IMG/VR virus record: IMGVR_UViG_3300046694_000164
Span: 1-62,545 of that record
Strand: one strand, 5' to 3'
Length of the DNA stretch: 62,545 nt
Source: a virus
Below, in pieces: positions 1 through 62,545 of the stretch. Each line of letters begins with the position of its first letter. Position 1 is the stretch's first letter. Both the position numbers and the translations under genes were made by a program. The notes under the pieces were generated by a model that made no database searches, had not been told where the DNA came from, and worked only from the letters and a program-made list of their open reading frames with translations.

Positions 1-21
1 TGCCCATGCCGCGAGCACCGG
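1..21. repeat. 21-bp terminal direct repeat (left copy)
   Basis: The first 21 bases are identical to bases 62525-62545. Both copies lie inside the 27-bp repeats of one gene. Merging them leaves the reading frame intact (464 bases from the right end plus 262 from position 22 make 242 codons). This is what an assembler produces from a circular or circularly permuted phage genome. Because the overlap is shorter than one 27-bp unit, the true number of units may be collapsed here. Confidence 0.85.
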
Positions 22-283
22 GAATGGTGCCCATGCCGCGAGCACCGGGGACTATGCCCATGCCGCGAGCACCGGGGACTATGCCCTGGCGGCTGCCCTT
101 GGCGCCCAATCCACGGCAAAGGCGGAAGAAGGCGGAGGCATCATCTTGGCCGCCTACGATACGGACGTCTACCCATACAAACTTGTAGCGGTGCGGGCCT
201 CGCTCGTTGGCCAAAACGGCGTCGAGGCTGGTAAATCATATCGACTGACCATCGCTGGCGAGTTCGAGGAAGTCACCGAATAG
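2..283 (+). CDS. DUF7666-like repeat protein, C-terminal part (continues from right end)
   Basis: This is the 3' part of the gene that begins at 62082. The frame starting at base 2 reads 9-residue repeats of the form H-A-A-S-T-G-x-x-A, then a tail that includes EEGGGIILAAYD and ends EFEEVTE before TAG at 281-283. In phage and prophage proteins of this type the tail follows a block of 9-mer repeats that probably stacks as a beta-solenoid. The methionine-initiated frame at 6-188 is a shadow of the repeats. The function is unknown. The split is an artefact of where the circular contig was opened. Confidence 0.7.
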   Translation, partial: AHAASTGNGAHAASTGDYAHAASTGDYALAAALGAQSTAKAEEGGGIILAAYDTDVYPYKLVAVRASLVGQNGVEAGKSYRLTIAGEFEEVTE

Positions 284-364
284 AATTGCCTCTGATGGCT
301 TGGCTGCAACTATGTTGTTTCCGGGCCGCGCTCTAACCATTCACCACTTTAGAGGAGAAGGCCG

Positions 365-631
365 ATGGCCGAACATATGGACGATGGCGGTTATGCGTTC
401 CCGAGGATGAAGGAGGAGTTTTTCTCCCACAGACTCGGAGGCATGTCGCTTCGTGACTACTTCGCCGGGCAGGCAATTGCCAGCATACCGCTTAGGTCTT
501 GGGATCACGTCGGTGGCGATGACCTAGAGCGCATCGATGCATGGGCTAAATGCGCCTATCTGGTCGCCGACGCCATGCTCCTCGCGCGTCAATCCGACAC
601 CACTGTTCCGCAGGGAGGGAAGAGCGAATGA
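365..631 (+). CDS. Small phage protein, GMSLRDYFAGQAI type
   Basis: An 88-residue soluble protein. It contains GGMSLRDYFAGQAI, a short signature I recall from many small phage and prophage proteins of unknown function, followed by a hydrophobic helix (CAYLVADAMLLAR). GAGGAGAAGGCCG directly precedes the ATG and gives a good ribosome-binding site. Its TGA overlaps the ATG of the next gene (ATGA), so the two are probably translationally coupled within the plus-strand operon. No catalytic motif is visible. Confidence 0.7.
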   Translation: MAEHMDDGGYAFPRMKEEFFSHRLGGMSLRDYFAGQAIASIPLRSWDHVGGDDLERIDAWAKCAYLVADAMLLARQSDTTVPQGGKSE

Positions 632-1224
632 ACGTTGAATTGAAGCCCTGCCCGTTCTGCGGGAAAGAACCGAATTTTACCTCGGCCACAGACCTGAAAG
701 ACAACTTTGACCATGGGTTTACTATCTGGTGTGGCGAATGCGGCATCAAAATGGAAGATGAGTACCGTGGCGATGTCGCCGGTCGTTGGAACAGGCGATT
801 TCTGTTTGATTCCTTGGAAGATGAAAAGCAGCGCATTATCGCCGAAGCTGAACGACTGCTCCAGACGGTGGAGCAATTCGAGGTAACGGAGCCTTACGGC
901 TACGTCTTCCAGCACGAAGAAACGGGTCTTAAACAGGTTGTTGAAGTCCAGCAGGTCGAGTGGGGATTCGAAAAGAATAACCCTCGCTGGCAGCGGATAG
1001 GGCCTGTGTATCTCCGACCACAGTCAGCAGCCGTGAGGGATGAGACAACGGCGCCCGTTCATAAAGTCGCTCTGTCGCGAAACCAAGCGGCGGCTCTTTC
1101 AGACTACGTTACCAAGAAATACGGCAATCAATTTGAGCCAGACGATTGGCTGGCGTATTGGACTGATATCAGTTCTTTCATTCTCGGCCAAGTCGAGGCC
1201 TTCCCGCCGGAGGGCTCAGAATGA
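628..1224 (+). CDS. Lar-like zinc-ribbon protein with C-terminal extension
   Basis: 198 residues from the ATG at 628, which overlaps the previous stop; the longer frame from 550 has no support. The N-terminus KPCPFCGKEP with a second pair CGEC and the closing WNRR is the Lar (restriction alleviation) zinc-ribbon pattern. In the Rac prophage, Lar modulates type I restriction and modification. The rest (about residues 80-198) contains EPYGYVFQHEETG and a W-x9-W stretch, typical of small phage early proteins of unknown role. A true Lar function is inferred only. Confidence 0.6.
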   Translation: MNVELKPCPFCGKEPNFTSATDLKDNFDHGFTIWCGECGIKMEDEYRGDVAGRWNRRFLFDSLEDEKQRIIAEAERLLQTVEQFEVTEPYGYVFQHEETGLKQVVEVQQVEWGFEKNNPRWQRIGPVYLRPQSAAVRDETTAPVHKVALSRNQAAALSDYVTKKYGNQFEPDDWLAYWTDISSFILGQVEAFPPEGSE

Positions 1225-1601
1225 TCCGCGCAATCGTATGTGGTGGCCGCGACTACTCCGATAGGAACGCTGTTTTCGCTGCCCTTGATGAGCTTCGCCC
1301 TGATGTAGTCATTCAGGGTGCAGCCAAGGGAGCCGATGCGCTGGCATTTGAATGGTGCCGGGTGCGCCACGTCGAATGCTGGAACATTCCAGCCGACTGG
1401 AAGACGCACGGTAAAGCCGCTGGCCCGATCCGTAACCGCCGCATGATTGAGGAATACCGGGCAAATCTGGTCGTGGCCTTCCCCGGAGGGACTGGCACCG
1501 CTGACATGATCCGGCAGGCCGAGGCGGCGTCAATCAAGGTGCTCCGCTACCCACCGCCCGCAGAGAGGGCCCCAGCCCTCCTCGAAACGAAGGAGGGGTG
1601 A
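1221..1601 (+). CDS. DUF2493 / YspA-type SLOG nucleotide-binding protein
   Basis: 126 residues. It begins IRAIVCGGRDYSD, continues with VIQGAAKGADALAFEW and ends the domain with VVAFPGGTGTADMIRQAEAA. This is the Rossmann-like SLOG fold of the DUF2493 (YpsA/YspA-related) family, in which the GGRDY and PGGTGT loops bind a nucleotide-derived ligand. Such proteins are frequent in phage genomes and related domains sense ligands in anti-phage conflict systems, but no biochemical role is established for this type. The ATG overlaps the previous stop. Confidence 0.8.
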   Translation: MIRAIVCGGRDYSDRNAVFAALDELRPDVVIQGAAKGADALAFEWCRVRHVECWNIPADWKTHGKAAGPIRNRRMIEEYRANLVVAFPGGTGTADMIRQAEAASIKVLRYPPPAERAPALLETKEG

Positions 1602-1603
1602 AG

Positions 1604-2104
1604 ATGGCCGATATCGTGGAACGACTGCGCACAAATCAACCTCTTCCAATCTGCCCGTTTGACCAGAAGTCGCCGGAATATTGGACGACGCCAGACAATG
1701 AGCCATGCAAATTCTGCGGCGGATTGCCAGATGGTCCAGACAAATGCACAGGCGCTGATACGCGAATTCTAGGCGAAGCCGCAGACCTTATCGAATCCAT
1801 CCGCTCCCGAGCCGAGAAGGCGGAAGCGGAACTCCTCACCATGACGAGGAAGTTCAACGGTGCGGTTGGCCTCAAAGAGCAGCAGCGCATGCGGGCCGAA
1901 TACGCAGAAGCCACATGCGAAAAGCTGGCGACGGCGATGGAGCCGTTCGAGAAGATCGCGACGGCGATACTAGCCGAAGCACCTGCCGACGCCGACTATT
2001 TAAGCGTCTTCCTCGATTGCGAGGGTGTATCACACCGCGTCACGATGGATCAGCTTCGGGCTGTATCGTTGGCCGTTGCCTATCGCAAGGAGGCGTCCGA
2101 ATGA
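1604..2104 (+). CDS. Hypothetical protein with zinc-binding CxxC motifs and coiled coil
   Basis: 166 residues. The ATG at 1604 is preferred over the GTG at 1598 because AGGAGG at 1591-1596 is 7 bases upstream of it. The N-terminus MADIVERLR and the segment PCKFCGGLPDGPDKC look like a small zinc site, followed by a heptad-rich helix (SRAEKAEAELLTM) and a mixed alpha/beta tail. Proteins starting 'IVERLR' with a CxFC knot are common small phage proteins without known function. It overlaps the next gene by ATGA. Confidence 0.6.
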   Translation: MADIVERLRTNQPLPICPFDQKSPEYWTTPDNEPCKFCGGLPDGPDKCTGADTRILGEAADLIESIRSRAEKAEAELLTMTRKFNGAVGLKEQQRMRAEYAEATCEKLATAMEPFEKIATAILAEAPADADYLSVFLDCEGVSHRVTMDQLRAVSLAVAYRKEASE

Positions 2105-2511
2105 CTGAGATGATAACCGAAACGGTTCCAGACTCTGATGTGATCGGCGGCAGCAACTGCATCGTCGACCTTATCGCCCATCTCCAGGCAACGCTTGAAA
2201 AGGTTCCCGAAGAATTCCGGAGCGTCGCCACGATCGAGATAGAGGCGTACGACTGGATCGGCTCGCAAGTCACGTATCAGCGACCAATCACAGAAGCAGA
2301 GGTGGTCGCACGCCTTGATAGGATCGAGCGGCAACGCCTGTACGCCGCCAAGTCAGCCGAGAACAGACAGATTGACGCTTGGCTTCGAAACATACGCCTG
2401 AACACCGGAATAATGGACCGCGATGATGCCATGGAGTTCTTGCGCACCAATCCTGACGCCAACCACTACCACCCAGACGTCTTTCGTACCGGCAACCACG
2501 GTCACGCATAA
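2101..2511 (+). CDS. Hypothetical phage protein
   Basis: 136 residues from the ATG at 2101, which overlaps the stop of the upstream gene and follows an AAGGAGG box (2088-2094). The upstream extension to 1915 is a shadow of the previous gene. The protein is acidic and helical (LIAHLQATLEKVPEEF, EVVARLDRIERQRLYAAK) and ends in a histidine-rich tail. I recognise no domain. Confidence 0.55.
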   Translation: MTEMITETVPDSDVIGGSNCIVDLIAHLQATLEKVPEEFRSVATIEIEAYDWIGSQVTYQRPITEAEVVARLDRIERQRLYAAKSAENRQIDAWLRNIRLNTGIMDRDDAMEFLRTNPDANHYHPDVFRTGNHGHA

Positions 2512-2548
2512 CCACCCACCACCCCACCACAGAAGAGGAGACCACGCC

Positions 2549-2812
2549 ATGCAGAAACCCAGAAGAACCGCCCCACCAGCCAAGCCAGCCCCTGCCCCAT
2601 ACACGGGCAGCGGAACGGAAGTCGTCGACGCCCTGACGCCCGACACAGGCATCCCGGCCAGCCGCTTGCTCGCCGTAGCAGCCTGGCATGAGCACGACCG
2701 CTTCGGCCGTGAGCGCACCGAGCGCCGGCACAAGCAGATTGCTGCCAAACTGCGGCAGGTTGCTGAGCAACAGGCCGCAAATGACAATGCAGCGATGCAG
2801 GTGGCGGTATGA
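2549..2812 (+). CDS. Small hypothetical protein with ANDN motif
   Basis: 87 residues from the ATG at 2549, 8 bases after a GAGGAG box. The N-terminal third is proline-rich and basic (KPRRTAPPAKPAPAP). The C-terminal half is a helix (ERTERRHKQIAAKLRQVAEQ) ending in AANDNAA, the tetrapeptide that recurs in many proteins of this genome. The function is unknown. It overlaps the following lipoprotein gene. Confidence 0.55.
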   Translation: MQKPRRTAPPAKPAPAPYTGSGTEVVDALTPDTGIPASRLLAVAAWHEHDRFGRERTERRHKQIAAKLRQVAEQQAANDNAAMQVAV

Positions 2813-2925
2813 CCGCCGTCCGCCTCGTCGTAACTTCCTGGCTCTGGCTGGCGCTCGCGTTGGCCTTGCTCGCTGGTTGCCAGAGCTACCAGCCGCCGGG
2901 CGAAGAGATTTGGAGGGCGTTGTGA
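2809..2925 (+). CDS. Tiny predicted lipoprotein (38 aa)
   Basis: A 38-codon gene. After a short basic N-terminus the protein has a hydrophobic stretch (WLWLALALALLAGC) whose LAGC end is a lipobox for signal peptidase II, leaving a mature peptide of about 15 residues. The ATG overlaps the upstream stop and its own TGA overlaps the GTG of the next gene, so the spacing fits a real operon member. It could be a surface-exclusion or membrane micro-protein, but nothing in the sequence decides this. Confidence 0.55.
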   Translation: MTAVRLVVTSWLWLALALALLAGCQSYQPPGEEIWRAL

Positions 2926-3275
2926 TTGATGTGTTTGTCTTCGGCTCCAACTTGGCAGGTCGCCACGGTGCCGGCGCAGCCAGGTTCGCAGTATTCGAGC
3001 ATGGTGCCGTCTACGGCCAGGGTATCGGCCTACAGGGCAGCTCATATGGGATACCCACTAAAGACGAGCGCATAGAGACATTGCCGCTTGATGTAATCGG
3101 CGGCTTTGTTGCGGACTTCCTGAATTTCGCTCGATCCCGCCAAGATCTTACGTTCTATGTTACGCCGATCGGCTGCGGCCTAGCTGGATATAAGCGTGCG
3201 CAGATCCGTCCAATGTTCGATGGCATGCCTGGCAATTGTCGCTTTGCGGAGACGTGGGAGGATGCCTACATATGA
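2922..3275 (+). CDS. Macro-like 'FGSNLAGRHGAG' phage protein
   Basis: 117 residues from the GTG at 2922 (GTGA overlap with the preceding stop; GGAGGG upstream). The start IDVFVFGSNLAGRHGAGAA, then YGQGIGLQGSSYGIPTKD and IGCGLAGYK, match a compact phage family whose glycine-rich loops resemble macro (ADP-ribose-binding) domains. Family members I recall end in the same NCRFAETW-like segment. Whether it binds or hydrolyses ADP-ribose is unknown; removal of a host ADP-ribosylation defence is only a speculation. Confidence 0.65.
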   Translation: MIDVFVFGSNLAGRHGAGAARFAVFEHGAVYGQGIGLQGSSYGIPTKDERIETLPLDVIGGFVADFLNFARSRQDLTFYVTPIGCGLAGYKRAQIRPMFDGMPGNCRFAETWEDAYI

Positions 3276-3640
3276 CCATCCATCACGACAATGATAACAA
3301 GCCGCCAGAAGCCACGCTCGATGATCTTCTGACGCCCGACGAGATCGCCCGCCGCATCACTGCGTCGAGCGGCGTCAACATGACTGGACGGACGGTGTGG
3401 GAGAAGGCCAGACGAATTGGCGTCTCCAAAAAGATCGGCAGATCGATGCTAATATCTGCTGTCGATATCCCGGCCCTTCTGCAAGAGGAGAAAAAGAGCA
3501 AATGGCCAAAGTCTTCAAGCGAGGAAAGGTCTACCACCATTACTACACCGATGCCCACGGTAAACAGCGGAAGCGAAGCACTGGCCTTACTTCAAAAAAG
3601 CAGGCGCAAGAGGAAGCTGATGCTTTCGTCGCGCGGATAA
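3272..3640 (+). CDS. Excisionase-like helix-turn-helix protein
   Basis: 122 residues. The segment LTPDEIARRITASSG followed by TVWEKARRIGVSKKIGRSMLISAVDIPALL reads as a MerR/excisionase-type winged helix, and the N-terminus carries DNDNKPP. It sits directly before the integrase gene, as excisionase genes often do. Unusually, its last 46 codons overlap the first 139 bases of the integrase gene in another frame. The basic C-terminus (LLQKSRRKRKL) is encoded in the overlap and looks like a genuine DNA-binding tail. Confidence 0.65.
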   Translation: MTIHHDNDNKPPEATLDDLLTPDEIARRITASSGVNMTGRTVWEKARRIGVSKKIGRSMLISAVDIPALLQEEKKSKWPKSSSEERSTTITTPMPTVNSGSEALALLQKSRRKRKLMLSSRG

Positions 3641-4578
3641 AGGTCGGAAACCTCCGCGGCTACGACGCCGAGCTCAAACTCGTCGAGGCGGTCATTTCAT
3701 ACGAGGCGGCCGGGAAGCCGTCTCGCTTTCTGGACAAGATCACCAAGCACTGGGGCAACATCAAAATCCGCACCATCAAGCCTGCGTGGGTGCGAGCGCA
3801 CGCCAAGGATATCTACCCAGACGCGCTGCCATCCACTCTCAACCGGCAAGTCATCACGCCGCTACAAGCCGTCATAAACCACGCCTACCAGTCAGAAGAC
3901 GGCCGGCAGATCAAGATCGAGAAGTTCCCGGTAGATCCCAAAAAGAAATCCGCCGTCGATTCCGAGTGGCACGAAAAATTCGCAGAGCACGCCCTGTCAT
4001 TCGGGATGGCTGCGATGGCGCGCTTTATGTACGAGACAGCAGCCCGCATCAGCGAGGCGTGCCGTGTTGCGCCTGAAGACGTCGATCTGGCCGCGCGCAC
4101 GGTCAATCTCACCAAGACAAAAACGAAGCCTCGCGTCGCCAGGATATCGCAGCCCATGGCCGACATGCTGGCCGAGCTCATGAGCCAGCCGCGTATCATG
4201 AACCGGGCTGACAAGAAGAAGGCTAATGGCGTCTTCGGCTACGCCAGCCGCCACGCCGTCTATAACGGCTGGAAGACGGCATGCAACCGTGCCGGGATTT
4301 CTTACGCGCCTCCTCACTCATCTGGGCGTGTTTCGTTCGCAACGGAACTAGTCGTAAGGAAAGGCATCGATCCTGTCACCGCAGCCAAGTTGGGCGGGTG
4401 GGCAAGCCCGAAAGTGATGATGGATACCTATGCGAAGGCGGACGAGGCGCACGCCATCATTGATGACATCTTTGGCGCACCCACTGAAAACAAAGCACAA
4501 AATAAGCCCAATGTGGCCTCCGAGAATACCAGTCTCGAAAACGTCATTGAAATCAATAAGTTACAGGTAAAAAATTAG
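3502..4578 (+). CDS. int: Tyrosine-family site-specific integrase
   Basis: 358 residues from the ATG at 3502. The start MAKVFKRGKVYHHYY is the expected arm-binding N-terminus, so the longer frame from 3397 is rejected. A core-binding region lies around residues 60-150. The catalytic domain shows ETAARISEACRV (first Arg), PHSSGRVSFATEL (His-x-x-x-Arg box) and KLGGWASPKVMMDTYAKAD with the nucleophilic tyrosine. It would catalyse integration at, and with the upstream excisionase excision from, the attP that begins within 10 bases of its stop codon. Confidence 0.93.
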   Translation: MAKVFKRGKVYHHYYTDAHGKQRKRSTGLTSKKQAQEEADAFVARIKVGNLRGYDAELKLVEAVISYEAAGKPSRFLDKITKHWGNIKIRTIKPAWVRAHAKDIYPDALPSTLNRQVITPLQAVINHAYQSEDGRQIKIEKFPVDPKKKSAVDSEWHEKFAEHALSFGMAAMARFMYETAARISEACRVAPEDVDLAARTVNLTKTKTKPRVARISQPMADMLAELMSQPRIMNRADKKKANGVFGYASRHAVYNGWKTACNRAGISYAPPHSSGRVSFATELVVRKGIDPVTAAKLGGWASPKVMMDTYAKADEAHAIIDDIFGAPTENKAQNKPNVASENTSLENVIEINKLQVKN

Positions 4579-4586
4579 AGGCTCCG

Positions 4587-4628
4587 CCCTTAGCAGGGGA
4601 GCGCCTTCGACCACTCGGCCACCTCTCC
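4587..4628 (-). other. attP: attP core candidate: 5' half of tRNA-Ser(GCU)
   Basis: Read on the minus strand from 4628, the sequence begins GGAGAGGTGGCCGAGTGG, the canonical 5' end of a bacterial tRNA-Ser. It continues through the D arm into CTCCCCTGCTAAGGG, whose anticodon loop CTGCTAA carries GCU. Similarity stops at the end of the anticodon stem, and no variable arm, T arm or 3' end follows. A half tRNA abutting an integrase gene is the classic footprint of an attachment core shared with a host tRNA gene. The exact core limits need the host sequence. Confidence 0.8.
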
Positions 4629-4650
4629 GGTGGGATGGCAGATAAAGAGA

Positions 4651-4677
4651 AAGCCCTTGTCCTGCAAGGGCTTTTTT
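4651..4677 (+). terminator. Rho-independent terminator after int/attP
   Basis: A 9-bp perfect stem (AAGCCCTTG / CAAGGGCTT) with a 5-base loop is followed by a T-rich tail. It would stop rightward transcription from the operon ending in int. It also lies between attP and the phage DNA to its right, which matters for how the reconstituted tRNA would be expressed in a lysogen. Confidence 0.8.
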
Positions 4678-4930
4678 CATTTCTGATGCATTTTTCTGGT
4701 GAGAACGTTCAATACGTGAAAACACGGAACATCCGCGAACATACGAGGAAAAGCGTTTAAAAACAGCCCATATTAAGCACAATGGCGTTTTCCTTCTGTG
4801 CTTATTCTGTTCTATCACCTTTTCCCGCCAAGGCAAAGCGCGCGGCTGACAGCCACTCTTTATATATATGCGCTCGCACAGCACCCATCTGTCCGAAATA
4901 TGACGCTCGCTCATTTATTAGCGATTTCTG

Positions 4931-4949
4931 TTGACTCCCTATAGGTTGA
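4931..4949 (+). promoter_or_regulatory. Operator-A half-site with TTGACT box
   Basis: TTGACT is followed by CCC and TATAGGTTGA. The ten-base site is identical to the one at 61012-61021 and close to those at 60157 and 60172. It suggests that the 60245 repressor also controls transcription towards the gene pair at 5249-5824. No clear -10 box is visible at standard spacing, so the promoter itself is uncertain. Confidence 0.4.
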
Positions 4950-5013
4950 GTATTGCGAGTTACCTCTTTTTAGGTATTAATCAACTCGGGCTTCAACACC
5001 CTGACCTTTACTA

Positions 5014-5032
5014 GGTTCACGTTAAGTGAACC
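5014..5032. promoter_or_regulatory. 7-bp inverted repeat, GGTTCAC-N5-GTGAACC
   Basis: Perfect 7-bp arms around GTTAA. No T-tract follows, so it is more likely a protein-binding site (regulator or integrase-associated) than a terminator. I saw no second copy in the window. Confidence 0.3.
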
Positions 5033-5248
5033 GAAGCCATGCGCAGCTTAGCGGCTGATGCATTCGCTCTGGCTATTGGCTTAGCCGGGAGCAATGCGTC
5101 GTGTGAGCGTGAATGCTTGCTCCCGTGCATACCGGCTTGCCGTTGTGCCTGATGTCCAAGGCTTCGGCCTAAAGGCGCATTGGCTTGTCGTGAAGGCAGG
5201 TGTTGAACTCCCGGCTACGGTGCCGATCGCCGTGTTAGGGGGTGCAGC

Positions 5249-5518
5249 ATGACGCTGGCAGTGCAGACGACGGGGGCAGTCGCAGTAGAAGAGTTGCCCT
5301 GTAGACGACGGCGGGTTTACGTTGCGACGTGGGCCTTCAAAATTGGCCAGGCTGTCCGGTTCGGGGACATGCCGGCGCTGGTCCTCTCCAGAGAGCGCAG
5401 CGCAATGGGATGCGAAATTTACTATGTGTGGATAATGGGGCCCTGCGCAGGCAGGCCGTATCGCTCCATTTTGAGGCAATTTCTAATCCCCATTTCTCAG
5501 AATTGCGCGTTCAAGTAA
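5249..5518 (+). CDS. Small KOW/SH3-like protein, paralogue 1
   Basis: 89 residues. The middle reads WAFKIGQAVRFGDMPALVL-SRER...YYVWIMGP, a pattern of short beta strands (F-x-I-G-x-x-V ... M-P-A-x-V-L) that recurs in the next gene, so the two are tandem paralogues. The pattern resembles small KOW/SH3-like barrels. GGGGTGC precedes the ATG. Binding to nucleic acid or RNA polymerase is only a structural guess. Confidence 0.5.
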   Translation: MTLAVQTTGAVAVEELPCRRRRVYVATWAFKIGQAVRFGDMPALVLSRERSAMGCEIYYVWIMGPCAGRPYRSILRQFLIPISQNCAFK

Positions 5519-5572
5519 GTAGTGCACTATCTGGCTTGGTGCGCATGAGGCGCGCCATAATGGGGATCTGTT

Positions 5573-5824
5573 ATGCGTATCTGGGAATTTGAGATTGGAG
5601 ATTGCGTAGATCACATATCCGGGGGGATGCCTGCTGTTGTGCTGGACAGGGCAATGACGGCATCCGGGAGAGAGAATTACAGTGTGCGACTACTAGACAT
5701 TGGGGACCGCAGACGCGACAGGCTGCTTCGACGAGAGTTCATGACGCGCTCGCGGATCGGGGATAGGCACTGCATCGATTGTCGCTTCCTGAAGGGCGAT
5801 CGGTGCTGTCTGACCGGGGAATAG
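5573..5824 (+). CDS. Small KOW/SH3-like protein, paralogue 2
   Basis: 83 residues. WEFEIGDCVDHISGGMPAVV-LDRA...YSVRLLDIGDRRRDRLLRREFMT aligns well with the upstream protein. The C-terminal part differs: it contains CIDCRFLKGDRCC, four cysteines that could bind zinc or iron. The gene ends just before a terminator-like hairpin shared with the converging minus-strand operon. Probably a diverged duplicate; function unknown. Confidence 0.55.
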   Translation: MRIWEFEIGDCVDHISGGMPAVVLDRAMTASGRENYSVRLLDIGDRRRDRLLRREFMTRSRIGDRHCIDCRFLKGDRCCLTGE

Positions 5825-5825
5825 T

Positions 5826-5850
5826 AAAAAGGGCGGCTTGGGCCGCCCTA
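5826..5850. terminator. Bidirectional-looking terminator between converging genes
   Basis: AGGGCGGC and GCCGCCCT form an 8-bp stem around a four-base loop. On the minus strand the stem is followed by TTTTT, giving a canonical intrinsic terminator for the long leftward operon that ends at 5854. On the plus strand the tail is weaker. Confidence 0.75.
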
Positions 5851-5853
5851 TGA

Positions 5854-6084
5854 TTAGGTGGGGTTGAGGATTGCTTTGAGGACCGTGATGCAGCCAAGTG
5901 CCGCTAGCGGTAAGCCACTGGCCTTACATACCTTGGCCTCCCTGTCTGCCGCATCCGCGCAACGCTGGCGCTCTGCGAGGATGGCTCGGGCGATCGTCAT
6001 TGACCAAGGCTCGCCGCTTTCAAAGTTTTCTCTGACATAGTCTTTCGCGAGTGCAACGCGCACTTCATCAGGAATCTCACCCAT
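5854..6084 (-). CDS. Small helical hypothetical protein
   Basis: 76 residues, the last gene of the leftward accessory operon. The helical segment TIARAILAERQRCADAADREA is a pattern common in phage-encoded small proteins of unknown function; a hydrophobic stretch (GLPLAALGCITVLKAIL) follows. It overlaps the end of the upstream gene by 8 bases. No motif points to a role. Confidence 0.5.
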   Translation of the reverse strand: MGEIPDEVRVALAKDYVRENFESGEPWSMTIARAILAERQRCADAADREAKVCKASGLPLAALGCITVLKAILNPT

Positions 6085-6520
6085 ACCGGCGCAGCGCCTC
6101 CTCTTGGTTATCGTTTGCCGCCACCTTCAGCCGCTCGATCGCTTCTCCAGCCGACGAGCAACGCGGACGATCATCGATCAACTTGCCGCTGGCCGCCGCA
6201 TCAATCAGGATCGCCATGCAGGCCCGAACGTGCGCAAGGTGAGACGCGCCGCTCTCTGGATCTACGTCCTCACCTGAGAACCATTGAAGCAAATGGCGCA
6301 TCGCCGCGCTGTAGTAGGTGGTTGCGTCAACCGGATCATCCTGCCAGTTGAACGCGCCGTATTTTGCCGCGCCGAGCGCCATGACGACGCTCTCCTCGAT
6401 AAGCGCGACAGGCGGGATGAACTGCGCCGACGGCTTGCGAACACCGAAGGCCCGCTTTGGATTGGAGGATGGCATGTCGGTGATATGCATGACGCGGTTG
6501 AACATGCTGCCGTCGGTCAT
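6077..6520 (-). CDS. DUF5664-like dATP/dGTP diphosphohydrolase N-terminal domain protein
   Basis: 147 residues. The core KYGAFNWQDDPVDATTYYSA followed by MRHLLQWFSGEDVDPESG-ASHLAHV corresponds to the phage family described as the N-terminal dATP/dGTP diphosphohydrolase domain, an all-helical MazG-like pyrophosphatase. The E and D residues in EDVDPESG and the H of SHLAH are candidate metal ligands. It would lower or shape a purine dNTP pool in the infected cell. In phages that replace adenine with 2-aminoadenine a relative (MazZ) works with PurZ, but no purZ is present here. The C-terminus holds AANDN. Confidence 0.55.
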   Translation of the reverse strand: MTDGSMFNRVMHITDMPSSNPKRAFGVRKPSAQFIPPVALIEESVVMALGAAKYGAFNWQDDPVDATTYYSAAMRHLLQWFSGEDVDPESGASHLAHVRACMAILIDAAASGKLIDDRPRCSSAGEAIERLKVAANDNQEEALRRYG

Positions 6521-7155
6521 GAAGCCCTCGCAAACATGCCGTGGATTTGCTTTTCTGCCAAGCGGCGAGCTTCAGATGCTTCCTCGATAGTGTCATATGT
6601 TCCGACAGCTATCTCCTTGCCGTTCACCTTAATGCGCGCCTGGAATCTGCCGCGCTTCATTCTAACGCCCTTAATGCCGGTTCTGCTGTCGGATCTGACG
6701 CGCGTATTCATGAGGTTCTGTGATCTTGTGGCTGCCCTCAGATTTATCAGCCTGTTATCGTTGCGCGCGCCGTTGATGTGGTCCACATCATCATCAGGCC
6801 AGTGGCCGTAAACCATCAGCCAAATCAACCTATGGGCCGCATAAAAAAGACCGTCGATCTGAACGCGAATATAGCCATTCGCCTGCACGGCGCCAGCTGG
6901 CGCTCCAGACTTCATCTTGCCACGGTCGATGCGCCACGTAAGTTCGCCTGTAGCCTCGTCATATAAAAGCAACTCGACCGCACGGTCGCGGGTGATTGCC
7001 CTTTCTCCGTTATCATTCGCCACCTTCCCGATTGCCGCGCCGAGCGCGCGCAATTCGGAAGGCACGTTGTCATTTGTCGGTCTGCTATTCGGTACGGCGG
7101 TGAGATCCTCGCCGCAGACGGACCAAGGCGTCCAGTTGTCGGTGTTCGGGGTCAT
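6517..7155 (-). CDS. HNH homing-type endonuclease with AP2 DNA-binding domain
   Basis: 212 residues. The N-terminal region carries two NDN peptides. The middle shows AAHRLIWLMVYGHWPDDDVDHINGARNDNRLINLRAAT, the HNH_3 metal-finger of phage homing endonucleases. The C-terminus (GIKGVRMKRGRFQARIKVNGKEIAVGTYDT) is an AP2 DNA-binding domain. Such genes are mobile and often sit between operon genes; here the gene overlaps both neighbours by four bases, so it is well settled. Confidence 0.85.
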   Translation of the reverse strand: MTPNTDNWTPWSVCGEDLTAVPNSRPTNDNVPSELRALGAAIGKVANDNGERAITRDRAVELLLYDEATGELTWRIDRGKMKSGAPAGAVQANGYIRVQIDGLFYAAHRLIWLMVYGHWPDDDVDHINGARNDNRLINLRAATRSQNLMNTRVRSDSRTGIKGVRMKRGRFQARIKVNGKEIAVGTYDTIEEASEARRLAEKQIHGMFARAS

Positions 7156-7523
7156 ACCCTCTCCTCTTCTTTCTTCTTCACGCGTTTCGGTTCTTCCGGC
7201 GCCGGTGCCAACGGCTGGCCCGGCACGAGCAACGCCCGCAGGCTGCCAATCCTGTCTTTCACCAACGGCCTGAAGCGGTCGGCTTTGAACGGCTGGTCGT
7301 CATATCCCCAGAACGGGCAGATGCCTCGGTCGATGCCATCGACGCGGATTCCCAGATACTCGCCGTCAAGGTAGTGGTTATAGATGCCGACCCATCGGAT
7401 TTTGTAGACTTGGTTCTCGACAAGCTCCGGCGTGATCGTGGTTTTCTGGCTTGGATCGTAGTCGGCTCGAACGCAGACGACTTCCATACCCACGTGGAAT
7501 TGCCATGCACCGTTGGTGGTCAT
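7152..7523 (-). CDS. Phage protein with GMEVVCV...Y-x-I-R motif, unknown
   Basis: 123 residues. The sequence WQFHVGMEVVCVRADYDP, then VYKIRWVGIYNHYLDGEYLGIRVDGI and ADRFRPLVKDRIGSLRALL, is typical of a small phage family that looks like an SH3-like beta barrel with a helical tail. The end is basic and glutamate-rich (PKRVKKKEEERV). It overlaps both neighbours by ATGA. No function is known to me. Confidence 0.55.
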   Translation of the reverse strand: MTTNGAWQFHVGMEVVCVRADYDPSQKTTITPELVENQVYKIRWVGIYNHYLDGEYLGIRVDGIDRGICPFWGYDDQPFKADRFRPLVKDRIGSLRALLVPGQPLAPAPEEPKRVKKKEEERV

Positions 7524-7822
7524 GCTGCCCTCCTCTCAAGTGCCGAACGCAAGCGTATATTCTCCTCCTGCAATTCGTCGATCTTCTGCCTCAGATACGC
7601 TTCGTGGAGGTCGTGGAATGATGTCTTGGTAAATGGCGGCGCCAATTGGACCGGCAACGCGTAGTGGTCTTTTTCAGTCGGTGTATATTTGTCCAAGACG
7701 CGGAACTCGTGGCTTGCCACATACTGCGCATCCCACGTTCCGGCCTTGTCTAGGATGCCGGTGTAGCCATTGCGCTCTGGGCATTCGAAGAGATCGCGCT
7801 TAAGTAGGGCATACTTGGTCAT
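7520..7822 (-). CDS. Hypothetical protein with C-terminal coiled coil
   Basis: 100 residues. The N-terminal two thirds contain a tyrosine-rich beta region (YALLKRDLFECPERNGYTG). The C-terminus YLRQKIDELQEENIRLRSAL is a clear heptad repeat that could mediate dimerisation. It shares stop/start overlaps with both flanking genes. No family recognised. Confidence 0.5.
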   Translation of the reverse strand: MTKYALLKRDLFECPERNGYTGILDKAGTWDAQYVASHEFRVLDKYTPTEKDHYALPVQLAPPFTKTSFHDLHEAYLRQKIDELQEENIRLRSALERRAA

Positions 7823-8028
7823 GCTGCCCTCCTATTCCAAGCGGCTACGGCAGCAGCCCTAGTTTCATGCAGGCATGTCTGCGCGCCGCACTCCGGTGAG
7901 ATGCCGTCGTCGCCCGCATCGCAGCAGATCCAGTCCGTGTTGCTCCATCCTGTATCATCTGGCCTGTGGTAGCTCTTGGCTGCGCTTCCGCAGTGTGGGC
8001 ACGGCAACAGGTCGCTGTCGTCAGCCAT
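7819..8028 (-). CDS. Lar-like zinc-ribbon protein
   Basis: 69 residues. Of two adjacent ATGs (8031 and 8028) the second has the better spacing to AGGAGG. The protein reads DLLPCPHCGSAAKSYHR, then WICCDAG, ECGAQTC and finishes AAVAAWNRRAA, the pattern of the Lar restriction-alleviation family: a CxxC zinc ribbon followed by the conserved A-W-N-x-R end. It is the second such protein in the genome. An anti-restriction role is inferred from the family. Confidence 0.65.
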   Translation of the reverse strand: MADDSDLLPCPHCGSAAKSYHRPDDTGWSNTDWICCDAGDDGISPECGAQTCLHETRAAAVAAWNRRAA

Positions 8029-8812
8029 CATGCGGCCTCCTGCTTCCACCAGTAAGCGCATCAAAAGTTGCGAGGAATTCCACCTCGGCCTGCTTCGGAG
8101 ACCAGCAACGGATACGCACGCCAAGCGGGTCATTATAACGAGACTGCCACGCCATCGGCGCGAGGTTGGCGGCGATCTCGTCCGCAATGATGCGGGTATC
8201 AGCTTCGTGCACTCCCCACGGCAGGCATGACGGCAGGCCAAAGCGCGGCGCTACTGCCTTCCGATAGATGTTATCTTCCGTCTCTCCGATGATTGGCGCC
8301 CTGCCTTTCACTGGCCGCCCCACGTCACCGAAGCCAGAAAGGCTTTCGGGCGCGTCGTGCAGTAGCCCGGCCAGCGCGGTCTGTGTGTCGTAGCGAGCCG
8401 CTAGGTATCGCGCGATCAGCGTGCAATGTTCGGCCACTGAGTAGTGTCGCTCCACTGCACCAGAGTAGCGGCAGATGTTCGCCAGACCATGCGCAACGCT
8501 CTCGATGAACACGTCTTCCGGTCTCGGATCGAACGGAAAGAACTTGCGGGCCGGGTAGATCTGGATGAACGGGCCGCGGCCTTGCAGACCGGAAATGCTG
8601 GCCGCATTGGGATTGTGGCGAGTGAGGCCGATATACTGGCCGCGTTTGAAGGGATTGTCTTTAGGGATGCTGTTGGCTGGCACTGCGCACCACCCAACCA
8701 ACTCATTATCATTCGCCGCGACAGGCGGCACGACTGGCTGCGCGCCGTAGCCTTCGACCATGAGCGTGTCGTCGGCGTTATAAGGTTCTGGCTGGAGACT
8801 TATAACCGACAT
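8021..8812 (-). CDS. HD-domain phosphohydrolase (YfbR-like nucleotidase type)
   Basis: 263 residues from the ATG at 8812 (GGAGG upstream), not from 8956. The HD signature is clear: HYSVAEHCTLIARYL (first His), ALAGLLHDAPESL (HD pair) and VHEADTRIIADEIAANL (last Asp). The preceding FFPFDPRPEDVFIESVAHGL is shared with phage 5'-nucleotidase-like HD proteins. It probably removes phosphate from deoxynucleoside monophosphates. With the DUF5664 protein it suggests nucleotide-pool editing. AANDN occurs near residue 33. Confidence 0.75.
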   Translation of the reverse strand: MSVISLQPEPYNADDTLMVEGYGAQPVVPPVAANDNELVGWCAVPANSIPKDNPFKRGQYIGLTRHNPNAASISGLQGRGPFIQIYPARKFFPFDPRPEDVFIESVAHGLANICRYSGAVERHYSVAEHCTLIARYLAARYDTQTALAGLLHDAPESLSGFGDVGRPVKGRAPIIGETEDNIYRKAVAPRFGLPSCLPWGVHEADTRIIADEIAANLAPMAWQSRYNDPLGVRIRCWSPKQAEVEFLATFDALTGGSRRPHDG

Positions 8813-8985
8813 CACGCGGCCTCCCTTTCTTCCCAGAAACGGCAGTGCTCCGCACCGACGCCCACTTCCCTCTCTGGATATCCGTCTCTGACCAGCGTAT
8901 CTTCCAGCGTTTCGCCCTCGTGCGGCTTGTACGGTTTGGGAAAGCCGTAGCGCCAACCGCTCGGCGGATCGTAGATTGTCGTCAT
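8812..8985 (-). CDS. Small hypothetical protein, 'IYDPPSGWRYGFPKPY' type
   Basis: 57 residues from the ATG at 8985, 4 bases after a GAGGAGA box. The sequence IYDPPSGWRYGFPKPYKP followed by ETLEDTLVRDGYP is a short conserved phage pattern without known function. Its stop shares one base with the start of the HD gene (TGATG). The region 8986-9040 upstream is a repetitive GGTGGTG-rich spacer with no gene. Confidence 0.6.
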   Translation of the reverse strand: MTTIYDPPSGWRYGFPKPYKPHEGETLEDTLVRDGYPEREVGVGAEHCRFWEEREAA

Positions 8986-9040
8986 TCTCAGTCTCCTCTG
9001 TGGTGGTGATGCCGCCGGTGGTGTCGGCGGTGGTGGTGAG

Positions 9041-9565
9041 TTAGGCAAGCGCAGTGCGACGCCGGTATGCGATAAAGCCAAATGCCAAAATGCTCATCCA
9101 AAGCTTCCCGACGATCTGACCTTCGATGAAGGCTAGAGATCCAAATGCGAGAAACAGGAACACAGCGCTGTCGATGACTGCTCCCGCCGCCCCGCTTGCG
9201 AGAACCGCAAGCCCTAGACGGCGCTCTCGCAAAGGCGCGTAGACTGCCAAGTCGGCCAACTCGGCAAGAAGGAAAGCCGCCACAGAGGCGAGCACCAGCG
9301 CCGGTGGCGCAACTAGCCACGCCAGAGCGCCGCCGATCACGATGGCTAACAGCGCCGCGCGTATCCCGCCCGCCTCGTGGACCATGTCGCGCAGCACCAT
9401 GGCAAGACCGACAAGTAGGACGCCAGACGGTGCGGTGAGGCCGAAGCCGACTGGCATGACGCACGGACCCGCAGCAAGGCAGGCTGTTCCGACATTGCCA
9501 ATCATCCAGTTTGCGGCGGGAACAGTGGCGGCAAAAGCCGCCACCAATAGAGCCAGCTTACGCAT
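9041..9565 (-). CDS. VUT/YhhQ-family membrane transporter (queuosine-precursor type)
   Basis: 174 residues with about five membrane helices. The pattern APSGVLLVGLAMVLRDMVHE, then FLLAELADLAVYAPLRER and GAAGAVIDSAVFLFLAFG, fits the vitamin/queuosine precursor transporter family (YhhQ/QPTR), whose members import preQ0 or preQ1 across the inner membrane. The conserved RDMVHE, ELADLAVY and DS-FLF positions are present. It lies one small gene away from the DpdA-like gene, so a role in supplying a 7-deazaguanine base for DNA modification is the natural reading; import of another heterocycle is possible. Confidence 0.75.
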   Translation of the reverse strand: MRKLALLVAAFAATVPAANWMIGNVGTACLAAGPCVMPVGFGLTAPSGVLLVGLAMVLRDMVHEAGGIRAALLAIVIGGALAWLVAPPALVLASVAAFLLAELADLAVYAPLRERRLGLAVLASGAAGAVIDSAVFLFLAFGSLAFIEGQIVGKLWMSILAFGFIAYRRRTALA

Positions 9566-9803
9566 AGCGATGCTGAGCCGGCGCGTTGGCGGGATCCGCG
9601 AGGTGCTTGCGCAGATCGGCAGCTAGCACCGGATTGGCTGCTTCCTTAAGATCGGCGTAAACGCCGAGTGCTTGGACGGCCTCTGGGTCGCTGCCATCAA
9701 AGGCCATAACCATGTATCGACGATCGGCAGAAATAGGCTTACCGTCGGTTCGTTCGATGATGAAGCGCGGCTCGTAGCCGCCAATATTAGCACGCGATGT
9801 CAT
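9558..9803 (-). CDS. Small hypothetical protein between transporter and DpdA-like gene
   Basis: 81 residues: PRFIIERTDGKPISADRRYMVMAFDGSDPEAVQALGVYADL, a conserved phage pattern resembling a single beta-hairpin-helix domain. It overlaps the end of the DpdA-like gene by 17 bases and the transporter start by 8, so the three are co-translated. Function unknown; its place between two likely modification genes makes an accessory role possible. Confidence 0.55.
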   Translation of the reverse strand: MTSRANIGGYEPRFIIERTDGKPISADRRYMVMAFDGSDPEAVQALGVYADLKEAANPVLAADLRKHLADPANAPAQHRYA

Positions 9804-10533
9804 GAAATAGGTCTCCTATGTTGTCGTTTGCCGGTTTCATTACCCACCGAGGCGGGCACTGTATGGCGTCGATCCGCCGAGCCATTCTTTCAGGGCATAC
9901 CTCGCTGCCCTTGTTCTTGAAATTTCTTGCAACGTTGGTGCTATCTGCGCTGGCGAACGGCCAGACGTCTCCGCACACGGCTAAGCCGCGAAGCATGTGG
10001 ATCCAAGGCAGATGGCCGAAATGGCGGATGAGCGCGTTGAAAGCTTCATCTACCCTTCTGGCCCACTTTTCGGAACCGACCTGCCAGTACGCACCGGCAG
10101 AGCCAAAACAGATTTTTCCAAAGCCCAACTCGACCAGGGCGATAAGATGCTCGATCGGCTCGTCGAGATGCCACACAACTGCCGCCACCTCCTTTCGGAA
10201 TGGCCACTGCTTTATGAGCGCGAGATTATCCTCGACGCCACCGCCGATGACGTCAGGAACGACGGCCCAGTGTGGATGCCCTAACTTAGGCTCAACCCAA
10301 GCATAGAACTTGGACCAATTAGTCTGAGCCTCTGCCTTCAACCCATTGGCTATCCGCGCCAAGCGACGCTTATAGAAAACGTACTCGCCATTATCCCACG
10401 CGATTGACTGCCCGTTAAGCAGGCACCACTCCGCATCGCCAGGATTCGCGAAAGAGACGCAGAAGTTCTTTCCGGCCATCTTCATCATTTCGGAGCGCGG
10501 CGTGAGCGGCGTTCCGTGGTAATGGATGGTCAT
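9787..10533 (-). CDS. dpdA: DpdA-like DNA guanine transglycosylase (TGT fold)
   Basis: 248 residues. Conserved segments in order: IHYHGTPLTP, FCVSFANPGD, SIAWDNGEYVFY (aligning with the substrate-binding Asp-Gly loop of tRNA-guanine transglycosylases), WAVVPDVIGGGVEDN, VWHLDEPIEHLIALVELGF, ICFGSAGAYW, PWIHMLRGLAV and FASADSTNVARN, whose Asp is the candidate nucleophile. This is the pattern of phage TGT paralogues (DpdA) that exchange guanine in DNA for a 7-deazaguanine such as preQ0. No queC/D/E or folE genes are seen, so precursor would come from the host or via the nearby transporter. The assignment is by motif memory. The C-terminus contains PANDN. Confidence 0.65.
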   Translation of the reverse strand: MTIHYHGTPLTPRSEMMKMAGKNFCVSFANPGDAEWCLLNGQSIAWDNGEYVFYKRRLARIANGLKAEAQTNWSKFYAWVEPKLGHPHWAVVPDVIGGGVEDNLALIKQWPFRKEVAAVVWHLDEPIEHLIALVELGFGKICFGSAGAYWQVGSEKWARRVDEAFNALIRHFGHLPWIHMLRGLAVCGDVWPFASADSTNVARNFKNKGSEVCPERMARRIDAIQCPPRWVMKPANDNIGDLFHDIAC

Positions 10534-10763
10534 GGTCTTCTCGTTTCTATTTCGACGCCCTGATGTGTCGCGATGATGACCTGTACGCCGCCCAACGCTG
10601 ATAACCTATCGGCCAAATCCTCCTGATGTGACGGGCCTGCGTCGCAGATGGCGCGAATCTTCTCGGCAAGTATTTTCCCCGGCGACGTTATCGTCAGGTC
10701 ATAAGTGACCGTCGTTTCGTCCGTTGGACAAACGCAGTTGAAGCGGTAGCGGTAGATGTTCAC
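10530..10763 (-). CDS. Small hypothetical protein
   Basis: 77 residues: IYRYRFNCVCPTDETTVTY, DLTITSPGKILAEKIRAIC and a short beta tail. The N-C-x-C-P segment and alternating hydrophobics suggest a small alpha/beta fold. It overlaps both neighbours by ATGA, consistent with the tight operon. No family function known to me. Confidence 0.5.
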   Translation of the reverse strand: MNIYRYRFNCVCPTDETTVTYDLTITSPGKILAEKIRAICDAGPSHQEDLADRLSALGGVQVIIATHQGVEIETRRP

Positions 10764-10942
10764 GCCGCCCTCCTCTGCTTTACGGTCTCGCCCAGCTTGA
10801 CGAAACCGATCGGCTGCTGCTGTGGTTTGTACGGGATTGGGGCTCCGTCAGGGCCTAGAATGCGGGAGACTTTCGGCTCCCATATGTCGCTCACGACGCG
10901 GGATGGTGATGACCATGCATCCGGGTTGTACCAGTCGCTCAC
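10760..10942 (-). CDS. Small hypothetical protein
   Basis: 60 residues, tryptophan-rich at the start (DWYNPDAWSS, DIWEPK) with IPYKPQQQPIGFVKLGETV at the end. GAGGAGGGCGGCGTG precedes the ATG. Similar short 'IGFxL' proteins occur in phages, but no role is known. Confidence 0.45.
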   Translation of the reverse strand: MSDWYNPDAWSSPSRVVSDIWEPKVSRILGPDGAPIPYKPQQQPIGFVKLGETVKQRRAA

Positions 10943-11598
10943 GCCGCCCTCCTCACTGGTTCGTTGTCATTCGCTGCGGCGGGCGGCTTCGGGTTGGAGT
11001 GGTGAACTCTGCCCGTCAACCACCCCCAATTCTTGCCCTTTGCTATGTCCGTAATCGTGCATCTGTGAACTCCGTATAGGTCAGCCAAATCTTGATGTGA
11101 CGACCCAGATGAGAGTAGGCGATCGATCTCGAAGACTTCGGGCTCCTTAAGTTTGTGAGTGCCGCACCTCTCGCCGCGGTTGTCAGTTCCATGGTCGACA
11201 CGATCCCAGTTGTTCTCCTTGGGGGTGGCCCACCTTAGATGGCGAGGACTGACGCACCCACGCTTCCCGTTCCCGCAAGCGTGGGCCGCCTCTGCCCGTT
11301 CGAACGGTGGATGGCCGTTTACGAGCTCACACATAACGCGATGAGCCTTTCGCGTCTTGCCCTCGTACTGGAGTTGCCCGTAGCCATGGGAATCGTCTCC
11401 GAATGGCCATTTAATGCACTCGTCAGTGTCGACTTCGACATGGTTGAAAAGCCATTCAACGACTTCGCCTCTCCTAGTCTGCAAGTATTCACCTCCAGCT
11501 AGAGGGTCGCCATGCTTGATCAGTCGCTGATAGTGAACATTGCAGAAGCCACGAGCCTCATGCTTTCGACCGCATCCGCTAATTTCGCACGTCCTCAA
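10939..11598 (-). CDS. HNH endonuclease with N-terminal zinc finger and C-terminal HTH
   Basis: 219 residues from the TTG at 11598, which overlaps the preceding stop (TTGA) and lies 7 bases after GGAGGA; a TTG at 11613 is less likely. An N-terminal Cys/His knot (CEISGCGRKHEARGFCNVHYQR) is followed by the HNH core (KAHRVMCELVNGHPP, HACGNGKRGCVSPRHLRWAT) and a helix-turn-helix (SSHQDLADLYGVHRCTITDIAKG). The tail reads AAANDNEPVRR. It is a probable homing endonuclease inserted in the accessory operon. Confidence 0.8.
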   Translation of the reverse strand: MRTCEISGCGRKHEARGFCNVHYQRLIKHGDPLAGGEYLQTRRGEVVEWLFNHVEVDTDECIKWPFGDDSHGYGQLQYEGKTRKAHRVMCELVNGHPPFERAEAAHACGNGKRGCVSPRHLRWATPKENNWDRVDHGTDNRGERCGTHKLKEPEVFEIDRLLSSGSSHQDLADLYGVHRCTITDIAKGKNWGWLTGRVHHSNPKPPAAANDNEPVRRAA

Positions 11599-12860
11599 GC
11601 TGCTATCCTCCAATCCACATTATCATTTGCCGCCTGCCTGGCTGTGCCCATGACACGAGCCGCCGACAGGATGACTCGGCCGTCCTCGCCGAAATTCTTG
11701 TGGTAGGTGATGACCTTTGCGGATCTGCCCGACAGCCAGTTTGAGCCGTAAGCATCCGGCGCCGCGAGCGTTTCGTGCTGCTCGACCTTCATCAAATCCG
11801 TCGTCTTGAGCTCGTCGGAATGCTTATGGCCAGTGTGGGCGTAGCTCAGGCTCGTGCGGCCATAGACCTTGCGGAACTTCCCGACGAGAATGGAATCGAC
11901 GTTCTTGACGCCGCGACGATGGCCGTGATGATAGAAGAGAGACACGTCACCGTGCTCGATCACGGAATAGGTGCCTGGATTGGTATCAACCCTGATCCTT
12001 GGCTCTTCGTCATAAAACGCAGCCATCATCTCCCGAAGCCAGACCTCGCCAGCCGGGTCGTGGTTGGCGTCGCACATGATCACGTCGACTTCCTCGTGCT
12101 TCTCGAGCAACATGCGAATGACCTTCCGCACGATGCGGATGGCGGCGCGAACCATCTTGGGGTAGCGCGAATCGCTGTCCAACAGGTGGCCGTGCTCGGG
12201 CGTTACGCTCTTGAACGAGTCGTAGTGAAGGAAGTCTCCAAGCTGCGCGAATACGGCGCGCTTTGCCGGTGGCGATTGGGCGATTGCCGATGCAAACCAA
12301 TCAATGATCAGCTGCTCGCCGATCCGTAAGTCATAATCGCCGCCGCGCGTTTCCTCATTCCATGCCAGCGCTCCGAGGTGATGGTCGGTGATGGTGTACT
12401 GGTTTAGCAGATCGTCGATCGTATGCGACGGCGCGGCCACCGGCTCAGCGCGCGGGATCTCCTCCTTGAAGGCCTCGACGGCCGCCCGCATGGCGGCAAG
12501 CTGTTGCTCAGAATCGGCTGTAGTCTTGATCCACTTGGCGACCTCCCTACCCTGCCCGTCAACCAGGGCGGAAACACCCTTTATGATCTGCCCAGCGGGT
12601 AGCGCGAACACTTCGCCCGGCGCCTTCGTCTGCTTCACCCACGAGCCGTCCTCGGCCTTACTAGCGACGCTCTTGATAGCGAACCCCGGAAGAACTGGCT
12701 TCGTGCCAAGCATGCCGCGCTCAGCGGCGACCCTGAGACGAGACTGAAAAGTAGTGCGCGACAGATGCAGCAAAGTAGCGGCGGACGTCTGTGAGCCCGT
12801 GGACGTGAAGGCGTCGGCCGCCTGTCTGGCGAGTTCGTCGCTTAGGGGTGGTGTAGGCAT
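11595..12860 (-). CDS. HTH domain plus calcineurin-like metallophosphoesterase
   Basis: 421 residues from the ATG at 12860 (GGAGGCGGT upstream). Residues 1-55 form a helix-turn-helix (QTSAATLLHLSRTTFQSRL). After a linker comes a binuclear metallophosphoesterase: ITDHHLGALAWNEE (D/H), GDFLHYDS, MCDANHDPAG (N-H-D), YHHGHRRG and AHTGHKHSDEL (final G-H-x-H). Phages carry many such HTH-phosphoesterase fusions of unknown substrate; DNA ends or cyclic nucleotides are options. The C-terminus is RQAANDNVDWRIAA. Confidence 0.8.
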   Translation of the reverse strand: MPTPPLSDELARQAADAFTSTGSQTSAATLLHLSRTTFQSRLRVAAERGMLGTKPVLPGFAIKSVASKAEDGSWVKQTKAPGEVFALPAGQIIKGVSALVDGQGREVAKWIKTTADSEQQLAAMRAAVEAFKEEIPRAEPVAAPSHTIDDLLNQYTITDHHLGALAWNEETRGGDYDLRIGEQLIIDWFASAIAQSPPAKRAVFAQLGDFLHYDSFKSVTPEHGHLLDSDSRYPKMVRAAIRIVRKVIRMLLEKHEEVDVIMCDANHDPAGEVWLREMMAAFYDEEPRIRVDTNPGTYSVIEHGDVSLFYHHGHRRGVKNVDSILVGKFRKVYGRTSLSYAHTGHKHSDELKTTDLMKVEQHETLAAPDAYGSNWLSGRSAKVITYHKNFGEDGRVILSAARVMGTARQAANDNVDWRIAA

Positions 12861-12913
12861 ACCGCCTCCGATGTTTGGGAAAAGTCTGGCCGCATTCGCG
12901 CGGCCGCAAGTGG

Positions 12914-13048
12914 TCAAAGCATGTCGCGCTTGACGATCTCTTTGCCGAGAAGTTCGCCGAGGTAGAACGGCCATCCCATCGATATCCAGAATTTGCCGGT
13001 CGCCGAGCAGAAGCCAGCCGCGACAAAAAAATAGATCGTCGCAGCCAT
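12914..13048 (-). CDS. Small one-helix membrane protein (44 aa)
   Basis: 44 codons. The ATG shares one base with the stop of the protease gene (TGATG). The sequence begins AATIYFFVAAGFCSATGKFW, a membrane segment, and continues ISMGWPFYLGELLGKEIVK. Its coupling to the periplasmic protease gene suggests it acts in the same membrane context, for example as anchor or partner. I recall similar short 'IYF...GxFWI...PYYLGEL' peptides in rhizobial phages, but no function. Confidence 0.6.
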   Translation of the reverse strand: MAATIYFFVAAGFCSATGKFWISMGWPFYLGELLGKEIVKRDML

Positions 13049-13704
13049 CAAACCCTCGCCATCAGATCACACACCGCCTGCGAGGGAACAATTGTCCCGT
13101 AACCCGTAAGCGTAGAAACCGGGCCGAACGGCGTCTGGATTGGCGCGCTAATGACGCCCACGGTAATCCCCACCAGTGCCCCCCCCTCGTCAAAGACGGG
13201 TCCGCCGGACTGGCCCATAACGGTCGTGAGGTCCGTGACCAGAATAGCTTTCCATGGCCCGAGCTTGCGGACCTCGCCAGAGATGCGACCGTAGGACGAG
13301 ACAAACTCGAGACTGAGTGGGTTTCCGATCGCTCGGATATCCTCGCCGACATGGGCGTAGCGGCAAGCCAGCGTGGCTGCACCGATACCAGTTCCGTCAG
13401 TGCGGAGGAGCGCGATATCATACTCTTTGTTGAGCCAGAGCACCTCGGCGGGATGAAACTTGCCGCCCGCTGTCTTAAGTTGGATGGTCTTCGCGCCGTC
13501 GGCAACATGGCCGGCCGTAATCACATAGCCGTCGCCGATGTGGACGCCGGAGCCGTGGCCTCGATCAGTGTCGACATAGACGACGGAAGCGTCGGTGACA
13601 GCGGGCGCCGGAGGTGGCGCACTGGGTGTCGCGATGGCAACTCCGCCGAAAATAACGACGGTAAGCGCAAGCAATGCGATCGCGGCCCATCTATAATATC
13701 TCAT
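13048..13704 (-). CDS. Membrane-anchored trypsin-like serine protease
   Basis: 218 residues. An N-terminal signal/anchor (IALLALTVVIFGGVAIA) is followed by a periplasmic protease domain with the full triad: His in GYVITAGHVADG, Asp in YDIALLRTDG, Ser in MGQSGGPVFDEGG. There is no PDZ domain, unlike DegP/DegQ. It is the first gene after the operator-promoter at 13791-13813 and so heads the leftward operon. A role in processing an envelope protein, or in superinfection exclusion, is possible. Confidence 0.85.
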   Translation of the reverse strand: MRYYRWAAIALLALTVVIFGGVAIATPSAPPPAPAVTDASVVYVDTDRGHGSGVHIGDGYVITAGHVADGAKTIQLKTAGGKFHPAEVLWLNKEYDIALLRTDGTGIGAATLACRYAHVGEDIRAIGNPLSLEFVSSYGRISGEVRKLGPWKAILVTDLTTVMGQSGGPVFDEGGALVGITVGVISAPIQTPFGPVSTLTGYGTIVPSQAVCDLMARV

Positions 13705-13790
13705 CTTGTCTCCTCTGCTGTGGTGAGTGCGAGGACGACCGTTGGTAGCGGTCGCAGCTTGCTAGTTGGTGGCTAGCATCCGTGACCTTG

Positions 13791-13813
13791 ATGTAAACTT
13801 ACAAATTTGTCAA
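13791..13813 (-). promoter_or_regulatory. Operator-B promoter element, copy 1
   Basis: On the minus strand this reads TTGACAAATTTGTAA followed by GTTTACAT. The TTGACA box is embedded in the palindrome ACAAATTTGT (13801-13810). The same 23-base block occurs at 39203-39225 and 49129-49151. It lies about 90 bases upstream of the protease start and probably drives the leftward operon 13704-5854. A standard -10 box is not clear. Confidence 0.65.
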
Positions 13814-13831
13814 GGAAATGTGTGGACGGCG

Positions 13832-14173
13832 TTAGTTAAGCGTTGGTAAATGGCCTCGCCTGCCCTTACGTGGCCGGCGCTCTGGGCGCTGTTGAATATA
13901 CTCTTCCCGAACCATCAGCATCTCTGCTGCGATCGCTGCGGCGACAAAGGCGGCGCGAGCTTGCTCCGGATCGCGAACGCCTTCCATAGCCTCGAGGCAC
14001 ATCACTTGAGCAACGACCCACTCCTTGCCGCGGTTGTCTTCGGGCCAGCGGTAGAGCAAGCTGTGGGCAAGATCCGCAAGCGTAACGTGCCGCCGCATAG
14101 TGATACCGTTGCCGCGCTCGACGGCGACGAGGAGATCGCGGATAGGTGTTGTTTCGGCGGTATTTTCTGGCAT
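13832..14173 (-). CDS. Helical hypothetical protein
   Basis: 113 residues, almost all alpha-helical: IRDLLVAVERGNG, LADLAHSLLYRW, ARAAFVAAAIAAEMLMVREEYI, with a basic C-terminus (RPERRPRKGRRG). GGAGGTGACTG precedes the ATG. It sits alone between the lysis cassette's terminator and the operator-controlled accessory operon. No domain recognised. Confidence 0.5.
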   Translation of the reverse strand: MPENTAETTPIRDLLVAVERGNGITMRRHVTLADLAHSLLYRWPEDNRGKEWVVAQVMCLEAMEGVRDPEQARAAFVAAAIAAEMLMVREEYIQQRPERRPRKGRRGHLPTLN

Positions 14174-14229
14174 CAGTCACCTCCGGACGAATCACGTGAG
14201 TGCTTGGCGGTGGAGAGTCAAGAGGCTAA

Positions 14230-14243
14230 TTAGAAATTTCTAA
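14230..14243. promoter_or_regulatory. Perfect 14-bp palindrome TTAGAAATTTCTAA
   Basis: A perfect palindrome about 56 bases upstream of the gene at 13832-14173 (minus). It resembles operator B (ACAAATTTGT) in its central AAATTT but differs in the arms. It may be a regulator site or a weak variant operator; no second copy was seen. Confidence 0.3.
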
Positions 14244-14250
14244 AAAACAA

Positions 14251-14285
14251 AAATAGCCCCGCCACCGGTTAGGGCAGCAGGGCTT
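14251..14285 (-). terminator. Terminator after lysis cassette
   Basis: On the minus strand AGCCCTGC and GCGGGGCT form the base of a GC-rich stem, followed by TATTTTTGTTTTTT. It lies 28 bases after the stop of the coiled-coil membrane protein gene and should end leftward transcription of the lysis genes. Confidence 0.75.
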
Positions 14286-14312
14286 GGTCCGAAGATTGTA
14301 TATAATTACTGG

Positions 14313-14618
14313 TCAGCTGCGCGTCGTGCGGCTCGTGGTGCGCTCGAAAGCCCGATCGAGCCTTTCGTGGACGCTGTCGATGCGATTGCCCACACCTTCG
14401 ATCGCCCGCATGATTTGGGCGGTCTGCTCCTGCATCCCCGCCTTTGTTACGAACGTCTCGGCAGCGTGCAGTTTGTGAGCCGCAAGATCAGCAGCTACTT
14501 TTTCCGCCTTGTCTTCGGCAACCTTTACCTTGCCTTCCACACGCGCCCACACGCGCCAGCCTGCACCGGAAAGCATGATAAAGAAGCCGATTACGGCCAT
14601 TAGCTCCGCTCCGGTCAT
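14313..14618 (-). CDS. Membrane protein with one TM helix and coiled coil (holin-associated?)
   Basis: 101 residues. One N-terminal membrane helix (LMAVIGFFIMLSGAGWRVW) is followed by a long charged coiled coil (VKVAEDKAEKVAADLAAHKL, GVGNRIDSVHERLDRAF). This is the architecture of small XhlA-like or antiholin-like proteins in lysis cassettes. It overlaps the Rz1-like gene by four bases and is the last gene before the terminator. The lysis role is from position only. Confidence 0.55.
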   Translation of the reverse strand: MTGAELMAVIGFFIMLSGAGWRVWARVEGKVKVAEDKAEKVAADLAAHKLHAAETFVTKAGMQEQTAQIMRAIEGVGNRIDSVHERLDRAFERTTSRTTRS

Positions 14619-14935
14619 TTTTGCCTCACGGTCTGCTTTGGAACGGCCGTCAAGCGTCCGTCCCTGTCTAGGATAAAGTCAACCAAGGCAAGATTCCTGC
14701 GGTAGCACATGATTAGAGATGAGCGGTCAGTAATCCATAGTTTCTCAAGCCGTTCTTGTGCGAGCGGCCCGTCGCCGAGATCTACCGGAAGATTGCATTT
14801 CTTGAGGAGTTCGTCGGACGGCATGGCGATCCGTGGCGGGATCGCCGGCGTGACCTTAATGGACTTCGTTAATGCGGCGCACGCTGGGAGCACCGAGCAC
14901 AGGCTTGCGAGCATCAGGATCTTTAGCAGCTTCAC
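14615..14935 (-). CDS. Rz1-like o-spanin lipoprotein
   Basis: 106 residues. The signal peptide ends in a lipobox (CSVLPACAAL), so the mature protein would be an outer-membrane lipoprotein. The mature part has the Rz1-like pattern: proline-rich start, LLKKCNLPVDLGDGPL, then RLEKLWITDRSSLIMCYRRN. Its first 80 bases lie inside the Rz-like gene in another frame, the usual nested or overlapping arrangement of Rz/Rz1. With the i-spanin it would fuse inner and outer membranes in the last step of lysis. Confidence 0.8.
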   Translation of the reverse strand: MKLLKILMLASLCSVLPACAALTKSIKVTPAIPPRIAMPSDELLKKCNLPVDLGDGPLAQERLEKLWITDRSSLIMCYRRNLALVDFILDRDGRLTAVPKQTVRQK

Positions 14936-15227
14936 CGGCCAGCTCCTTTATTCGGGTTTCAAGTTGGGAGTTGGCAGCCTGCATCTCTGCAATCGCGATG
15001 GCCTCGCGCGCTTTGGCCGCATTGTTGGCTGCGTCCTGCCGCTCGATCTCTGCGATCTCTGCGGCCTTGTAGTCGCCAACGATCTTGTCGATGCGCGCCT
15101 GATAAGCCACAGCAGCCCGCTGGTAACCTTTGTGGTCGACGTAGGCATACGCACCAAACAGGAGGAGGATCGCGGCCAGTGAACCAACCGTCCAACGGCC
15201 GACAGGGCTTAGAAGGAAAGCGATCAT
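14856..15227 (-). CDS. Rz-like i-spanin
   Basis: 123 residues. An N-terminal signal anchor (WTVGSLAAILLLFGAYAYV) precedes a long periplasmic coiled coil (EIAEIERQDAANNAAKAREA, ANSQLETRIKELAGEA). This topology, the position directly after the holin and endolysin, and the overlap with the lipoprotein gene identify it as the inner-membrane spanin subunit. Confidence 0.8.
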   Translation of the reverse strand: MIAFLLSPVGRWTVGSLAAILLLFGAYAYVDHKGYQRAAVAYQARIDKIVGDYKAAEIAEIERQDAANNAAKAREAIAIAEMQAANSQLETRIKELAGEAAKDPDARKPVLGAPSVRRINEVH

Positions 15228-15439
15228 TTTGACCCCGTAGCCAGCTGCTTGGCGTACTGCTCAGCCGTCATCATCCAAGCCTTCACGAAGAGGCCGATGA
15301 GATTAAGCGCGCCGACAATCTTCAGTGCTTGGACTGGCGTGAAGAACACGAGCCAGTCGAAGCCGATAAGCAGCGCGACAAGCGCCGACACAAAAGCCGC
15401 CGCGTAGTTCAATGCGTTGGTTATTTTGGTGGAGTTCAT
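15224..15439 (-). CDS. Holin (two predicted TM helices)
   Basis: 71 residues from the ATG at 15439, overlapping the endolysin stop; the TTG at 15457 is rejected. Two hydrophobic segments (AAAFVSALVALLIGFDWLVF and ALKIVGALNLIGLFVKAWM) and a short polar tail fit a class II holin or pinholin. It is next to a SAR endolysin, a pairing typical for pinholins that depolarise the membrane and release the enzyme. Confidence 0.7.
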   Translation of the reverse strand: MNSTKITNALNYAAAFVSALVALLIGFDWLVFFTPVQALKIVGALNLIGLFVKAWMMTAEQYAKQLATGSK

Positions 15440-15915
15440 GCGACCCCCTGTAGGCAAAGCTTCAATTCAGCCTGCCGCCGGTTGACGAGCCCCTGCACTA
15501 CCCGGCCACCTGCCTTGTTGAATGCGGTCATGGCATGGCAGCTTTCTTTCAGCCGGTTCTCGCGTGCTAGCCGCGCGAACGTCGACTTGCAGGCTGCGCC
15601 GACGCCGACGTTGTAGGTCACAGAGATAGCGGCAGCCTGCCACTCAACCGGCTTGCGGTCGAAGTCGGCGATGCACTCGGTCAGTGGCACGTAGTAGTCG
15701 TCCATGACGCGCGTCAGAAGCTTCTCGTCGCACTCGGCCTTGGAGAACTTCATGCCCTTGCGGATGCCGAGCGTCTCGCCGTAGCAGGCCGTCCACACGC
15801 CGACGATATCGGGATAGGCGGTCAGCGACAGCCCCTCCCAAGGCTTGATCAGCGAGCCGATCGAAAGCGCGACGGCCGCAATAGCTGCGACCGCCTTCTT
15901 ATTCAGTTTTGGCAT
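15436..15915 (-). CDS. SAR endolysin, GH24 lysozyme
   Basis: 159 residues from the ATG at 15915. The N-terminus KAVAAIAAVALSIGSLI is a weakly hydrophobic signal-arrest-release segment. The catalytic E-8-D-5-T triad is visible in KPWEGLSLTAYPDIVGVWTACYG. AISVTYNVGVGAACKSTFARL and NRRQAELKLC complete the T4/P22-type lysozyme fold. It cleaves peptidoglycan glycan strands after release from the membrane. The frame extending to 15966 has no support. Confidence 0.9.
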   Translation of the reverse strand: MPKLNKKAVAAIAAVALSIGSLIKPWEGLSLTAYPDIVGVWTACYGETLGIRKGMKFSKAECDEKLLTRVMDDYYVPLTECIADFDRKPVEWQAAAISVTYNVGVGAACKSTFARLARENRLKESCHAMTAFNKAGGRVVQGLVNRRQAELKLCLQGVA

Positions 15916-16111
15916 TCTCGCCTCCGGAGGGTTGCGCCAAGAGACGTGCCGCCCACGCGCCGCCAAGCAGCGCCAGCGTCAACCACCATGGCAGGTAGTC
16001 GGACACGACCGGGACCGTGTTGAGGATGATGTCGGCCAGTGCCGCGAGCTCGAGCAGCCGCAGCGACCAAGCGCGCCGAAGCACCCGGCGAACGTCGGGG
16101 ATGAGTTTCAT
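15899..16111 (-). CDS. DUF7940-like small membrane protein
   Basis: 70 residues with two hydrophobic helices (LELAALADIILNTVPVV, LPWWLTLALLGGAWAARLL) after KLIPDVRRVLRRAWSLRL. The pattern resembles the DUF7940 family next to phage endolysins, thought to be holin-related. Its end overlaps the endolysin start by 17 bases. It could be the holin or antiholin partner of the 71-residue protein. Confidence 0.6.
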   Translation of the reverse strand: MKLIPDVRRVLRRAWSLRLLELAALADIILNTVPVVSDYLPWWLTLALLGGAWAARLLAQPSGGENAKTE

Positions 16112-16129
16112 GGGGGTGTCCTGATATGA

Positions 16130-16153
16130 AAAAGGCCCGCCGAAGCGAGCCTT
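16130..16153 (-). terminator. Terminator on minus strand
   Basis: On the minus strand AAGGCTCGC / GCGGGCCTT pair (one G-T wobble) around TTCG, followed by TTTTCAT. It follows the small membrane-protein gene at 16188-16295 and precedes the lysis genes, so lysis transcription probably depends on read-through or a local promoter. Confidence 0.65.
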
Positions 16154-16187
16154 GATGGTGGTAATTAGTTATTGAAGCGCGATTAGA

Positions 16188-16295
16188 TCACAACGTCCCG
16201 ATCGGCCCCGCGTACGGGATATAGATCTGTCCCGCGAAGAAAGCCGCCACCAACGCTGCAGCTACCAGAAAAAGCACTACCCTGCCGCCGCTCAT
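16188..16295 (-). CDS. Small membrane protein (35 aa)
   Basis: 35 residues from the ATG at 16295: SGGRVVLFLVAAALVAAFF then AGQIYIPYAGPIGTL. One membrane helix and a short periplasmic tail. AGGGGAT precedes the ATG. It is divergent from the glycosyltransferase-like gene. Function unknown. Confidence 0.45.
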   Translation of the reverse strand: MSGGRVVLFLVAAALVAAFFAGQIYIPYAGPIGTL

Positions 16296-16403
16296 GATAT
16301 CCCCTGCCAAAAACGTTGATACACTCTTAACGATACAGCCGTCGCCTTGCAAGATTACCCCTCCCGCCATAATAGGGCGATGAACAACGGAATATCTGGG
16401 CAC

Positions 16404-17984
16404 ATGAAAGATCAGCGCTTTAGGACGTTTACGATCCTCGTCGCAATCGTTGTGGTATTTGCCGCACTCAATATCGGGCTAGCGTTCAACGTTGGGGCCC
16501 TTTCTGTTCCAACCATTTACGATGATAACGGCTATCTTCTAGACGCCTACCAGCGCGTCGCCTTCGATGGCGTTAGATCGGTCAGCGACATTTTCCGCTC
16601 GTTCCTATCAAAGCCACCTCGTGCGCCTGTCGAAACGCTGTCGACCATGGCCGGATTCTATCTCTTCGGGCCGCACAACTACGGCGCCTACATCATGAAC
16701 GTATGGGGGCTTCTGGCTTTTGCGACCGGCATCTACGTGATTTGCCGTCGGAGGATAGGAAGCCGCTTCGCGCTGTTGATGGTAGTTGCTTTGATGTTCG
16801 TCCCGGCTACGGGAGCGATCATGACCGAACTACGGCCTGACATGATAGCGGCCGCCCTTTTCGCATTCTCCGGATATTGGCTGATCACATTCGGATACGA
16901 CAAGTTGCCTGTTTCGAGATCACTGCTTCTCGGTGCATTCGTCGCCTTCAGCATGATTGTTAAGCTCAGCGCCGCAATCATCACCATCCCGATGCTTGGT
17001 TTCGCCTGGGGGCTGGGAATGATCAGACGCATACCGGAGCGGCGATTTGTTGAAGCCATGCCTGCTGCTGCCGTGGTCGCCGGGACAGTATTGATTCTAT
17101 TGACGCCCATCGTCTATGTTTGGGGATACGGCACCTACGAGTATATCAAGGCTGCTGTCTTCACTCAAAGCGACATCTGGAACACTCCAGGATCTTGGCT
17201 TCTCCACTTAGCGTTCAATTCATTCGGGTATGGCGGGCGGAACGCCCTCGGCATTTTCCTCTACGTCGGCATTATCGCAATCGGTGCGGATATCGTCTCA
17301 ATCTCGCTGCGGAAGGCGAGAGGCGTAGAAGACTTGCAGACCGCCGCCTATTACCTGTGGTGCGCAGTCATCTATATCGGGACCGCAATTAGCCAGGTGA
17401 AAAACCTGTATCAGGGCTCGTTCTTTTATTTCCCGTTCATTGTCGCAACTGTCGTTGCAATCTCTCGGGGTCTGGGAACATCTAACCGAGCAGTATCGCA
17501 CATCGCCACCGCTGCTGTCGCGCTTTACGCTATAGCCTTCATGCCTCCCAGCAACAGCTATCAAGACGGGCGCTACCGTCCCGAGACGCAGGAAATGCTG
17601 AACCAGATCAGCTCGCTCGTGTCTCGCAACGTGGGGAGAATTCCCGCTTGCGGAAATGCCATGCCCCTGTTCACCGCCGCCAATTCCTACCCAATCACAC
17701 CTGAAGCCGTTGCGCTCGATGTGGGGCAGAAGGAACGGAAACGGATCGAGATTGCATTCACCTACGCCGAGCGGTCGATCGACCAGGTGGCCGACATCAT
17801 GGGCCGATCGAACTTCGTTCTGTTCCCCAACGAGGCCGGATTGAAGGAGGCTGTGATCCAGCGTCTACCCGGCGTGGGCTTCCTAGATGAAATGAAGGCA
17901 AGGCTTGAAAAAGATCCAAAATGGTCGGAGCATCGGATCGATGTGACCGATGCTCCGACGCTGTTCATTCGCACTGGGTGCTAG
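16404..17984 (+). CDS. Polytopic membrane glycosyltransferase-like protein (Gtr/GT39 type)
   Basis: 527 residues from the ATG at 16404; an in-frame ATG at 16380 is an alternative. About eleven membrane helices, starting RTFTILVAIVVVFAALNIGL. The first outside loop has TIYDDNGYLLDAYQR, an acidic pair like the catalytic D/E of GT39/GT83 and phage GtrC proteins. The C-terminus (about residues 400-527) is a soluble periplasmic domain. It is the only plus-strand gene inside about 50 kb of minus-strand genes and sits beside the tail spike. The natural reading is a lysogenic-conversion gene that alters the surface polysaccharide. No gtrA or gtrB neighbour is present. Confidence 0.6.
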   Translation: MKDQRFRTFTILVAIVVVFAALNIGLAFNVGALSVPTIYDDNGYLLDAYQRVAFDGVRSVSDIFRSFLSKPPRAPVETLSTMAGFYLFGPHNYGAYIMNVWGLLAFATGIYVICRRRIGSRFALLMVVALMFVPATGAIMTELRPDMIAAALFAFSGYWLITFGYDKLPVSRSLLLGAFVAFSMIVKLSAAIITIPMLGFAWGLGMIRRIPERRFVEAMPAAAVVAGTVLILLTPIVYVWGYGTYEYIKAAVFTQSDIWNTPGSWLLHLAFNSFGYGGRNALGIFLYVGIIAIGADIVSISLRKARGVEDLQTAAYYLWCAVIYIGTAISQVKNLYQGSFFYFPFIVATVVAISRGLGTSNRAVSHIATAAVALYAIAFMPPSNSYQDGRYRPETQEMLNQISSLVSRNVGRIPACGNAMPLFTAANSYPITPEAVALDVGQKERKRIEIAFTYAERSIDQVADIMGRSNFVLFPNEAGLKEAVIQRLPGVGFLDEMKARLEKDPKWSEHRIDVTDAPTLFIRTGC

Positions 17985-17985
17985 A

Positions 17986-19281
17986 TTACGGCAGGCAATT
18001 GACCACCTTGATGCCGGCACCCGAAGACCCGTTCAAAAGCGTGCCGGTGATGTTGCCGCGCAAATCGGCCTCACTGACAATGATGTTATCAGCACCCGCC
18101 GCTATCTGGATACCGTACGACTGGAACCCCGTGGACGAATAGTTGCCGTCCCCGCCGTACTTGCCACCGTTGAAGAATATCCCGCCCGTGTTTGCCACGG
18201 CGATGTTAACGCCAGGGTTAAGGCCGCTTCCGGCCATCGAGTTACCCGCGACAAAGCAGTTGTCGAAGCGTATTTGTTGTGCTGACGTGGCGTTAATCAG
18301 GACGCCGTGCTGGCGGTGTCCCATGATGACGCAGCTGTCGAAATATACGCACCGAGCATCGCCAGAGATAACAACGCCATAGGTGGCAACGGCAATCCCC
18401 TTGATCGAGCAAGTATCAAAGTGGATCTCGCCCATAATCGACCCGGCGTCGGCACCTTGAATGAGGATATTGTAGGTTCCCTGCCCCTCGTCAAACATGA
18501 CGGTGTCGAACCACACGAGAGAAATTGAATGCGTCCCGTGGTTGATCATGAGATTTGCAAGCCCGCAGGATGCAATATGACCACCGTTAAACCACAGCCC
18601 GTCGCCCGACGTTATGACAATACCGTAGTCGGTCGAAATCTGAGCGGTGTTGCCACGCAGGTTAATGTTGTTGAAGAACACATCGCCGCAAGACGGATGG
18701 CTGTATCCGTCATTTTCAGACATCGAGAGATATTTGCGGCTTGTCTTCGTGCCGCCGAAGTTGTTGGTGAAGACGAGATACCAGTCGCTAATGTGCGCCG
18801 CCGTGAGCGCCTTACAGGTCATGCCGATGAAGCCTTGCAGCATGAAAATTCCGCTACACTGGACGCGAGTAGCGCCATCGAACACGATGTGTGAGCCGGA
18901 TGTGGTCAACCCCCCCGACTCGAAGCCGATATCGATCACTCCGAGATTGGAGAGCGGCGCGCCGGTACCGGAATTCCCGGTAAAGGTCACGGTATTGCCG
19001 TAATCACCCGTGCGGTAAATTGTTGACAGATACATGCCGTCACCAACAAGGTACACATTGCTGGTCGTGATCGCGATAGTGCTGGAAACAAGATACCTCC
19101 CCTTCGGGAAGTACACACGCCCACCGCCTGCAGCCACACAAGCGGCTAGCGCTGCATTGATCGCTGTCGTGTCATCGGCAACCCCGTTTCCAAGTGCACC
19201 GTAATCCTTGACGTTGAAGTACACGGCAGACGAGCCGCCGCCCTGGACCTCGAGCATGAATGGCGAAACTTTTGTCAACAT
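17986..19281 (-). CDS. Tail spike with pectate-lyase-3-type beta-helix
   Basis: 431 residues. After a short head-binding N-terminus, FNVKDYGALGNGVADDTTAI followed by NAALAACVAAGGGRVYFPKG is the start signature of the pectate lyase superfamily 3 / GH28-like right-handed beta-helix. Repeated 'VYFDSC', 'IRFDNC', 'IFFNGG' turns continue to the end. Such proteins bind and often depolymerise capsular or O-antigen polysaccharide. It lies after the tail-fibre gene, and its neighbour on the other strand may modify the same receptor. Catalytic residues cannot be assigned by eye. Confidence 0.85.
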   Translation of the reverse strand: MLTKVSPFMLEVQGGGSSAVYFNVKDYGALGNGVADDTTAINAALAACVAAGGGRVYFPKGRYLVSSTIAITTSNVYLVGDGMYLSTIYRTGDYGNTVTFTGNSGTGAPLSNLGVIDIGFESGGLTTSGSHIVFDGATRVQCSGIFMLQGFIGMTCKALTAAHISDWYLVFTNNFGGTKTSRKYLSMSENDGYSHPSCGDVFFNNINLRGNTAQISTDYGIVITSGDGLWFNGGHIASCGLANLMINHGTHSISLVWFDTVMFDEGQGTYNILIQGADAGSIMGEIHFDTCSIKGIAVATYGVVISGDARCVYFDSCVIMGHRQHGVLINATSAQQIRFDNCFVAGNSMAGSGLNPGVNIAVANTGGIFFNGGKYGGDGNYSSTGFQSYGIQIAAGADNIIVSEADLRGNITGTLLNGSSGAGIKVVNCLP

Positions 19282-19284
19282 GCT

Positions 19285-20796
19285 TTAAGCCTTTATTTCT
19301 TCAATGATGAGGCGCGTTGCGGCGGAGCCGCCATAGAGACGAGTGCCGCCGCTCGGATTGCCGTTCACATAAAGTGTTTGGGATCCAGTCTGGACGCCGA
19401 CGCGCAGCGATATCGTTTGGGGCGAGATGCTTCCGGGGGCGTACTCGACCTCACCGCAAAAGTTCTGGAAATAGTTGCTAACCGGCGTGACAAACCCGCC
19501 CGCATGAATCGCGTTCGCATTTCCGTTGAATACTGCATGCGCGCAGGCAAAGACGCCATTGCCTCCCATGAACCCGCTATATCGAATGCGCAGCTTGTTC
19601 GCGGTCGACTTCGGCGTGATCGACACCGATATGATCTGTGTGCCTTCCGTGATTTGCGGAATAGTGTCGTCAAGCGGTATGATTGCGGTGATGGCGGTCG
19701 CGGCAGCGTAGCTGCCAACAACACTATCAACCACGCTACCGGCCGGGGAAAACAGGTCGCGCAATTCTGCGGCCGAGATTTCTTCCATGTCGCCAGCGCC
19801 TGCCGACTTTCGTCCGCTGAGGCGTAGTGTAGCGCTGATGTTCTGCATCTTCGCATATGTCACCGCGTCGTCGGCCAACTTCGGTGTCGTTACGCTCCCA
19901 TCGGCGGGGGTGTTGACGTTGACCGCATTGCCGATCCGCACCTCGAACTTGATCCCAGTAGGCACGTTGATGCGGATGTAGTAGTTGCCGCCAGACGAGA
20001 CTAGCGAATACGCGCTATCGGTGATCAGCTGAGCGACACCGCCAACGACCGGGAACATGTTGTTCACAGATCCGGGGTTTATCGGCAAAAGGTAATCGGC
20101 CGAAGCGCCAGAGCCGGTAAACGGTCCAGCCACAAACCAGTTATTGCGGATGAAATCGGCATAGGCCGAGGCTGCTGCTGCCGCCGCCTCTGCCGCAGCC
20201 AAGATGGCAGCGCTAGCCTGATCGCTCACGAGTCGGAAGGTCGACCCGGAGACGATTCCCATAATGATCATGCCAGAGACGAGACCGCCCGCCGACAAGT
20301 CCGCCCCGCCATTGGTCTTGATCGTGAGCGGAGTTTCGCCATTGAACGATACTGTGACTGGGCTACCGGTGTTCGCCTCGGATACCGCAAGCCAAACGAG
20401 CGCCGAGCCAGAGACGGGAAGATTGGTTGTGGCTTGAATGGCATCTGGGGCGCCGGCGCCAACGTCTGATGCAATGATAAATGAGTACGGGAGGTCAGCA
20501 ATCCGCACCCAAGACCCGGCACCAGATGCGCCGATCTTTCGATAGATACCGTTGTTAGCGGCCGTCGAGTCCGATACGACCCAAGCCATTGCGTTATTTG
20601 CCGGCGATAGATCAGAGTTTATTGCCGCCAGCGAGGGATAGACAGATCCACCGGCTGACGTGAAGGCGGTTATTGTCGCCTCGAGCCAAGCGCCCCAAGA
20701 GCGGGCCTCAGACTTCTTGACCTTCTTGGCGCCGGACGATGGGACGCCAGAGGTGTTGTAGTCATCGAAGACCACAGCGGCGGTAGGTGCCGGCAT
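19285..20796 (-). CDS. Tail fibre protein
   Basis: 503 residues from the ATG at 20796, with GGAG 8 bases upstream; the ATG at 20808 lies within that ribosome-binding site. The first part has PAPTAAVVFDDYNTSGVPSSG and the fibre pattern of alternating small and hydrophobic residues; a coiled coil (ASAAILAAAEAAAAAASAYA) follows. A central linker has DGSVTTPKLADDAVTYAKM, a typical trimeric fibre shaft repeat. The C-terminal third is a beta-rich receptor domain. The trimeric state is inferred. Confidence 0.8.
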   Translation of the reverse strand: MPAPTAAVVFDDYNTSGVPSSGAKKVKKSEARSWGAWLEATITAFTSAGGSVYPSLAAINSDLSPANNAMAWVVSDSTAANNGIYRKIGASGAGSWVRIADLPYSFIIASDVGAGAPDAIQATTNLPVSGSALVWLAVSEANTGSPVTVSFNGETPLTIKTNGGADLSAGGLVSGMIIMGIVSGSTFRLVSDQASAAILAAAEAAAAAASAYADFIRNNWFVAGPFTGSGASADYLLPINPGSVNNMFPVVGGVAQLITDSAYSLVSSGGNYYIRINVPTGIKFEVRIGNAVNVNTPADGSVTTPKLADDAVTYAKMQNISATLRLSGRKSAGAGDMEEISAAELRDLFSPAGSVVDSVVGSYAAATAITAIIPLDDTIPQITEGTQIISVSITPKSTANKLRIRYSGFMGGNGVFACAHAVFNGNANAIHAGGFVTPVSNYFQNFCGEVEYAPGSISPQTISLRVGVQTGSQTLYVNGNPSGGTRLYGGSAATRLIIEEIKA

Positions 20797-20816
20797 ACAA
20801 TTCTCCATAAAGAAAT

Positions 20817-20833
20817 GGCCGCACGAGGCGGCC
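20817..20833 (-). other. GC hairpin upstream of tail-fibre gene
   Basis: On the minus strand GGCCGC-CTCGT-GCGGCC is followed by ATTTCTTTA and then the GGAG ribosome-binding site of the tail-fibre gene. Nearly the same hairpin recurs at 39235-39254. Similar hairpins precede the tail-tube, decoration and capsid genes. It could be a leaky terminator, an mRNA 5'-end stabiliser or a processing site. Confidence 0.45.
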
Positions 20834-20857
20834 TAAGGGAGTCGATGTTTTTGGGGA

Positions 20858-22897
20858 TCAGGTGACGACGAATGAACCCGTCGCGACCGCCGAAGCCGGC
20901 ACGCCAGAGGCATTGATCGCTTCGATAAACCCGTACTTGGTGCCGGCCGTCAGACCGGTGACGACACGACCGTCGGCAATGTTCGGCGGCCCATACTCGG
21001 TGGCAACCAGCGTCGACCCGCTGAAGCTGTTCGTCGTGTTGATGTAGATCCGAACGCCGGAATAGTTGGCGCTGTTTGGCGCTGTCCAACTGAAGCTGCC
21101 CTGCCCTGCACCGCCCGTTACGCCTGCGCCAGTGACCTGACCTGGCGGCGTGGGATCGGCAACGGCCGTCCGCAACTCATATGCTGTGAACGGCGAGCTA
21201 GCGCCTGCCGACCACGCACGAAGCCGGAACTGATACTGCGCGCCGTCCGCCAGATAGCCGGATCGGACTTGATCGACGCCGGGTTGCGATACTGAACTTT
21301 GCGGTCCAGTTGATCCAGATGTCTTTTCCCACTCGAGTTCATAAGTCAGGCTATCTGAAACATGATCCCAACTTGCGAGTGCATAGGCAGCCGTTGCGCC
21401 GCCAGACACTACTTCGGTCTGGATAACGACATCGAAGTTGACGGGGACCGGCACGCCCGTACGCGGGACGATAACAACAGAAGCACCGGGTTCGCCCTCC
21501 TCCGTCGCCGCGTTGAATGCGTACAGGTCGGTCGGCACCACGATCCCGCTGAAACTGACAGTCATGTCGCTAAGCGATATGGTCACTTTCGATGTGATCT
21601 CGACCACAGCGTCAGAAAGCTTCGGCGCGTACTGAACGCGGACAAATCGATGGTATGAAATATCGGCGCTTGGATCGTAGTGAGCGGTAATCGACACCTT
21701 CGCCCCATTTCTCCTGATGTAGGCTAGCTTCTGAAGCCGCTGAATGTGGTTATGCGACTGCACCGCCACGTTCTCGACGGTCATTGTCCGCTCTGTGTCC
21801 TCGCCGATATACGGGTTGCCGTATATTGCAGCGTCGTTGGTGTTGTAGAGGTCAGACGGATCGGTAAATCTGCCGCGCACCGCCAAGACCGTCGTCGATG
21901 GATCAACGTTGGCATTCAGACCGAACGAGATGATATTGTCGCGCGTCAGCGTGATAGTCGGAGCAACGTATTCGCCGGCGTGCACGCCAATCTTGCCGTC
22001 GGATCTCTCGTAGACGACGAGCTCAGCGGCCTGATCCATGGTCCGGCCAACTTCGATCGGATCGCTGTCAGCCCGGAACCACATGCCGCCGTGGTAGCGG
22101 CTTTCGTTCGCGCCAGATCTATTGACCACCGTCTGGTCGCAGACGTTCGCTGCATTGATCCAGTCTGGCGGATGCATGTCGTCGAGCGACATCTTGCCGC
22201 CATATGGGCTCGTCAGGTGCCAAAGGCGCATCATCGCGATGTTGCTCGAAAAGTCGGTGACACCATTGCGCGGGTCATAAAGAAGCATGCCGTTGATGAC
22301 GGCTGAATGCTCCGGCATCTGGTTCGGATATACCTTAAGGTAGTCCTCAGATGGAGCGGTTGCGCATGCCATCATGATGGACGCGATTCCATCGCCTCGG
22401 TGAGCCGCAGACCAGATCGTTGGGAATGTTCCTACGACCTGAGAGTACGCAGTCTCCAGCGTCGCGCCATTTCTGGTCTCCAACCTCACATAGCCACCCG
22501 CAAAATGCGCTGGTGTCGCTACATTCCCGGCGCCATCTAGCGTCACCGCCTCATCGTGCAGGTAGTGTTGCACAAAGCTATGAACCCGATGACCAGCCGT
22601 GGTTATGATGTGAAATGCGACGCCGTCCTTTTCCTCGAGAAAGACGTAGTCGCCGGCCTTCTTTACCGTGCCAAGGATAATTGGCAACGATGGCACCGAC
22701 TGCTTCAGATTGTAGGTGCCGTCTTCCGGCTTGGGAACCGCCGGCTTTGGCGTGAGGGCCTTGGAAAGAAGGGTGGCGCCGGCAAGCAGACCGCCGTAGC
22801 TCAGCGCCAGTGTGCCGAGATAGAGGGCGTTAGCCGCAGCGACAGTAGTCGCGTACGAGGACACGATCAACGCGCCCAAGCTAATAATGTCTGGCAT
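20858..22897 (-). CDS. Tail tip / host-specificity protein (J-like) with FnIII modules
   Basis: 679 residues. A hydrophobic N-terminus (ALYLGTLALSYGGLLAGATL) leads into SVPSLPIILGTVKKAGDYVF and ITTAGHRVHSFVQHYLHDEAV, the start of many tail-tip attachment proteins. The middle (about residues 130-480) is hub-like. The last 200 residues contain two fibronectin type III-like repeats (ASWDHVSDSLTYELEWEKT; SFSWTAPNSANYSGVRIYIN). It follows the NlpC/P60-like gene as in lambda-like tail operons and would form the tail-tip hub carrying fibre and spike. Confidence 0.8.
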   Translation of the reverse strand: MPDIISLGALIVSSYATTVAAANALYLGTLALSYGGLLAGATLLSKALTPKPAVPKPEDGTYNLKQSVPSLPIILGTVKKAGDYVFLEEKDGVAFHIITTAGHRVHSFVQHYLHDEAVTLDGAGNVATPAHFAGGYVRLETRNGATLETAYSQVVGTFPTIWSAAHRGDGIASIMMACATAPSEDYLKVYPNQMPEHSAVINGMLLYDPRNGVTDFSSNIAMMRLWHLTSPYGGKMSLDDMHPPDWINAANVCDQTVVNRSGANESRYHGGMWFRADSDPIEVGRTMDQAAELVVYERSDGKIGVHAGEYVAPTITLTRDNIISFGLNANVDPSTTVLAVRGRFTDPSDLYNTNDAAIYGNPYIGEDTERTMTVENVAVQSHNHIQRLQKLAYIRRNGAKVSITAHYDPSADISYHRFVRVQYAPKLSDAVVEITSKVTISLSDMTVSFSGIVVPTDLYAFNAATEEGEPGASVVIVPRTGVPVPVNFDVVIQTEVVSGGATAAYALASWDHVSDSLTYELEWEKTSGSTGPQSSVSQPGVDQVRSGYLADGAQYQFRLRAWSAGASSPFTAYELRTAVADPTPPGQVTGAGVTGGAGQGSFSWTAPNSANYSGVRIYINTTNSFSGSTLVATEYGPPNIADGRVVTGLTAGTKYGFIEAINASGVPASAVATGSFVVT

Positions 22898-22901
22898 ATT
22901 T

Positions 22902-23309
22902 TTAGATTTCCCAAACAGCTAGGGGCTTGGCGGAAAGCGGGCCGACGCCGGCGCGGGAGCGCACCAACCAGTGAGTGCCGTCGAAGATGGCGCCCCACTG
23001 GCGGGAGATGTTTGTCGGGCTACCAATGACGCCAATTGCGCCGACATGTGGCGAGGCAAGTGGTTGACCGTTGATGTTGGCGACGCAGCCCGCCACCACG
23101 GGGGCAACGCCACCAGCTTCGCGGATGATCGACTCAAACCCTGCCTCGTCCGAATAGGTGCCGCGCAAGTGCGCGGCCGGGTCCGGATGGCCAAGCCACA
23201 TCGCCCAGTCTGCGAGGAAGAGGCAGCAATCAACGGTGCCGGGGTCCCACGGCCGCGCTTGTTGTGCATCCAGAAACAAGGCCAGCCGATCCGCTACCAG
23301 TTCGGCCAT
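22902..23309 (-). CDS. DUF6950/NlpC-P60-like tail assembly protein
   Basis: 135 residues. RPWDPGTVDCCLFLADWAMW carries the Cys expected of NlpC/P60-like or DUF6950 tail proteins, with VGAIGVIGSP and SRQWGAIFDGTHWLVRSR following. In lambda-type tails the equivalent protein sits between tip-assembly proteins and J. The full Cys-His-His triad of active NlpC/P60 peptidases is not clear, so it may be structural. Confidence 0.7.
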   Translation of the reverse strand: MAELVADRLALFLDAQQARPWDPGTVDCCLFLADWAMWLGHPDPAAHLRGTYSDEAGFESIIREAGGVAPVVAGCVANINGQPLASPHVGAIGVIGSPTNISRQWGAIFDGTHWLVRSRAGVGPLSAKPLAVWEI

Positions 23310-23860
23310 CTGATCGTTCGATCCTTCAGGCCAGGAATGCGCTCGCAGAATTTGTCATCAGGAGCGGATGGATTAATGATCTTCGCCCGAGCGCGCTGGT
23401 CGACGTCGGAAAGCACCGCGCCATTGGTCACATTGCGTAGCGTAAAGCGGTTGGCGACATCGACCTGAATAGTGGAATTGATAACGTCGCCAGCCGCTTG
23501 GTCGACGAAGTTCAAATTCGACACAGTGCCGGTAAACTTAACGATCGGATCGCCGACAGGCTGCTCGAAGTCATCGCACTTCTGCAACAGGATGCGGAAG
23601 TGAGAGCCGACGATATTGCCAGCTTGATAATCAACCCAGACGGCGTCACTTGTCGCCCCATCAACTCCGGACAGCACCAACGAGAGCGTGAAGGCTTCGG
23701 CGTTGATGGCTGCCTCGATCTGGGCAAGTGCGTCCTCAGTGAGAACGCATGCGCGGTAGATCTCGCCGTCATCTCCAACAAACGGGCCACCTGACCCGTC
23801 CCAAAAGCGAAGTGTGCCAGATGGAAGCTCCACCTGGCAAAGAACACGAAGACTTGCCAC
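23294..23860 (-). CDS. Minor tail protein (tip hub type)
   Basis: 188 residues from the GTG at 23860 (GGAG 7 bases upstream); the TTG at 23872 is less likely. Beta-rich with LPSGTLRFWDGSGGPFVGDDGE and IVGSHFRILLQKCDDFEQ. The pattern 'rfwdG.G.....g..Y' resembles DUF1833/DUF2163-type tail-tip proteins found between tape measure and hub in siphophages. It overlaps the next gene by 16 bases. Confidence 0.55.
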   Translation of the reverse strand: MASLRVLCQVELPSGTLRFWDGSGGPFVGDDGEIYRACVLTEDALAQIEAAINAEAFTLSLVLSGVDGATSDAVWVDYQAGNIVGSHFRILLQKCDDFEQPVGDPIVKFTGTVSNLNFVDQAAGDVINSTIQVDVANRFTLRNVTNGAVLSDVDQRARAKIINPSAPDDKFCERIPGLKDRTIRWPNW

Positions 23861-23894
23861 GAGGCACTCCAATCAAAGGGGGCGGTCAGTCCGG

Positions 23895-24605
23895 CTAAAC
23901 CAGCGAGTTCCAGTAGTCCGTCGCCTCGATGAAGCTGACGTTGGGCTTGACGCCCTTGGTTATCGCATCCTGCGAAATATCCATTCCGCGGTCGTCGGCG
24001 AGATGGCAAAGGCAGGTTGGCCGATCGAACTCGAGCGAGGCGCCAGACGGGATGAGCTCGCGAACCGAAGGCGAGATCAAGACTGTCCAGATGTCGCCGT
24101 CCGTCTCGAGCACCGGCCCCGTTTCGTAGAGCGCGTGGTTGTATGAAAACCGTACGCCGACGAGGTCCGCCGCGGCCTTGATGATACGAAGGCGGATGGA
24201 CGTTGAGCCGATCGGCGTGTTGCCGTCGGTCACAACCGAAATCGCGCCCTGCTCGTATGAGCTGTCGTCATCGAAGAATGAATCGTCGCTGTGCGGCAGA
24301 TCAACGGCAGGCTCGAATCTTCCCGAGACGTACGGCGCCGACAGCCCAGACGGAACGCGCACAGCGATCAAACCGGAGCGGCCACCAAGCTTCTGCCTGA
24401 TGGCCTGCCACGTGCGCCACTGATCGCGATAGCGGTTCTGAATCGCGATGCTAGCGTAATCAATCGCCCAATAGCCAAGATCCGTGCGCGTAACCGGCTC
24501 GACGCCGCCAAGCGACTTGCCGCCCGAGCGAGTGAACGGAACAACGTTCGCCTGCACCTGCCGAGGCGTGAGAAGGCAAAACGGCCATTCTATAATCGTT
24601 GCCAT
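23895..24605 (-). CDS. Distal tail / minor tail protein
   Basis: 236 residues directly after the tape-measure gene. WPFCLLTPRQVQANVVPFTR, then LGYWAIDYASIAIQNRYRDQWRTWQAIR, are shared with phage minor tail proteins found at this place. The rest is beta-rich. Position and size fit a distal-tail-like adaptor joining the tube to the tip complex. No enzymatic motif. Confidence 0.6.
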   Translation of the reverse strand: MATIIEWPFCLLTPRQVQANVVPFTRSGGKSLGGVEPVTRTDLGYWAIDYASIAIQNRYRDQWRTWQAIRQKLGGRSGLIAVRVPSGLSAPYVSGRFEPAVDLPHSDDSFFDDDSSYEQGAISVVTDGNTPIGSTSIRLRIIKAAADLVGVRFSYNHALYETGPVLETDGDIWTVLISPSVRELIPSGASLEFDRPTCLCHLADDRGMDISQDAITKGVKPNVSFIEATDYWNSLV

Positions 24606-24614
24606 TTCGCCTCC

Positions 24615-27221
24615 TTACGAATTGCGGTAGTCGCCGCCGGCCGTGTTGTTCTGGTATTTCGCCATCGTCGGAACGACCTGCTGAGTGGCCGCGCTCACTA
24701 TGCGAGGGCTGGCCTCGGTCACGGTCTGTTGGCTCACTGTTTTGACGAACGGCATCAGATTGCCGCTTCCGTCGACATCGACGCCGACGGTTACGTGGAC
24801 GCCAGACTGGCCACCCATCTTAGTGCCGCGCGGGAGGACAACCTCGCCTCGTTGCAGGATGGCCGGAACTTCGCCGGGCTGGAGGCCAGCGACGCCGCCT
24901 TTGTGGTAGCGCTTGGCACCACCGAAGACCGACGGAGAAACCGATCGCCCATGTCCGTAGCCGTCAGAACCAGCGACGCCGCCGCTATGCAGAATGCCTG
25001 GAATAAGCATGCCGCCCAGCAGACCGCCTGCACCTCCGCCGCCGCCACCGAACAGCCCGCCGAGGAGGCCGCCGCCTCCACCTGTGCCAAAGACGGCGTT
25101 CAGGCCGACATCGATAAGCTTGTCGACGACCTTATCCAAGGCGCCAGCCAATGCTTCCGCCGCTGACTTGCCGCTGCGTAGATCTGAGATGAACCCACCC
25201 ACGACATCGCGGCCGAGATCGCGAAACTCTTCAGCCGACTTGCGCAGTCGCTCTTGAGAAACCTTAAGTCCCTCGCTCGCCGACGATGCCTTGGCGTAGT
25301 TCGTGGCTAATGCATCAATGCTGGCCGCAAGCTCAGGCGTAACTGTCACGCCAGCCTTCTGGGCTTCAGACAGCAACTGCTGCTGAATCTTAGCCTTTTC
25401 GACTGCGAAGCCGTAGTCTGTGATGAGCGGGTTTAGCTTCGCCTGGGCAGCATATTCCGCATTGAGCACATCGATGCGCTTCTGGATCTCGGCGACGTCG
25501 CCCTGAAAGATCTGGTCTGGCGTCTTCTTGTTGCTTGAAACGATGCCGGCATCCGACAGCGAAATGCCCGTGCCGGAAAGGTAAGTCTGCGCTTCTTCCT
25601 TGCGCCTACCAGGGTTAGAGGTGAGCGCCGCAATAGCCTTCGCGACCTTCTCCGGCCCGCCGCCATCTTGGATCGCCTTTACGATCGAGTCCGGCAGAGA
25701 GCCATAGTTGTAGGCAATCGACGTCAGCGCGGCCTGCTGGCCGTCGGAGAGGCTCTTCCAAGTCTCAATGCCGATGGCCTTCTGGATGCCGTCCTGGAAC
25801 TCCATGATGCGGCGCGATAGGTCTCGCTGCGCCTCGTCGAGCGTGACGACGGTGTCCTTGGTGACCTTCTCAATCACGCCATTGGCGCGCGTCGCGGTGT
25901 CACTGCCGAAGCCGACACGAAACGCATTCGTGTCCCATTTGGCATTGGTGATGAAGCCCTCAAAAGAGCGTATCAGCTTGGCAGCGGCAGACTTTCCGAC
26001 TTCGTCAAGTTGCGACTCGTTGAAGTCGAAATTGCTTGCCTCCATGCTGTTCATGAATTTGCCGCCGCCGGAATAGAGAGGCGATAGGCGGCCAAGTGGA
26101 CCGGATTTGTTAATCTGATCCTGCAGACCATTCAGGTTCTTGGCGTATTCACCGACCTGTTCGAGCGCCTTCCCCATCGCGGGTATAAGCTCAGTTTTGA
26201 TCTTGTTGGCTACGTCGCTTATCGCGCTGCCGCCATTCGCGCCAAGACCGATCGCCGAGGCAGTCAGTGCAGCGAACGCGTCCTTGGCCTGCTGGCCAGT
26301 TAGGTAGACGTCCTTAAGGCGCTTTTGGGTTCCCTCAATCGCTTCCTGAAGCGGAATGGATTCCTGCGCAGACAGGCGAACCTGCTTGGCGAGTTCCCGA
26401 ATATTGTCGGGAATGCCAGTCATGCCCTCGATTTTTGCCATTTCGAGCGAGAAGCCGCGGAAGTCCGGGACATCCTGCTGAAGCAGCGAGAGCGCGTGCT
26501 GGAAGTCCAGAACGGTCTGCGTAGCGCCACCGAACTCGCTTACCGGAACACTGAGAATGTCCGACGATAGATCCTTACCAGCCGCCTGAATGGCCTTCTG
26601 CAGACTGCCAAACTCGTCGCGAAGCTTTTGCAGCTCGATCTTTTTGACTGAATCCGAGTAGTCTTCAGCACCCTTCTTGGCGATGCCCCAGGCATCGTCG
26701 AAGGACTTGATAAGCTCTGCGTGGGCCTTAAGGATCTTCTCTGCGTCCGGAACATCGGACTTGAGCGTCGTGATGTACTGAACCGCCGCACCGGCCAAGC
26801 CGATAAGGGCATAGGAAGCGAGAGAAACAGGGTTGACCACCTGAGCAAGCGCGCCGCCAAGCGTCTTGACCGCGCCTACGATACCACCGCCCGCTCCGTT
26901 GAAAACCTGCGCTACCTGGCTGCCTTGCTGCACCATGATGGTGAATGGCGACGTGCCGCTGGCAAGACCCATGGCAATATCGTTCAACTGGAACGACAGA
27001 TTGGAAACAGCCGCAGACTGCCTGCCAAGCGACTGGACAACCCTCTTGCCGCCGCTGTCAAAGCTGCCAGCAACATTGTCATTGGCCTTCTTGAACTTGT
27101 TCTCGATGCCACCGGCGGTATCGCCGGCGGTTTTCGCGATCGCAGCAAGTTGCTTTTCGAACTTCTTCGTTGTCGCCTCAATAGAGACAAGCAGGCGAGC
27201 GGTATCGTCACCAGAGGCCAT
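24615..27221 (-). CDS. Tail tape-measure protein with embedded lysozyme-like domain
   Basis: 868 residues. N-terminal coiled coil (LLVSIEATTKKFEKQLAAIA) with KKANDNVAGSF. A hydrophobic stretch around residues 90-150 precedes long helices. Near the middle a GH24-like muramidase domain is visible (IRSFEGFITNAKWD, FRVGFGSDT, LSDGQQAALTSIAYNYG). The C-terminal part is glycine-rich (GTGGGGGLLGGLFGGGGGG) and ends in a basic region. At about 0.15 nm per residue it predicts a tail near 130 nm. The lysozyme domain probably opens the cell wall during DNA entry. Confidence 0.88.
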   Translation of the reverse strand: MASGDDTARLLVSIEATTKKFEKQLAAIAKTAGDTAGGIENKFKKANDNVAGSFDSGGKRVVQSLGRQSAAVSNLSFQLNDIAMGLASGTSPFTIMVQQGSQVAQVFNGAGGGIVGAVKTLGGALAQVVNPVSLASYALIGLAGAAVQYITTLKSDVPDAEKILKAHAELIKSFDDAWGIAKKGAEDYSDSVKKIELQKLRDEFGSLQKAIQAAGKDLSSDILSVPVSEFGGATQTVLDFQHALSLLQQDVPDFRGFSLEMAKIEGMTGIPDNIRELAKQVRLSAQESIPLQEAIEGTQKRLKDVYLTGQQAKDAFAALTASAIGLGANGGSAISDVANKIKTELIPAMGKALEQVGEYAKNLNGLQDQINKSGPLGRLSPLYSGGGKFMNSMEASNFDFNESQLDEVGKSAAAKLIRSFEGFITNAKWDTNAFRVGFGSDTATRANGVIEKVTKDTVVTLDEAQRDLSRRIMEFQDGIQKAIGIETWKSLSDGQQAALTSIAYNYGSLPDSIVKAIQDGGGPEKVAKAIAALTSNPGRRKEEAQTYLSGTGISLSDAGIVSSNKKTPDQIFQGDVAEIQKRIDVLNAEYAAQAKLNPLITDYGFAVEKAKIQQQLLSEAQKAGVTVTPELAASIDALATNYAKASSASEGLKVSQERLRKSAEEFRDLGRDVVGGFISDLRSGKSAAEALAGALDKVVDKLIDVGLNAVFGTGGGGGLLGGLFGGGGGGAGGLLGGMLIPGILHSGGVAGSDGYGHGRSVSPSVFGGAKRYHKGGVAGLQPGEVPAILQRGEVVLPRGTKMGGQSGVHVTVGVDVDGSGNLMPFVKTVSQQTVTEASPRIVSAATQQVVPTMAKYQNNTAGGDYRNS

Positions 27222-27476
27222 TTAGAAACCCTCAATCCCAAGATCCGCAGCGATGTCATCAGTCATGGCGGGCGGCGCTTCTTCTTCGCTTGCGTGGGCT
27301 TTGCGATAGCCTTCCATGCAGCACGCGAATTCCCAGAGCGTCATGTCGTCGATGTCGCGGGGAGAATAGCCGACGACGGCGCCTGCGCCGTAGTAAGACG
27401 ACCAGCGAGTCTTACCGTTCGGAAGCGGGTCTAGTTGCTTTCCGCCGCTATCCCCGCTTCTGGCTCCCCCGGCTGA
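27222..27476 (-). CDS. Second tail-assembly-chaperone frame, probably reached by -1 frameshift
   Basis: An open frame of 84 codons that has no ATG, GTG or TTG until the ATG at 27344. The upstream part still reads as protein (WSSYYGAGAVVGYSPRDIDD, then MTLWEFACCMEGYRKAHAS). It lies in the -1 frame relative to the end of the preceding gene, overlaps it by 46 bases and stops next to the tape-measure start. This is the G/GT arrangement of siphophage tail chaperones. A G-run at 27466-27470 lies in the overlap, but no canonical heptamer is evident. If not frameshifted, a 40-residue protein from 27344 remains. Confidence 0.5.
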   Translation of the reverse strand, partial: SAGGARSGDSGGKQLDPLPNGKTRWSSYYGAGAVVGYSPRDIDDMTLWEFACCMEGYRKAHASEEEAPPAMTDDIAADLGIEGF

Positions 27477-27784
27477 TCATCCGTTTCCCACATAATAAAG
27501 CGTCTGATGATTTCTGCCGCAGTAACTGCAAGCGCATAAGGGCTCGCAACGTCAAGAGCGGCCTCAACCGCTTTTTGCGCGTCGCGCTCCTGCATCCCAC
27601 CACCAACAAGGCCGAGCCTGATTGGCCCGACCACGTCGTCGATCTTCCATTGAGAAGACAAAAGCCGCATCATGACCACGGCGCACCCGGCGTCGCTGCG
27701 CTGCTCGATCGCACGCAATTCGCCGATGCCCAGGCGGAAAGAATGCTCTCCGCCTGGCCAAACGATCTCCTCAGAGCCACGCAT
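27431..27784 (-). CDS. Tail assembly chaperone, GTA gp10-like
   Basis: 117 residues. FRLGIGELRAIEQRSDAGCAV, VVMMRLLSSQWKIDDVVGPI and RLGLVGGGMQERDAQKAVEAAL are the marks of the gene-transfer-agent-like tail chaperone family found in alphaproteobacteria. It would coat the tape-measure protein before tube assembly. Its start overlaps the stop of the tail-tube gene and it is followed by the frame described at 27222-27476. Confidence 0.75.
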   Translation of the reverse strand: MRGSEEIVWPGGEHSFRLGIGELRAIEQRSDAGCAVVMMRLLSSQWKIDDVVGPIRLGLVGGGMQERDAQKAVEAALDVASPYALAVTAAEIIRRFIMWETDDQPGEPEAGIAAESN

Positions 27785-28230
27785 TAGGCTTTTGCCGTCC
27801 GCGTCGGGATGCCGTCGAACTGAACTTCGATTTCAGCCGTCACCTTCGTGCCGCGTTCGGCCTGGTTCGAGATCGAGACGAGGTAGGCATTGCCGGTCTC
27901 GTATTCGGTGTCGCCGATGGCAGCATTTACGTGCTGGACGCGAACACTCTTCGTGGCGCCGGAGTACCACCAATCCAGCATGGTCTCATGCGACTGAGCG
28001 GCCCAAACACCAGATCCAGAGATCGTCACCTCCTGAGACTGTACGGCGCGCTCGACTGCGGCCGGCAGGGACTCGTCATCGCAATCCGGAACTTCGGACG
28101 TAGACATGTTGCTCTGGCGATTAATGCCACGCGAAGTCAGGCCGCAGAGGCGAGAGTAGACGCCAGAACCAGCGGTCGTCTCAACTTCTAGGACAAGTTG
28201 ATGAAAGTTGGCGGTCGTAGCCCTTGTCAT
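27784..28230 (-). CDS. Major tail tube protein
   Basis: 148 residues from the ATG at 28230 (GGAG 6 bases before); the TTG at 28242 is not preferred. FHQLVLEVETTAGSGVYSRL, GLTSRGINRQSNMSTSEVPD and VTISGSGVWAAQSHETMLDW are typical of phage tail tube proteins of the TP901/GTA-like type. A terminator-like hairpin stands just upstream. Confidence 0.8.
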   Translation of the reverse strand: MTRATTANFHQLVLEVETTAGSGVYSRLCGLTSRGINRQSNMSTSEVPDCDDESLPAAVERAVQSQEVTISGSGVWAAQSHETMLDWWYSGATKSVRVQHVNAAIGDTEYETGNAYLVSISNQAERGTKVTAEIEVQFDGIPTRTAKA

Positions 28231-28243
28231 TGATTTCTCCAAT

Positions 28244-28267
28244 AAAAAAGCCGCTCAATGGCGGCCG
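28244..28267 (-). terminator. Intrinsic-terminator-like hairpin before tail-tube gene
   Basis: On the minus strand GCCGC-CATTGA-GCGGC is followed by TTTTTTATT and then the ribosome-binding site of the tail-tube gene. It is the best intrinsic terminator inside the structural operon and would separate head/connector transcription from tail transcription unless antiterminated. It may instead protect a processed 5' end. Confidence 0.6.
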
Positions 28268-28280
28268 GTATGGTGGCGGG

Positions 28281-28484
28281 CTAAACGCCCTCTTTCTCGG
28301 AACTCCGCCTCTTTGGCGGCTTTACCTTAGTCGCTCGGCCGATTGACACGGCGTATTCGACGAAGTCATGCGGGAAACCCTGCGCTTCCGGCTTCGGCTT
28401 TGCGTTGAAGCTAAATTTGCTCTTTGGGCGGGACCAGTTCACTTCTCGAATGACAACCATCCACGCCATATTTGCCCCGATCAT
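28281..28484 (-). CDS. Small basic hypothetical protein
   Basis: 67 residues from the ATG at 28484 (ATGA overlap with the preceding gene); an ATG at 28469 is an alternative. IREVNWSRPKSKFSFNAKPK, then PHDFVEYAVSIGRATKV and a lysine/arginine-rich end. It sits between the tail terminator and tail tube genes. Likely a small structural or accessory protein; no family known to me. Confidence 0.5.
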   Translation of the reverse strand: MIGANMAWMVVIREVNWSRPKSKFSFNAKPKPEAQGFPHDFVEYAVSIGRATKVKPPKRRSSEKEGV

Positions 28485-28894
28485 GGCTCCGGCTCTTCTA
28501 TGCTGGCCGTTACAGATGCGACGCCGTGGGTGGTGAGCCCATCGGAGTCCGTAAATACACGCCTGAAATCAACGCGGATCTCGGCGAGTGCGTTGTCTGT
28601 CATCGCCAGTTCCTGCTCATGAAGCGTGCGATAGATCAGATCAACAATCGTCTTGGCTTCCACCTGGCCGACGGCTTTCGACCACACGTCCAACTGGAAT
28701 GAGTGGACCCCTGAAGTCACGCAATCTGCGCTGTCGTCGACAATGTCGGATGGCCCGAAGCTTATGTAGGCGTTTTTGGCGCCATAAGGCGAAGTCGGCA
28801 CCCTATCGTACACGCCGCCAACAACGGCCATGATGGCTGCGTTTGCTCGCAACGTGTCGTATAGAAGCTTCTGAAGTTCGATTGATGGACCCAT
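28481..28894 (-). CDS. DUF3168 tail terminator/completion protein
   Basis: 137 residues. IELQKLLYDTLRANAAIMAV, GVYDRVPTSPYGAKNAYISF and HSFQLDVWSKAVGQVEAKTI are the pattern of DUF3168, the siphophage tail terminator (gpU-like) that caps the tube. Located between the gp10-like and tail tube genes, as usual. Confidence 0.85.
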   Translation of the reverse strand: MGPSIELQKLLYDTLRANAAIMAVVGGVYDRVPTSPYGAKNAYISFGPSDIVDDSADCVTSGVHSFQLDVWSKAVGQVEAKTIVDLIYRTLHEQELAMTDNALAEIRVDFRRVFTDSDGLTTHGVASVTASIEEPEP

Positions 28895-28895
28895 G

Positions 28896-29387
28896 CTAAC
28901 CAGCCTCCGCTTCCGTCACCGGCCCAACGAACTTGATGGCCTTCTTCATATCGCGCGAAATTCGCGATTTGATGCGCTTTCGAAGCGAACGGTACGAAGG
29001 AAAGAAAAACGGATGCGCTGGACTGCCTGGATGGGCATCTGCCGTCCCTGCGAAGCTCTTATTTCCTCCACCTGCCGCCACATTGTGCGGCGCGGTACCA
29101 AATTCCACAAAAGCAGCGTAAAACGCTTTCTCATTGCCGGCGTAGACGGTGATCTTCAATCCCCGCTCATCCGGATCGCTCTGCGCTAGGACTTTCGAGC
29201 CAGCGGGAGCATTGCCCCACGTCCAACCAATGCTGTCGCGAAGGTCTCCGTCATCCACCGGACAAAGTCGCTTCATCATGGCTACAAGTTCGTCTGCGCC
29301 CTTTTCCATGGCCGCGCGCGCCGACGCCTCAACCCTTTTCGGCAAGGCGGCGATGGTTTTCTTAAGCTCGCCGACACCTTTGACCAT
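28896..29387 (-). CDS. HK97 gp10-like neck/tail-completion protein
   Basis: 163 residues. VKGVGELKKTIAALPKRVEA, AAMEKGADELVAMMKRLCPV, DDGDLRDSIGWTWG and FYAAFVEFGTAP are the marks of the HK97 gp10 family. A polar insertion and a C-terminal FFFPSYRSLRKRIKSRI follow. It joins connector to tail. Confidence 0.85.
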   Translation of the reverse strand: MVKGVGELKKTIAALPKRVEASARAAMEKGADELVAMMKRLCPVDDGDLRDSIGWTWGNAPAGSKVLAQSDPDERGLKITVYAGNEKAFYAAFVEFGTAPHNVAAGGGNKSFAGTADAHPGSPAHPFFFPSYRSLRKRIKSRISRDMKKAIKFVGPVTEAEAG

Positions 29388-29731
29388 CAGATTGTCACGC
29401 CGCTTTCACACAGAAAATCGATGTAGGCGCGGCCAACGTCGTGCGTAACGTCGCGGATGGCATATTGCCTTCCGGTTCGGATATCCGTCAGCCGCCAATC
29501 GGACGTCACCCCACGAGTGGCCACACTTGACCGAACCCGCACGACGACAGGGTGCCTATTCTCAAGGCGTGCGGCGATTACTGTCTCGCCGCCGCGGAGA
29601 TTGGTGTATGCGCCGGCAGTTTGAAACTGCTCAACCCAACCGGCGACGGGATTCCCGAAGCCGTCATCTTGCTCACCTCGAACGGCAAAGGAGACGCGTT
29701 CTTGAAGTGATCCCGCACCTCCCTTTGGCAT
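29387..29731 (-). CDS. Head-tail joining (head closure) protein
   Basis: 114 residues from the ATG at 29731; the extension to 29842 is out of context. LQERVSFAVRGEQDDGFGNP, VAGWVEQFQTAGAYTNLRGG and WRLTDIRTGRQYAIRDVTHD are typical of phage head-tail adaptor proteins (SPP1 gp16-like). It overlaps its neighbours by single-base stop/start junctions. Confidence 0.8.
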   Translation of the reverse strand: MPKGGAGSLQERVSFAVRGEQDDGFGNPVAGWVEQFQTAGAYTNLRGGETVIAARLENRHPVVVRVRSSVATRGVTSDWRLTDIRTGRQYAIRDVTHDVGRAYIDFLCESGVTI

Positions 29732-30156
29732 TAAGCGCTCGCTACGCCAGAATACTGCGGATCGACATTCAGGACGCTGGTGGATGCCGCGAGGCCCATC
29801 AGCGTGAAATAGTCTCCACCAGAAATGTCTGCGACCGGGCACAGCTTCCCTGGGGTGTCAGAAAGATAGTATGCGGTTCCGGCCGTCAGCACGGCGCCGA
29901 CCGTCACCGGGCCACCCACGAGAACAACGACCGGCTGATTTGCAGCGGCGCCATTCAGCGCAACGCCGATATTTGCCGTCTGGCCGCGCGCTTCGGCGGA
30001 TGCCGCGTCGCTGTCAGCAAGCTGCCACTTGCCCGTGGTGGCTGTGTCTAGATAGACGATATCGCCTGCTGCGATTGCTGCGCCTGCGATGCCAGTCTTG
30101 GTTTGCGCGCCGTTGCCGGCAACGACCGCGCTGGCCGTAATTACGATATCCGTCAT
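29731..30156 (-). CDS. Putative head decoration/spike-like structural protein
   Basis: 141 residues, alanine- and glycine-rich and all-beta by pattern (VITASAVVAGNGAQTKTGIA, AAIAAGDIVYLDTATTGKWQ, PVVVLVGGPVTVGAVLTAGT). Similar sequences occur among phage decoration or capsid-associated proteins (DUF2190-like) near connector genes. A GC hairpin precedes it. The exact role is uncertain. Confidence 0.5.
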   Translation of the reverse strand: MTDIVITASAVVAGNGAQTKTGIAGAAIAAGDIVYLDTATTGKWQLADSDAASAEARGQTANIGVALNGAAANQPVVVLVGGPVTVGAVLTAGTAYYLSDTPGKLCPVADISGGDYFTLMGLAASTSVLNVDPQYSGVASA

Positions 30157-30267
30157 AATGGTTCCTTAGCGGCTCAGCCGCGCCTGAAAATGGAATGGCC
30201 GCTATTGGCGGCCCTTAGCTTGACCGTGCGTGAGCAGTCCACCTGAAATTGACATGTGGGGTGTCCT

Positions 30268-30810
30268 CTAGCCGCGCCTGTAGTTGGAAAGCAGCGCATC
30301 GAACGCGCTCCAGTCTTCCTCTGCGGAATTCTCGCGCGTCTCGTAGGCGCCAGCGATGTACAGCAAGATTGCGCGCTTCACGGCAGCCGGCGCATCCTCG
30401 TAGCCAGCAACCGCTGTCACAGTGATGCGAGAACCAGCCCGGATGACAGGCCACTGCTTGCCGTATGCGAGCACGATTGATGGCTCCAGGCCATCTAGCC
30501 GCGCCTCGTAAACATCCACCGCAACGGTCTGGCCGACGCCAGCAGTGTCGATATAGGCGATGCCAGTAACGCTCATCAGCGGCGCCACAGGCAGGCGCGC
30601 CAGATCGGCCCAGCAATCGCACTTCAGTTCGACCGTCTGCTCGGCAAACAGCACATTGCAATATTTCTCGACGTGATCTCGAGCCGACGCCAGCATCAAC
30701 TCGATGTCTGTGTCGTCGTCGGTGAAGTCGATGCGCAGGCGGCGCTTCGCTTCCTCAAGCGTTACCGGCTCCGTCGACGCCGGGTCCGTCACTTTCGCTG
30801 GATACCACAT
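30268..30810 (-). CDS. Head-tail connector (gp6-like)
   Basis: 180 residues. PVTLEEAKRRLRIDFTDDDT, DIELMLASARDHVEKYCNVL and GYEDAPAAVKRAILLYIAGA are the hallmark of the gp6/phiE125 gp8-like connector family, an all-helical ring protein under the portal. The hairpin GGCCGC-TATTG-GCGGCC lies in the 110-base gap after it, where I see no gene. Confidence 0.88.
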   Translation of the reverse strand: MWYPAKVTDPASTEPVTLEEAKRRLRIDFTDDDTDIELMLASARDHVEKYCNVLFAEQTVELKCDCWADLARLPVAPLMSVTGIAYIDTAGVGQTVAVDVYEARLDGLEPSIVLAYGKQWPVIRAGSRITVTAVAGYEDAPAAVKRAILLYIAGAYETRENSAEEDWSAFDALLSNYRRG

Positions 30811-31003
30811 CGGCCTTCACCCTTTTGGAACGGCGCTCGGAAACAGGCGTCGCATCCGCGCGCTCAATCTTCTGTTCCGCTACGGGAACGGCGTACCCCG
30901 CAGAGATAAGGCGCAAAGCCTCACCCTGCGGGAAGTCGCGCTCATGACCGGGTGCGAGCGAATACTCGTTCCCGGAAAGGCCGACCAACATGCGGATAAG
31001 CAT
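30755..31003 (-). CDS. Small phage protein, 'RMLVGLSGNEYSLAPG' type
   Basis: 82 residues. MLIRMLVGLSGNEYSLAPGH followed by LRLISAGYAVPVAEQKIE is a frequent small protein found next to capsid genes in alphaproteobacterial phages; the C-terminus is basic then acidic. Its last 56 bases overlap the connector gene. A head-completion or scaffold role is possible but unproven. Confidence 0.65.
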   Translation of the reverse strand: MLIRMLVGLSGNEYSLAPGHERDFPQGEALRLISAGYAVPVAEQKIERADATPVSERRSKRVKADVVSSESDGPGVDGAGNA

Positions 31004-31230
31004 TACGGGGCGATAATACCGGCGCCACGAAGCGCCGCGAGAACAAGGTTAAGCGCCGTTCCGGCTGCCGTTCCGTCGGCCGCTGGCGTAATGTTGGCAA
31101 TCGCGGCGGCCTGCGTGCCGCTGTTCGGGAGGATTTTGCCGCCAGTAAGAACCTGAATGGCGCCACCAGATTCCACGACAAGTGTGTCGCCACCAAGTGC
31201 ATTGTGCACCTTAGAGCTAAAATCAGACAT
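31003..31230 (-). CDS. Small capsid-associated protein
   Basis: 75 residues: DTLVVESGGAIQVLTGGKIL, then AIANITPAADGTAAGTALNL and a short hydrophobic helix. The beta-repeat start resembles head-fibre-like or decoration proteins. It lies between the capsid and connector genes. Function by position only. Confidence 0.5.
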   Translation of the reverse strand: MSDFSSKVHNALGGDTLVVESGGAIQVLTGGKILPNSGTQAAAIANITPAADGTAAGTALNLVLAALRGAGIIAP

Positions 31231-31282
31231 TGTGTTTCCTTTCTATGGGAATTGGCGGCCATTTGCGACCGCCATGGTCCGA

Positions 31283-32569
31283 TTAAGCCTGAATGAGGTG
31301 CTTGATGGCTGCGGTGTCGCCGAGTTCGCCGTCCAGATAGATCAGGCCAGCGATACCGAGGTCAGGCCAGTAGGATTCGCGCTTGACGCCAATCATAGGC
31401 GAACCGACCTTGCGGACGTAGTACTTGCCGAAGTCACCGAACAGCATGGTCTTGTTACCGGTAGCGAGGTTCGCCATGGCCTGGTTGATGCTGTAACGAT
31501 AGCCGAGGATGTTGCCAGGCACGCCGCTCTGTACGTCACCCATCGTCCAGATATATCGGCCGTCCCCGTCCTTCAGCTTGCGGAGAGCGGCCAGCGTCAG
31601 GTCATTGAACATAAAGCGAACCTTGGGAGATGCGCGATATGCCGGGTCGACGGAGTGAACCAGATCGATGATTTCGTCGTAGGTAACGGCAGCTACGGCT
31701 GCGGCAGTCTTGCCGAGCGTCGAAGCGGTAACAACACCATTGGGATCACCAGTGCCGTCGCCGGTCGTCAGTTCGACGTTGGCGCGGCGGCCAAGACGTT
31801 CGCCAAGAAGCTGGCCAAGCAGACTTTCCATATTGAAGATGGAGTCGCGTGCGAGTTCGAGCGAGAACTTAACCCACTGCGTATCGTAGCCGTAGGACTC
31901 AAGAGACTTCTGACCGAACACAGCATCCTTGCTGTTGTCGTCAGTCAGAGCCGTACCTTCTGCGTGCTGAACAACTGCAGTTGCTGTGTCGTTGACGGTC
32001 GGGATCTTGATCGTCACGCCTGTAGCTGTCGAAATAGTCGTGCAGATGTCTTCGTCGTACATCGGACCCCAAGCCTTCATGGACTTGACGAGGATGTTGG
32101 CGAGCTCGACTGGAACGGTGTAGCCGCCTGCAGTCGTGGAAGTGCCCTGCGTGGAAACCTGAACGCGCTTTTCTGCGTCAGGAACAATGCCTGCCTTCAG
32201 AACGGCGCGCTCTTCGCCAGACAGTTCGTCAAGCGACGCGCCTGATGCTAGGTACTTGTAGAATACCGAGCGGTACTCAAGCGCAGCACCATCGTCCTGG
32301 CCGCGGGCTTCGTCAGCCGATGCTGAACCAGGACGCTTCTTGGCGCGCTCTTCAGCGGCCCGGTCTTCGAAGCGCTTTTCAATGTCAGCAAGCTTCTGCT
32401 CGCGCGCGATCAGCTTCTCGACCTTGTCGAAGTCGGCCATGATGGTGTCGTGACGAGCGTCGAGCTCGGCAGAGCGCGCATCGTCGGTGTTCTTCTTGAT
32501 TTCGTCCAGCGCTTCGCGCGCCTGGGCTACGAGAGAGCCGCGCTTCTCGTTCAGGTCTTTCAAAGACAT
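31283..32569 (-). CDS. Major capsid protein, HK97 fold
   Basis: 428 residues from the ATG at 32569. The first 110 or so residues are a charged coiled coil (LVAQAREALDEIKKN, KVEKLIAREQKLADIEKRF), the delta/scaffold domain removed by the prohead protease. The rest has QGTSTTAGGYTVPVELANIL, FSLELARDSIFNMESLLGQL, GDGTGDPNGVV, FMFNDLTLAALRKLKD and ILGYRYSINQAMAN, all typical of HK97-family capsids. Confidence 0.93.
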   Translation of the reverse strand: MSLKDLNEKRGSLVAQAREALDEIKKNTDDARSAELDARHDTIMADFDKVEKLIAREQKLADIEKRFEDRAAEERAKKRPGSASADEARGQDDGAALEYRSVFYKYLASGASLDELSGEERAVLKAGIVPDAEKRVQVSTQGTSTTAGGYTVPVELANILVKSMKAWGPMYDEDICTTISTATGVTIKIPTVNDTATAVVQHAEGTALTDDNSKDAVFGQKSLESYGYDTQWVKFSLELARDSIFNMESLLGQLLGERLGRRANVELTTGDGTGDPNGVVTASTLGKTAAAVAAVTYDEIIDLVHSVDPAYRASPKVRFMFNDLTLAALRKLKDGDGRYIWTMGDVQSGVPGNILGYRYSINQAMANLATGNKTMLFGDFGKYYVRKVGSPMIGVKRESYWPDLGIAGLIYLDGELGDTAAIKHLIQA

Positions 32570-32657
32570 GGTATACCTTTCGGGTAATGAAAATGGCGCC
32601 ACCCGGCGCCGACAAGGTTAAACGGCGGGATTGCCGCCCTCCGGCCGGGCCGGGTCT

Positions 32658-33284
32658 TTACGAAGCCTCCGGCCGGATGCCTCGAATTCGCTGTTCTGTG
32701 GTTGCGCGCTTCTCGGCCAATCGGCGTTCGGCCGCTGCCCTGTTCTCTTTCCTGCGGCGCTCTTCTTCCTTGGCGGCCTCAGCCTCTGCTCGGATCACCT
32801 CTAGCGACCGAAGTCCGACGGAGGTGTCAGGATATGCCGGGAACGTAACGATTGAGATCTCGCTGATCTCTACCTTCTCCAACGTCCGGCCCGGAGGCTC
32901 GGTCGTGTCGTCCCACGTCTGCTTGAGTGCCCTGAAGCCGAATGAGCAGCCGCTAATATCTCGCCGCTCAACCAGTTTTGCGACGTCGCGCCCGATCGTG
33001 GTGTCGGGTAGATCGACTTCGAATCTGAGCCCGACGTCGTCCTCCCACAGCCGAAGAGTGCCACTTGCCGTTCGCCCGAGCACGTTGTCGTTCTGATGGT
33101 TGAAGAGGCACCGCACATCGCCCTTGATCGTCTCACTAAACGCGCCGGGCGCGATCTGCTCAACGAAGTAATCGGCAATGCCAGTAGGGGTATTGAACTT
33201 GGCCGCATATCCGGTGAGCGTCTTTGCGCCGTCATCGGCGCGAAGCTCAATCTGTTGCGCCAGGCGCTTTTCGAGTTCACTCAT
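32658..33284 (-). CDS. HK97 family prohead protease
   Basis: 208 residues. LTGYAAKFNTPTGIADYFVE, IAPGAFSETIKGDVRCLFNH (catalytic His region), LGRTASGTLRLWEDDVGLRF and ISGCSFGFRAL (Ser region), then EISIVTFPAYPDT. It would cleave the capsid delta domain. The C-terminus is a charged helix rich in E, R and A. Confidence 0.92.
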   Translation of the reverse strand: MSELEKRLAQQIELRADDGAKTLTGYAAKFNTPTGIADYFVEQIAPGAFSETIKGDVRCLFNHQNDNVLGRTASGTLRLWEDDVGLRFEVDLPDTTIGRDVAKLVERRDISGCSFGFRALKQTWDDTTEPPGRTLEKVEISEISIVTFPAYPDTSVGLRSLEVIRAEAEAAKEEERRRKENRAAAERRLAEKRATTEQRIRGIRPEAS

Positions 33285-34546
33285 CCGGCGTCAGCCTCAT
33301 CGTCTGGTTTGTTGTCATTGGCTGGCGGCTCTGGCGCGCCGACCTTGTTCTGTTGGCCGTAAGTCGCAGTGCCTAGCGGCGCCGTCGCACCCTGTAGGAA
33401 CAAGTCGTCGCCGTGCGGCATGGCCGGTCGATTATCGAGAGCTCTTGCCTCATTAGGCGTCAGCAGCGCGTTCTGCACGGCCTTCGCCATACCATCCATG
33501 CGGGAGACGAAATCGCCTCGCATGATCGAATCAAGGTTGTGCTCTACGTAGCGTGAGCCGCCATTGCGTCCGAAGAACTTAAGGTTCAACTCGTCCTCGA
33601 GCGCCTTTGTCCACTGCCCGATTAAATGCTGAACCAACAGCAAGTTTTGCTGTTCGGTGTTCGCCATCGTTCCGTGGGTCAAGTCCTGCAGAAACACAGG
33701 CGGCAATTGGAACGCCCTAGCAATCTCCTCGACCTGAAATCGTCGAGCATCGACCATTTGACCCTTAGCGGGGTCAATTCCGACTGGCTTTAGATCGTTG
33801 CCTGGCGGAATTGGGAAAATCTGGCTGCTATTCGATTTGGCGGACTCGATTGCGCGTTTGATGTCTTCATGAGCTCGCTTGAGAGCATCTGCCCCTTGCG
33901 GCAATGGTCCGACGAGCGCCAGTGGCGGGACACCACCCCCAGCGAAGAAGTTTGAGCCATAATCATTCATGGCCAGCGCCAACTGAATGGCTTTGGATGC
34001 CTTATTGATCGGGCCGTAGTGGCGCAAGCCGCACGAATGTAGCATGAAGGCGATGTCGACCACGTCAGTCGCGTCGTATTCCTTATCCTCAAACGTGTAT
34101 GAAACACGGTGGCCGACGCGCTTAATTGTGGTCTTCGAGGGGTCCATAGGCCAAAGCGAGTCGATGCCTTGTGGCGTGCGCTCGATATATGCCAAGCCAC
34201 GACCGCCAGTAAAAACCTGCTGCCAGAAATACTGCCAGAACTTGAACGAGCCCATCAGATCGTTTGGCGCACCGTTGACAACAGCCTCCAGCCGCCCGCC
34301 GATCCGTTTAGCGCCTTCCTTGGTGTCACGATAGGCGTGCCGCGGTACGGCAGCCAAGGTGCGAGACAGGAAAGCAACGGCCGCCATAACGGCAGGCACA
34401 TCCAGAGCGCTGTCGATCGTGACATGCGGAAGGTTTGCCTGCTTTATGCCGAAAAACGACAGAAAGTTAGGATCGCCGACCGATATCGTCTGGGTTTCGA
34501 CTATTGCTCGCGTTTCTAACGCGTTTTTTGCCTTGAAAGGCCACAT
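33281..34546 (-). CDS. Portal protein, HK97 family
   Basis: 421 residues. DSALDVPAVMAAVAFLSRTL, DLMGSFKFWQYFWQQVFTGG, DVVDIAFMLHSCGLRHYGPI and IARAFQLPPVFLQDLTHGTM match the HK97-type portal. GLLTPNEAR-like NALLTPNEARALDNRPAMPH follows near the C-terminus, which ends with PPANDNKPDDEADAG. It forms the dodecameric DNA entry ring; the gene overlaps the protease start by four bases. Confidence 0.93.
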   Translation of the reverse strand: MWPFKAKNALETRAIVETQTISVGDPNFLSFFGIKQANLPHVTIDSALDVPAVMAAVAFLSRTLAAVPRHAYRDTKEGAKRIGGRLEAVVNGAPNDLMGSFKFWQYFWQQVFTGGRGLAYIERTPQGIDSLWPMDPSKTTIKRVGHRVSYTFEDKEYDATDVVDIAFMLHSCGLRHYGPINKASKAIQLALAMNDYGSNFFAGGGVPPLALVGPLPQGADALKRAHEDIKRAIESAKSNSSQIFPIPPGNDLKPVGIDPAKGQMVDARRFQVEEIARAFQLPPVFLQDLTHGTMANTEQQNLLLVQHLIGQWTKALEDELNLKFFGRNGGSRYVEHNLDSIMRGDFVSRMDGMAKAVQNALLTPNEARALDNRPAMPHGDDLFLQGATAPLGTATYGQQNKVGAPEPPANDNKPDDEADAG

Positions 34547-36223
34547 TTAAAACGCTCCTAGAGACGCCAGACTGAATGATGGGTCATCCCACGGGGATGT
34601 TTCTGGCAATGGATTTTCGAACAGGTCGCGCGCCTTCAGACCAAGGGCCATCGCACAGGCCACGGCTCCGTCGATGCGGAACCTTGTTGCCGACTTATCC
34701 AGTTTTCTGTTGCCGGCTGCGTCTGGCACTACGATCGCGTTAGCGAAACAGAAGCCAAGCACAGGGTTTCCATCATGTTTAAACCGGCGCTGGATTACGC
34801 TCTCCTCGAGAGCATCAACGGCCGGACCCATGCTGACAAACCCTTGACCCCAATCGACCATGCGAATGGCGCCGTCCCGCTTGTTTTTCTCATCCTTGTA
34901 AGCTTCAATGCCGATCCGATCGAACTCGACAAGAAGATTGTCGATGCGCGATCTGTCGTAAGCTATCCCGACAATCTCGTAGTCTTGCGAGATTCTGGCG
35001 ATCGTCTGAGCCACATAGCCAAAGTCGATGACTTTTCCGGGCGCCGCATCAAGCCACCCCAACTGCGCCATCGTCGGATAATCGAAATGGTCGCGCTTGT
35101 AGTGATCGTACAGGTAGTCTTTGGGTTTCCAGTTCCACGCCTTGACGCGGTCCTCGCCAGCTTCTGCAGACACGGCAACCAGCGAAGTCAAGTCGACCTT
35201 TGCCGACAAGTCCAACCCGAGGTAAATCCGTTCGCCCTTGCACAGGACGCCCGTCTTCGAGGTTTTTTGTCCTTCATCAGTCGTCTCGCACGCTCTCCAC
35301 TCGGATCTAGGGACGAGTGGAGACGTCTGATCGACACGCTGGTTGAGGTATAGATTCCGAAACGATGATTCGCGTGACGGCATGCGCACCGCTTCCTCCG
35401 CGAGCGCCCTAATGTCATCGGTCTTGCGGAAGTCGCCTAGCGCTGGATTGGCGGCGCCCCACGCATCCTCGTCCATCAGGTCATCAACATCTTCGCCGGC
35501 CGTGTAGAGGTGGACCGCGATCTTCGGTGAATTCGCCCGGAGACCGTCGTCAATCAACTGCGACAACGGGTGCTCTGGATCTGGAGACTGTGTGGAAATA
35601 ACGAACCCAAGAGGCTCGTTCCGCGCACCTTGCGATGTATTCAGAACGTCGTAAAGTTCATGGTCGCGCGCCTGTGCCAACTCGTCATAAATCCAGACGG
35701 ACGGGTTCAGGCCGTGTTTTGTTCCAGCCTCAGCGGATAGCGCGCGATAGAAGCTACCGTTACTTTTGCAAAGAATTGTCTTTGTCGACGGCACAACCGT
35801 CAGCGGACATTCGCCATCTGGGCCGAATTCAGGCTCCGCCTCAACCATCTGCCTGGCGAACTTGAAGACCTGACCGGCCTGCTCTCTGTCGGTCGCGGCC
35901 GAGTAAATCTCGCCGTTTATCTCCGATGCTGGTCCGCACAGGTGAGCGATAACCAAAGCTGCAATTAGCGCAGTTTTCCCGTTTTTGCGGGCAACAGACA
36001 AGATGGCGCGACGAACGCGTCGGCGACCGTCGGACAGAGGAGCGTACACGTCAAACACAAACTGCTTCTGCCATTCACGCAGCTTTATCGGCTCACCTTG
36101 GCCTTCGCCACTGGGAACCCTAAGAAGTTCGATGAAGTTAATTACAGCCTGCGCGCGAGCCAGGCCATCTTCCGTGACGCCTTCGCCACGGGTGGCCCAT
36201 TCCGGGCGCTGTGCAGGCTTCAT
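34547..36223 (-). CDS. terL: Terminase large subunit
   Basis: 558 residues. ATPase domain with Walker A SVARKNGKTALIAAL, Walker B SVWIYDELAQARD, coupling motif ISTQSPDPEHP. Nuclease domain with LGLDLSAKVDLTSL (first Asp), GIAYDRSRIDNLL and the late Asp in DKSATRFRIDGAVACAMAL. It belongs to the HK97/P27-associated terminases, which usually make 3' cohesive ends. Confidence 0.94.
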   Translation of the reverse strand: MKPAQRPEWATRGEGVTEDGLARAQAVINFIELLRVPSGEGQGEPIKLREWQKQFVFDVYAPLSDGRRRVRRAILSVARKNGKTALIAALVIAHLCGPASEINGEIYSAATDREQAGQVFKFARQMVEAEPEFGPDGECPLTVVPSTKTILCKSNGSFYRALSAEAGTKHGLNPSVWIYDELAQARDHELYDVLNTSQGARNEPLGFVISTQSPDPEHPLSQLIDDGLRANSPKIAVHLYTAGEDVDDLMDEDAWGAANPALGDFRKTDDIRALAEEAVRMPSRESSFRNLYLNQRVDQTSPLVPRSEWRACETTDEGQKTSKTGVLCKGERIYLGLDLSAKVDLTSLVAVSAEAGEDRVKAWNWKPKDYLYDHYKRDHFDYPTMAQLGWLDAAPGKVIDFGYVAQTIARISQDYEIVGIAYDRSRIDNLLVEFDRIGIEAYKDEKNKRDGAIRMVDWGQGFVSMGPAVDALEESVIQRRFKHDGNPVLGFCFANAIVVPDAAGNRKLDKSATRFRIDGAVACAMALGLKARDLFENPLPETSPWDDPSFSLASLGAF

Positions 36224-36687
36224 TTTCCACCATTTGATCCAATCAATCCAGCAAACTTGGATTTTGGTTTATCCTTGCGCGGAGCCAGCCCGGCTCGCGC
36301 CTTCGGATCCAGGCCAAGCCTATCGCCCATCGCCATCATGAGTCGTGCCGCGTCGCTGCGAATTGCGAACCACGGGTTTTTTACCAGTCCACCCTTAGAA
36401 CCAGCGACTAGTGGAGGCTCCGCTTTCAGAGCCTCGGTCGCCCTGCGATGATCTGCCCACGCAACCGCATAGATCGCGATACCGCCGGCATCGGTTGACG
36501 CGTAAGTTTCCGGCGGCATAGCCGAGACAATCATCTCAAAGCATTCGCGAGCATCTCCCTCAAGGTAGTTGGGGATATACACGTCACCGACGGGTCGTAA
36601 TGATTCCGGCCGCTTCTTACGCTTGCCGGGATTGCCCTTCAGCGCCTGCATTTCCGGCGTTTCGGGGCGCGGTCCTCGTGCGCCCAT
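36220..36687 (-). CDS. terS: Terminase small subunit, P27 family
   Basis: 155 residues. GARGPRPETPEMQALKGNPG with KRKKRPESLRPVG is the P27 N-terminus; AREC-FEMIVSAM and KNPWFAIRSDAARLMMAMGD-RLGLDP complete the fold. It recognises the packaging site and loads TerL. Its end overlaps terL by four bases. Confidence 0.92.
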   Translation of the reverse strand: MGARGPRPETPEMQALKGNPGKRKKRPESLRPVGDVYIPNYLEGDARECFEMIVSAMPPETYASTDAGGIAIYAVAWADHRRATEALKAEPPLVAGSKGGLVKNPWFAIRSDAARLMMAMGDRLGLDPKARAGLAPRKDKPKSKFAGLIGSNGGK

Positions 36688-36797
36688 ATTCTAATTCACC
36701 TTATTGGAACCACATTTGAAAACCTGCGGCGTCACGCGTTGTGCTCCCACGCCGGTCCCTACCGGGCGATATCGATCGTTCGGGAGTCACCCCCTCC

Positions 36798-37151
36798 CTA
36801 TAGGGGCCACCCATCGGGGCCGAAGTGGATCGTCTTCTGTCCAAGGTCTTCACGTTGACCTCTCGAAGCGTGACATGGCTTGCAGGTTGATAGGAATGGT
36901 CCGGTAAAGAACCTGTCGATGTTGCCTTTGTGACCACCATCAGCATGGTGAACCTCTGTCGCCTCAGTGACTTCGTCTAGCTCCAAACACCATTCGCATA
37001 ATGGCTGCATGCTCAACTGGTAGCGCCTGATGGCGCGCCACTGTGATGTCTTATAGAGGCGCCTGTATTCAAGCGCCTCATGAGAGCGGCTATCGTTTCT
37101 CATCAAGCGGACATCACACATAAGAACTGGAGCTTTGCGCCATGGCGGCAT
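36798..37151 (-). CDS. HNH endonuclease (packaging-associated type)
   Basis: 117 residues, start uncertain (ATGs at 37151, 37121 and 37103, none with a strong ribosome-binding site). YRRLYKTSQWRAIRRYQLSM, PLCEWCLELDEVTEATEVHH and STCKPCHASRGQREDLG give the zinc-binding CxxC pairs and HH of the HNH nuclease that stands before terS in HK97-like phages and supports cos cleavage. It is probably part of the packaging machinery. Confidence 0.82.
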   Translation of the reverse strand: MPPWRKAPVLMCDVRLMRNDSRSHEALEYRRLYKTSQWRAIRRYQLSMQPLCEWCLELDEVTEATEVHHADGGHKGNIDRFFTGPFLSTCKPCHASRGQREDLGQKTIHFGPDGWPL

Positions 37152-37464
37152 ATGAAAGCAAAAGCGGCAGGGAGCACCGTTAGATACTCAACCTGCCGCA
37201 CGATCACCGCGTCGCGGAGGAGGCGCGCTGCGGTAATGGGAGCGAAGATGGCAACCGTTGCTCTGTAGAGCACTGCCGTTGTTGGCCCATCCTCGGCGAC
37301 GACAGGAGTTACAATTTCCTGCCTCGCGGATAGTTACGCCCACCTCAGAGGCTGCACCCAACTGCAGCATGTGCGAGCGTCCGTCGCATAGCGTACGGAA
37401 CAGTGTGGGATGCGCCTGTGCACAACCCTTCACTGTACTAGTGGTGAGATGTAGGAAACGGACA
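37152..37464. other. 313-base gap without a convincing gene
   Basis: Both strands have frames of 70-100 codons here, but none has a good ribosome-binding site or protein-like composition. The gap separates the operator-B-controlled nuclease genes from the packaging and structural operon, so it is the natural place for a late promoter or a packaging signal. I could not pick out either. Confidence 0.35.
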
Positions 37465-38598
37465 TTAGGCCGTTCTCTTGAGTGAAGACGCCATATTATC
37501 GTTTGCTGCAATCAACACGCGCTTGCCTGCCTTGCGCGAATATTCCCCAGAGAAACCAGCCGATGCGCCGATGTCCGCCATATTCTCCGCAGTGGTTGCG
37601 GCCTCCAGAACATCGATATCTTTGCGTGTCATCGATGCCATGGCTTCCATCCAGCCCTCGCGCTCAATCATCTTTGAGTGCATATCCTGCCAGGCCATAG
37701 AGCCTCCGCCGGCACAGGTGGTCTTACGCATCCCAAGAAACAGGTCGGCTAGTATTTGTGTGCCTCGAGGCAGCCCATCGGGTAGCCTTTTCACGTCAGG
37801 CATGTTGGGCGTATTGGCTATTGCTTTTGCAAGCTCTGCCTTAGCCTCTTCCTTTGTGATCGGTTCGCCACGCTTCTTCTTTCGTCGGCACGGCAAATAC
37901 TGGAAACTGGCATCCTCGCCCATCAGCGCTTTTGCAAAGAAACCGTTTGTTCCTACGTGCTGTACTGTCGGGCCTGTTGGTCGCGTTGACTTATCCTTGG
38001 TGTTCAGCATCGCACCTCGCGGCAGCGTGACATTCCCCTCAATCACCTTGCCGTCAATTCCGGACATGTGGCAACGTTCCGTCTGCGAACCGTCGCTAAA
38101 CTGCAGTCTGCCAATACGGACAATGCCACCGTTCGCAATCTCAAAGTCTCCAGATACCGGCCAGGCGTGCTGCTCGCGTCCTTTGCGCTTCTTCTTGAAC
38201 TTCCCGTCCTTCAGGATTTGCGGGTCGTAATGGTAGACGAATTGCACATCGACCATGGAGCGCTCGATCGCCTCCATAGAGGGCATGATCTCGACGCGCG
38301 TCTCCTGCGCGAATCCCTCCATGGGTGGGTTGTTGTCGTTCGCTGGTTCAATCCGCCAATTCGAGCCGATTGGCGCAGGGTCTGACACATCACCATTCAG
38401 CAACGGCTGGTCTGTTGTTTCCTTGATGCCAACTGGCCTGTTCATCCAGGCAAGCAGGCCGCTGGCGAGCGTCCCAGAAATTCCATCGTGCCTCGGTGTC
38501 TCCGTCGACCATATGCGTGGAAATATCTGGCTATCGTGCTTTGGCGCCGTATTGCGCCAAGCTTCTACATCAGCGCGGTGCTGCTCTGGCGTCCTCAT
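37465..38598 (-). CDS. Unknown 377-residue phage protein
   Basis: No family recognised. The N-terminal 95 residues look disordered and contain EPANDNNPPMEGF. A central beta-rich part has VVYHYDPQ-like and RIGRLQFSDGSQTERCHMSG segments. A basic stretch (CRRKKKRGEPITKEEAKAEL) precedes a helical end (MARKD-like TRKDIDVLEAATTAENMADI) finishing VLIAANDNMASSLKRTA. It overlaps the GIY-YIG gene start by four bases and is downstream of operator-B copy 2. It could be a regulator or DNA-binding protein. Confidence 0.55.
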   Translation of the reverse strand: MRTPEQHRADVEAWRNTAPKHDSQIFPRIWSTETPRHDGISGTLASGLLAWMNRPVGIKETTDQPLLNGDVSDPAPIGSNWRIEPANDNNPPMEGFAQETRVEIMPSMEAIERSMVDVQFVYHYDPQILKDGKFKKKRKGREQHAWPVSGDFEIANGGIVRIGRLQFSDGSQTERCHMSGIDGKVIEGNVTLPRGAMLNTKDKSTRPTGPTVQHVGTNGFFAKALMGEDASFQYLPCRRKKKRGEPITKEEAKAELAKAIANTPNMPDVKRLPDGLPRGTQILADLFLGMRKTTCAGGGSMAWQDMHSKMIEREGWMEAMASMTRKDIDVLEAATTAENMADIGASAGFSGEYSRKAGKRVLIAANDNMASSLKRTA

Positions 38599-39155
38599 TC
38601 TGTTCGCTCCTTGATGATTGGCGTAAAGGCGACGTATCCGTCTGCGTTATCAACTGCGGCAGCCTCAATGACTTTATAGGCTTCATACGGGCTACACCGA
38701 AACCATTCGCCTTGCAGCCTCTTGAATGCGCGACTGGCGCCTATATGAGATGCCGACTCAACGCTTTCCGTGGTGCTAATCTCGAAAAAGAAGAACGCCC
38801 TGTGGATGAATAGCTTGTTAGGATTGCCGGTCTGAAGAGTAGCCAGCCTAAGCTGCGGGCTAGTTGCTTTTCCGATCTTCACTTCTGTTCCGGTGAAATC
38901 GGAAATGACGTAAACAAACGCTCCGCCTATTACCGGGCGAAGTTCTTTCGCCAATCTATTAAGGGGTGTCTCGCCGAATGGATGCCGGACGGATCCGCCA
39001 AGGCCAACACCATCTATATTCCCAGCGCCAACAATCCTGATCGTTCTTCTTGCTTCGGCCCTACGATTGATTATCCAGTCGTAGCCCTTCTCATCCCACA
39101 CGGAACCAGAGAATACTTTAGGCACTTGCTTCGACAGCGATGACGGTTCCGGCAT
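38595..39155 (-). CDS. GIY-YIG / T5orf172 (MUG113) domain nuclease-like protein
   Basis: 186 residues. The central FVYVISDFTGTEVKIGKATS followed by PQLRLATLQTGNPNKLFIHR is the T5orf172/MUG113 branch of GIY-YIG domains. The N-terminal 80 residues are an extra domain (DWIINRRAEARRTIRI). The first gene after operator-B copy 2, 48 bases upstream. It may act as a DNA-binding or nicking protein. Confidence 0.7.
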   Translation of the reverse strand: MPEPSSLSKQVPKVFSGSVWDEKGYDWIINRRAEARRTIRIVGAGNIDGVGLGGSVRHPFGETPLNRLAKELRPVIGGAFVYVISDFTGTEVKIGKATSPQLRLATLQTGNPNKLFIHRAFFFFEISTTESVESASHIGASRAFKRLQGEWFRCSPYEAYKVIEAAAVDNADGYVAFTPIIKERTE

Positions 39156-39202
39156 GATCCCCTCAAGGTGTGGTGGTGATTTGGTTTGGTGAACACAAGA
39201 TG

Positions 39203-39225
39203 ATGTAAACTTACAAATTTGTCAA
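39203..39225 (-). promoter_or_regulatory. Operator-B promoter element, copy 2
   Basis: Identical in 23 bases to the elements at 13791 and 49129: on the minus strand TTGACAAATTTGTAA then GTTTACAT. The palindrome ACAAATTTGT is at 39213-39222. It precedes the GIY-YIG gene by 48 bases. A strong hairpin (GGCCGC-N5-GCGGCC with GACAA/TTGTC flanks) stands immediately upstream at about 39229-39258. Confidence 0.65.
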
Positions 39226-39275
39226 TAACGACAATGGCCGCACGAGGCGGCCCTTGTCACGAAACTAGGTAAAAT

Positions 39276-39506
39276 TCAAACAGCCGTGCCGCAAGCCTTC
39301 TTGGTTGCCTGCTGCACCGTGCGCACGTAAACCCGCAGCCCATTCTGAAGGTCGGCGGAGACATGTGAGCGCTCTGCGTCGTCAAGAGCCTGCCATGCAT
39401 ACGCCTCAATGAAGCGAGACAGGCGGCAGTCCGACGAGACGACGGCTTGGGCGTTTGCGGATGAGATGGTGGCGGCCAATGCCGCGGCGATAATAACTGC
39501 TTTCAT
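39276..39506 (-). CDS. Small secreted protein
   Basis: 76 residues with a clean Sec signal peptide (KAVIIAAALAATISSANAQA) and a mature part of 56 residues with two cysteines (SSDCRLSRFIEAYAW; KKACGTAV), likely one disulphide in the periplasm. It is transcribed from the operator-B promoter 36 bases upstream. A periplasmic protein expressed under repressor control could be an envelope-directed early factor; no family known. Confidence 0.6.
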   Translation of the reverse strand: MKAVIIAAALAATISSANAQAVVSSDCRLSRFIEAYAWQALDDAERSHVSADLQNGLRVYVRTVQQATKKACGTAV

Positions 39507-39541
39507 GTTCGGCCTCCTCTGTGTGGCTGTGTGGTGGACTG

Positions 39542-39570
39542 AATCTAGGTGCGTTTTACAAATTTGTCAA
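39542..39570 (-). promoter_or_regulatory. Operator-B promoter, copy 3 (-35/-10 visible)
   Basis: On the minus strand TTGACA (39570-39565), a 17-base spacer and TAGATT (39547-39542). The -35 box is part of the palindrome ACAAATTTGT (39558-39567). It is the clearest sigma-70-type promoter of the operator-B set and directs the small secreted-protein gene. Confidence 0.7.
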
Positions 39571-40079
39571 GGCAACCACGAGCGAACCAACTCCACCGTC
39601 CGCTCGGCAGCCTCTTCCTCGGTCGCAACCTTCAGCGTGACGACCGGATGCCCGAGAGCGGCGAGCAGCGGATGCCGGATTTTCTGGCTGGCCGTTAGCG
39701 AGCCTTCCGCGTTCTTGTACTCAATGAGGCGCAGCACGCCGTTGGGGAGGTAGACGCGCAGATCTGGATCGCCGGCCGCAATGCCTGTCGCCTGGGCCTT
39801 CACGGCGGCACGCTTGCTGCGGTAGTCTCCGTTCATGTCTCCGGCGATGGTGAAGCTTGGCAGGCCGCGTGCAGTGTTCGCTGCAACCTTATCGGCGGTA
39901 GCCGCATATTCCGGCATGGCCTTCAAGGCGCGAACGGCCGCCGCCTGCAACAGCCATTCCTCGACCGGTGCAGCCTTCACGGTGATCTTGCCGTCGGTGC
40001 TAGTGATCAAGCGAACCTTAGCGCCATTGAGGCGCGTAGTCTGAACTGTCCGGCGCTTGGCGGTGGTGGTACGGGCCAT
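39567..40079 (-). CDS. VRR-NUC domain nuclease
   Basis: 170 residues from the ATG at 40079 (GGAGACC upstream). The C-terminal half has GDPDLRVYLPNGVLRLIEYK, then SLTASQKIRHPLLAALGHPV, the PD-(D/E)xK core of VRR-NUC nucleases: D of GDPD, E and K of IEYK. The N-terminus is basic (ARTTTAKRRTVQTTRLNG). Located beside the candidate origin, it may resolve or nick replication or recombination intermediates. Confidence 0.78.
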   Translation of the reverse strand: MARTTTAKRRTVQTTRLNGAKVRLITSTDGKITVKAAPVEEWLLQAAAVRALKAMPEYAATADKVAANTARGLPSFTIAGDMNGDYRSKRAAVKAQATGIAAGDPDLRVYLPNGVLRLIEYKNAEGSLTASQKIRHPLLAALGHPVVTLKVATEEEAAERTVELVRSWLP

Positions 40080-40117
40080 GGTGGTCTCCTGTGTGGTGGG
40101 TGGTTGGTTGGTTGGTG

Positions 40118-40351
40118 AATTGGGGGCGGAGGCGGACTCGCGTGATATACCCCAAAAATACGTTACACTATTACATAAATCCACTTAGAAAGATATCTTC
40201 CTCCTTTTCCTCCCCCAATTCACTATATATATGATATTATTATATAATTTAGTAATAATTGGGGGCGGAAACATTTCCGCCTTTTCCGCCCCCAATTAGC
40301 GTTTTTTGCCGAATTGGGGGCGGAAGCTTCCGCCCTTTTCCGCCCCCAATT
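40118..40351. other. Candidate replication origin: six AATTGGGGGCGGA iterons and AT-rich block
   Basis: The 13-mer AATTGGGGGCGGA occurs at 40118-40130, 40257-40269 and 40312-40324. Its reverse complement lies at 40285-40297 and 40339-40351, with a one-mismatch copy at 40208-40220. The copies form three convergent pairs. Between the first and second pair is an AT-only block (40222-40260, TATATATATGATATTATTAT and more). Iterons plus an unwinding-like region next to the primase-helicase gene are the layout of a phage origin. The rightmost pair could also act as terminator of the primase gene. Confidence 0.6.
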
Positions 40352-40353
40352 CA

Positions 40354-42714
40354 TTAAGCATCTTCTAATATTCTAGGTGCATTTCGGTCGCTCCATAGTC
40401 GCTTTACCTGCCGACCGTTGGCTGTCTTCACGATGCCCTCAACGACGTTCCCGGCTTCCACTAGCTGCTCGATGATGTCGTGCATGCGACGTCGATCCAT
40501 AACGCCGTTGAGCGAACGCGCCACCTGGTTTGCAACCGTGCCGACGCCACCAGCGCGATTTATGATGGATCTGACACGCTTGTATTCAGCCTGGCGATCG
40601 TTGTCCGCCATACGCTCCTCGGCCTGCTCTATGAGCATAGTAGATGACCTCATGGCCACCTCTGCAGCCCATTGCATTATGCCTTCGGTGATTACCGGCC
40701 TCTCCGGATCCGCGCCGGCTGCAACAATCAATGCAAGGCGCATGCTGTTCTCCGCAACACGCGCATATATCGGCTCAAGATCCTTCGATCCAACATCCAT
40801 TGTCTTGAACATTCGGTCTACAAGCATGTCAAAAACACGCTTAGCTCCATCTCCCCATGTTGCCTTTATTGTCTTGCAACTGGTTGTTCCGTTCGACGTC
40901 ATGCCATTAAGTTTTACACCGAACTTATGGACCACAAAGTCCTGGATTGCCTCTACCAATTGCGCTGGCGGATTATCCACGTTGCATGGCGGATCGCGAG
41001 GGGGTGGCCGCTGTGTGCCCGCGTCTAACATGATGAAGCGTGGAAGAAAGCCGTCTGCAACGCTGCCGCTGGCCAGCGCCTTCCAGAATGCGTCCGGTGT
41101 CGATGTGCCATAGATGCAGACATTCGGGTTGTGGATCGGCTCGGCAAGATTCTGCGCGTAGTCTGCGCCCATGAAGATAGACGCTGCCGTTCCGGTCATC
41201 TCGAGCAAGTCTTCCGCGATTTCCTTCTCATGGTTGCCAGACTTTGGCGATGTAACCTTACGCATAAATCCGCCGAACTCGTCGATCATGTAGACAAGCG
41301 ACGGGTTCTGCTTGACGCGGTTTCGCAGGGCAGAAGATGACGATATTTTGTTACCGCCAAAGAATTTTGCGAGAGTGCCGCTTGCGCTGGCTAGCGATTT
41401 AATCGCCGCTCGCGGGTGCTCCTTGCCGAAGCCGGATGCCGCCAATCCCACCACATAAACGTTGGATCTAAGTTTCGTCGGTCCTTCATATCTCCGCCCA
41501 GCAAGCGCGCCGACATAAGATAGAGCTGCCCCAAGATTTAGTGTCGGAGACGGATTGCGTGCCGTTCTGTTGATCCAATTCACGATATCTCCGACCAGGC
41601 CTGGGACTTCGCACAGATGCGGCGGCAGCCCGTCTCCGGGCACGACGACTGGCAGTTCCTCGTAGTCTTCAGTATCGCCTGTGTCGACTTCTTCTACAGG
41701 TGTCGGATCGACCAGTTCAGCCTCATCGACTAATACCTGCCCTTGCTTCGCATATCCATTGCGGATCACGCTGGCGAAGTCGATATCAGGAAGCCACGGA
41801 TCTACGTAATCAAGCTTGTTCTTCAGCCACGCTAAAGCATCCATGTCGGACATGCCGCGGGCCTTCATGACGACATCGATAGGAGTTAGGCCCATGTCCT
41901 GCGCCATGTCCCTGATGCCGTCCTGATGGAACGACACGTTGAATCCGTCACCACCTCGCCAGACGGCCGCGCCTCTGTATGTTCCGCCTGGCGATCGCTT
42001 GGCAAGTGGAATGCCGAGGTCCGGAACCCACATGTCGAGATTGGCAAGCGCAAGATCCTTGATCTCGCGCCACACACTATCTCCGGCCTCGACGCCAATG
42101 AAGTCTCGCTTTACCTCCTCCTCGGTGAAGCCAAACGGCTCAAGCGCCGCCGCTATTAGATCCGCAACATTATTAGGCAACTCAGGAAGGTCGCGGGGCT
42201 CAAGATCGGCTAGGGAATCATCGTCTATCCATACATATGGCTGCTCTGTTTCTGGGTGGATCGTGGGCGGCAGCACAGTCTGCCTGCCCTTGGCAAGAAG
42301 ATCAACAGCCCGAACAGCTTTTGCGTGGCTGCTTGGTTTGATGTTGAATGGCCTCGATACGATATCGGGCGATCCTCGATAGAAAACTGAAAAGCCCTTT
42401 GCTCCCCGCTTGCGCACGCTGGACGCCGGGAGCGCCGCCATAACAGCGTCGATCAATGCTTGGTCATCAGAGTCGATGTCAACGACTTTGATGGTGTCGT
42501 CGAGGACAATGCACACGCCAGAATCTGGCCATTTTGCCCAAATCGGAACCTCGTATTTCGTCGGTAGCCGATCGCCGAACCTTTGCCAGTCGTTTTCTCC
42601 ATACCATACCTTGCTGACGTATTGTCCTGGACGCTTCGATCCGGGGAGAACAGGAATTGCAGAATAGCCCATATCAACAAGGCGTTGGGCAACCTGTGCG
42701 TAGGGGCTATTCAT
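40354..42714 (-). CDS. Primase-polymerase / DUF3987 helicase fusion
   Basis: 786 residues. The N-terminal 230 residues are a Prim-Pol domain: IKVVDIDSDDQALIDAV (catalytic D-x-D) and RAVDLLAKGRQTVLPPTIHP. The C-terminal half is a DUF3987-type ATPase with Walker A VGLAASGFGKEHPRA and Walker B VYMIDEFGGFM, and a winged-helix end. Fusions of this kind act as replicative primase-helicase in phages and plasmids. The gene ends 2 bases from the iteron block. Confidence 0.85.
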   Translation of the reverse strand: MNSPYAQVAQRLVDMGYSAIPVLPGSKRPGQYVSKVWYGENDWQRFGDRLPTKYEVPIWAKWPDSGVCIVLDDTIKVVDIDSDDQALIDAVMAALPASSVRKRGAKGFSVFYRGSPDIVSRPFNIKPSSHAKAVRAVDLLAKGRQTVLPPTIHPETEQPYVWIDDDSLADLEPRDLPELPNNVADLIAAALEPFGFTEEEVKRDFIGVEAGDSVWREIKDLALANLDMWVPDLGIPLAKRSPGGTYRGAAVWRGGDGFNVSFHQDGIRDMAQDMGLTPIDVVMKARGMSDMDALAWLKNKLDYVDPWLPDIDFASVIRNGYAKQGQVLVDEAELVDPTPVEEVDTGDTEDYEELPVVVPGDGLPPHLCEVPGLVGDIVNWINRTARNPSPTLNLGAALSYVGALAGRRYEGPTKLRSNVYVVGLAASGFGKEHPRAAIKSLASASGTLAKFFGGNKISSSSALRNRVKQNPSLVYMIDEFGGFMRKVTSPKSGNHEKEIAEDLLEMTGTAASIFMGADYAQNLAEPIHNPNVCIYGTSTPDAFWKALASGSVADGFLPRFIMLDAGTQRPPPRDPPCNVDNPPAQLVEAIQDFVVHKFGVKLNGMTSNGTTSCKTIKATWGDGAKRVFDMLVDRMFKTMDVGSKDLEPIYARVAENSMRLALIVAAGADPERPVITEGIMQWAAEVAMRSSTMLIEQAEERMADNDRQAEYKRVRSIINRAGGVGTVANQVARSLNGVMDRRRMHDIIEQLVEAGNVVEGIVKTANGRQVKRLWSDRNAPRILEDA

Positions 42715-43454
42715 GCTGCACTCCTCCGGTTGGCACCGTTCTCTATAAGCTTACGTGCCAAGTCTTTCATTTGCTCGTCGGTAGGATACGGGCCGTGGTA
42801 ATTGTACCTTTCACTGGCTCTACCCATTCTCGGCCTATCAATGCGCACGGCATCACCATCCACCGGTGGCTTCCACTGGACAATGTTGCAGGCTTCGCGC
42901 CACACGTCCTGTGGTGTCGTGTCACTGATGCGTGACAGGTGGTGATCTCCGTCGTGCTCGCCTCCGATACGGTATTGGTAGCTGCCGCATCTTGCTGCAT
43001 AATCTAGGCGGTTGAGACGACCGAAAAATAGATCTGCGACATCGTGATGGCCCATCATTTTCTCCAAAGCCATGACGCCGAGTGACCACGAACCTTCGTT
43101 CTCAAATGGTCCGTTGCCGATGACGATAATCTCGTACTGCGGCGGCGGAGAGAGTGGCCCTGACGGCTTATTCTCACAGACTGCTGAGGCAGTCTTGAAT
43201 GCCTTCGCCGCTTGCGCCTTGGCCTGGGTCATGGCGCCTGTTTCTGTTTGAGCAAAATTAATCGGCTTAACCTCTACCAGAGTCTTGATCTTTCCTTTCA
43301 ACATGAAATCTGGCGCCCACCCATCTAAGTCGAATGGTTCGTAATCCCATCCCCACCCGCACAAATCGAAAAAAGCAGCCCACTTCGCTTCAAGGCGCGA
43401 CCGGAACTGCACACCAGCGTAGATGGTCGGGATTGCTTTGATATCGTAGCTCAT
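42711..43454 (-). CDS. PD-(D/E)xK restriction-endonuclease-like phage nuclease
   Basis: 247 residues. AGVQFRSRLEAKWAAFFDLC, then WDYEPFDLDGWAPDFMLKGK and KTLVEVKPINFAQTETG: the E, D and E-x-K of a PD-(D/E)xK core. A longer helical and beta tail follows. The ATG overlaps the stop of the frame at 43451-44449, which supports expression of that frame. Role in DNA processing likely but unspecified. Confidence 0.65.
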   Translation of the reverse strand: MSYDIKAIPTIYAGVQFRSRLEAKWAAFFDLCGWGWDYEPFDLDGWAPDFMLKGKIKTLVEVKPINFAQTETGAMTQAKAQAAKAFKTASAVCENKPSGPLSPPPQYEIIVIGNGPFENEGSWSLGVMALEKMMGHHDVADLFFGRLNRLDYAARCGSYQYRIGGEHDGDHHLSRISDTTPQDVWREACNIVQWKPPVDGDAVRIDRPRMGRASERYNYHGPYPTDEQMKDLARKLIENGANRRSAA

Positions 43455-44449
43455 GCTGCTTCCTTGGTGTCACCGAGCGGTGAATTGTCGTTGGCGGCGG
43501 GCATCGATGTACGCTTCGATGAAGCCGATCGCCTGTTCGGCATTGATTGCATTGCCATAACCGCGCAATCGTCCCACTCTGGCGGGAGCCCCATGAGCCA
43601 GCGGGAATGTGCCGGGTTCAACTGGCCTCCACTTTTCATCCCGGCAGAAGAGCCAGTCAGGATCTCCCCAGAGGCCGTTAGTCGGGCTGGGCCCGCTATT
43701 GCTGCGAAATCCTGAAGTCGCTGCTGGTTCTTGCTTCCGTCCTCCCGGTACATCACTACCGGACGCGCGGATCGATCGTTGTTGCAACTCGTTGTCGGCC
43801 AGCCCGAAACTGACGCCGCGTCCGCTAGGTTGAGACCGAATCCCTTCTCCTGTCGCCTCTCTGGAGTTTCGCCTTTGCCATGATTTGTCACCGTGCAGGT
43901 CGGCCAACCCGACAACATCTGGTGCGCAAACTCGCTCAGCGGCTTGCCTCGCGGATGCGCTGCCCGCTTCCTGTAGTGCTCCTTCGACGCCGAATTGCTC
44001 CTGAAGTCGCGAGCAGCAGGCGTCGGCCTGGCCGACGCCTCGTTCTCCAATCCAATAAAGCCGTTGCCGGATGTGGGGCGCACCGAAGCCCGCAGCGCAG
44101 GTATCAACCGCCCCGAAGGCGTATCCCGTAGCTTCCATGTCAGCTTGTACAAGGTCGAGCCAAGCAAGGCCGTCTTTGCTCGCAACCTGTTCGCCAAGGA
44201 CGACTGCAGGCTGGCACTGCTCGATGAGATAGTGGAAGTGCGGCCAGAGGTGCCGCTCGTCATCAAACCCTGCTCCTTTGCCTGCCGCGCTGAAAGGCTG
44301 GCAAGGGCATGATCCTGTCCATATGGCCGCGTCGTCCGCCCATCCGGTTCGGCGGAGTGCGTAGCTCCAAACGCCGATCCCGGCGAAGAAGTGGCATTGG
44401 TTGAATCCTCTGAGGTCTTCAGGTCGAATATCGATAATTGAGCGTTCAT
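43451..44449 (-). CDS. Overprinted ORF within the C5-methyltransferase gene
   Basis: 332 residues in a different frame over 980 bases of the methyltransferase gene. Signs that it is translated: GGAGAGGTGG immediately before its ATG, a stop that overlaps the start of the next gene (ATGA), no internal stop over 1 kb, and a C-terminus SMPAANDNSPLGDTKEAA with the peptide typical of this genome. The sequence is serine- and arginine-rich (TSTISSSSASLQSSLANRLR) with blocks GPARLTASGEILTGSSAGMK and LNPAHSRWLMGLPPEWDDCA that I recall from other phage genomes. Function unknown. Confidence 0.6.
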   Translation of the reverse strand: MNAQLSIFDLKTSEDSTNATSSPGSAFGATHSAEPDGRTTRPYGQDHALASLSARQAKEQGLMTSGTSGRTSTISSSSASLQSSLANRLRAKTALLGSTLYKLTWKLRDTPSGRLIPALRASVRPTSGNGFIGLENEASARPTPAARDFRSNSASKEHYRKRAAHPRGKPLSEFAHQMLSGWPTCTVTNHGKGETPERRQEKGFGLNLADAASVSGWPTTSCNNDRSARPVVMYREDGSKNQQRLQDFAAIAGPARLTASGEILTGSSAGMKSGGQLNPAHSRWLMGLPPEWDDCAVMAMQSMPNRRSASSKRTSMPAANDNSPLGDTKEAA

Positions 44450-44540
44450 CCACCTCTCCAGGGGCTATGTGGCCCTCCTTGATTAGTTCTCGCAGCCAAG
44501 CTGCAGCGAATGGGTTGATCTCGTTGTAGTAGGCGCTCAA
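43470..44540 (-). CDS. DNA (cytosine-5) methyltransferase
   Basis: 356 residues from the TTG at 44540 (TTGA overlap with the previous stop). Motifs: FNQCHFFAGIGVWSYALRRT (motif I), WTGSCPCQPFSAAGKGAGFD (motif IV with catalytic Cys), VVLGEQVASKDG (motif VI, E-x-V), FGAPHIRQRLYWIGER (motif VIII) and GYGNAINAEQAIGFIEAYID (motif X). The region between VIII and X is the target-recognition domain and coincides with the overprinted frame. It would protect phage DNA from restriction. Confidence 0.88.
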   Translation of the reverse strand: MSAYYNEINPFAAAWLRELIKEGHIAPGEVDERSIIDIRPEDLRGFNQCHFFAGIGVWSYALRRTGWADDAAIWTGSCPCQPFSAAGKGAGFDDERHLWPHFHYLIEQCQPAVVLGEQVASKDGLAWLDLVQADMEATGYAFGAVDTCAAGFGAPHIRQRLYWIGERGVGQADACCSRLQEQFGVEGALQEAGSASARQAAERVCAPDVVGLADLHGDKSWQRRNSREATGEGIRSQPSGRGVSFGLADNELQQRSIRASGSDVPGGRKQEPAATSGFRSNSGPSPTNGLWGDPDWLFCRDEKWRPVEPGTFPLAHGAPARVGRLRGYGNAINAEQAIGFIEAYIDARRQRQFTAR

Positions 44541-44917
44541 AACGGCGCCTCGCGCAAAGCCTCCCGCACACCCTGAGCACAGCCTTCCCATGCTGCGCGC
44601 ACCAGCATTAACTGCATGAGCTCGTCATAGTGTGCTAGCTCGGTCACGCCACCATTGGCGGCGATCCACTCGCCGACGGCCTCGACGCCCTTCTCGAGCG
44701 CCTTCACTTCGTACAAGCTAATTCTGTCCAACTTCGTGAGGTCTCCTGTTGCGACGATACATGGCTTGCAGAGAAATCCTGGATCCTTTGAGCCCGGCGT
44801 GCTGCGGCCGAGTCCTATCGCGTACATCCCGCAAACTTTACAGACGGTGGGGTTGTGGTTTTCGTCAACCGTCGGTGTGAACGGCAGTATCGGGCGGCCG
44901 GTTGGGAGTTTGGTCAT
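44537..44917 (-). CDS. DUF6511-like zinc-finger phage protein
   Basis: 126 residues. VCKVCGMYAIGLGR and GFLCKPCIVATGDL form a four-cysteine zinc site; LYEVKALEKGVEAVGEWIAA followed by GGVTELAHYDELMQLMLVRA completes a pattern I associate with DUF6511 proteins next to phage methyltransferases. It overlaps both neighbouring methyltransferase genes, so it may act with them. Confidence 0.6.
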   Translation of the reverse strand: MTKLPTGRPILPFTPTVDENHNPTVCKVCGMYAIGLGRSTPGSKDPGFLCKPCIVATGDLTKLDRISLYEVKALEKGVEAVGEWIAANGGVTELAHYDELMQLMLVRAAWEGCAQGVREALREAPF

Positions 44918-45741
44918 GCTGCCACCGCGGAGGGGGTGGCTTGGGTGGGGGTGTTGTCGTTGTCACCGACTGGTGACGCGTCGAACATGCTAACCGGCTT
45001 CACCTTCTTCGGCCGGTCAACAAACATGTCACCCTGCGCATAAGCTTTCGCTATGCGGTCGCAAGCCACGTCGAAATACTTCGGATCCAGCTCAATGCCG
45101 ATAAACTTCCGGCCCATCTTGGCACACGCAACGCCAGTCGTGCCACTGCCCATGAAAGGATCTAGGATTGTCTGGCCGGGGTTGGTAAAGTCCTGCAGAA
45201 GCTCTCGCATCAGCGGGATGGGCTTTTCTGTGGGGTGACGGCCATCGCGGTCGCGCTGGTTGGTGAGGTGGGTATAGACGCCACGCTTGCCGCCTGCGTT
45301 CCATTTGGCGTGGCCGGTGCCATTCCATGCGGTGACGAAGCACTCCGCGCCCTGCCCCGGTCCCTGCCCGTTTAACTGCGGTGTCGCGTCAGGCTTAACC
45401 CACAGGCAGCCGCGCTTGTACTTCATTGGTGAGGCATTGATTGCTTCTGCCCAATATGCGACGCCTTCAATGGTGCAGAACGCGATAAACCAGCCGGTGC
45501 AGACGCGGTGGGCAGCATCTACAACTGACTGGCGGATGGTGTCGATAGAAGAGAAATCCAAGCCTTTTAGGTCTGGACCCTTATCTGCGCGGACCCGTCC
45601 GCGCAGACTATTCTTCGACGCATGCAAACTTTCTTCATAAGGCGGGTCGCTTATGACGTGATCGACAGCCTCCAACGAAGCCATAACCTCGAGGCAATCC
45701 GCATTATACAGCGTCGCATCGCCGATGCGCTCTACTCTCAT
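44914..45741 (-). CDS. DNA N6-adenine/N4-cytosine methyltransferase
   Basis: 275 residues from the ATG at 45741 (AGGAG 7 bases upstream). Catalytic motif DHVISDPPYEESLH (DPPY), target loop, HPTEKPIPLMRELLQDFTNP, and the SAM-binding motif ILDPFMGSGTTGVACAKMGR with FIGIELDPKYF. The order IV-then-I makes it a beta-class enzyme, shorter than the cell-cycle methylase CcrM and without its C-terminal domain. The C-terminus has GDNDNTPTQATPSAVAA. Confidence 0.88.
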   Translation of the reverse strand: MRVERIGDATLYNADCLEVMASLEAVDHVISDPPYEESLHASKNSLRGRVRADKGPDLKGLDFSSIDTIRQSVVDAAHRVCTGWFIAFCTIEGVAYWAEAINASPMKYKRGCLWVKPDATPQLNGQGPGQGAECFVTAWNGTGHAKWNAGGKRGVYTHLTNQRDRDGRHPTEKPIPLMRELLQDFTNPGQTILDPFMGSGTTGVACAKMGRKFIGIELDPKYFDVACDRIAKAYAQGDMFVDRPKKVKPVSMFDASPVGDNDNTPTQATPSAVAA

Positions 45742-45982
45742 TCTATATCTCCTCATGGTGACGTGTGGTGGTGGCCGTCTTGGGCTGGTTGACACCGATC
45801 GGGAACATTTGACGCTGGTGAGGCGCTTTTTGGTGTTTTGTTCCCGAACGGGTGCGTGGGTGGCCGGTAACTATCGCGCATCTCACATGCGCGATAGTTC
45901 GTTGTCGTCGTGGTGGCGCGTCTTATTGGTTAGATATGACGCGTGAAGGTTACGGGGGGGGTGGTGGGGCGTTATCTGACGA
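45742..45982. other. Structured gap with 12-bp perfect stem-loop
   Basis: No gene is seen. The gap holds a perfect 12-bp stem AACTATCGCGCA/TGCGCGATAGTT at 45869-45899 with a 7-base loop, and a second inverted repeat CGGGAACA...TGTTCCCG with a loop of about 32 bases at roughly 45808-45855. GCGTC/GACGC flank a third weak pair. No T-tract follows on either strand, so a regulatory RNA structure or protein site is more likely than a terminator. Confidence 0.45.
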
Positions 45983-46549
45983 TTAGGCTACATCATCTAA
46001 GTACGTAGCGTGGCGCGCAAACTCTCCGTGTATGTCGTTTGCCGCAGCCTCCCTTACCTTGCTGGCCGCCTCTGGGGTTGCAAAGTAGCCAAGATGAATT
46101 TGCTTCCCTTTTATCTTCACCTTGGCTGCCCATTTCTGGTTAAATTTATGCCAATGAACGCCCTTGAAACCGCTGGTGTTGTTTTCTTGCAATCCCTTGT
46201 TCATGCAGTTTTCGGACCATGTAGCCGGACGTAGATTCGCCTCTCGATTATTCGTCTTGTCTAGGTTTATGTGGTCTATCGCAGGAGGCACGTCGTCCAT
46301 ATCAATGCCATGTATCATAGCCCATATGACGCGATGCATTTTATACTTCTTGCCGCGCAATTGAACAGTCATGTAACCGCTGTTCATGCCTCCTTTTACT
46401 GGCTTTCCTGCGTCCCTGGCTTTCGACATCAACCAAGATTCCTCAGTTGAAAAGTGTCTTCTGGGCCTATGCCTCCAGATTAATATGCCGTTTTCTGCGT
46501 CGTGATCAAAGCACTCACGCAGATAATGAATTGTCGGTTTATCGCTCAT
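45983..46549 (-). CDS. HNH homing-type endonuclease with AP2 domain
   Basis: 188 residues. TVQLRGKKYKMHRVIWAMIH, then PPAIDHINLDKTNNREANLR is the HNH core; SGFKGVHWHKFNQKWAAKVK with IHLGYFATPEAA is the AP2 domain. It is a second, diverged copy of the type found at 6517-7155. The gene is visibly richer in A and T than its neighbours, which fits a recent arrival. Confidence 0.85.
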   Translation of the reverse strand: MSDKPTIHYLRECFDHDAENGILIWRHRPRRHFSTEESWLMSKARDAGKPVKGGMNSGYMTVQLRGKKYKMHRVIWAMIHGIDMDDVPPAIDHINLDKTNNREANLRPATWSENCMNKGLQENNTSGFKGVHWHKFNQKWAAKVKIKGKQIHLGYFATPEAASKVREAAANDIHGEFARHATYLDDVA

Positions 46550-47274
46550 GATGCGCTTTTCACCTCAACCACATTAAACCCCGGAATCGTCCGCACACCG
46601 AAACGAACATCTGCGGCCGCAAGCTCGCGCACCATGTCTTCGAAAGATGACTTGTGTGTCTTCCAATAATGGTCCAACGCCTCGTCGATATTCACAAGGT
46701 CAGCCCGGTAGCTGGTACGCAACCCAGTCCCAACCGTCGCCGCCCTCCAACTACGGCTGGCAGTTTTCTCAAGCTTTTTAGCATCCAGAAGCAACTCTTC
46801 CGCGTCCGCCCTTGCCGCGAGGTTGCCGCTCGACTGCCGTATCGCCTCCTGTGCGGCAAGGGTAGCGGCTTCTGCCTCGGCGGCTATGCGGGTGGCTTCT
46901 ACTTGGGCTGCTGCGGTTTTTGCGGCGCGCCACGGCGTGAGCAACGCACCAAGGGCGGACTTGGCTAGATCGACCTTGCCTTTTTTGGGTTGGATATATG
47001 GATTGAACCGTGCCTGCACTGCGGCCACAGCCTCATCCAGCGGTTTCTTTTCCTCGACGCGCAACTCGTCGGCCTGCTTGCCGAGCGCATGAAGTTTGTC
47101 GTGCAGTTCGGTCATGGCGTCGGCGATCGGCTGCGATGAGATAGGCTCGCCGTCGGCAAAATTGGTTGCTTCTGCGAAAAGATCGTCGATCTGTTCGAAG
47201 ATGGCGAGGTAGGCGGGTTCTGGTGGGGCGTTATGGCCTAGGCCGGCTATGGCTGTGGGGTCGAAGGTGCTCAT
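46546..47274 (-). CDS. Coiled-coil phage protein, 'AGLGHNAPPEP' type
   Basis: 242 residues from the ATG at 47274. TFDPTAIAGLGHNAPPEPAY is a start I recall from many alphaproteobacterial phage proteins. The body is a long coiled coil (KTAAAQVEATRIAAEAEAAT, ARADAEELLLDAKKLEKTAS) and the end is beta-rich (VRFGVRTIPGFNVVEVKSAS). It lies in the replication-recombination block; a structural or DNA-associated role is likely but unknown. Confidence 0.6.
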   Translation of the reverse strand: MSTFDPTAIAGLGHNAPPEPAYLAIFEQIDDLFAEATNFADGEPISSQPIADAMTELHDKLHALGKQADELRVEEKKPLDEAVAAVQARFNPYIQPKKGKVDLAKSALGALLTPWRAAKTAAAQVEATRIAAEAEAATLAAQEAIRQSSGNLAARADAEELLLDAKKLEKTASRSWRAATVGTGLRTSYRADLVNIDEALDHYWKTHKSSFEDMVRELAAADVRFGVRTIPGFNVVEVKSAS

Positions 47275-47891
47275 GCTGTCACCACGCGGTAGGCGATGAT
47301 GCAGTCGCGAAGAGGCCTGTCGTGGTCCCATGACCAGAAGCGCGCAGGCGCGGGTTCGCCATCTGGATCAAAACCCGCCTTGATCTGGACTATTGCATCC
47401 TCGTCGACCGGGCAATCGCCACCCGTCCACTCAATCCAGCCGTTCGCCGATTCTTTTGCTGCTTCCTCTGCCGCAACAATATCAGCGTTGGTGGCCATGT
47501 TCTCAGGATGGAAGCTGGCGACGAAACTTGGATAATAATCATCCGATCTGTCAGTTCCAACCTCAAGAACAACCTTTCCTGTGACTGCGTCAACCAACTC
47601 CAGAACGTCGTCGACGTCACCGTATTCGTTCGCGTCTCGGTGCTTGCCGATCACGTCGATGGGCGGAAACACGTTCTCCATGTTTGCGTCATTGGAGATT
47701 GTCAGCGTGCGCATGCTGCTGCGATAGCCGTCTGACGGGTCTTCGATCGCGATGTAGACGACACCGTCGAGCCGGAAGCGACAAACAGACGAGTCTTCGT
47801 ACCCGTCTCCGTAGGCTTCCTTTATTTTCTCGTTGTCGAAGTCGACGGCGTCCAATCTTCTGGCGCCGAGCAGGTCGGTAAGTTTCGTCAT
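47271..47891 (-). CDS. Hypothetical protein with 'GGDCPVDEDAIVQIK' end domain
   Basis: 206 residues, acidic. The first 130 residues have an alpha/beta pattern (SSVCRFRLDGVVYIAIEDPS). The C-terminal 60 residues, WIEWTGGDCPVDEDAIVQIK then RFWSWDHDRPLRDCIIAYRV, form a small domain common in phage hypothetical proteins. Start and stop overlap the neighbours. No known function. Confidence 0.5.
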   Translation of the reverse strand: MTKLTDLLGARRLDAVDFDNEKIKEAYGDGYEDSSVCRFRLDGVVYIAIEDPSDGYRSSMRTLTISNDANMENVFPPIDVIGKHRDANEYGDVDDVLELVDAVTGKVVLEVGTDRSDDYYPSFVASFHPENMATNADIVAAEEAAKESANGWIEWTGGDCPVDEDAIVQIKAGFDPDGEPAPARFWSWDHDRPLRDCIIAYRVVTA

Positions 47892-47936
47892 CTCAATCTC
47901 CTCTTGTGGTGCATTCGCGCTTGGTAGGCGCTGTGG

Positions 47937-48521
47937 TTATGTGGCGCGACGTGCGCCTTGACTTGGTGCCTTCGGCCTGTTCAGCGCCAGCACAGTATTT
48001 GTCTCGGTCAGCCTGACAAGCAGTCTTCTGGTTGCCGCCGTGGCTTTGACGCCACGGTGAAAATCGAAACTGGTAAAGGTCGTGATTGCGTTCGGCGCGC
48101 ATGTATCTATCCGAACGTCGATCGGGATCTGTCGCAGGATGGCTGGCATATCGACCACCTCGCCGACGTCGCACACTACAGGCTCGGCGATAAACTCGGT
48201 CAGAGGCCCGTTCATGACGAACAGGTGATGATGGTCTGGCTCGAATCCATCTTTCGGGAACGCGCCATCCAAATGCCAGCCTGGAATGCATGAGAAGATA
48301 TCAGGCGTTAGATCCTGCACCTTCACGTCAATCAACACCCGCTTGAAACGCCCGGTAAGCGGCGTAGCTTCAATAACCTTGCGCACAAGATCGCTCGTGC
48401 GCTGGTAGACGAATTCGACGTCGGCATATTTCCAGTCGTCGGCAGGCCAGTCACCAACCTCGGGGATGAACCCGAGATTGGTTGTGAAAGGCTTCCTACT
48501 GTTGAAGGTCACCGTCTTCAT
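47937..48521 (-). CDS. Putative Fe(II)/2-oxoglutarate oxygenase-like protein
   Basis: 194 residues. CIPGWHLDGAFPKDG carries an H-x-D, FTSFDFHRGVKAT a distal His about 70 residues later, and RRLLVRLTETN an Arg, the order of metal and 2-oxoglutarate ligands in double-stranded beta-helix oxygenases. PDHHHLFVMNGPLTEFI adds more histidines. The assignment is by motif spacing only. If correct, a base-modifying role (for example on methylcytosine) is one option because a C5-methyltransferase is encoded nearby. A plain cupin or structural protein is the alternative. Confidence 0.4.
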   Translation of the reverse strand: MKTVTFNSRKPFTTNLGFIPEVGDWPADDWKYADVEFVYQRTSDLVRKVIEATPLTGRFKRVLIDVKVQDLTPDIFSCIPGWHLDGAFPKDGFEPDHHHLFVMNGPLTEFIAEPVVCDVGEVVDMPAILRQIPIDVRIDTCAPNAITTFTSFDFHRGVKATAATRRLLVRLTETNTVLALNRPKAPSQGARRAT

Positions 48522-48528
48522 GTGGTGA

Positions 48529-49089
48529 TCAGTAGCCGCAGTCGTATTCGCCGGTATTAACCTCGAACTTGCCGTCCTTCAGGACGTAGGTGACGAAGTA
48601 GTTAGTGTCGTTCTCTTCTTCGGCCGTGTCGAAAATGACAGCCGTTAGAGCCTTCATGATGTCTGCGGACGGTTCGGCGTAAACGTGGCCGTGCTCACGG
48701 CAAAGGGCGATGTTGTCAGCGAGGGCGGTCGCATCGACGACATGGCTGCGGGTCTCGCGGTTCCACGTCTGCTCCTGCTTGATACCTTCGGCCAGTTCTT
48801 CGGGAAGTTCAAAGCCGAGATCGCCTTCGTCAAGCTCTTCTTCCTTCGCCGATTTGATGTTGACGAACATATCGGCGGAGTGTTCGCACGGCTCGCCGTC
48901 ATTGAAGCCGGGTGTCGATCCGCGTACGACGATGAGGGATACTTCGCCAGATGCGGCAAGCGCAGCAAGGAATGGCTCGATGGCCGCTTTGCGGGCCGTC
49001 TTAGCTTCTTCCTGCAGACGAGCGATGTTTTCATTGATGCCGATGATACCGGCAAGGCTGGATTGAACGACAGAATTCAGTTGGGTCAT
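48529..49089 (-). CDS. Hypothetical phage protein, 'STPGFNDGEPCEH' type
   Basis: 186 residues from the ATG at 49089, the second of two adjacent ATGs and the better placed after GAGGAG. SGEVSLIVVRGSTPGFNDGE with PCEHSADMFVNIK is a pattern I recall from several phage families. An N-terminal helix (IARLQEEAKTARKAAIEPFL) precedes it. It is the first gene after operator-B copy 4. Function unknown. Confidence 0.55.
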   Translation of the reverse strand: MTQLNSVVQSSLAGIIGINENIARLQEEAKTARKAAIEPFLAALAASGEVSLIVVRGSTPGFNDGEPCEHSADMFVNIKSAKEEELDEGDLGFELPEELAEGIKQEQTWNRETRSHVVDATALADNIALCREHGHVYAEPSADIMKALTAVIFDTAEEENDTNYFVTYVLKDGKFEVNTGEYDCGY

Positions 49090-49128
49090 CATAGTCTCCT
49101 CTTGTGGTGGTTTGGTAGTGTCACCTTT

Positions 49129-49151
49129 ATGTAAACTTACAAATTTGTCAA
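49129..49151 (-). promoter_or_regulatory. Operator-B promoter element, copy 4
   Basis: The third copy of the identical 23-base block: on the minus strand TTGACAAATTTGTAA then GTTTACAT; palindrome at 49139-49148. It stands 40 bases upstream of the 48529-49089 gene and 3 bases after the stop of the helicase gene, so it can restart transcription for the modification and replication genes to its left. Confidence 0.65.
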
Positions 49152-49153
49152 CG

Positions 49154-50905
49154 TCAAAAAGGTATGTCGTCGTCAATGTCGCTCCACCGCCCGCCGTTAT
49201 CATTGGCCGCAACCGGCACGTTGTCGTTGGCAGGACCGACGCGGTGCGCCATGACATCGGGATATTTCGGGTTCTTGGCATAATCCAACTGGATTTCTGC
49301 CGTCGACAAAACCTCATGCTGGCGCTCTAAAAATTCGATGACACTTTTCGGAAATGGCCGAGCGCCGCCGTGCGCCAGCCACCATCGATCCGCCTTCGTC
49401 TTTGCAAATCCGGTATGAGCGCAGCAAAGCCACTCGTTCACCGACTTAAGCCCGACAAGATACGTGCACTTGACAGAATCAGGCTTCCCTTCCTTCCCAG
49501 GATGATGCCGAAACGTCCTGCTATTCACTGGATACCAAGGCTTTTCTGTCGAGATGACGGGAGCGTCCGCGGCGCGCGCCGTAAGTTTCTCTTCCTCGTT
49601 TGGCGGGAAGATGTAGCCACATTTGGTGCATGTCATGACCGAGATTAGCAGGATTTCATCGCAGCCAAACTTGCCATTGATGTCTGCCTTGTCGGTCGGG
49701 CAAATCTTCTGAGGAGGCGTGCCATCACCAGAGCCGGGAGCCTTCGGTCGGATAAGATCGATTGGTCCGAATCTCGATAAATTGTTCCCATGGTCGAGCA
49801 CCAACCCGTCCGTCTTACCAGCAAACAAGCGTGTAACGCGGCCGATAATCTGAACAATAAGGCCGGGGCTTTTCGTGCTTCGATAGATGGAAATCATGTC
49901 GACGAAAGGAAAATTAGCCCCAGTTGTCAACATATTGACACTGACCAAAGCCCAGACGCGGCCAGCCCAGAAATCGGCGATGATCTTCGCATGTTCGCCT
50001 GGGTTCTTGCTGGTCAGGAGTTCGCACGTCTTGCCGTTCCTGCGGACTTCTCGGCATACCTTCTCCGCGTTCTCCTGGCTGACACAAAAGAACATGGCGG
50101 CCCGTCGATTGCCGCCTTTCGCGATGTCTTCAGCAACGCCATCGACAATAATCTTGTCGGCAGCATTCGACACTTCGCCTGGCACAAACTCGCCGCCACG
50201 TGTGTGCATGCCTTTGAGGTCGATGACTGAACTGACGTTCTTGGTCGAGATCGGCGACAAGTATCCTTGTTCGATCAGGTCAGGCAGGAAGGCCTCATAG
50301 ACGACATCATCGAACAGCTTGAACTTGGCAGGCTTAGCGACACCAGCCTCGGCGAGCGCTGCCCGCGTGGCTTCGTCCATATCGCTACCATCATCGATGT
50401 CATCGGTTAGACGGCCTGAATCAGTTCGATAATCCGTTGCGGTTGTGCCCGCAGTACGGCTTTCTGGGTTTATCTCGCGTACCTTTTTGAAGAACTTGCC
50501 GTAAAGCGTGTCGGAGTTTCGGCTGATCGCGTGCGCCTCATCGACCAGAATAAGGTCGATCGGGCCAAGTTCTTCGACTTTGTTCCAAACGGATTGAATG
50601 CCACAGAACAGCACTTGCGCATGAGCATCGCGCCGCCCTAGACCGGCAGAGTAAATTCCTGCAGGAGCAAACGGAAACAAGCCAATGAATTCTTTGAAGT
50701 TTTGAGAAACCAGAGTTTTGCTATGCGTAATGTTGAGGATACGCATATCTGGGTAGTCGGCCAGCAGCTCTTCAATAATCTTGGCAATAACCAGAGCTTT
50801 GCCGGCGCCGGTCGGAAGCACGATAAGACCGTTGCCGCCGCCTTCGGCCCAATATTTATAGAGACTGTCGATTGCCTCGCGTTGATAATCCCTAAGCTGG
50901 AGCAT
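49154..50905 (-). CDS. SF2 DEAH-box helicase
   Basis: 583 residues from the ATG at 50905 (GGGAGG upstream). Motifs: LQLRDYQREAIDSLYKYW, Walker A LPTGAGKALVIAKII, DEAH box LILVDEAHAIS, GTTATDY (motif III), and VQIIGRVTRLFAGKTDG (motif VI). A Cys pair CTKCGYIFPPNEE lies near residue 420. In the Walker A loop the usual Ser/Thr after Lys is Ala (GAGKA). Two ANDN peptides stand at the C-terminus before DIDDDIPF. Likely role in replication or recombination unwinding. Confidence 0.85.
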   Translation of the reverse strand: MLQLRDYQREAIDSLYKYWAEGGGNGLIVLPTGAGKALVIAKIIEELLADYPDMRILNITHSKTLVSQNFKEFIGLFPFAPAGIYSAGLGRRDAHAQVLFCGIQSVWNKVEELGPIDLILVDEAHAISRNSDTLYGKFFKKVREINPESRTAGTTATDYRTDSGRLTDDIDDGSDMDEATRAALAEAGVAKPAKFKLFDDVVYEAFLPDLIEQGYLSPISTKNVSSVIDLKGMHTRGGEFVPGEVSNAADKIIVDGVAEDIAKGGNRRAAMFFCVSQENAEKVCREVRRNGKTCELLTSKNPGEHAKIIADFWAGRVWALVSVNMLTTGANFPFVDMISIYRSTKSPGLIVQIIGRVTRLFAGKTDGLVLDHGNNLSRFGPIDLIRPKAPGSGDGTPPQKICPTDKADINGKFGCDEILLISVMTCTKCGYIFPPNEEEKLTARAADAPVISTEKPWYPVNSRTFRHHPGKEGKPDSVKCTYLVGLKSVNEWLCCAHTGFAKTKADRWWLAHGGARPFPKSVIEFLERQHEVLSTAEIQLDYAKNPKYPDVMAHRVGPANDNVPVAANDNGGRWSDIDDDIPF

Positions 50906-51287
50906 GGGCAACCTCCCGCAACAACCGATTATCATTCTCATGCCGCAAGCGCTGCGGCTTGCCAGCCTCATACCAAAACACCACGCGCGGCGGCTCGTGG
51001 TAGCAAGCAATCACCAATGGATCCGCATAGGTGTACCTGCGCTTAGCCTTGCGCAGCGTCGCGCCGCTATCCATGGCCGTATCGACAATAAGCAGCCGCC
51101 CAAGGTGCGATGGGCACTTGGAGCCAAACGGTATGAACGGGATGCCAAGCAGATGACTGGCATACACGGCAGCCACGGCGCCAGATCGGCCGGGACCGGT
51201 AACACTACCGATTTCGATGTCGTCAGTATCGGCGGAAAGCACTCTGGAAATGCGGCCATAGAATTCTGTTTCGGTTATGATGCGCAT
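50892..51287 (-). CDS. Phosphoribosyltransferase-like protein
   Basis: 131 residues from the ATG at 51287. GSVTGPGRSGAVAAVYASHL and the PRPP-binding loop RLLIVDTAMDSGATLRKAKR identify a type I phosphoribosyltransferase fold. The substrate is not evident; purine or orotate salvage are possible. It overlaps the helicase gene by 14 bases. ENDN occurs near the C-terminus. Confidence 0.75.
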   Translation of the reverse strand: MRIITETEFYGRISRVLSADTDDIEIGSVTGPGRSGAVAAVYASHLLGIPFIPFGSKCPSHLGRLLIVDTAMDSGATLRKAKRRYTYADPLVIACYHEPPRVVFWYEAGKPQRLRHENDNRLLREVAHAPA

Positions 51288-51808
51288 CACGCCGCCTCCC
51301 CATAAATCCCCACCAGACGCACACGCTCTCGCGCCGCAAGCTGCCGCACACGCTCTCTGGAAATCCCCATATCGATGGCCACGTCCTGCAACTCGTCACC
51401 CATCGCGAGACGCATCAGCGCGTCACTGTCGCGGGTGCCTGACAGGCGCGAAAGAACCTCGGAGAGTTCTGCATAGGAGTGTTGCGACGGATCGATCGCA
51501 ACGTGCTTGGTGTGTTCGATGCCCGTGGCGTCTATCGTGACGTGTACGGCCGCCCGCTTCTTCCGGCTGGCGGCGTGTTTGCGCTCGCTGACGACATTCC
51601 TGCAAAGCTGGATAAGCCACGTTCCGAACTTGTAACTTTGGTTGTATCGGTCCCATTTTCTTAGGGCGAGGAGGTATATCTCCTGCACAAGCTCATCGGC
51701 GTTGCCATTTGGGTATGCTCGGTTGGCCATCTTCTCGATGAATGGCGTGTACGCGAGCAGCTGTGCATCGTACCAGGCCGGCCGGTTATCGTTTGCTGCT
51801 TCGATCAT
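51287..51808 (-). CDS. Sigma-70-family-like factor (ECF type)
   Basis: 173 residues beginning IEAANDNRPAWYDAQLLAYT. Region 2: NADELVQEIYLLALRKWDRY followed by KFGTWLIQLCRNVVSERKHA. Region 4-like: VLSRLSGTRDSDALMRLAMG, DELQDVAIDMGISRERVRQL, a helix-turn-helix. A phage-encoded sigma-like factor would redirect host RNA polymerase to phage (probably late) promoters. It follows directly a second, frameshifted sigma-like gene. Confidence 0.75.
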   Translation of the reverse strand: MIEAANDNRPAWYDAQLLAYTPFIEKMANRAYPNGNADELVQEIYLLALRKWDRYNQSYKFGTWLIQLCRNVVSERKHAASRKKRAAVHVTIDATGIEHTKHVAIDPSQHSYAELSEVLSRLSGTRDSDALMRLAMGDELQDVAIDMGISRERVRQLAARERVRLVGIYGEAA

Positions 51809-52274
51809 GCTGCCATCCTTTCGATCAACTTCTTGCGTGCGTATTGCTTACGGAACCGGAGACGCTCGTAGACGGTGCGCCCTAGGCTGACCGGGATCAC
51901 TTCACCCATCGCCTCGTCGACCACCATCTGGCCGTGGCGCATGGTTGCCAGTTCCTCCAATGCCTCAAGCAGTACGACCCGGTGCTCCTGGTTCGGCTCC
52001 AACGGAACCGAAAACGCGGCGCATTCCGGCACCACGACGCCGGTGCGCATTTCCGCGTTTCGCATCCGCTTGTAGTTGCTGGACGCAGCATCACGATCTG
52101 CGCCCAGGTCTTGAACGTCTCCATTCGGCACTGGTGGGCCTTCTCGAGCATCATTGTCACGGTGTTTTGTAGAAGCTCTTCGGCCATGCCGTGAACCATG
52201 CGCTGCGCTCTTCGGCGCAGCTGCGGTAGGTAGGCGACAAGCGCTTCGTCAAAGCCGGGTGGTCGGTCGGTCAC
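51805..52274 (-). pseudogene. Second sigma-like factor, split by a -1 frame change
   Basis: The first frame, from the GTG at 52274, reads PPGFDEALVAYLPQLRRRAQ, AEELLQNTVTMMLEKAH and FKTWAQIVML, aligning with region 2 of the neighbouring sigma-like protein. It then degenerates. In the -1 frame the sequence continues ASSNYKRMRNAEMRTG, then LLEALEELATMRHGQMVVDE and ERLRFRKQYARKKLIER, a region-4-like end. The switch point is near 52095. It may be a real mutation, a sequencing error or a programmed shift. The second frame alone (51805-52131) has an ATG at 52131. Confidence 0.6.
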
Positions 52275-52297
52275 GGTGTTCTCCTCTTGTTGTGGTG

Positions 52298-53245
52298 TTA
52301 GGCGTTGGTTGCGCCGTCTACGTAAATGCGGCCTGATTTCAGCCGGTAAGTCACGGTCTCGGCGTCCTCGTCCACGTCCGTTTGCTCACCGGGAATCAGG
52401 CTCGGCAAAAACAGATGAGCGGGGCAGCCGGCGCGCTGCTCCTCGAGGCCCAGAGGCTTACTGAATCGGCTGCAAGACCACGATCCGCCTTGCTCCGGTG
52501 ACGAATACAGGCACGTCCTGCAGTTGGTTCTGGGCCACGCATCTTCGTGGCAGATGCCGCGGTGTTTGCACCACCCGCAGGCAAACGCCATCTTGGCGGT
52601 CGGATCCTCATGCAGCTTAGGCGGCGGCTCATTGGCGGCAACGATTCGCTCAGCCTTCGCCAGCAAACGCGCGCAGTATTCCAGATCATAGTGAACGCGC
52701 TCCGCGTAGAGCTCGTCATTATCTTTGCAGACAGCCAAATAGATCGCCCTGTCACGCCCGCGAGCGTGCATGTAGATCTGCATCTGCCCGAAGTGCAGTT
52801 CCTTCGCCTTGCGCACGCCGTCCTTCTTGAGCGCCGTAAAGCTCTTCAGGTTGTGCGACTTTATTTCGCCGACATGCCAGGTCTTTGGCGCTTCCGGCAG
52901 GCCAAGGATCTCCGAATCGAGATAGCCACCGACGTGCCCGCCGGCTAGCTCAACGCGGATCTGCCGGCCGTTTTCGTCTCGGTCGACAACTTCGCAGCCA
53001 ATCATGCGGAGGTTTTCTATCCAGCGGTCTTCCTCGACATTTCCCGTTTCGAAGATGCGCAACGTGCGGCCGGGAATGTGCTCGTGCGGCGTAGTCCAGC
53101 GGAAGTCGTACCAGAGCTTCCGGCTGCATTCTTCGGCAAGTTGCGAGGCGGGAATCGTCTTCCCGTCTCGCTGTTCGTTGCGGTCCTCGTATGCCTTGTA
53201 GATGGCCGCAACGGTGCTGGCCTGCGGCTTAGGGATTGGCGCCAT
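52298..53245 (-). CDS. PD-(D/E)xK exonuclease (Cas4/RecB-like) with Cys cluster
   Basis: 315 residues. QLAEECSRKLWYDFRW at the start, GGHVGGYLDSEILGL (catalytic Asp), TWHVGEIKSHNLKSF (E-x-K) and GQMQIYMHARGRDRAIYLAV (QxxxY motif). Near the C-terminus FACGWCKHRGICHED and TNCRTCLYSSPE offer cysteines for an Fe-S or zinc cluster, as in Cas4/AddB-like nucleases. With the Sak4-like ATPase and DUF669 protein it forms a recombination set. Confidence 0.8.
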   Translation of the reverse strand: MAPIPKPQASTVAAIYKAYEDRNEQRDGKTIPASQLAEECSRKLWYDFRWTTPHEHIPGRTLRIFETGNVEEDRWIENLRMIGCEVVDRDENGRQIRVELAGGHVGGYLDSEILGLPEAPKTWHVGEIKSHNLKSFTALKKDGVRKAKELHFGQMQIYMHARGRDRAIYLAVCKDNDELYAERVHYDLEYCARLLAKAERIVAANEPPPKLHEDPTAKMAFACGWCKHRGICHEDAWPRTNCRTCLYSSPEQGGSWSCSRFSKPLGLEEQRAGCPAHLFLPSLIPGEQTDVDEDAETVTYRLKSGRIYVDGATNA

Positions 53246-53526
53246 TATGACGCCACCTTGAATGCCATCGCGAATTTATACGCCTCCTCGCAGGCGGCCT
53301 TGTTCTTCCATGTCGGGAAGAACTCACGCTCAAGTTCGGCTATGCCATCTTCGATCCTGCCGGTGCGAATGAGTACAATTGCCCGCTTGACGACATCGCG
53401 CGGGGTTCCGGAATGGCCGATTTTCTCGGCCATATCCAAAATCTCTTCATCCGTCAGCGCCTCGACAATCTCATCCATGTCGACATCAACGCTGACGGAA
53501 ATGCTACTTCGGACGCGTCTCGCCAT
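53245..53526 (-). CDS. Small acidic hypothetical protein
   Basis: 93 residues. SVDVDMDEIVEALTDEEILD is strongly acidic, then KIGHSGTPRDVVKRAIVLIR and ELEREFFPTWKNKAACEEAY. Sits between the sliding clamp and exonuclease genes, sharing an ATGG-type junction with the latter. It might be a clamp- or nuclease-associated protein; no family recognised. Confidence 0.5.
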   Translation of the reverse strand: MARRVRSSISVSVDVDMDEIVEALTDEEILDMAEKIGHSGTPRDVVKRAIVLIRTGRIEDGIAELEREFFPTWKNKAACEEAYKFAMAFKVAS

Positions 53527-53531
53527 CTCGC

Positions 53532-54587
53532 CTAGATCCTCATCGGCATGAGCACGAGCGTCAGCTCGCGGAAACCGTTGGATGTGAGCACGCCAGGCGA
53601 GCCAGGCTCAGACAGCGCCACAACAACAGGGCCAGAGGGAAACACGCCGAAGACTTCGCTGACGTATTTGCTGTTGAAGCCGATATCGATCGGCTCGGCA
53701 TCGTATTCGGCCTCGACTTCATCGCTGGCCGATGTATCCGCGTTGTTGACGGACAGCGCGATGCCACCTGGCGCAATCGACAGGCGAACCGCCTTGCCCC
53801 TTTCGGAAGAGACGGTAGACACACGGTCGGCAGCCTTCATGAATGCATCACGATCGACCGTCACGAGTTTGTCGTTGGCCTGCGGGATGACGCGCTGATA
53901 ATCGGGGAACGTCCCATCGACCAGCTTGCTCGTCAGGACAAAATCGCCCGCCACAATGCGGATCTTAGCGTCGGATACCGACAAGGAAACCGTGCCTTTG
54001 GGGACGATACTGACGGTCTTGCGCGGGACGATAACGGCCGGGAAGTCTGGAACCAAGGGGCCAACATGCCGAGATAGGCGGTGTCCATCCGTGGCAACAG
54101 CAACGATATTCCCGGCCAGCGGATGGATGAAGATGCCGTTTAGATAGTAGCGCACTTCCTCGCTGGACATGGCAAACGCCACCGGCGCAAACATCGCGGC
54201 GATATCGATGTCGAATGTGGCTGTATACTGGCCCGACTTCATGTCAGGGAAGTCGGCAGCAGGAAGCGTGCTCAGCTTGAAGCGGCTCCGGCCCGACGTG
54301 ACGAGTAGCTGTCCGCCGTCCTCGGACAGAGTTACGTCTCCGCCAGTCTTCTTTGCGATGTCGGACAGCAGCTTAGCGTCAACGCAAAGGTTTCCCGACT
54401 GCTCGACATCGGCAGGAGCGGAATCGACAGCTTCAATGTCAAGGTCGGTGCCGGTGACAGTCAGCTTACCGTCCGTAGCCGTGAGCAGAAAGCTCGACAG
54501 AATTGGAATAGTCGTTCTTGCCTCGACGACACGGCCGACGTTGGTCAGCACGCGCGCGAGGTCTTGGCGGGCTATTGTTAGCTTCAC
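53532..54587 (-). CDS. dnaN: DNA polymerase III beta subunit (sliding clamp)
   Basis: 351 residues. KLTIARQDLARVLTNVGRVV-EARTTIPILSSFLL, then LLSDIAKKTGGDVTLS and ALADFPDM-like TLPAADFPDMKSG, VATDGHRLSRHVGPL and LVLMPMRI at the very end: the three-domain DnaN fold with the conserved C-terminal P-M-R. No polymerase gene is seen in the window, so the clamp probably loads host Pol III, or competes with the host clamp. Confidence 0.92.
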   Translation of the reverse strand: MKLTIARQDLARVLTNVGRVVEARTTIPILSSFLLTATDGKLTVTGTDLDIEAVDSAPADVEQSGNLCVDAKLLSDIAKKTGGDVTLSEDGGQLLVTSGRSRFKLSTLPAADFPDMKSGQYTATFDIDIAAMFAPVAFAMSSEEVRYYLNGIFIHPLAGNIVAVATDGHRLSRHVGPLVPDFPAVIVPRKTVSIVPKGTVSLSVSDAKIRIVAGDFVLTSKLVDGTFPDYQRVIPQANDKLVTVDRDAFMKAADRVSTVSSERGKAVRLSIAPGGIALSVNNADTSASDEVEAEYDAEPIDIGFNSKYVSEVFGVFPSGPVVVALSEPGSPGVLTSNGFRELTLVLMPMRI

Positions 54588-54649
54588 GCTGGTGGTCTCC
54601 TCTGTGTGGTGAATGGCGGGCCGCTGGTGACGACCCGCCTAGTTGGCTG

Positions 54650-55207
54650 TTACTTCTTGCCCCACGGGCGGCTGCCCGTGGGCTTTGCAGCGGCGGCCTG
54701 GGACTGAGCAGGTGCGCGGGATGCCGGACGGTTGTCGTTAGCTGCGGCTGGAGCCTTGGCCGGCTGGTTAGCATCGATCGCAGGCTCCGGAATGTCGCCT
54801 TCGTCTTCGTAGTGATAGCGCTTGATTTCAGCACGGGCTGCGTAACCGTTCTGCGCCTTGCCGAGCCCCACCTTGGCCGTGAAGCCGTGGAAATGAAGCT
54901 CTTCGGAGTCGCTCACCTCGCTGAGGCCGATCGCGCGGCACAAAGAGGCAAACTGCTTTTGTCCGATTTCTTGCGCAGTCGGATTGGCGTTTTCCAGATT
55001 GTATGTCGTGAAAAGCTTCCGCCCCTTGTACTGCTCCGGCTCGATCACAACCATCGTTGTCTTGAGGATGGTACCGTTACCCGCCTTCGTCGGCCCTACG
55101 TCTGAGGCTTCTATTTCCAAGCGATAGATGCCGTTCGGCAGCTCTTCGTAGTCGCGCTGCTCGGTGTCGTGTTCTTGCGCATTAAATCTCTGGCCTAGCT
55201 GTGCCAT
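54650..55207 (-). CDS. DUF669-like ssDNA-binding protein
   Basis: 185 residues. EELPNGIYRLEIEASDVGPT, GNGTILKTTMVVIEPEQYKG and RKLFTTYNLENANPTAQEIG, then LCRAIGLSEV are the DUF669 pattern, an OB-like phage ssDNA-binding protein often paired with Sak4/RecA-like ATPases. The C-terminal 50 residues are low-complexity (ANQPAKAPAAANDNRPASRA) and basic at the end. Confidence 0.85.
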   Translation of the reverse strand: MAQLGQRFNAQEHDTEQRDYEELPNGIYRLEIEASDVGPTKAGNGTILKTTMVVIEPEQYKGRKLFTTYNLENANPTAQEIGQKQFASLCRAIGLSEVSDSEELHFHGFTAKVGLGKAQNGYAARAEIKRYHYEDEGDIPEPAIDANQPAKAPAAANDNRPASRAPAQSQAAAAKPTGSRPWGKK

Positions 55208-55236
55208 TCGTTAGTCTCCTTCTCTGTGGTGGTTGG

Positions 55237-56061
55237 TTAGGCTGCTTCTGCTTGGTTGGCAGAGGCGTTGTCATTTGCTGCCGACGGAAAGAACTTGGCC
55301 AGCTCTTGGTAGCCCTCGCCCTTCTTGTACTTGATGCTGTCCGGCATGCTGAACCGGTTTTTGGCGACGAAGCCCGCTTTCTCGCTCAGATGGATGTTTC
55401 GCTCATTGCCGCCCTCGGCGTGAGTGACTGTCTTCTTGTTGCCGACGTCTGCCTTGACCAGAGAAACGCGATAGTTGACGAAGGCGACAACGTCCGCCTT
55501 TTCGCGCACCAAAGCTGCGGCTCGTTTATTCAATTTGATTTCGTACCGCGAATATGGGTCAGAAATCGGCGAGTTGAACTGCACGATGCCGGGGTGCGCA
55601 AGCTGGACGACCGTAATGCCAACGTCGGCAAGGTCGCTCAGCGCATCGAGGTATTCTCCCCACTCGACATCAGCCTCGCGGAAGCCGCGACCGAATCCGG
55701 CCGGGGAGCCTTGGCTATTGTCGTCGATGGAGACCGCTCCGATGCGGGCGCAAGTGCGAGCCCAGATGAGCGGCTCGATGCCGTCAAGTGAATCGACGAT
55801 GAGCGTCTTGAAGTCGTGCTCAGTCGTCAGCAGTTCGCCAACCACGCCCCAAAGATCATCCATGGATGCGATCGTGCCGGGAGTTGCCAGGTCGATATCG
55901 GCCGGCGCTCGCTCGCCAGCGGTTGGCAGATACAGCGGAGACGGGAATTCGGCGGCAAGGGAAGTCTTGCCGACACCGTCAACGCCATAGATAACGAGCA
56001 GCGGGGGTCTTTCCTGCGCCTGCTTTTTCGTTGATTTCAAACTTCCAAGCGAAATTGCCAT
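55237..56061 (-). CDS. Sak4-like RecA-fold ATPase
   Basis: 274 residues from the ATG at 56061 (AGGAGG upstream). Walker A LVIYGVDGVGKTSLAAEFPS, Walker B KTLIVDSLDGIEPLIWARTC, then VVQLAHPGIVQFNSPISDPY. These fit the Sak4 family of phage RecA-like ATPases, which act with a phage SSB in single-strand annealing. The C-terminus has SAANDNASANQAEAA. Confidence 0.82.
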   Translation of the reverse strand: MAISLGSLKSTKKQAQERPPLLVIYGVDGVGKTSLAAEFPSPLYLPTAGERAPADIDLATPGTIASMDDLWGVVGELLTTEHDFKTLIVDSLDGIEPLIWARTCARIGAVSIDDNSQGSPAGFGRGFREADVEWGEYLDALSDLADVGITVVQLAHPGIVQFNSPISDPYSRYEIKLNKRAAALVREKADVVAFVNYRVSLVKADVGNKKTVTHAEGGNERNIHLSEKAGFVAKNRFSMPDSIKYKKGEGYQELAKFFPSAANDNASANQAEAA

Positions 56062-56069
56062 AGTTCCTC

Positions 56070-56186
56070 CTAGTGAAAATAGAGAACGGCGGAAACCAAA
56101 GCCGCCGCGATGATTGCCGGCCACCAGCTATGCGGGTTGGGCGGCCACATGCCGGTGTCGGCCGGCCGTTTACTGCCGGTAGTCAT
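56070..56186 (-). CDS. Small membrane protein (38 aa)
   Basis: 38 codons from an ATG inside the end of the upstream membrane-protein gene. TTGSKRPADTGMWPPNPHS is polar, then WWPAIIAAALVSAVLYFH is a C-terminal membrane helix. It stops 9 bases before the ATG of the Sak4-like gene. Short and without homologues known to me; an ATG at 56145 would give the 26-residue helix-only form. Confidence 0.4.
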   Translation of the reverse strand: MTTGSKRPADTGMWPPNPHSWWPAIIAAALVSAVLYFH

Positions 56187-56433
56187 TGAGGCGATCCGCC
56201 AGCTTGCCGCCGTAGCGGACTGCTCCGACAACAACGGCGATGGCTAGTGCGGCCATCGCCACCGACGGCAGGTAGACGATGACGCCGACGCCCACTGCCG
56301 CTGACAGGCCGGCGATTGCGGCACGCTTAAAAACGGGTGCCTTGAAGCGCGTCGGTGTGATCGGCTGCACGGTGGCGTCGATAGGCGTGTAGTCCAGCGG
56401 CGTTCTGGTGAGTGGTGGGTCTTTCCAGTTCAT
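56170..56433 (-). CDS. Two-helix membrane protein
   Basis: 87 residues from the ATG at 56433, 6 bases after AAGGAGG. The N-terminal half is polar and proline-rich (NWKDPPLTRTPLDYTPIDAT). Two hydrophobic helices follow (AAIAGLSAAVGVGVIVYL, SVAMAALAIAVVVGAVRYGG). The upstream small gene reads in frame into it because of a frame change (see 56430-56613). Function unknown. Confidence 0.5.
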   Translation of the reverse strand: MNWKDPPLTRTPLDYTPIDATVQPITPTRFKAPVFKRAAIAGLSAAVGVGVIVYLPSVAMAALAIAVVVGAVRYGGKLADRLNDYRQ

Positions 56434-56613
56434 GCTGCCTCCTTCATTTCTGTGGTGGTGTCGATGATGGTGTAGATGTCGACGTGAGCCTTGGCGCATC
56501 GCTTGTTCCAGCGCCGTGAAGGCGTCGCGGTACTCTTCCGTCCCTTCGCTGGCCGCATCGAAACGGGCCGCTGCATCGACGAGATACTTCGGTAGATCGG
56601 GTGTTGGGGTCAT
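56430..56613 (-). pseudogene. Small gene with apparent +1 frame change
   Basis: From the ATG at 56613 the protein begins TPTPDLPKYLVDAAARFDAA, EGTEEYRDAFTALEQ. In that frame it then turns into a histidine-rich stretch and runs without stop into the next gene. In the +1 frame, skipping one base near 56500, it continues RCAKAHVDIYTIIDTTTEMK-EAA and stops at 56430-56432 in an ATGA overlap, exactly as expected for this operon. The annotated 147-residue fusion is therefore probably an artefact of a deletion or sequencing error. Confidence 0.5.
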
Positions 56614-56924
56614 TCTGCTGCGGCCAGCACTTGCGCCTCCAAGTAACAGCGTCGGGCAGCGGAGTGCATGTGCGTGTACGGTCGGCTTTCGCTAACCTTG
56701 GCGTTGGCGAGTTCGCGAGCCTCGCGCTCCAGCTGCCCGCGCGTCTTGCCGGTTGTGCCGCGCGTTGCCGGCTCTTTGGCTGGCGTGCGAAAGCCCTTCC
56801 CGCCGGCAATGCGTTCCATCACGGTCAGTCGGCGGACGAAGTGGCCTTCGTCGGTAGACGGCATACCAAGCTTGAAGTCGTTGGCGTGGTAGTCAGCGGC
56901 GAGTTTGTCGAAGATATTAGACAT
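56610..56924 (-). CDS. Basic hypothetical protein
   Basis: 104 residues from the ATG at 56924. SNIFDKLAADYHANDFKLGM, GHFVRRLTVMERIAGGKGFR and a C-terminal helix (GQLEREARELANAKVSESR, RRCYLEAQVLAAAE). Strongly charged, possibly nucleic-acid-binding. It overlaps the next small gene by four bases. No family recognised. Confidence 0.5.
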   Translation of the reverse strand: MSNIFDKLAADYHANDFKLGMPSTDEGHFVRRLTVMERIAGGKGFRTPAKEPATRGTTGKTRGQLEREARELANAKVSESRPYTHMHSAARRCYLEAQVLAAAE

Positions 56925-56989
56925 AAGTCTCCTCTCGCCGTGCGGTTGGTCGCCGCACGGCTTGCTGGTGTGGTGGTTGGTGGCGTTGG

Positions 56990-58105
56990 TTAGGCGGCGC
57001 GCATTACCCAGTCTTCGACCGCGGTTTTTGCCGTCGCCAGATGCAGCCCAGTTGCTTGCCGCAACAGGCGGATTGCATCGATTTTCCTGCCGTCCATGGC
57101 AAGCCGTTGCCATTCGTGCTCATAAGCTGGCTTGTCGACCTTGGTAGAGCCGGAGAGCACGTACACGCCGAATTCCTGGCCCTTGTGGATGCCAGCGAGG
57201 CGAGCAGCTTCTTTGCCAGCTGCCGCTTCTGTGGCGTGGACGTAGGGCCGCGTGGCTGGCTTCGGCTGGCCGTTCTCGATGATGGCGACGATGGCGGTAG
57301 GTGCCGGCTGGGCGACTGTGAACTCACTGGAAAAGAAGCGCAGCCCTTCATCGAAGCCCTTGCACCACAAGTCAGCGTGGCCGTCGTCATCAATCTCGAC
57401 GATGTGCGTGATAGTGCCTACCGGGATCTGCGGGTAGTCCGTATGCGTGACGAGAACACGATCACCAACCTTGAACTTGGCCGGCGCCGCGTTGTCGTTG
57501 CTAGCCGCAACCGCAACCGCTGGTTCGTGGACCCATTCGGCGATGAGGTCGTGTTCCGATTTGAGTTCGGTCGTCCAATAGTGACCTCCTGCCGTGTACC
57601 ACAGCGTGCAGTCTTCAGCCTCACAACGAGCACCTAACGGATACTGATCGTCATGTTCGTCAATGCGAATCGGCCCGACCTTGCGACCGTCTCGCGTGCG
57701 ATAGTATTTTCCGGCTTCGATGGTGAAGGCTACCGGCTGCGCTTGCGCGGCAACTGGCATCGGCTTAAGGTCGGAAAGACTGTAGAACTCGCGGCAGGTA
57801 TTGTTGCGATAGTAAGCGAAAGCGCGATCTTTCGGCTCGACTTCCAGCAGCCAATAATCATCGCCGACATCAACGACAACGCCCTCACCCTCCACTGTAT
57901 GGTCATCGTACCGCACACGATCGCCGACTTTCGGCTGCCACTTTGTCTCGACTAGTTCGAAGCCTGCCTTGCGGGAACGCAGGTCTCCATCATTGTCGTT
58001 GAAGATGGCGAACTCTCCGTCCCTATTCAGGGTGAAAACGGCACCAACATTGAAGCCGGCACCGGCGAGCGTCATCCTGATCTGCTGTACTTTTTTGTAG
58101 CCCAT
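56990..58105 (-). CDS. Multi-barrel protein with ribosomal L7/L12 C-terminal-like end
   Basis: 371 residues from the ATG at 58105 (GGAGCTGCGTG upstream). At least three short KOW/SH3-like units are visible: KVGDRVRYDDHTVEGEGVVV, KYYRTRDGRKVGPIRIDEHD, and KVGDRVLVTHTDYPQIPVGT. The last 35 residues, RKIDAIRLLRQATGLHLATA followed by KTAVEDWV, resemble the C-terminal domain of ribosomal protein L7/L12. ASNDNAAPAK occurs in the middle. Such a fusion could bind translation factors or RNA polymerase; this is inference from sequence likeness. Confidence 0.55.
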   Translation of the reverse strand: MGYKKVQQIRMTLAGAGFNVGAVFTLNRDGEFAIFNDNDGDLRSRKAGFELVETKWQPKVGDRVRYDDHTVEGEGVVVDVGDDYWLLEVEPKDRAFAYYRNNTCREFYSLSDLKPMPVAAQAQPVAFTIEAGKYYRTRDGRKVGPIRIDEHDDQYPLGARCEAEDCTLWYTAGGHYWTTELKSEHDLIAEWVHEPAVAVAASNDNAAPAKFKVGDRVLVTHTDYPQIPVGTITHIVEIDDDGHADLWCKGFDEGLRFFSSEFTVAQPAPTAIVAIIENGQPKPATRPYVHATEAAAGKEAARLAGIHKGQEFGVYVLSGSTKVDKPAYEHEWQRLAMDGRKIDAIRLLRQATGLHLATAKTAVEDWVMRAA

Positions 58106-58404
58106 CACGCAGCTCCTTCCGTCTTGCTGTCCGGCACCAAACGAGCGCCCTTGGTGAAGTCGACCTTGATGACATTGTCGCTGGCGGTCGGCTGGTCCGC
58201 GACCTGTGGCGGATAGGCTTCCGGATCGTGCTCGATCTCGATTGCGTGCCACCAGATGGTGCTTGCGCCGTCCGCAAGCCGAACTAGATATTCAGCGCCC
58301 CACTCGCGCTGGCCGATAATCTGGCCGGTGAGGTTCGGGTTTTGCCTCGATCTGACGAGGTCGCCAAAATCGAAGTAATCGCATTCGCAGGTTGGCTCGC
58401 TCAT
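58105..58404 (-). CDS. Hypothetical protein with KOW-like start
   Basis: 99 residues. FDFGDLVRSRQNPNLTGQII, then GQREWGAEYLVRLADGASTI and WWHAIEIEHDP form an SH3/KOW-like barrel similar in style to units of the next protein. Overlaps both neighbours. It may be part of the same early regulatory module. Confidence 0.5.
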   Translation of the reverse strand: MSEPTCECDYFDFGDLVRSRQNPNLTGQIIGQREWGAEYLVRLADGASTIWWHAIEIEHDPEAYPPQVADQPTASDNVIKVDFTKGARLVPDSKTEGAA

Positions 58405-58706
58405 GCCGCCACCTTCTCGGTAGGCTGCGTCGCCGATCTTGCCAGCGAAACCGGCATCAGGCCGGACGTCGTCGAGCAGCCGCCGTTGTGCGGCATCATC
58501 TTCGTGATGCGGTCTGGGTGATTGTCGTTGGCGGCGACCAACTGGCTGGGCGGCGTGAGGCGCACGAAACGTTTGCCGCTAATATTGTAGTACGCCGTCA
58601 TAGTGCTGACGCCGAACTTATCGGCGATGTCTCGGAATGCCATGCCCGAGAGGCGCAGAGAGCGCATCTCTTGAAGCATGGAAGCAGTGATGACTTTTGG
58701 TCTCAT
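58401..58706 (-). CDS. Helix-turn-helix protein opposite repressor B (Cro position)
   Basis: 101 residues. VITASMLQEMRSLRLSGMAF, RDIADKFGVSTMTAYYNISG is a helix-turn-helix of the type in small phage regulators. The rest is disordered, with VAANDNHPDRI and a serine-rich end. It is the first leftward gene from the divergent operator-B region, the place of a Cro-like or early activator protein. Confidence 0.65.
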   Translation of the reverse strand: MRPKVITASMLQEMRSLRLSGMAFRDIADKFGVSTMTAYYNISGKRFVRLTPPSQLVAANDNHPDRITKMMPHNGGCSTTSGLMPVSLARSATQPTEKVAA

Positions 58707-58762
58707 TTGGTCTCCTCATGTGGTTGGTGTGGGCTGAGCGCCGTTGGTGCGGCGATCACGGA

Positions 58763-58826
58763 TATTGACAAATTTGTAATTCGTCGGAAGATAATGTACA
58801 CAAACCCTTTGCTCAACAAATTTGTC
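58763..58826. promoter_or_regulatory. Divergent switch B: two ACAAATTTGT operators and face-to-face promoters
   Basis: Operators at 58768-58777 and 58816-58825. Rightward promoter: TTGACA at 58765-58770 with AAGATAAT about 17-19 bases downstream, reading into the repressor-B gene. Leftward promoter (minus strand): TTGTTG inside the right operator, 17-base spacer, CATTAT, reading to the HTH gene at 58706. Each -35 box lies in an operator, so repressor B can shut off both. Confidence 0.7.
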
Positions 58827-58836
58827 AGGTGAGAAA

Positions 58837-59451
58837 TTGGCTTCCGGAAAATCTAGATTCGCTCAGATGCTTATCAACGAGCAAACCCGTCAGGGGCTGA
58901 CCGATCGCGAGGTGTCCGCCAAGTTCGATTGGCTGCAGCAGACGTTCAGCAGGTGGAAGATGGGCAGCCTGCCGCGTCCTCACATGTTCGCGTCGATCGC
59001 CAACTTTCTTCAGATAAGCACCGACATGGTGGCCGAGCTGATCGACGAGGCGACCACGTCGACCGGCAACACGAAGCTGCCGGCGGGGCTGAAAACAGCA
59101 AGCGTCTACGGTCGCGTGACGGATCGCAAAGAAGGCAAGTACGTGTTCGAGCCTTTCAATATGGGCCGAAAGCGCATCCCAGAGGGGCGCTATGCTGTGT
59201 TGGTGGATACCAAAGTAATGGAGCCCGCGTTGCTCGTGGGCACGAAGGCGTGGGCGGATCCCGGCGTCTGGCCGCAGGCTGGCAACGAGGTGATGGTGCA
59301 CGCCAAGGGCGGCGTTGCCTGGATCGGCAAGCTGGTCAGCCTGGCCGACGGCGAAGCGGTGATTTCGCAGTATGCCAGGAGCGGCAACCTTACGGTCAGG
59401 AACGTCGAAGCAATACATGTGATCGTCCTTTCCGAAAGAGTTGCCGGTTAG
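58837..59451 (+). CDS. CI-type repressor B, apparently lacking the S24 serine
   Basis: 204 residues from the TTG at 58837, four bases after AGGTGAG; a TTG at 58822 overlaps the operator. N-terminal helix-turn-helix: LINEQTRQGLTDREVSAKFD, WLQQTFSRWKMGSLP. The C-terminal domain has the S24/LexA layout (IPEGRYAVLVDTKVMEPALL ... GGVAWIGKLVS), but where self-cleaving relatives have G-x-SM-x-P it has K-VMEP, so the nucleophilic Ser is Val; the Lys is kept. It probably binds ACAAATTTGT operators and cannot self-cleave. Confidence 0.75.
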   Translation: MASGKSRFAQMLINEQTRQGLTDREVSAKFDWLQQTFSRWKMGSLPRPHMFASIANFLQISTDMVAELIDEATTSTGNTKLPAGLKTASVYGRVTDRKEGKYVFEPFNMGRKRIPEGRYAVLVDTKVMEPALLVGTKAWADPGVWPQAGNEVMVHAKGGVAWIGKLVSLADGEAVISQYARSGNLTVRNVEAIHVIVLSERVAG

Positions 59452-59473
59452 TGGGGGCTGTCAAGTAGGTTCT

Positions 59474-59485
59474 TGACAAATTTGT
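59474..59485 (+). promoter_or_regulatory. Operator-B promoter, copy 7
   Basis: TTGACA at 59474-59479 is embedded in the palindrome ACAAATTTGT at 59476-59485. Downstream sequence (GGAATGTGCGGTAAAC...) offers GTAAAC or TAAACA as a weak -10 at 17-18 bases. It would transcribe rightward into the non-coding stretch, so its product would be an RNA or a leader rather than a protein. Confidence 0.5.
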
Positions 59486-59509
59486 GGAATGTGCGGTAAA
59501 CATTCCATG

Positions 59510-59660
59510 CCGTTGTGGTGACGGTATCGAAATCCGGAGTTTACGGCGGGCCACAAGCCAGTCTCCTCCTCCGAGAAAGTAGGAACCATTTTCCCTGAAC
59601 CGCTAAGCGAGTGGTGTCGACCTAACGGTCGGTTCGGGGAGTTTGGTTTTCTTCTTATTG
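59510..59660 (+). ncRNA. Candidate small RNA between the two repressor genes
   Basis: Downstream of operator-B copy 7 the sequence has no reading frame of note but can fold. CCTGAACCG at 59594-59602 pairs with CGGTTCGGG at 59630-59638, enclosing a shorter stem (CGACC/GGTCG), and the paired region is followed by GTTTGGTTTTCTTCTT. This looks like a short RNA with a terminator-like 3' end. The 5' end is only estimated. A leader or a terminator alone is the alternative. Confidence 0.35.
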
Positions 59661-59679
59661 GCAATTTGCAACGCGAAAA

Positions 59680-59717
59680 AGCGCCTGCCGGCGGGTAGCC
59701 AGCGGCGCTGCTTTTAT
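59680..59717 (+). terminator. Terminator-like hairpin
   Basis: AGCGCC at 59680-59685 pairs with GGCGCT at 59704-59709 across an 18-base GC-rich loop that can pair further, followed by GCTTTTAT. It would stop transcripts from repressor B or from the promoter at 59474. Confidence 0.5.
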
Positions 59718-59782
59718 GTCGTGATTTTCATGTGGTTTCTCATGATGCCCCTCGCTTGAATGGTAGTTCCTATAAAAAGGAA

Positions 59783-59806
59783 AAGCCGCCCGGAGGCGGC
59801 TTCTTG
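59783..59806 (+). terminator. Intrinsic terminator
   Basis: AAGCCGCC / GGCGGCTT form an 8-bp stem around CGGA, flanked by A-rich sequence on the left and TTCTTGCTC on the right. It can work in both directions and separates the repressor-B transcript from the converging minus-strand small gene. Confidence 0.65.
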
Positions 59807-59825
59807 CTCATCACGTCAAACGGCG

Positions 59826-60033
59826 TCATGCGGTTTGATCTAAGGAGCCGCCGCCCCTACGCAATACATTAGGGCGGGCCTCTCTGGCATTGATGACGTC
59901 TTCTGCCGCCATCATTGCCAGTATCATTTCTTCTTATGCCCTGATCAGACGCCATGATGGCGTCGTATCTTCTTGTTACTTTGTCTGCCCTGCTTCGAAA
60001 TCTTCTTGGTGCAATATTATCTTTATCGCTCAT
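59826..60033 (-). CDS. Small leftward gene opposite repressor A, frame uncertain
   Basis: From the ATG at 60033 (GAGGAAGG upstream) 54 codons read SDKDNIAPRRFRSRADKVTR, RYDAIMASDQGIRRN, then a low-complexity end to 59869. In the +1 frame from 59927 the sequence continues more plausibly as ILAMMAAEDVINAREARPNV-LRRGGGSLDQTA to a TGA at 59826. Either two tiny genes or one gene with a frame change near 59927. It lies in the Cro position of switch A. Confidence 0.35.
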
Positions 60034-60145
60034 GTCTTTTGCCTTCCTCTCGTTAGTGCCCAAAAGGCGGGCCTTGTATTTTGTTTTGGGTTAGGCAGTC
60101 CTCCAACCGGCCCGCGCTTTATTCTGCGTCTTGTGTGCCGTTTGT

Positions 60146-60200
60146 GTGATTATTGGTATAGGTTATCGGTTTATAGGTCAACAGCTTTTTATTGCAATCA
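60146..60200. promoter_or_regulatory. Divergent switch A: TATAGGTTAT-type operators
   Basis: TATAGGTTAT at 60157-60166 and TATAGGTCAA at 60172-60181. On the minus strand TTGACC (60181-60176), 17 bases, TACCAATAAT makes a leftward promoter covered by both sites. To the right TTGCAA at 60193 may be part of the rightward promoter for the repressor-A gene. The sites match those at 61012 and 61035, so repressor A probably binds here. Confidence 0.6.
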
Positions 60201-60244
60201 TACACATAATCTGATAACTGATTGAAAAAATAAGGGATAAATCT

Positions 60245-60997
60245 ATGAGTGCTCTTTCTGATTTCCTCACCGCACGGGCAGCGGCGCTTGGAATCACGCA
60301 AACCGATCTGGCGCTTAAGGTCGGCATGTCGCAGCCCAGTATCAGTGATTTGTTCGCCGGCATGGTCTCGTCCCCCAGGAAGTGGCGCGAGATCGCGCGC
60401 GAGCTGCAGATCCCGGAAAAACAGATGCGCGAACTGATGAACGACGCCGGCCGAGATGGCGGCAAGTCGACGCGTCTGCCGCGTAGTGTTTCGCGAATGA
60501 CACCGGAAGACATAGTCCGTCTGTCCGAGCAAGAAAACAACCATGAGCCGAACGCGCGGATCGATCAGTCCATTCCCATCCCGTTTAACGTGAAGCCTGG
60601 CCGGATGATCCCTGTTTTGGGCGAAGCTGTGGGCGGTGTCGACGGCGAGTATGAATTCAACGGCTCGGTGCTCGACTACGTCGCCTGCCCCCCGTCTCTG
60701 GCGAACGTGCCGAATGCATACGGCGTTTATGTCGACGGCGAGTCCATGTCTCCGCGCTATCGACCAGGCGAGACTGTCTATGTACACCCCGGCAAGCCGG
60801 CTCGTCGAGGAGACGACGTAATCGTGCAGATCGCAGCATCTGAGGACGGCCGCCCGCCTCATGGTTTCATCAAAGAATTCGTCGGATGGGCCGGAGATGA
60901 GCTTGTGCTTCGCCAATATAATCCCGAATCAAAAATCAAGTTTGAGCGCGGCAAAGTGGTTTCGGTTCATCCAATAGTACTAGCCGGGAAATATTGA
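60245..60997 (+). CDS. CI-type repressor A with self-cleavage (S24) domain
   Basis: 250 residues. N-terminal helix-turn-helix: AAALGITQTDLALKVGMSQP, SISDLFAGMVSSPRKWREIA. Linker 80-110. C-terminal S24 peptidase: PVLGEAVGGVDGEYEF (A/G-rich cleavage region upstream), NAYGVYVDGESMSPRYRPGE (nucleophile Ser) and HGFIKEFVGWAGDELVL (general base Lys). It should be inactivated by RecA-stimulated self-cleavage in the SOS response and so controls induction, acting at the TATAGGTT sites on both sides of the gene. Confidence 0.85.
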   Translation: MSALSDFLTARAAALGITQTDLALKVGMSQPSISDLFAGMVSSPRKWREIARELQIPEKQMRELMNDAGRDGGKSTRLPRSVSRMTPEDIVRLSEQENNHEPNARIDQSIPIPFNVKPGRMIPVLGEAVGGVDGEYEFNGSVLDYVACPPSLANVPNAYGVYVDGESMSPRYRPGETVYVHPGKPARRGDDVIVQIAASEDGRPPHGFIKEFVGWAGDELVLRQYNPESKIKFERGKVVSVHPIVLAGKY

Positions 60998-61002
60998 TTG
61001 AC

Positions 61003-61046
61003 TATGTGTTTTATAGGTTGACTCCTAAAAACACATAACCTATAAC
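61003..61046 (+). promoter_or_regulatory. Rightward early promoter with operator-A pair
   Basis: TTGACT (61018-61023), 17-base spacer, TATAAC (61041-61046): the best promoter in the window. The half-sites TATAGGTTGA (61012-61021) and, inverted, ATAACCTATA (61035-61044) cover both boxes, and ATGTGTTTT/AAAACACAT adds an outer inverted repeat. It drives the operon 61099 to 4578 across the circular junction, ending with xis and int. Confidence 0.75.
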
Positions 61047-61098
61047 TCTCCTCACCGCCACACCTAACCAGGCGGAACACCACCAGAGGAGACCGACA

Positions 61099-61290
61099 AT
61101 GCTCGGCAGAAGATACACAGAAGAAGATTATGCGCCTGCAATGATCGCGGGTAGTGCAGAGCCTTTCCGCAAGCCAGATCACCGTGCCAAGAAGCATCCG
61201 CGCCCGCGCAATGTAGATTGCCGCGGTCGTTTTGCGTTGCGCCACCAGAAGCCTGGACGTGTGCTGGCTGAGTTGGAGGTGGGGGAATGA
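61099..61290 (+). CDS. Small basic hypothetical protein
   Basis: 63 residues, the first gene of the rightward operon. GAGGAGACCGACA precedes the ATG. GRRYTEEDYAPAMIAGSAEP, then a basic, histidine-containing stretch (FRKPDHRAKKHPRPRN). Possibly nucleic-acid-binding. Overlaps the next gene by four bases. Confidence 0.5.
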   Translation: MLGRRYTEEDYAPAMIAGSAEPFRKPDHRAKKHPRPRNVDCRGRFALRHQKPGRVLAELEVGE

Positions 61291-61550
61291 GTGCGGTCCT
61301 GCAGCATTCCCGTTGTGACGATGGCGTGGTAATGATCCATGACGAAGGAGATGTTTTCGCCTTCATCGACAGCAACAAGGCATCGCCATTCGACGAAGAG
61401 TTGGCCGTGCGCTTCTGCGTTTCCTTCAACGCGTATGCCGATTTGGTGGCCGGTCTTCGAGCCGCAGAGATAGCGCTGCGCGAAGAAGGATTCGAGGACG
61501 ACGCTGACAACGCCGCGCTCATCCTTGCCAAGCACGGAGGCGGACAATGA
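61287..61550 (+). CDS. Small acidic hypothetical protein
   Basis: 87 residues. DDGVVMIHDEGDVFAFIDSN, FDEELAVRFCVSFNAYADLV and a helical end (LRAAEIALREEGFEDDADNA). Mixed alpha/beta, no motif recognised. ATG overlaps the upstream stop; stop overlaps the next ATG. Confidence 0.5.
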   Translation: MSAVLQHSRCDDGVVMIHDEGDVFAFIDSNKASPFDEELAVRFCVSFNAYADLVAGLRAAEIALREEGFEDDADNAALILAKHGGGQ

Positions 61551-61768
61551 CCAACATCGACATCGACGTCAGCAAGCTCAAAGAGCCAGTGCTAGCCGAC
61601 GATTACCCGGTCTATGCCGACTTCATGTATGTCGCCGACGGCAAGGTTGTCTTGAGCGACTATCACGGGATCACCGTGCGCGAATTCAAGTTCCGCCTTG
61701 GCGCCAAGGAGATTCGCCGCTGCGATATCTATGGCCGCTCTGATCAGTATTTCGGGAGGGCGGCGTGA
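61547..61768 (+). CDS. Small hypothetical protein
   Basis: 73 residues. TNIDIDVSKLKEPVLADDYP, VYADFMYVADGKVVLSDYHG and ITVREFKFRLGAKEIRRCDI, a compact beta-rich unit. Part of the same overlapped gene series. No known family. Confidence 0.5.
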   Translation: MTNIDIDVSKLKEPVLADDYPVYADFMYVADGKVVLSDYHGITVREFKFRLGAKEIRRCDIYGRSDQYFGRAA

Positions 61769-62055
61769 CCCACGCACTCCGCAAATTAAGCCGCACCATC
61801 AAGATCGCCGCCACCATGGCTCTCGCCAGAACCTTTGGCACGTACGAGCATTCGGGATGGAACGGCGAGTTCGATTATTGCCGGTACACGTGGCGCGGCA
61901 AGTCGTGGGTTATCCCACAGGGCCGGTGTCACCATGACCACCCGCTCTTTCATCCAAGACCTGATCGCAGCATGCGCTGCCGGCTCCTTCGTTGCGGCGG
62001 TATCGATTTGGCTGCCGTATCTCGCTTCGACAACCCACTAGTCACCCACCAATAA
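61765..62055 (+). CDS. Small hypothetical protein (partly overlaps a membrane micro-protein)
   Basis: 96 residues from the GTG at 61765 (GTGA overlap). The first 60 residues look like protein (RTIKIAATMALARTFGTYEH, SGWNGEFDYCRYTWRGKSWV). The last 35 are arginine/cysteine-rich and coincide with another frame (61934-62041), so the true end of the functional domain may be earlier than the stop. Confidence 0.45.
   Translation: MTHALRKLSRTIKIAATMALARTFGTYEHSGWNGEFDYCRYTWRGKSWVIPQGRCHHDHPLFHPRPDRSMRCRLLRCGGIDLAAVSRFDNPLVTHQ
61934..62041 (+). CDS. Membrane micro-protein (35 aa)
   Basis: 35 residues: TTRSFIQDLIAACAAGSFVA then AVSIWLPYLASTTH, a single membrane helix, entirely inside the previous gene in a different frame. 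Its composition is more protein-like than the frame it overlaps. The ribosome-binding site (GGCCGGTGTC) is poor. Small helices of this kind are common at this place in phage early operons. Confidence 0.4.
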   Translation: MTTRSFIQDLIAACAAGSFVAAVSIWLPYLASTTH

Positions 62056-62081
62056 CCACTAAAATTGAGGAGACAGACATC

Positions 62082-62545
62082 ATGGCAAAGAGAGCCACCA
62101 AGACTGCTGCCGTGCATACCGAAGTGCAGACGGAAGAAGCCGCGAAGCCGGTAGAGCTTGCGACATACAAGGGCTTTGGCGCTGACTGGCAGTGCCGTGG
62201 CTTTCAATACGCGATCGGCGAAACATACAAAACAGAACGTCGCGTCGTCCGGTGCGGCGAAGGAGCGTTCCACTCCGTTTTGATGCCGCTTGACGCATGG
62301 AGCTACTACGGCCCAGCAAATAGCAAGTTTGCACTCACAAAGGTTGGCGGCAGCATCGTCGATGACCCAGATGGTGACAGCAAAATCGCATCTGCAGAAA
62401 TCACCATCAGTGCCGAATTGAAGCTTCCAGAATTCATTCGCAAGGCAGTCGCATGGATCGTCGACGCAGCAAAGGAGCGTGTCACAACCGGCTACCGTGC
62501 CCATGCCGCGAGCACCGGCTACCGTGCCCATGCCGCGAGCACCGG
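62082..62545 (+). CDS. DUF7666-like repeat protein, N-terminal part (continues at left end)
   Basis: Starts at the ATG at 62082 after TTGAGGAGACAGACATC. The first 154 codons read KRATKTAAVHTEVQTEE, TYKGFGADWQCRGFQYAIGE, VVRCGEGAFHSVLMPLDAWS, YYGPANSKFALTKVGGSIVD and IASAEITISAELKLPEFIRK, the pattern of the DUF7666 domain in phage proteins. Then 9-residue repeats (G-Y-R-A-H-A-A-S-T) begin and run off the window, continuing at 22-283. The joined protein is 241 residues with at least five repeat units. Role unknown. Confidence 0.75.
   Translation, partial: MAKRATKTAAVHTEVQTEEAAKPVELATYKGFGADWQCRGFQYAIGETYKTERRVVRCGEGAFHSVLMPLDAWSYYGPANSKFALTKVGGSIVDDPDGDSKIASAEITISAELKLPEFIRKAVAWIVDAAKERVTTGYRAHAASTGYRAHAAST
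62525..62545. repeat. 21-bp terminal direct repeat (right copy)
   Basis: Identical to bases 1-21. See the left copy. Both fall inside the 27-bp coding repeats of the DUF7666-like gene, so the join point is within a tandem array. Confidence 0.85.

Follow-up and report, generated by a model that had tools for sequence, protein, structure and literature searches.

F2, a second long reading frame lying within the C5-cytosine methyltransferase gene (F1) of a phage, is a conserved overprinted gene under strong purifying selection beyond that of the F1 frame. F1 carries motifs I-VIII and X of these enzymes and lacks motif IX, and the most conserved block of F2 is probably that motif. The best explanation, and in our judgement the likely one, is that the two overlapping frames encode a single heterodimeric C5-methyltransferase; translation, complex formation, methylation and a part for F2 in target recognition are all inferred. 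The window referred to throughout is the whole stretch of viral DNA that was analysed, 62,545 nucleotides in length.

Organization of the locus

The two frames are on the minus strand and share positions 43470-44449 (980 nt), with F2 in the +1 phase relative to F1. The main features are:

43470..44540 (-), F1, C5-cytosine methyltransferase, proposed catalytic subunit; PHROG 363, PF00145; motifs I-VIII and X.
43451..44449 (-), F2, ATG-initiated open reading frame of 332 amino acids in the +1 frame; PHROG 1008/31772; proposed motif-IX and target-recognition subunit.
44450..44459 (-), GGAGAGGTGG, resembling a ribosome-binding site, directly 5′ of the F2 ATG and within F1 codons.
43451..43454 (-), ATGA, at which the F2 stop codon overlaps the start of the next gene (42711-43454).

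The F1 frame is open up to an ATG at 44591 (373 amino acids as listed) and ends at 43470 on the minus strand. Because homologues begin at the sequence AYYNEI, the start is more likely to be the TTG at 44540, which overlaps the stop codon of the upstream gene. F2 starts at F1 codon 48 (counted from 44591) and ends 19 bases beyond the F1 stop codon, and the sequence MPAANDN is present near its C-terminus. As the overlap begins before motif I, nearly the whole enzyme is covered by F2. An N6/N4-type DNA methyltransferase gene is found at window positions 44914-45795 (-), two genes upstream of the C5 pair.

A preliminary description, made from sequence alone, had reported the overprint of a C5-methyltransferase between 43470 and 44449 by a frame of 332 amino acids, with a sequence like a ribosome-binding site before its ATG, an ATGA junction and AANDN near the C-terminus, and all of this held. 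Two of its statements failed: that the overlap covers mostly the target-recognition region, when it in fact starts before motif I, and that F1 has all the main C5-methyltransferase motifs, when motif IX is missing. It had overlooked both this absence and the apparent supply of the motif by F2.

F1 lacks motif IX and, in its model, the small domain

F1 matched PF00145 (E = 4e-13) and PHROG 363 (E = 1e-83), and the hallmarks of C5-cytosine methyltransferases, motifs I, IV (PC), VI, VIII and X, are all present:

44367..44390 (-), motif I (FFAGIGVW), aligned to HhaI.
44289..44315 (-), motif IV with the catalytic Cys (GSCPCQPFS), aligned to HhaI.
44184..44195 (-), motif VI (GEQV; Glu134 and Val136 invariant), from alignment.
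44055..44075 (-), motif VIII (HIRQRLY), from alignment.
43545..43571 (-), motif X (RLRGYGNAI), from alignment.
43704..43991 (-), residues 201-296 (numbered from the ATG at 44591), poorly conserved and predicted to be disordered, pLDDT < 50.

When F1 was aligned with HhaI, motifs I-VIII and motif X matched, and nothing between them did. The structure model of F1 has a confidently predicted SAM-binding methyltransferase fold, with HhaI and HaeIII as the closest PDB matches and with residues 201-296 and 331-345 disordered. Residues 201-296 stand in the place of the small (target-recognition) domain of a normal C5 enzyme, and this domain is absent from the model. Motif IX was not found in F1, and by pattern it is absent from F1 in 265 of 266 loci. 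The requirement of a C5-cytosine methyltransferase for motif IX and a small domain in one chain is therefore unmet by F1.

A probable motif IX block in F2

Canonical motif IX is of the LTPRECARLMGFPDTF type and lies directly before motif X. A similar block in F2 sits over the codons immediately preceding F1 motif X:

43574..43621 (-), motif-IX-like block LNPAHSRWLMGLPPEW of F2, residues 277-292, identified by pattern and profile models.

A pattern search of 266 loci placed motif IX solely in F2 in 242 and in F1 in one; the other 23 failed the strict pattern, several of them having visible variants. Among Paenibacillus-type loci the motif was in F2 only in 59 out of 63. Two actinophages, Trax and Graduation, have the block (PQLEEWMMGFPPGW, SAEFYEWLMGLPRGW) in the F1 frame, adjoining motif X, and their +1 open reading frame ends earlier and contains the WPTP part only.

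Profile models were also used. The initial motif-IX model, built with two actinophage F1 proteins among its sequences, scored above 5 bits in 69 of 85 F2 proteins, 2 of 1700 shuffled sequences and none of 35 F1 proteins. A canonical seven-sequence model without the actinophages was weak, with 13 of 85 F2 proteins above 0 bits. A canonical eleven-sequence model, also without actinophages, exceeded 0 bits in 65% of F2 proteins, 3% of shuffled F2 sequences and 6% of F1 proteins, and ranked the site first among about 280 sequence windows in 63 of 75 F2 proteins; the site for this ranking was chosen by an [MQ]G pattern, which is a mild bias. We conclude that the LNPAHSRWLMGLPPEW block of F2 is likely to be motif IX.

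F2 homologues in phages and bacteria

In tblastn searches (E <= 1e-5), F2 matched 198 phage records and F1 matched 381, the surplus F1 records being mostly distant. F1 retrieved 80 viral loci, and every one has F2 in the same phase; an F2 profile retrieved 80 bacterial loci, every one of which has F1 (79 by the script criterion, and L196 on inspection of a split match). Both frames were present in 89 of 92 further loci, which included distant relatives. The preliminary description had claimed F2-like blocks in other phages, and this held, since essentially every relative has an F2 homologue that is open and of matching phase.

In distant methyltransferase relatives (26-30% identity to F1) the +1 frame is open and the layout is kept, with a TWPRSGMMRNG-like block followed by LWPTPxxxD repeats and then by GGxLNPxWVEWLMGYPxGWTDL. 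The same layout was seen in Paenibacillus and Bacteroides phages and in 63 analysed Paenibacillus-type loci. F2 is also open in relatives of 37-44% GC (L245, L246, L247, L243). Stops in the F2 N-terminus, or a single internal stop, were found in a few relatives (L052, L057, L005). The repeats of the window protein, whose copy number varies among relatives, are located as follows:

43790..44038 (-), WPTP-type repeats of F2 (RPTPAARD, GWPTCTVTN, GWPTTSCNN).

None of the loci examined had F2 without an overlapping F1. Because F1, or F2 profiles built from this group, served as the queries, a remote stand-alone relative of F2 is not excluded. Comparison of F2 with Pfam, NCBIfam and the PDB gave no credible match; its structure model was poor (pLDDT 62), and a fold search with it found no PDB match.

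Some individual loci depart from the usual arrangement. In L038, L056 and L061, F2 extends 530-610 bases past the F1 stop codon, giving proteins of 465-492 amino acids with an extra C-terminal part. The whole F1 catalytic core is deleted in Dunaliella viridis virus SI2 (L235, 2335-2809), and the C-terminal parts of both frames are still open there, including the motif-IX block of F2. In the T4-like phage Krischvirus LF73P4 (L237, 1802-2658) the N- and C-termini of F1 are in different frames, as are those of F2; this frameshifted copy may be decayed or an assembly error. Salmonella phage SAP012 (L232, 2479-3299) has both frames open, yet no CDS is annotated over the pair.

Selection on the F2 frame

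When the window gene was shuffled among synonymous codons, an equally long +1 frame was obtained in 0.4% of trials (p ~0.004). A single open reading frame at the 60% GC of the window is moderately surprising, and the proof rests on conservation across homologues. In 108 non-redundant F1 genes the +1 frame averaged 0.5 stops over the region counted, compared with 4.2 in shuffles, only 1.8% of which were free of stops; the +2 frame of the same genes contained 14.8 on average. Nearly all of the +1 stops in relatives are located before the F2 start or after the F2 end.

Third-base identity at shared 4-fold degenerate codons was determined for 74 representatives with less than 80% F1 identity. Before F2, identity was 0.29-0.34, which is near the background of 0.257 expected from composition. 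It was 0.34-0.39 over F1 codons 46-100, 0.58-0.78 over codons 100-185, 0.56 at codons 185-300, 0.68 at 300-320, 0.95 at 320-335 and 0.70 at 335-348. Since the identity rises past F1 codon 100, the sequence constraint from F2 acts mainly from about residue 55 on, and it is strongest at GGQLNPAHSRWLMG. The first 50 residues of F2 are weakly constrained and, given the weak constraint up to F1 codon 100, the F2 N-terminus is possibly dispensable. Over codons 185-300, conservation of F2 was slightly above that of F1 (22% versus 18%).

Canonical C5 enzymes encoded in the same bacterial genomes served as a control; they had 4-17 stops and null-like open lengths in the +1 frame, whereas the F1-type loci scanned alongside them had none. 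The +1 frame was closed too in NgoMIV-linked enzymes at 58-63% GC. The absence of F2 from relatives, its being full of stops there, or changes synonymous only in F1 had been named beforehand as refuting the overprint; each was checked across relatives, and none was met.

Expression signals

At a conserved R[SD]I site of F1 the arginine codon is AGG in 31 of 69 representatives, compared with 7.8% of arginine codons elsewhere, and this AGG yields AGGAG ahead of the F2 start in many relatives. The Shine-Dalgarno position of the window locus differs from the R[SD]I site of the relatives. Among 64 relatives, the F2 stop is coupled to the next gene in 6 and the F1 stop in 30; coupling of F2 to the next gene through ATGA, as in the window, is not general. 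The earlier claim that F2 looks translated is supported by conservation, although translation itself is inferred. We consider it likely that F2 is translated from its own ribosome-binding site; the evidence is indirect, consisting of the Shine-Dalgarno-like signals and the ATGA junction, without expression data.

The AANDN pentapeptide

The 62.5 kb window encodes the pentapeptide AANDN 12 times, using different codons, compared with 0-11 times in each of eight multi-megabase genomes. The sites in the window are:

2774 (+), AANDN.
6121, 8719, 10977, 11633, 37509, 43498, 49210, 51799, 54745, 55281 and 58535 (-), AANDN.

The preliminary description had put the pentapeptide in about twenty other proteins; this figure failed, as the window has 12 copies, of which about ten are close to a protein terminus. 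Most are 12-18 residues from the C-terminus, often ending in AA, and two are near the N-terminus (sigma factor, 8719 frame). The alphaproteobacterial ssrA tag begins with a similar sequence. The possibility that it is an ssrA-like C-terminal degron is weakened by the two copies near N-termini and by close F2 relatives without it. On a contig of about 100 kb from a Roseobacter MAG (L160/L162, G006:C18) the F1/F2 pair occurs twice, together with 8 of the 11 AANDN sites of that genome; because of this concentration, the AANDN habit may belong to a phage group.

A proposed two-frame methyltransferase

In the heterodimer model, F1 would be the catalytic subunit, with the SAM-binding fold, motifs I-VIII including the catalytic Cys, and motif X. 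F2, initiated separately at the internal ribosome-binding site, would supply motif IX and, through its WPTP-repeat region, probably a large part of the target-recognition domain. The two polypeptides would assemble into an active enzyme, as reported for M.EcoHK31I, and overprinting would ensure that the subunits stay linked and are expressed together. Supply by F2 of the motif absent from F1 would explain why the overprint exists. The biological role is likewise inferred: methylation would probably shield phage DNA from host restriction or mark it. The assignment of F2 as the recognition part is an inference from its position and from the disorder in F1, the model of F2 itself being uninformative. 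Against the heterodimer it can be said that no expression, interaction or methylation data stand behind it.

The alternative that survives best, which we nevertheless regard as unlikely, is that F2 is translated and selected for a separate function, for example as an inhibitor, an anti-restriction protein or a DNA-binding regulator, its likeness to motif IX being coincidental. The lack of a recognisable fold in the F2 model and of a Pfam or NCBIfam match is compatible with this. However, F1 accompanied F2 wherever F2 occurred among the examined loci, the best-conserved block of F2 is the very motif missing from F1, this block shifts into F1 in the actinophages, and motif-IX models score it above shuffles.

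Much less likely still is a ribosomal frameshift fusing motifs I-VIII of F1 to the C-terminus of F2 in a single chain with motif IX. Frameshifting would place motif IX on the chain with the catalytic motifs, and the indel in Krischvirus (L237) does rearrange the frames. But the fused chain would be without motif X, which is conserved in F1, and F2 has its own start with a Shine-Dalgarno-like bias.

That F2 is an untranslated by-product of GC-rich codon usage carried by conservation of F1, an idea left some room by the window frame alone, which is not decisive (p ~0.004 for its length under synonymous shuffling), is all but eliminated, an artefact of GC content or codon usage being ruled out by 4-fold site conservation, the few stops in relatives, F2 frames open at 37-44% GC and control enzymes closed in +1, with about 15 stops per gene in the +2 frame.

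The heterodimer model can be extended to a bolder reading, in which overprinted heterodimeric C5-methyltransferases are an ancient class, common to phages and prophages across many groups of bacteria, F2 is an exchangeable specificity subunit composed of WPTP repeats and motif IX, and the overlap of about 1 kb ranks with the longest same-strand overprints that are deeply conserved in dsDNA phages. As a joint claim this could as readily prove wrong as right. The preliminary description had suggested that, with both frames translated, the overlap would be one of the longer overprints known in a dsDNA phage.

Implications for annotation and assay

Gene callers keep one frame and drop the other, which leads to annotation as a methyltransferase without motif IX or as a hypothetical protein. 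Epsilon15, N15 and many others carry F2 without an annotation. Should the two proteins form one enzyme, assays in which only one frame was cloned or recoded would score it as inactive, or would have unknowingly expressed the second subunit. The family forms a natural series, from motif IX in frame in the actinophages to motif IX in a second frame, that bears on the origin and upkeep of an overlapping gene.

Comparison with known systems

The large polypeptide of M.EcoHK31I (YGGCCR) keeps motifs I-VIII and X, and the small one carries motif IX (PMC3404938, citing Lee, Kam and Shaw 1995). In M.EcoHK31I, as in M.EaeI, an alternative frame within the large gene encodes the small polypeptide. F1 and F2 appear to have the same distribution of motifs, with F2 nested in an alternative frame. 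M.EcoHK31I is a restriction-modification enzyme, and its predicted target-recognition domain is in the large subunit (PMC3404938), which counts against a recognition role for F2; in F1, by contrast, the corresponding stretch is disordered, and F2 is a protein of 332 amino acids with WPTP repeats. M.AquI (CYCGRG) is likewise a two-chain C5 enzyme whose smaller polypeptide carries motif IX, but unlike in the F1/F2 pair the small subunit holds motif X as well (PMC3404938).

Another protein hidden in a different frame of a phage methylase gene is the ShiLan element, an out-of-frame HNH endonuclease (PMC11855218). That element is a mobile insertion; F2 instead lies over conserved methyltransferase motifs and is a fixed feature of the family.

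No paper on the F1/F2 overlap, or on motif IX in F2, in phages was found in the open-access literature searched. PHROG 363 (F1) and PHROG 1008 and 31772 (F2), all of them matched by the window proteins, are all labelled 'DNA methyltransferase', and they are kept as separate families whose entries are silent on the overlap and on motif IX. ORF30 (C-specific methylase) of Escherichia phage K1ind3 and the nested ORF29 ('Mte8-like') are a homologous pair with both frames annotated, and that record states neither a function nor a relation between ORF30 and ORF29. Thus the splitting of motifs between two polypeptides, the annotation of both frames in K1ind3 and the existence of F2 as a PHROG family were already known; the spread of the pair over several hundred phage and prophage loci, the depth of its conservation and the link between the PHROG families of F1 and F2 are new.
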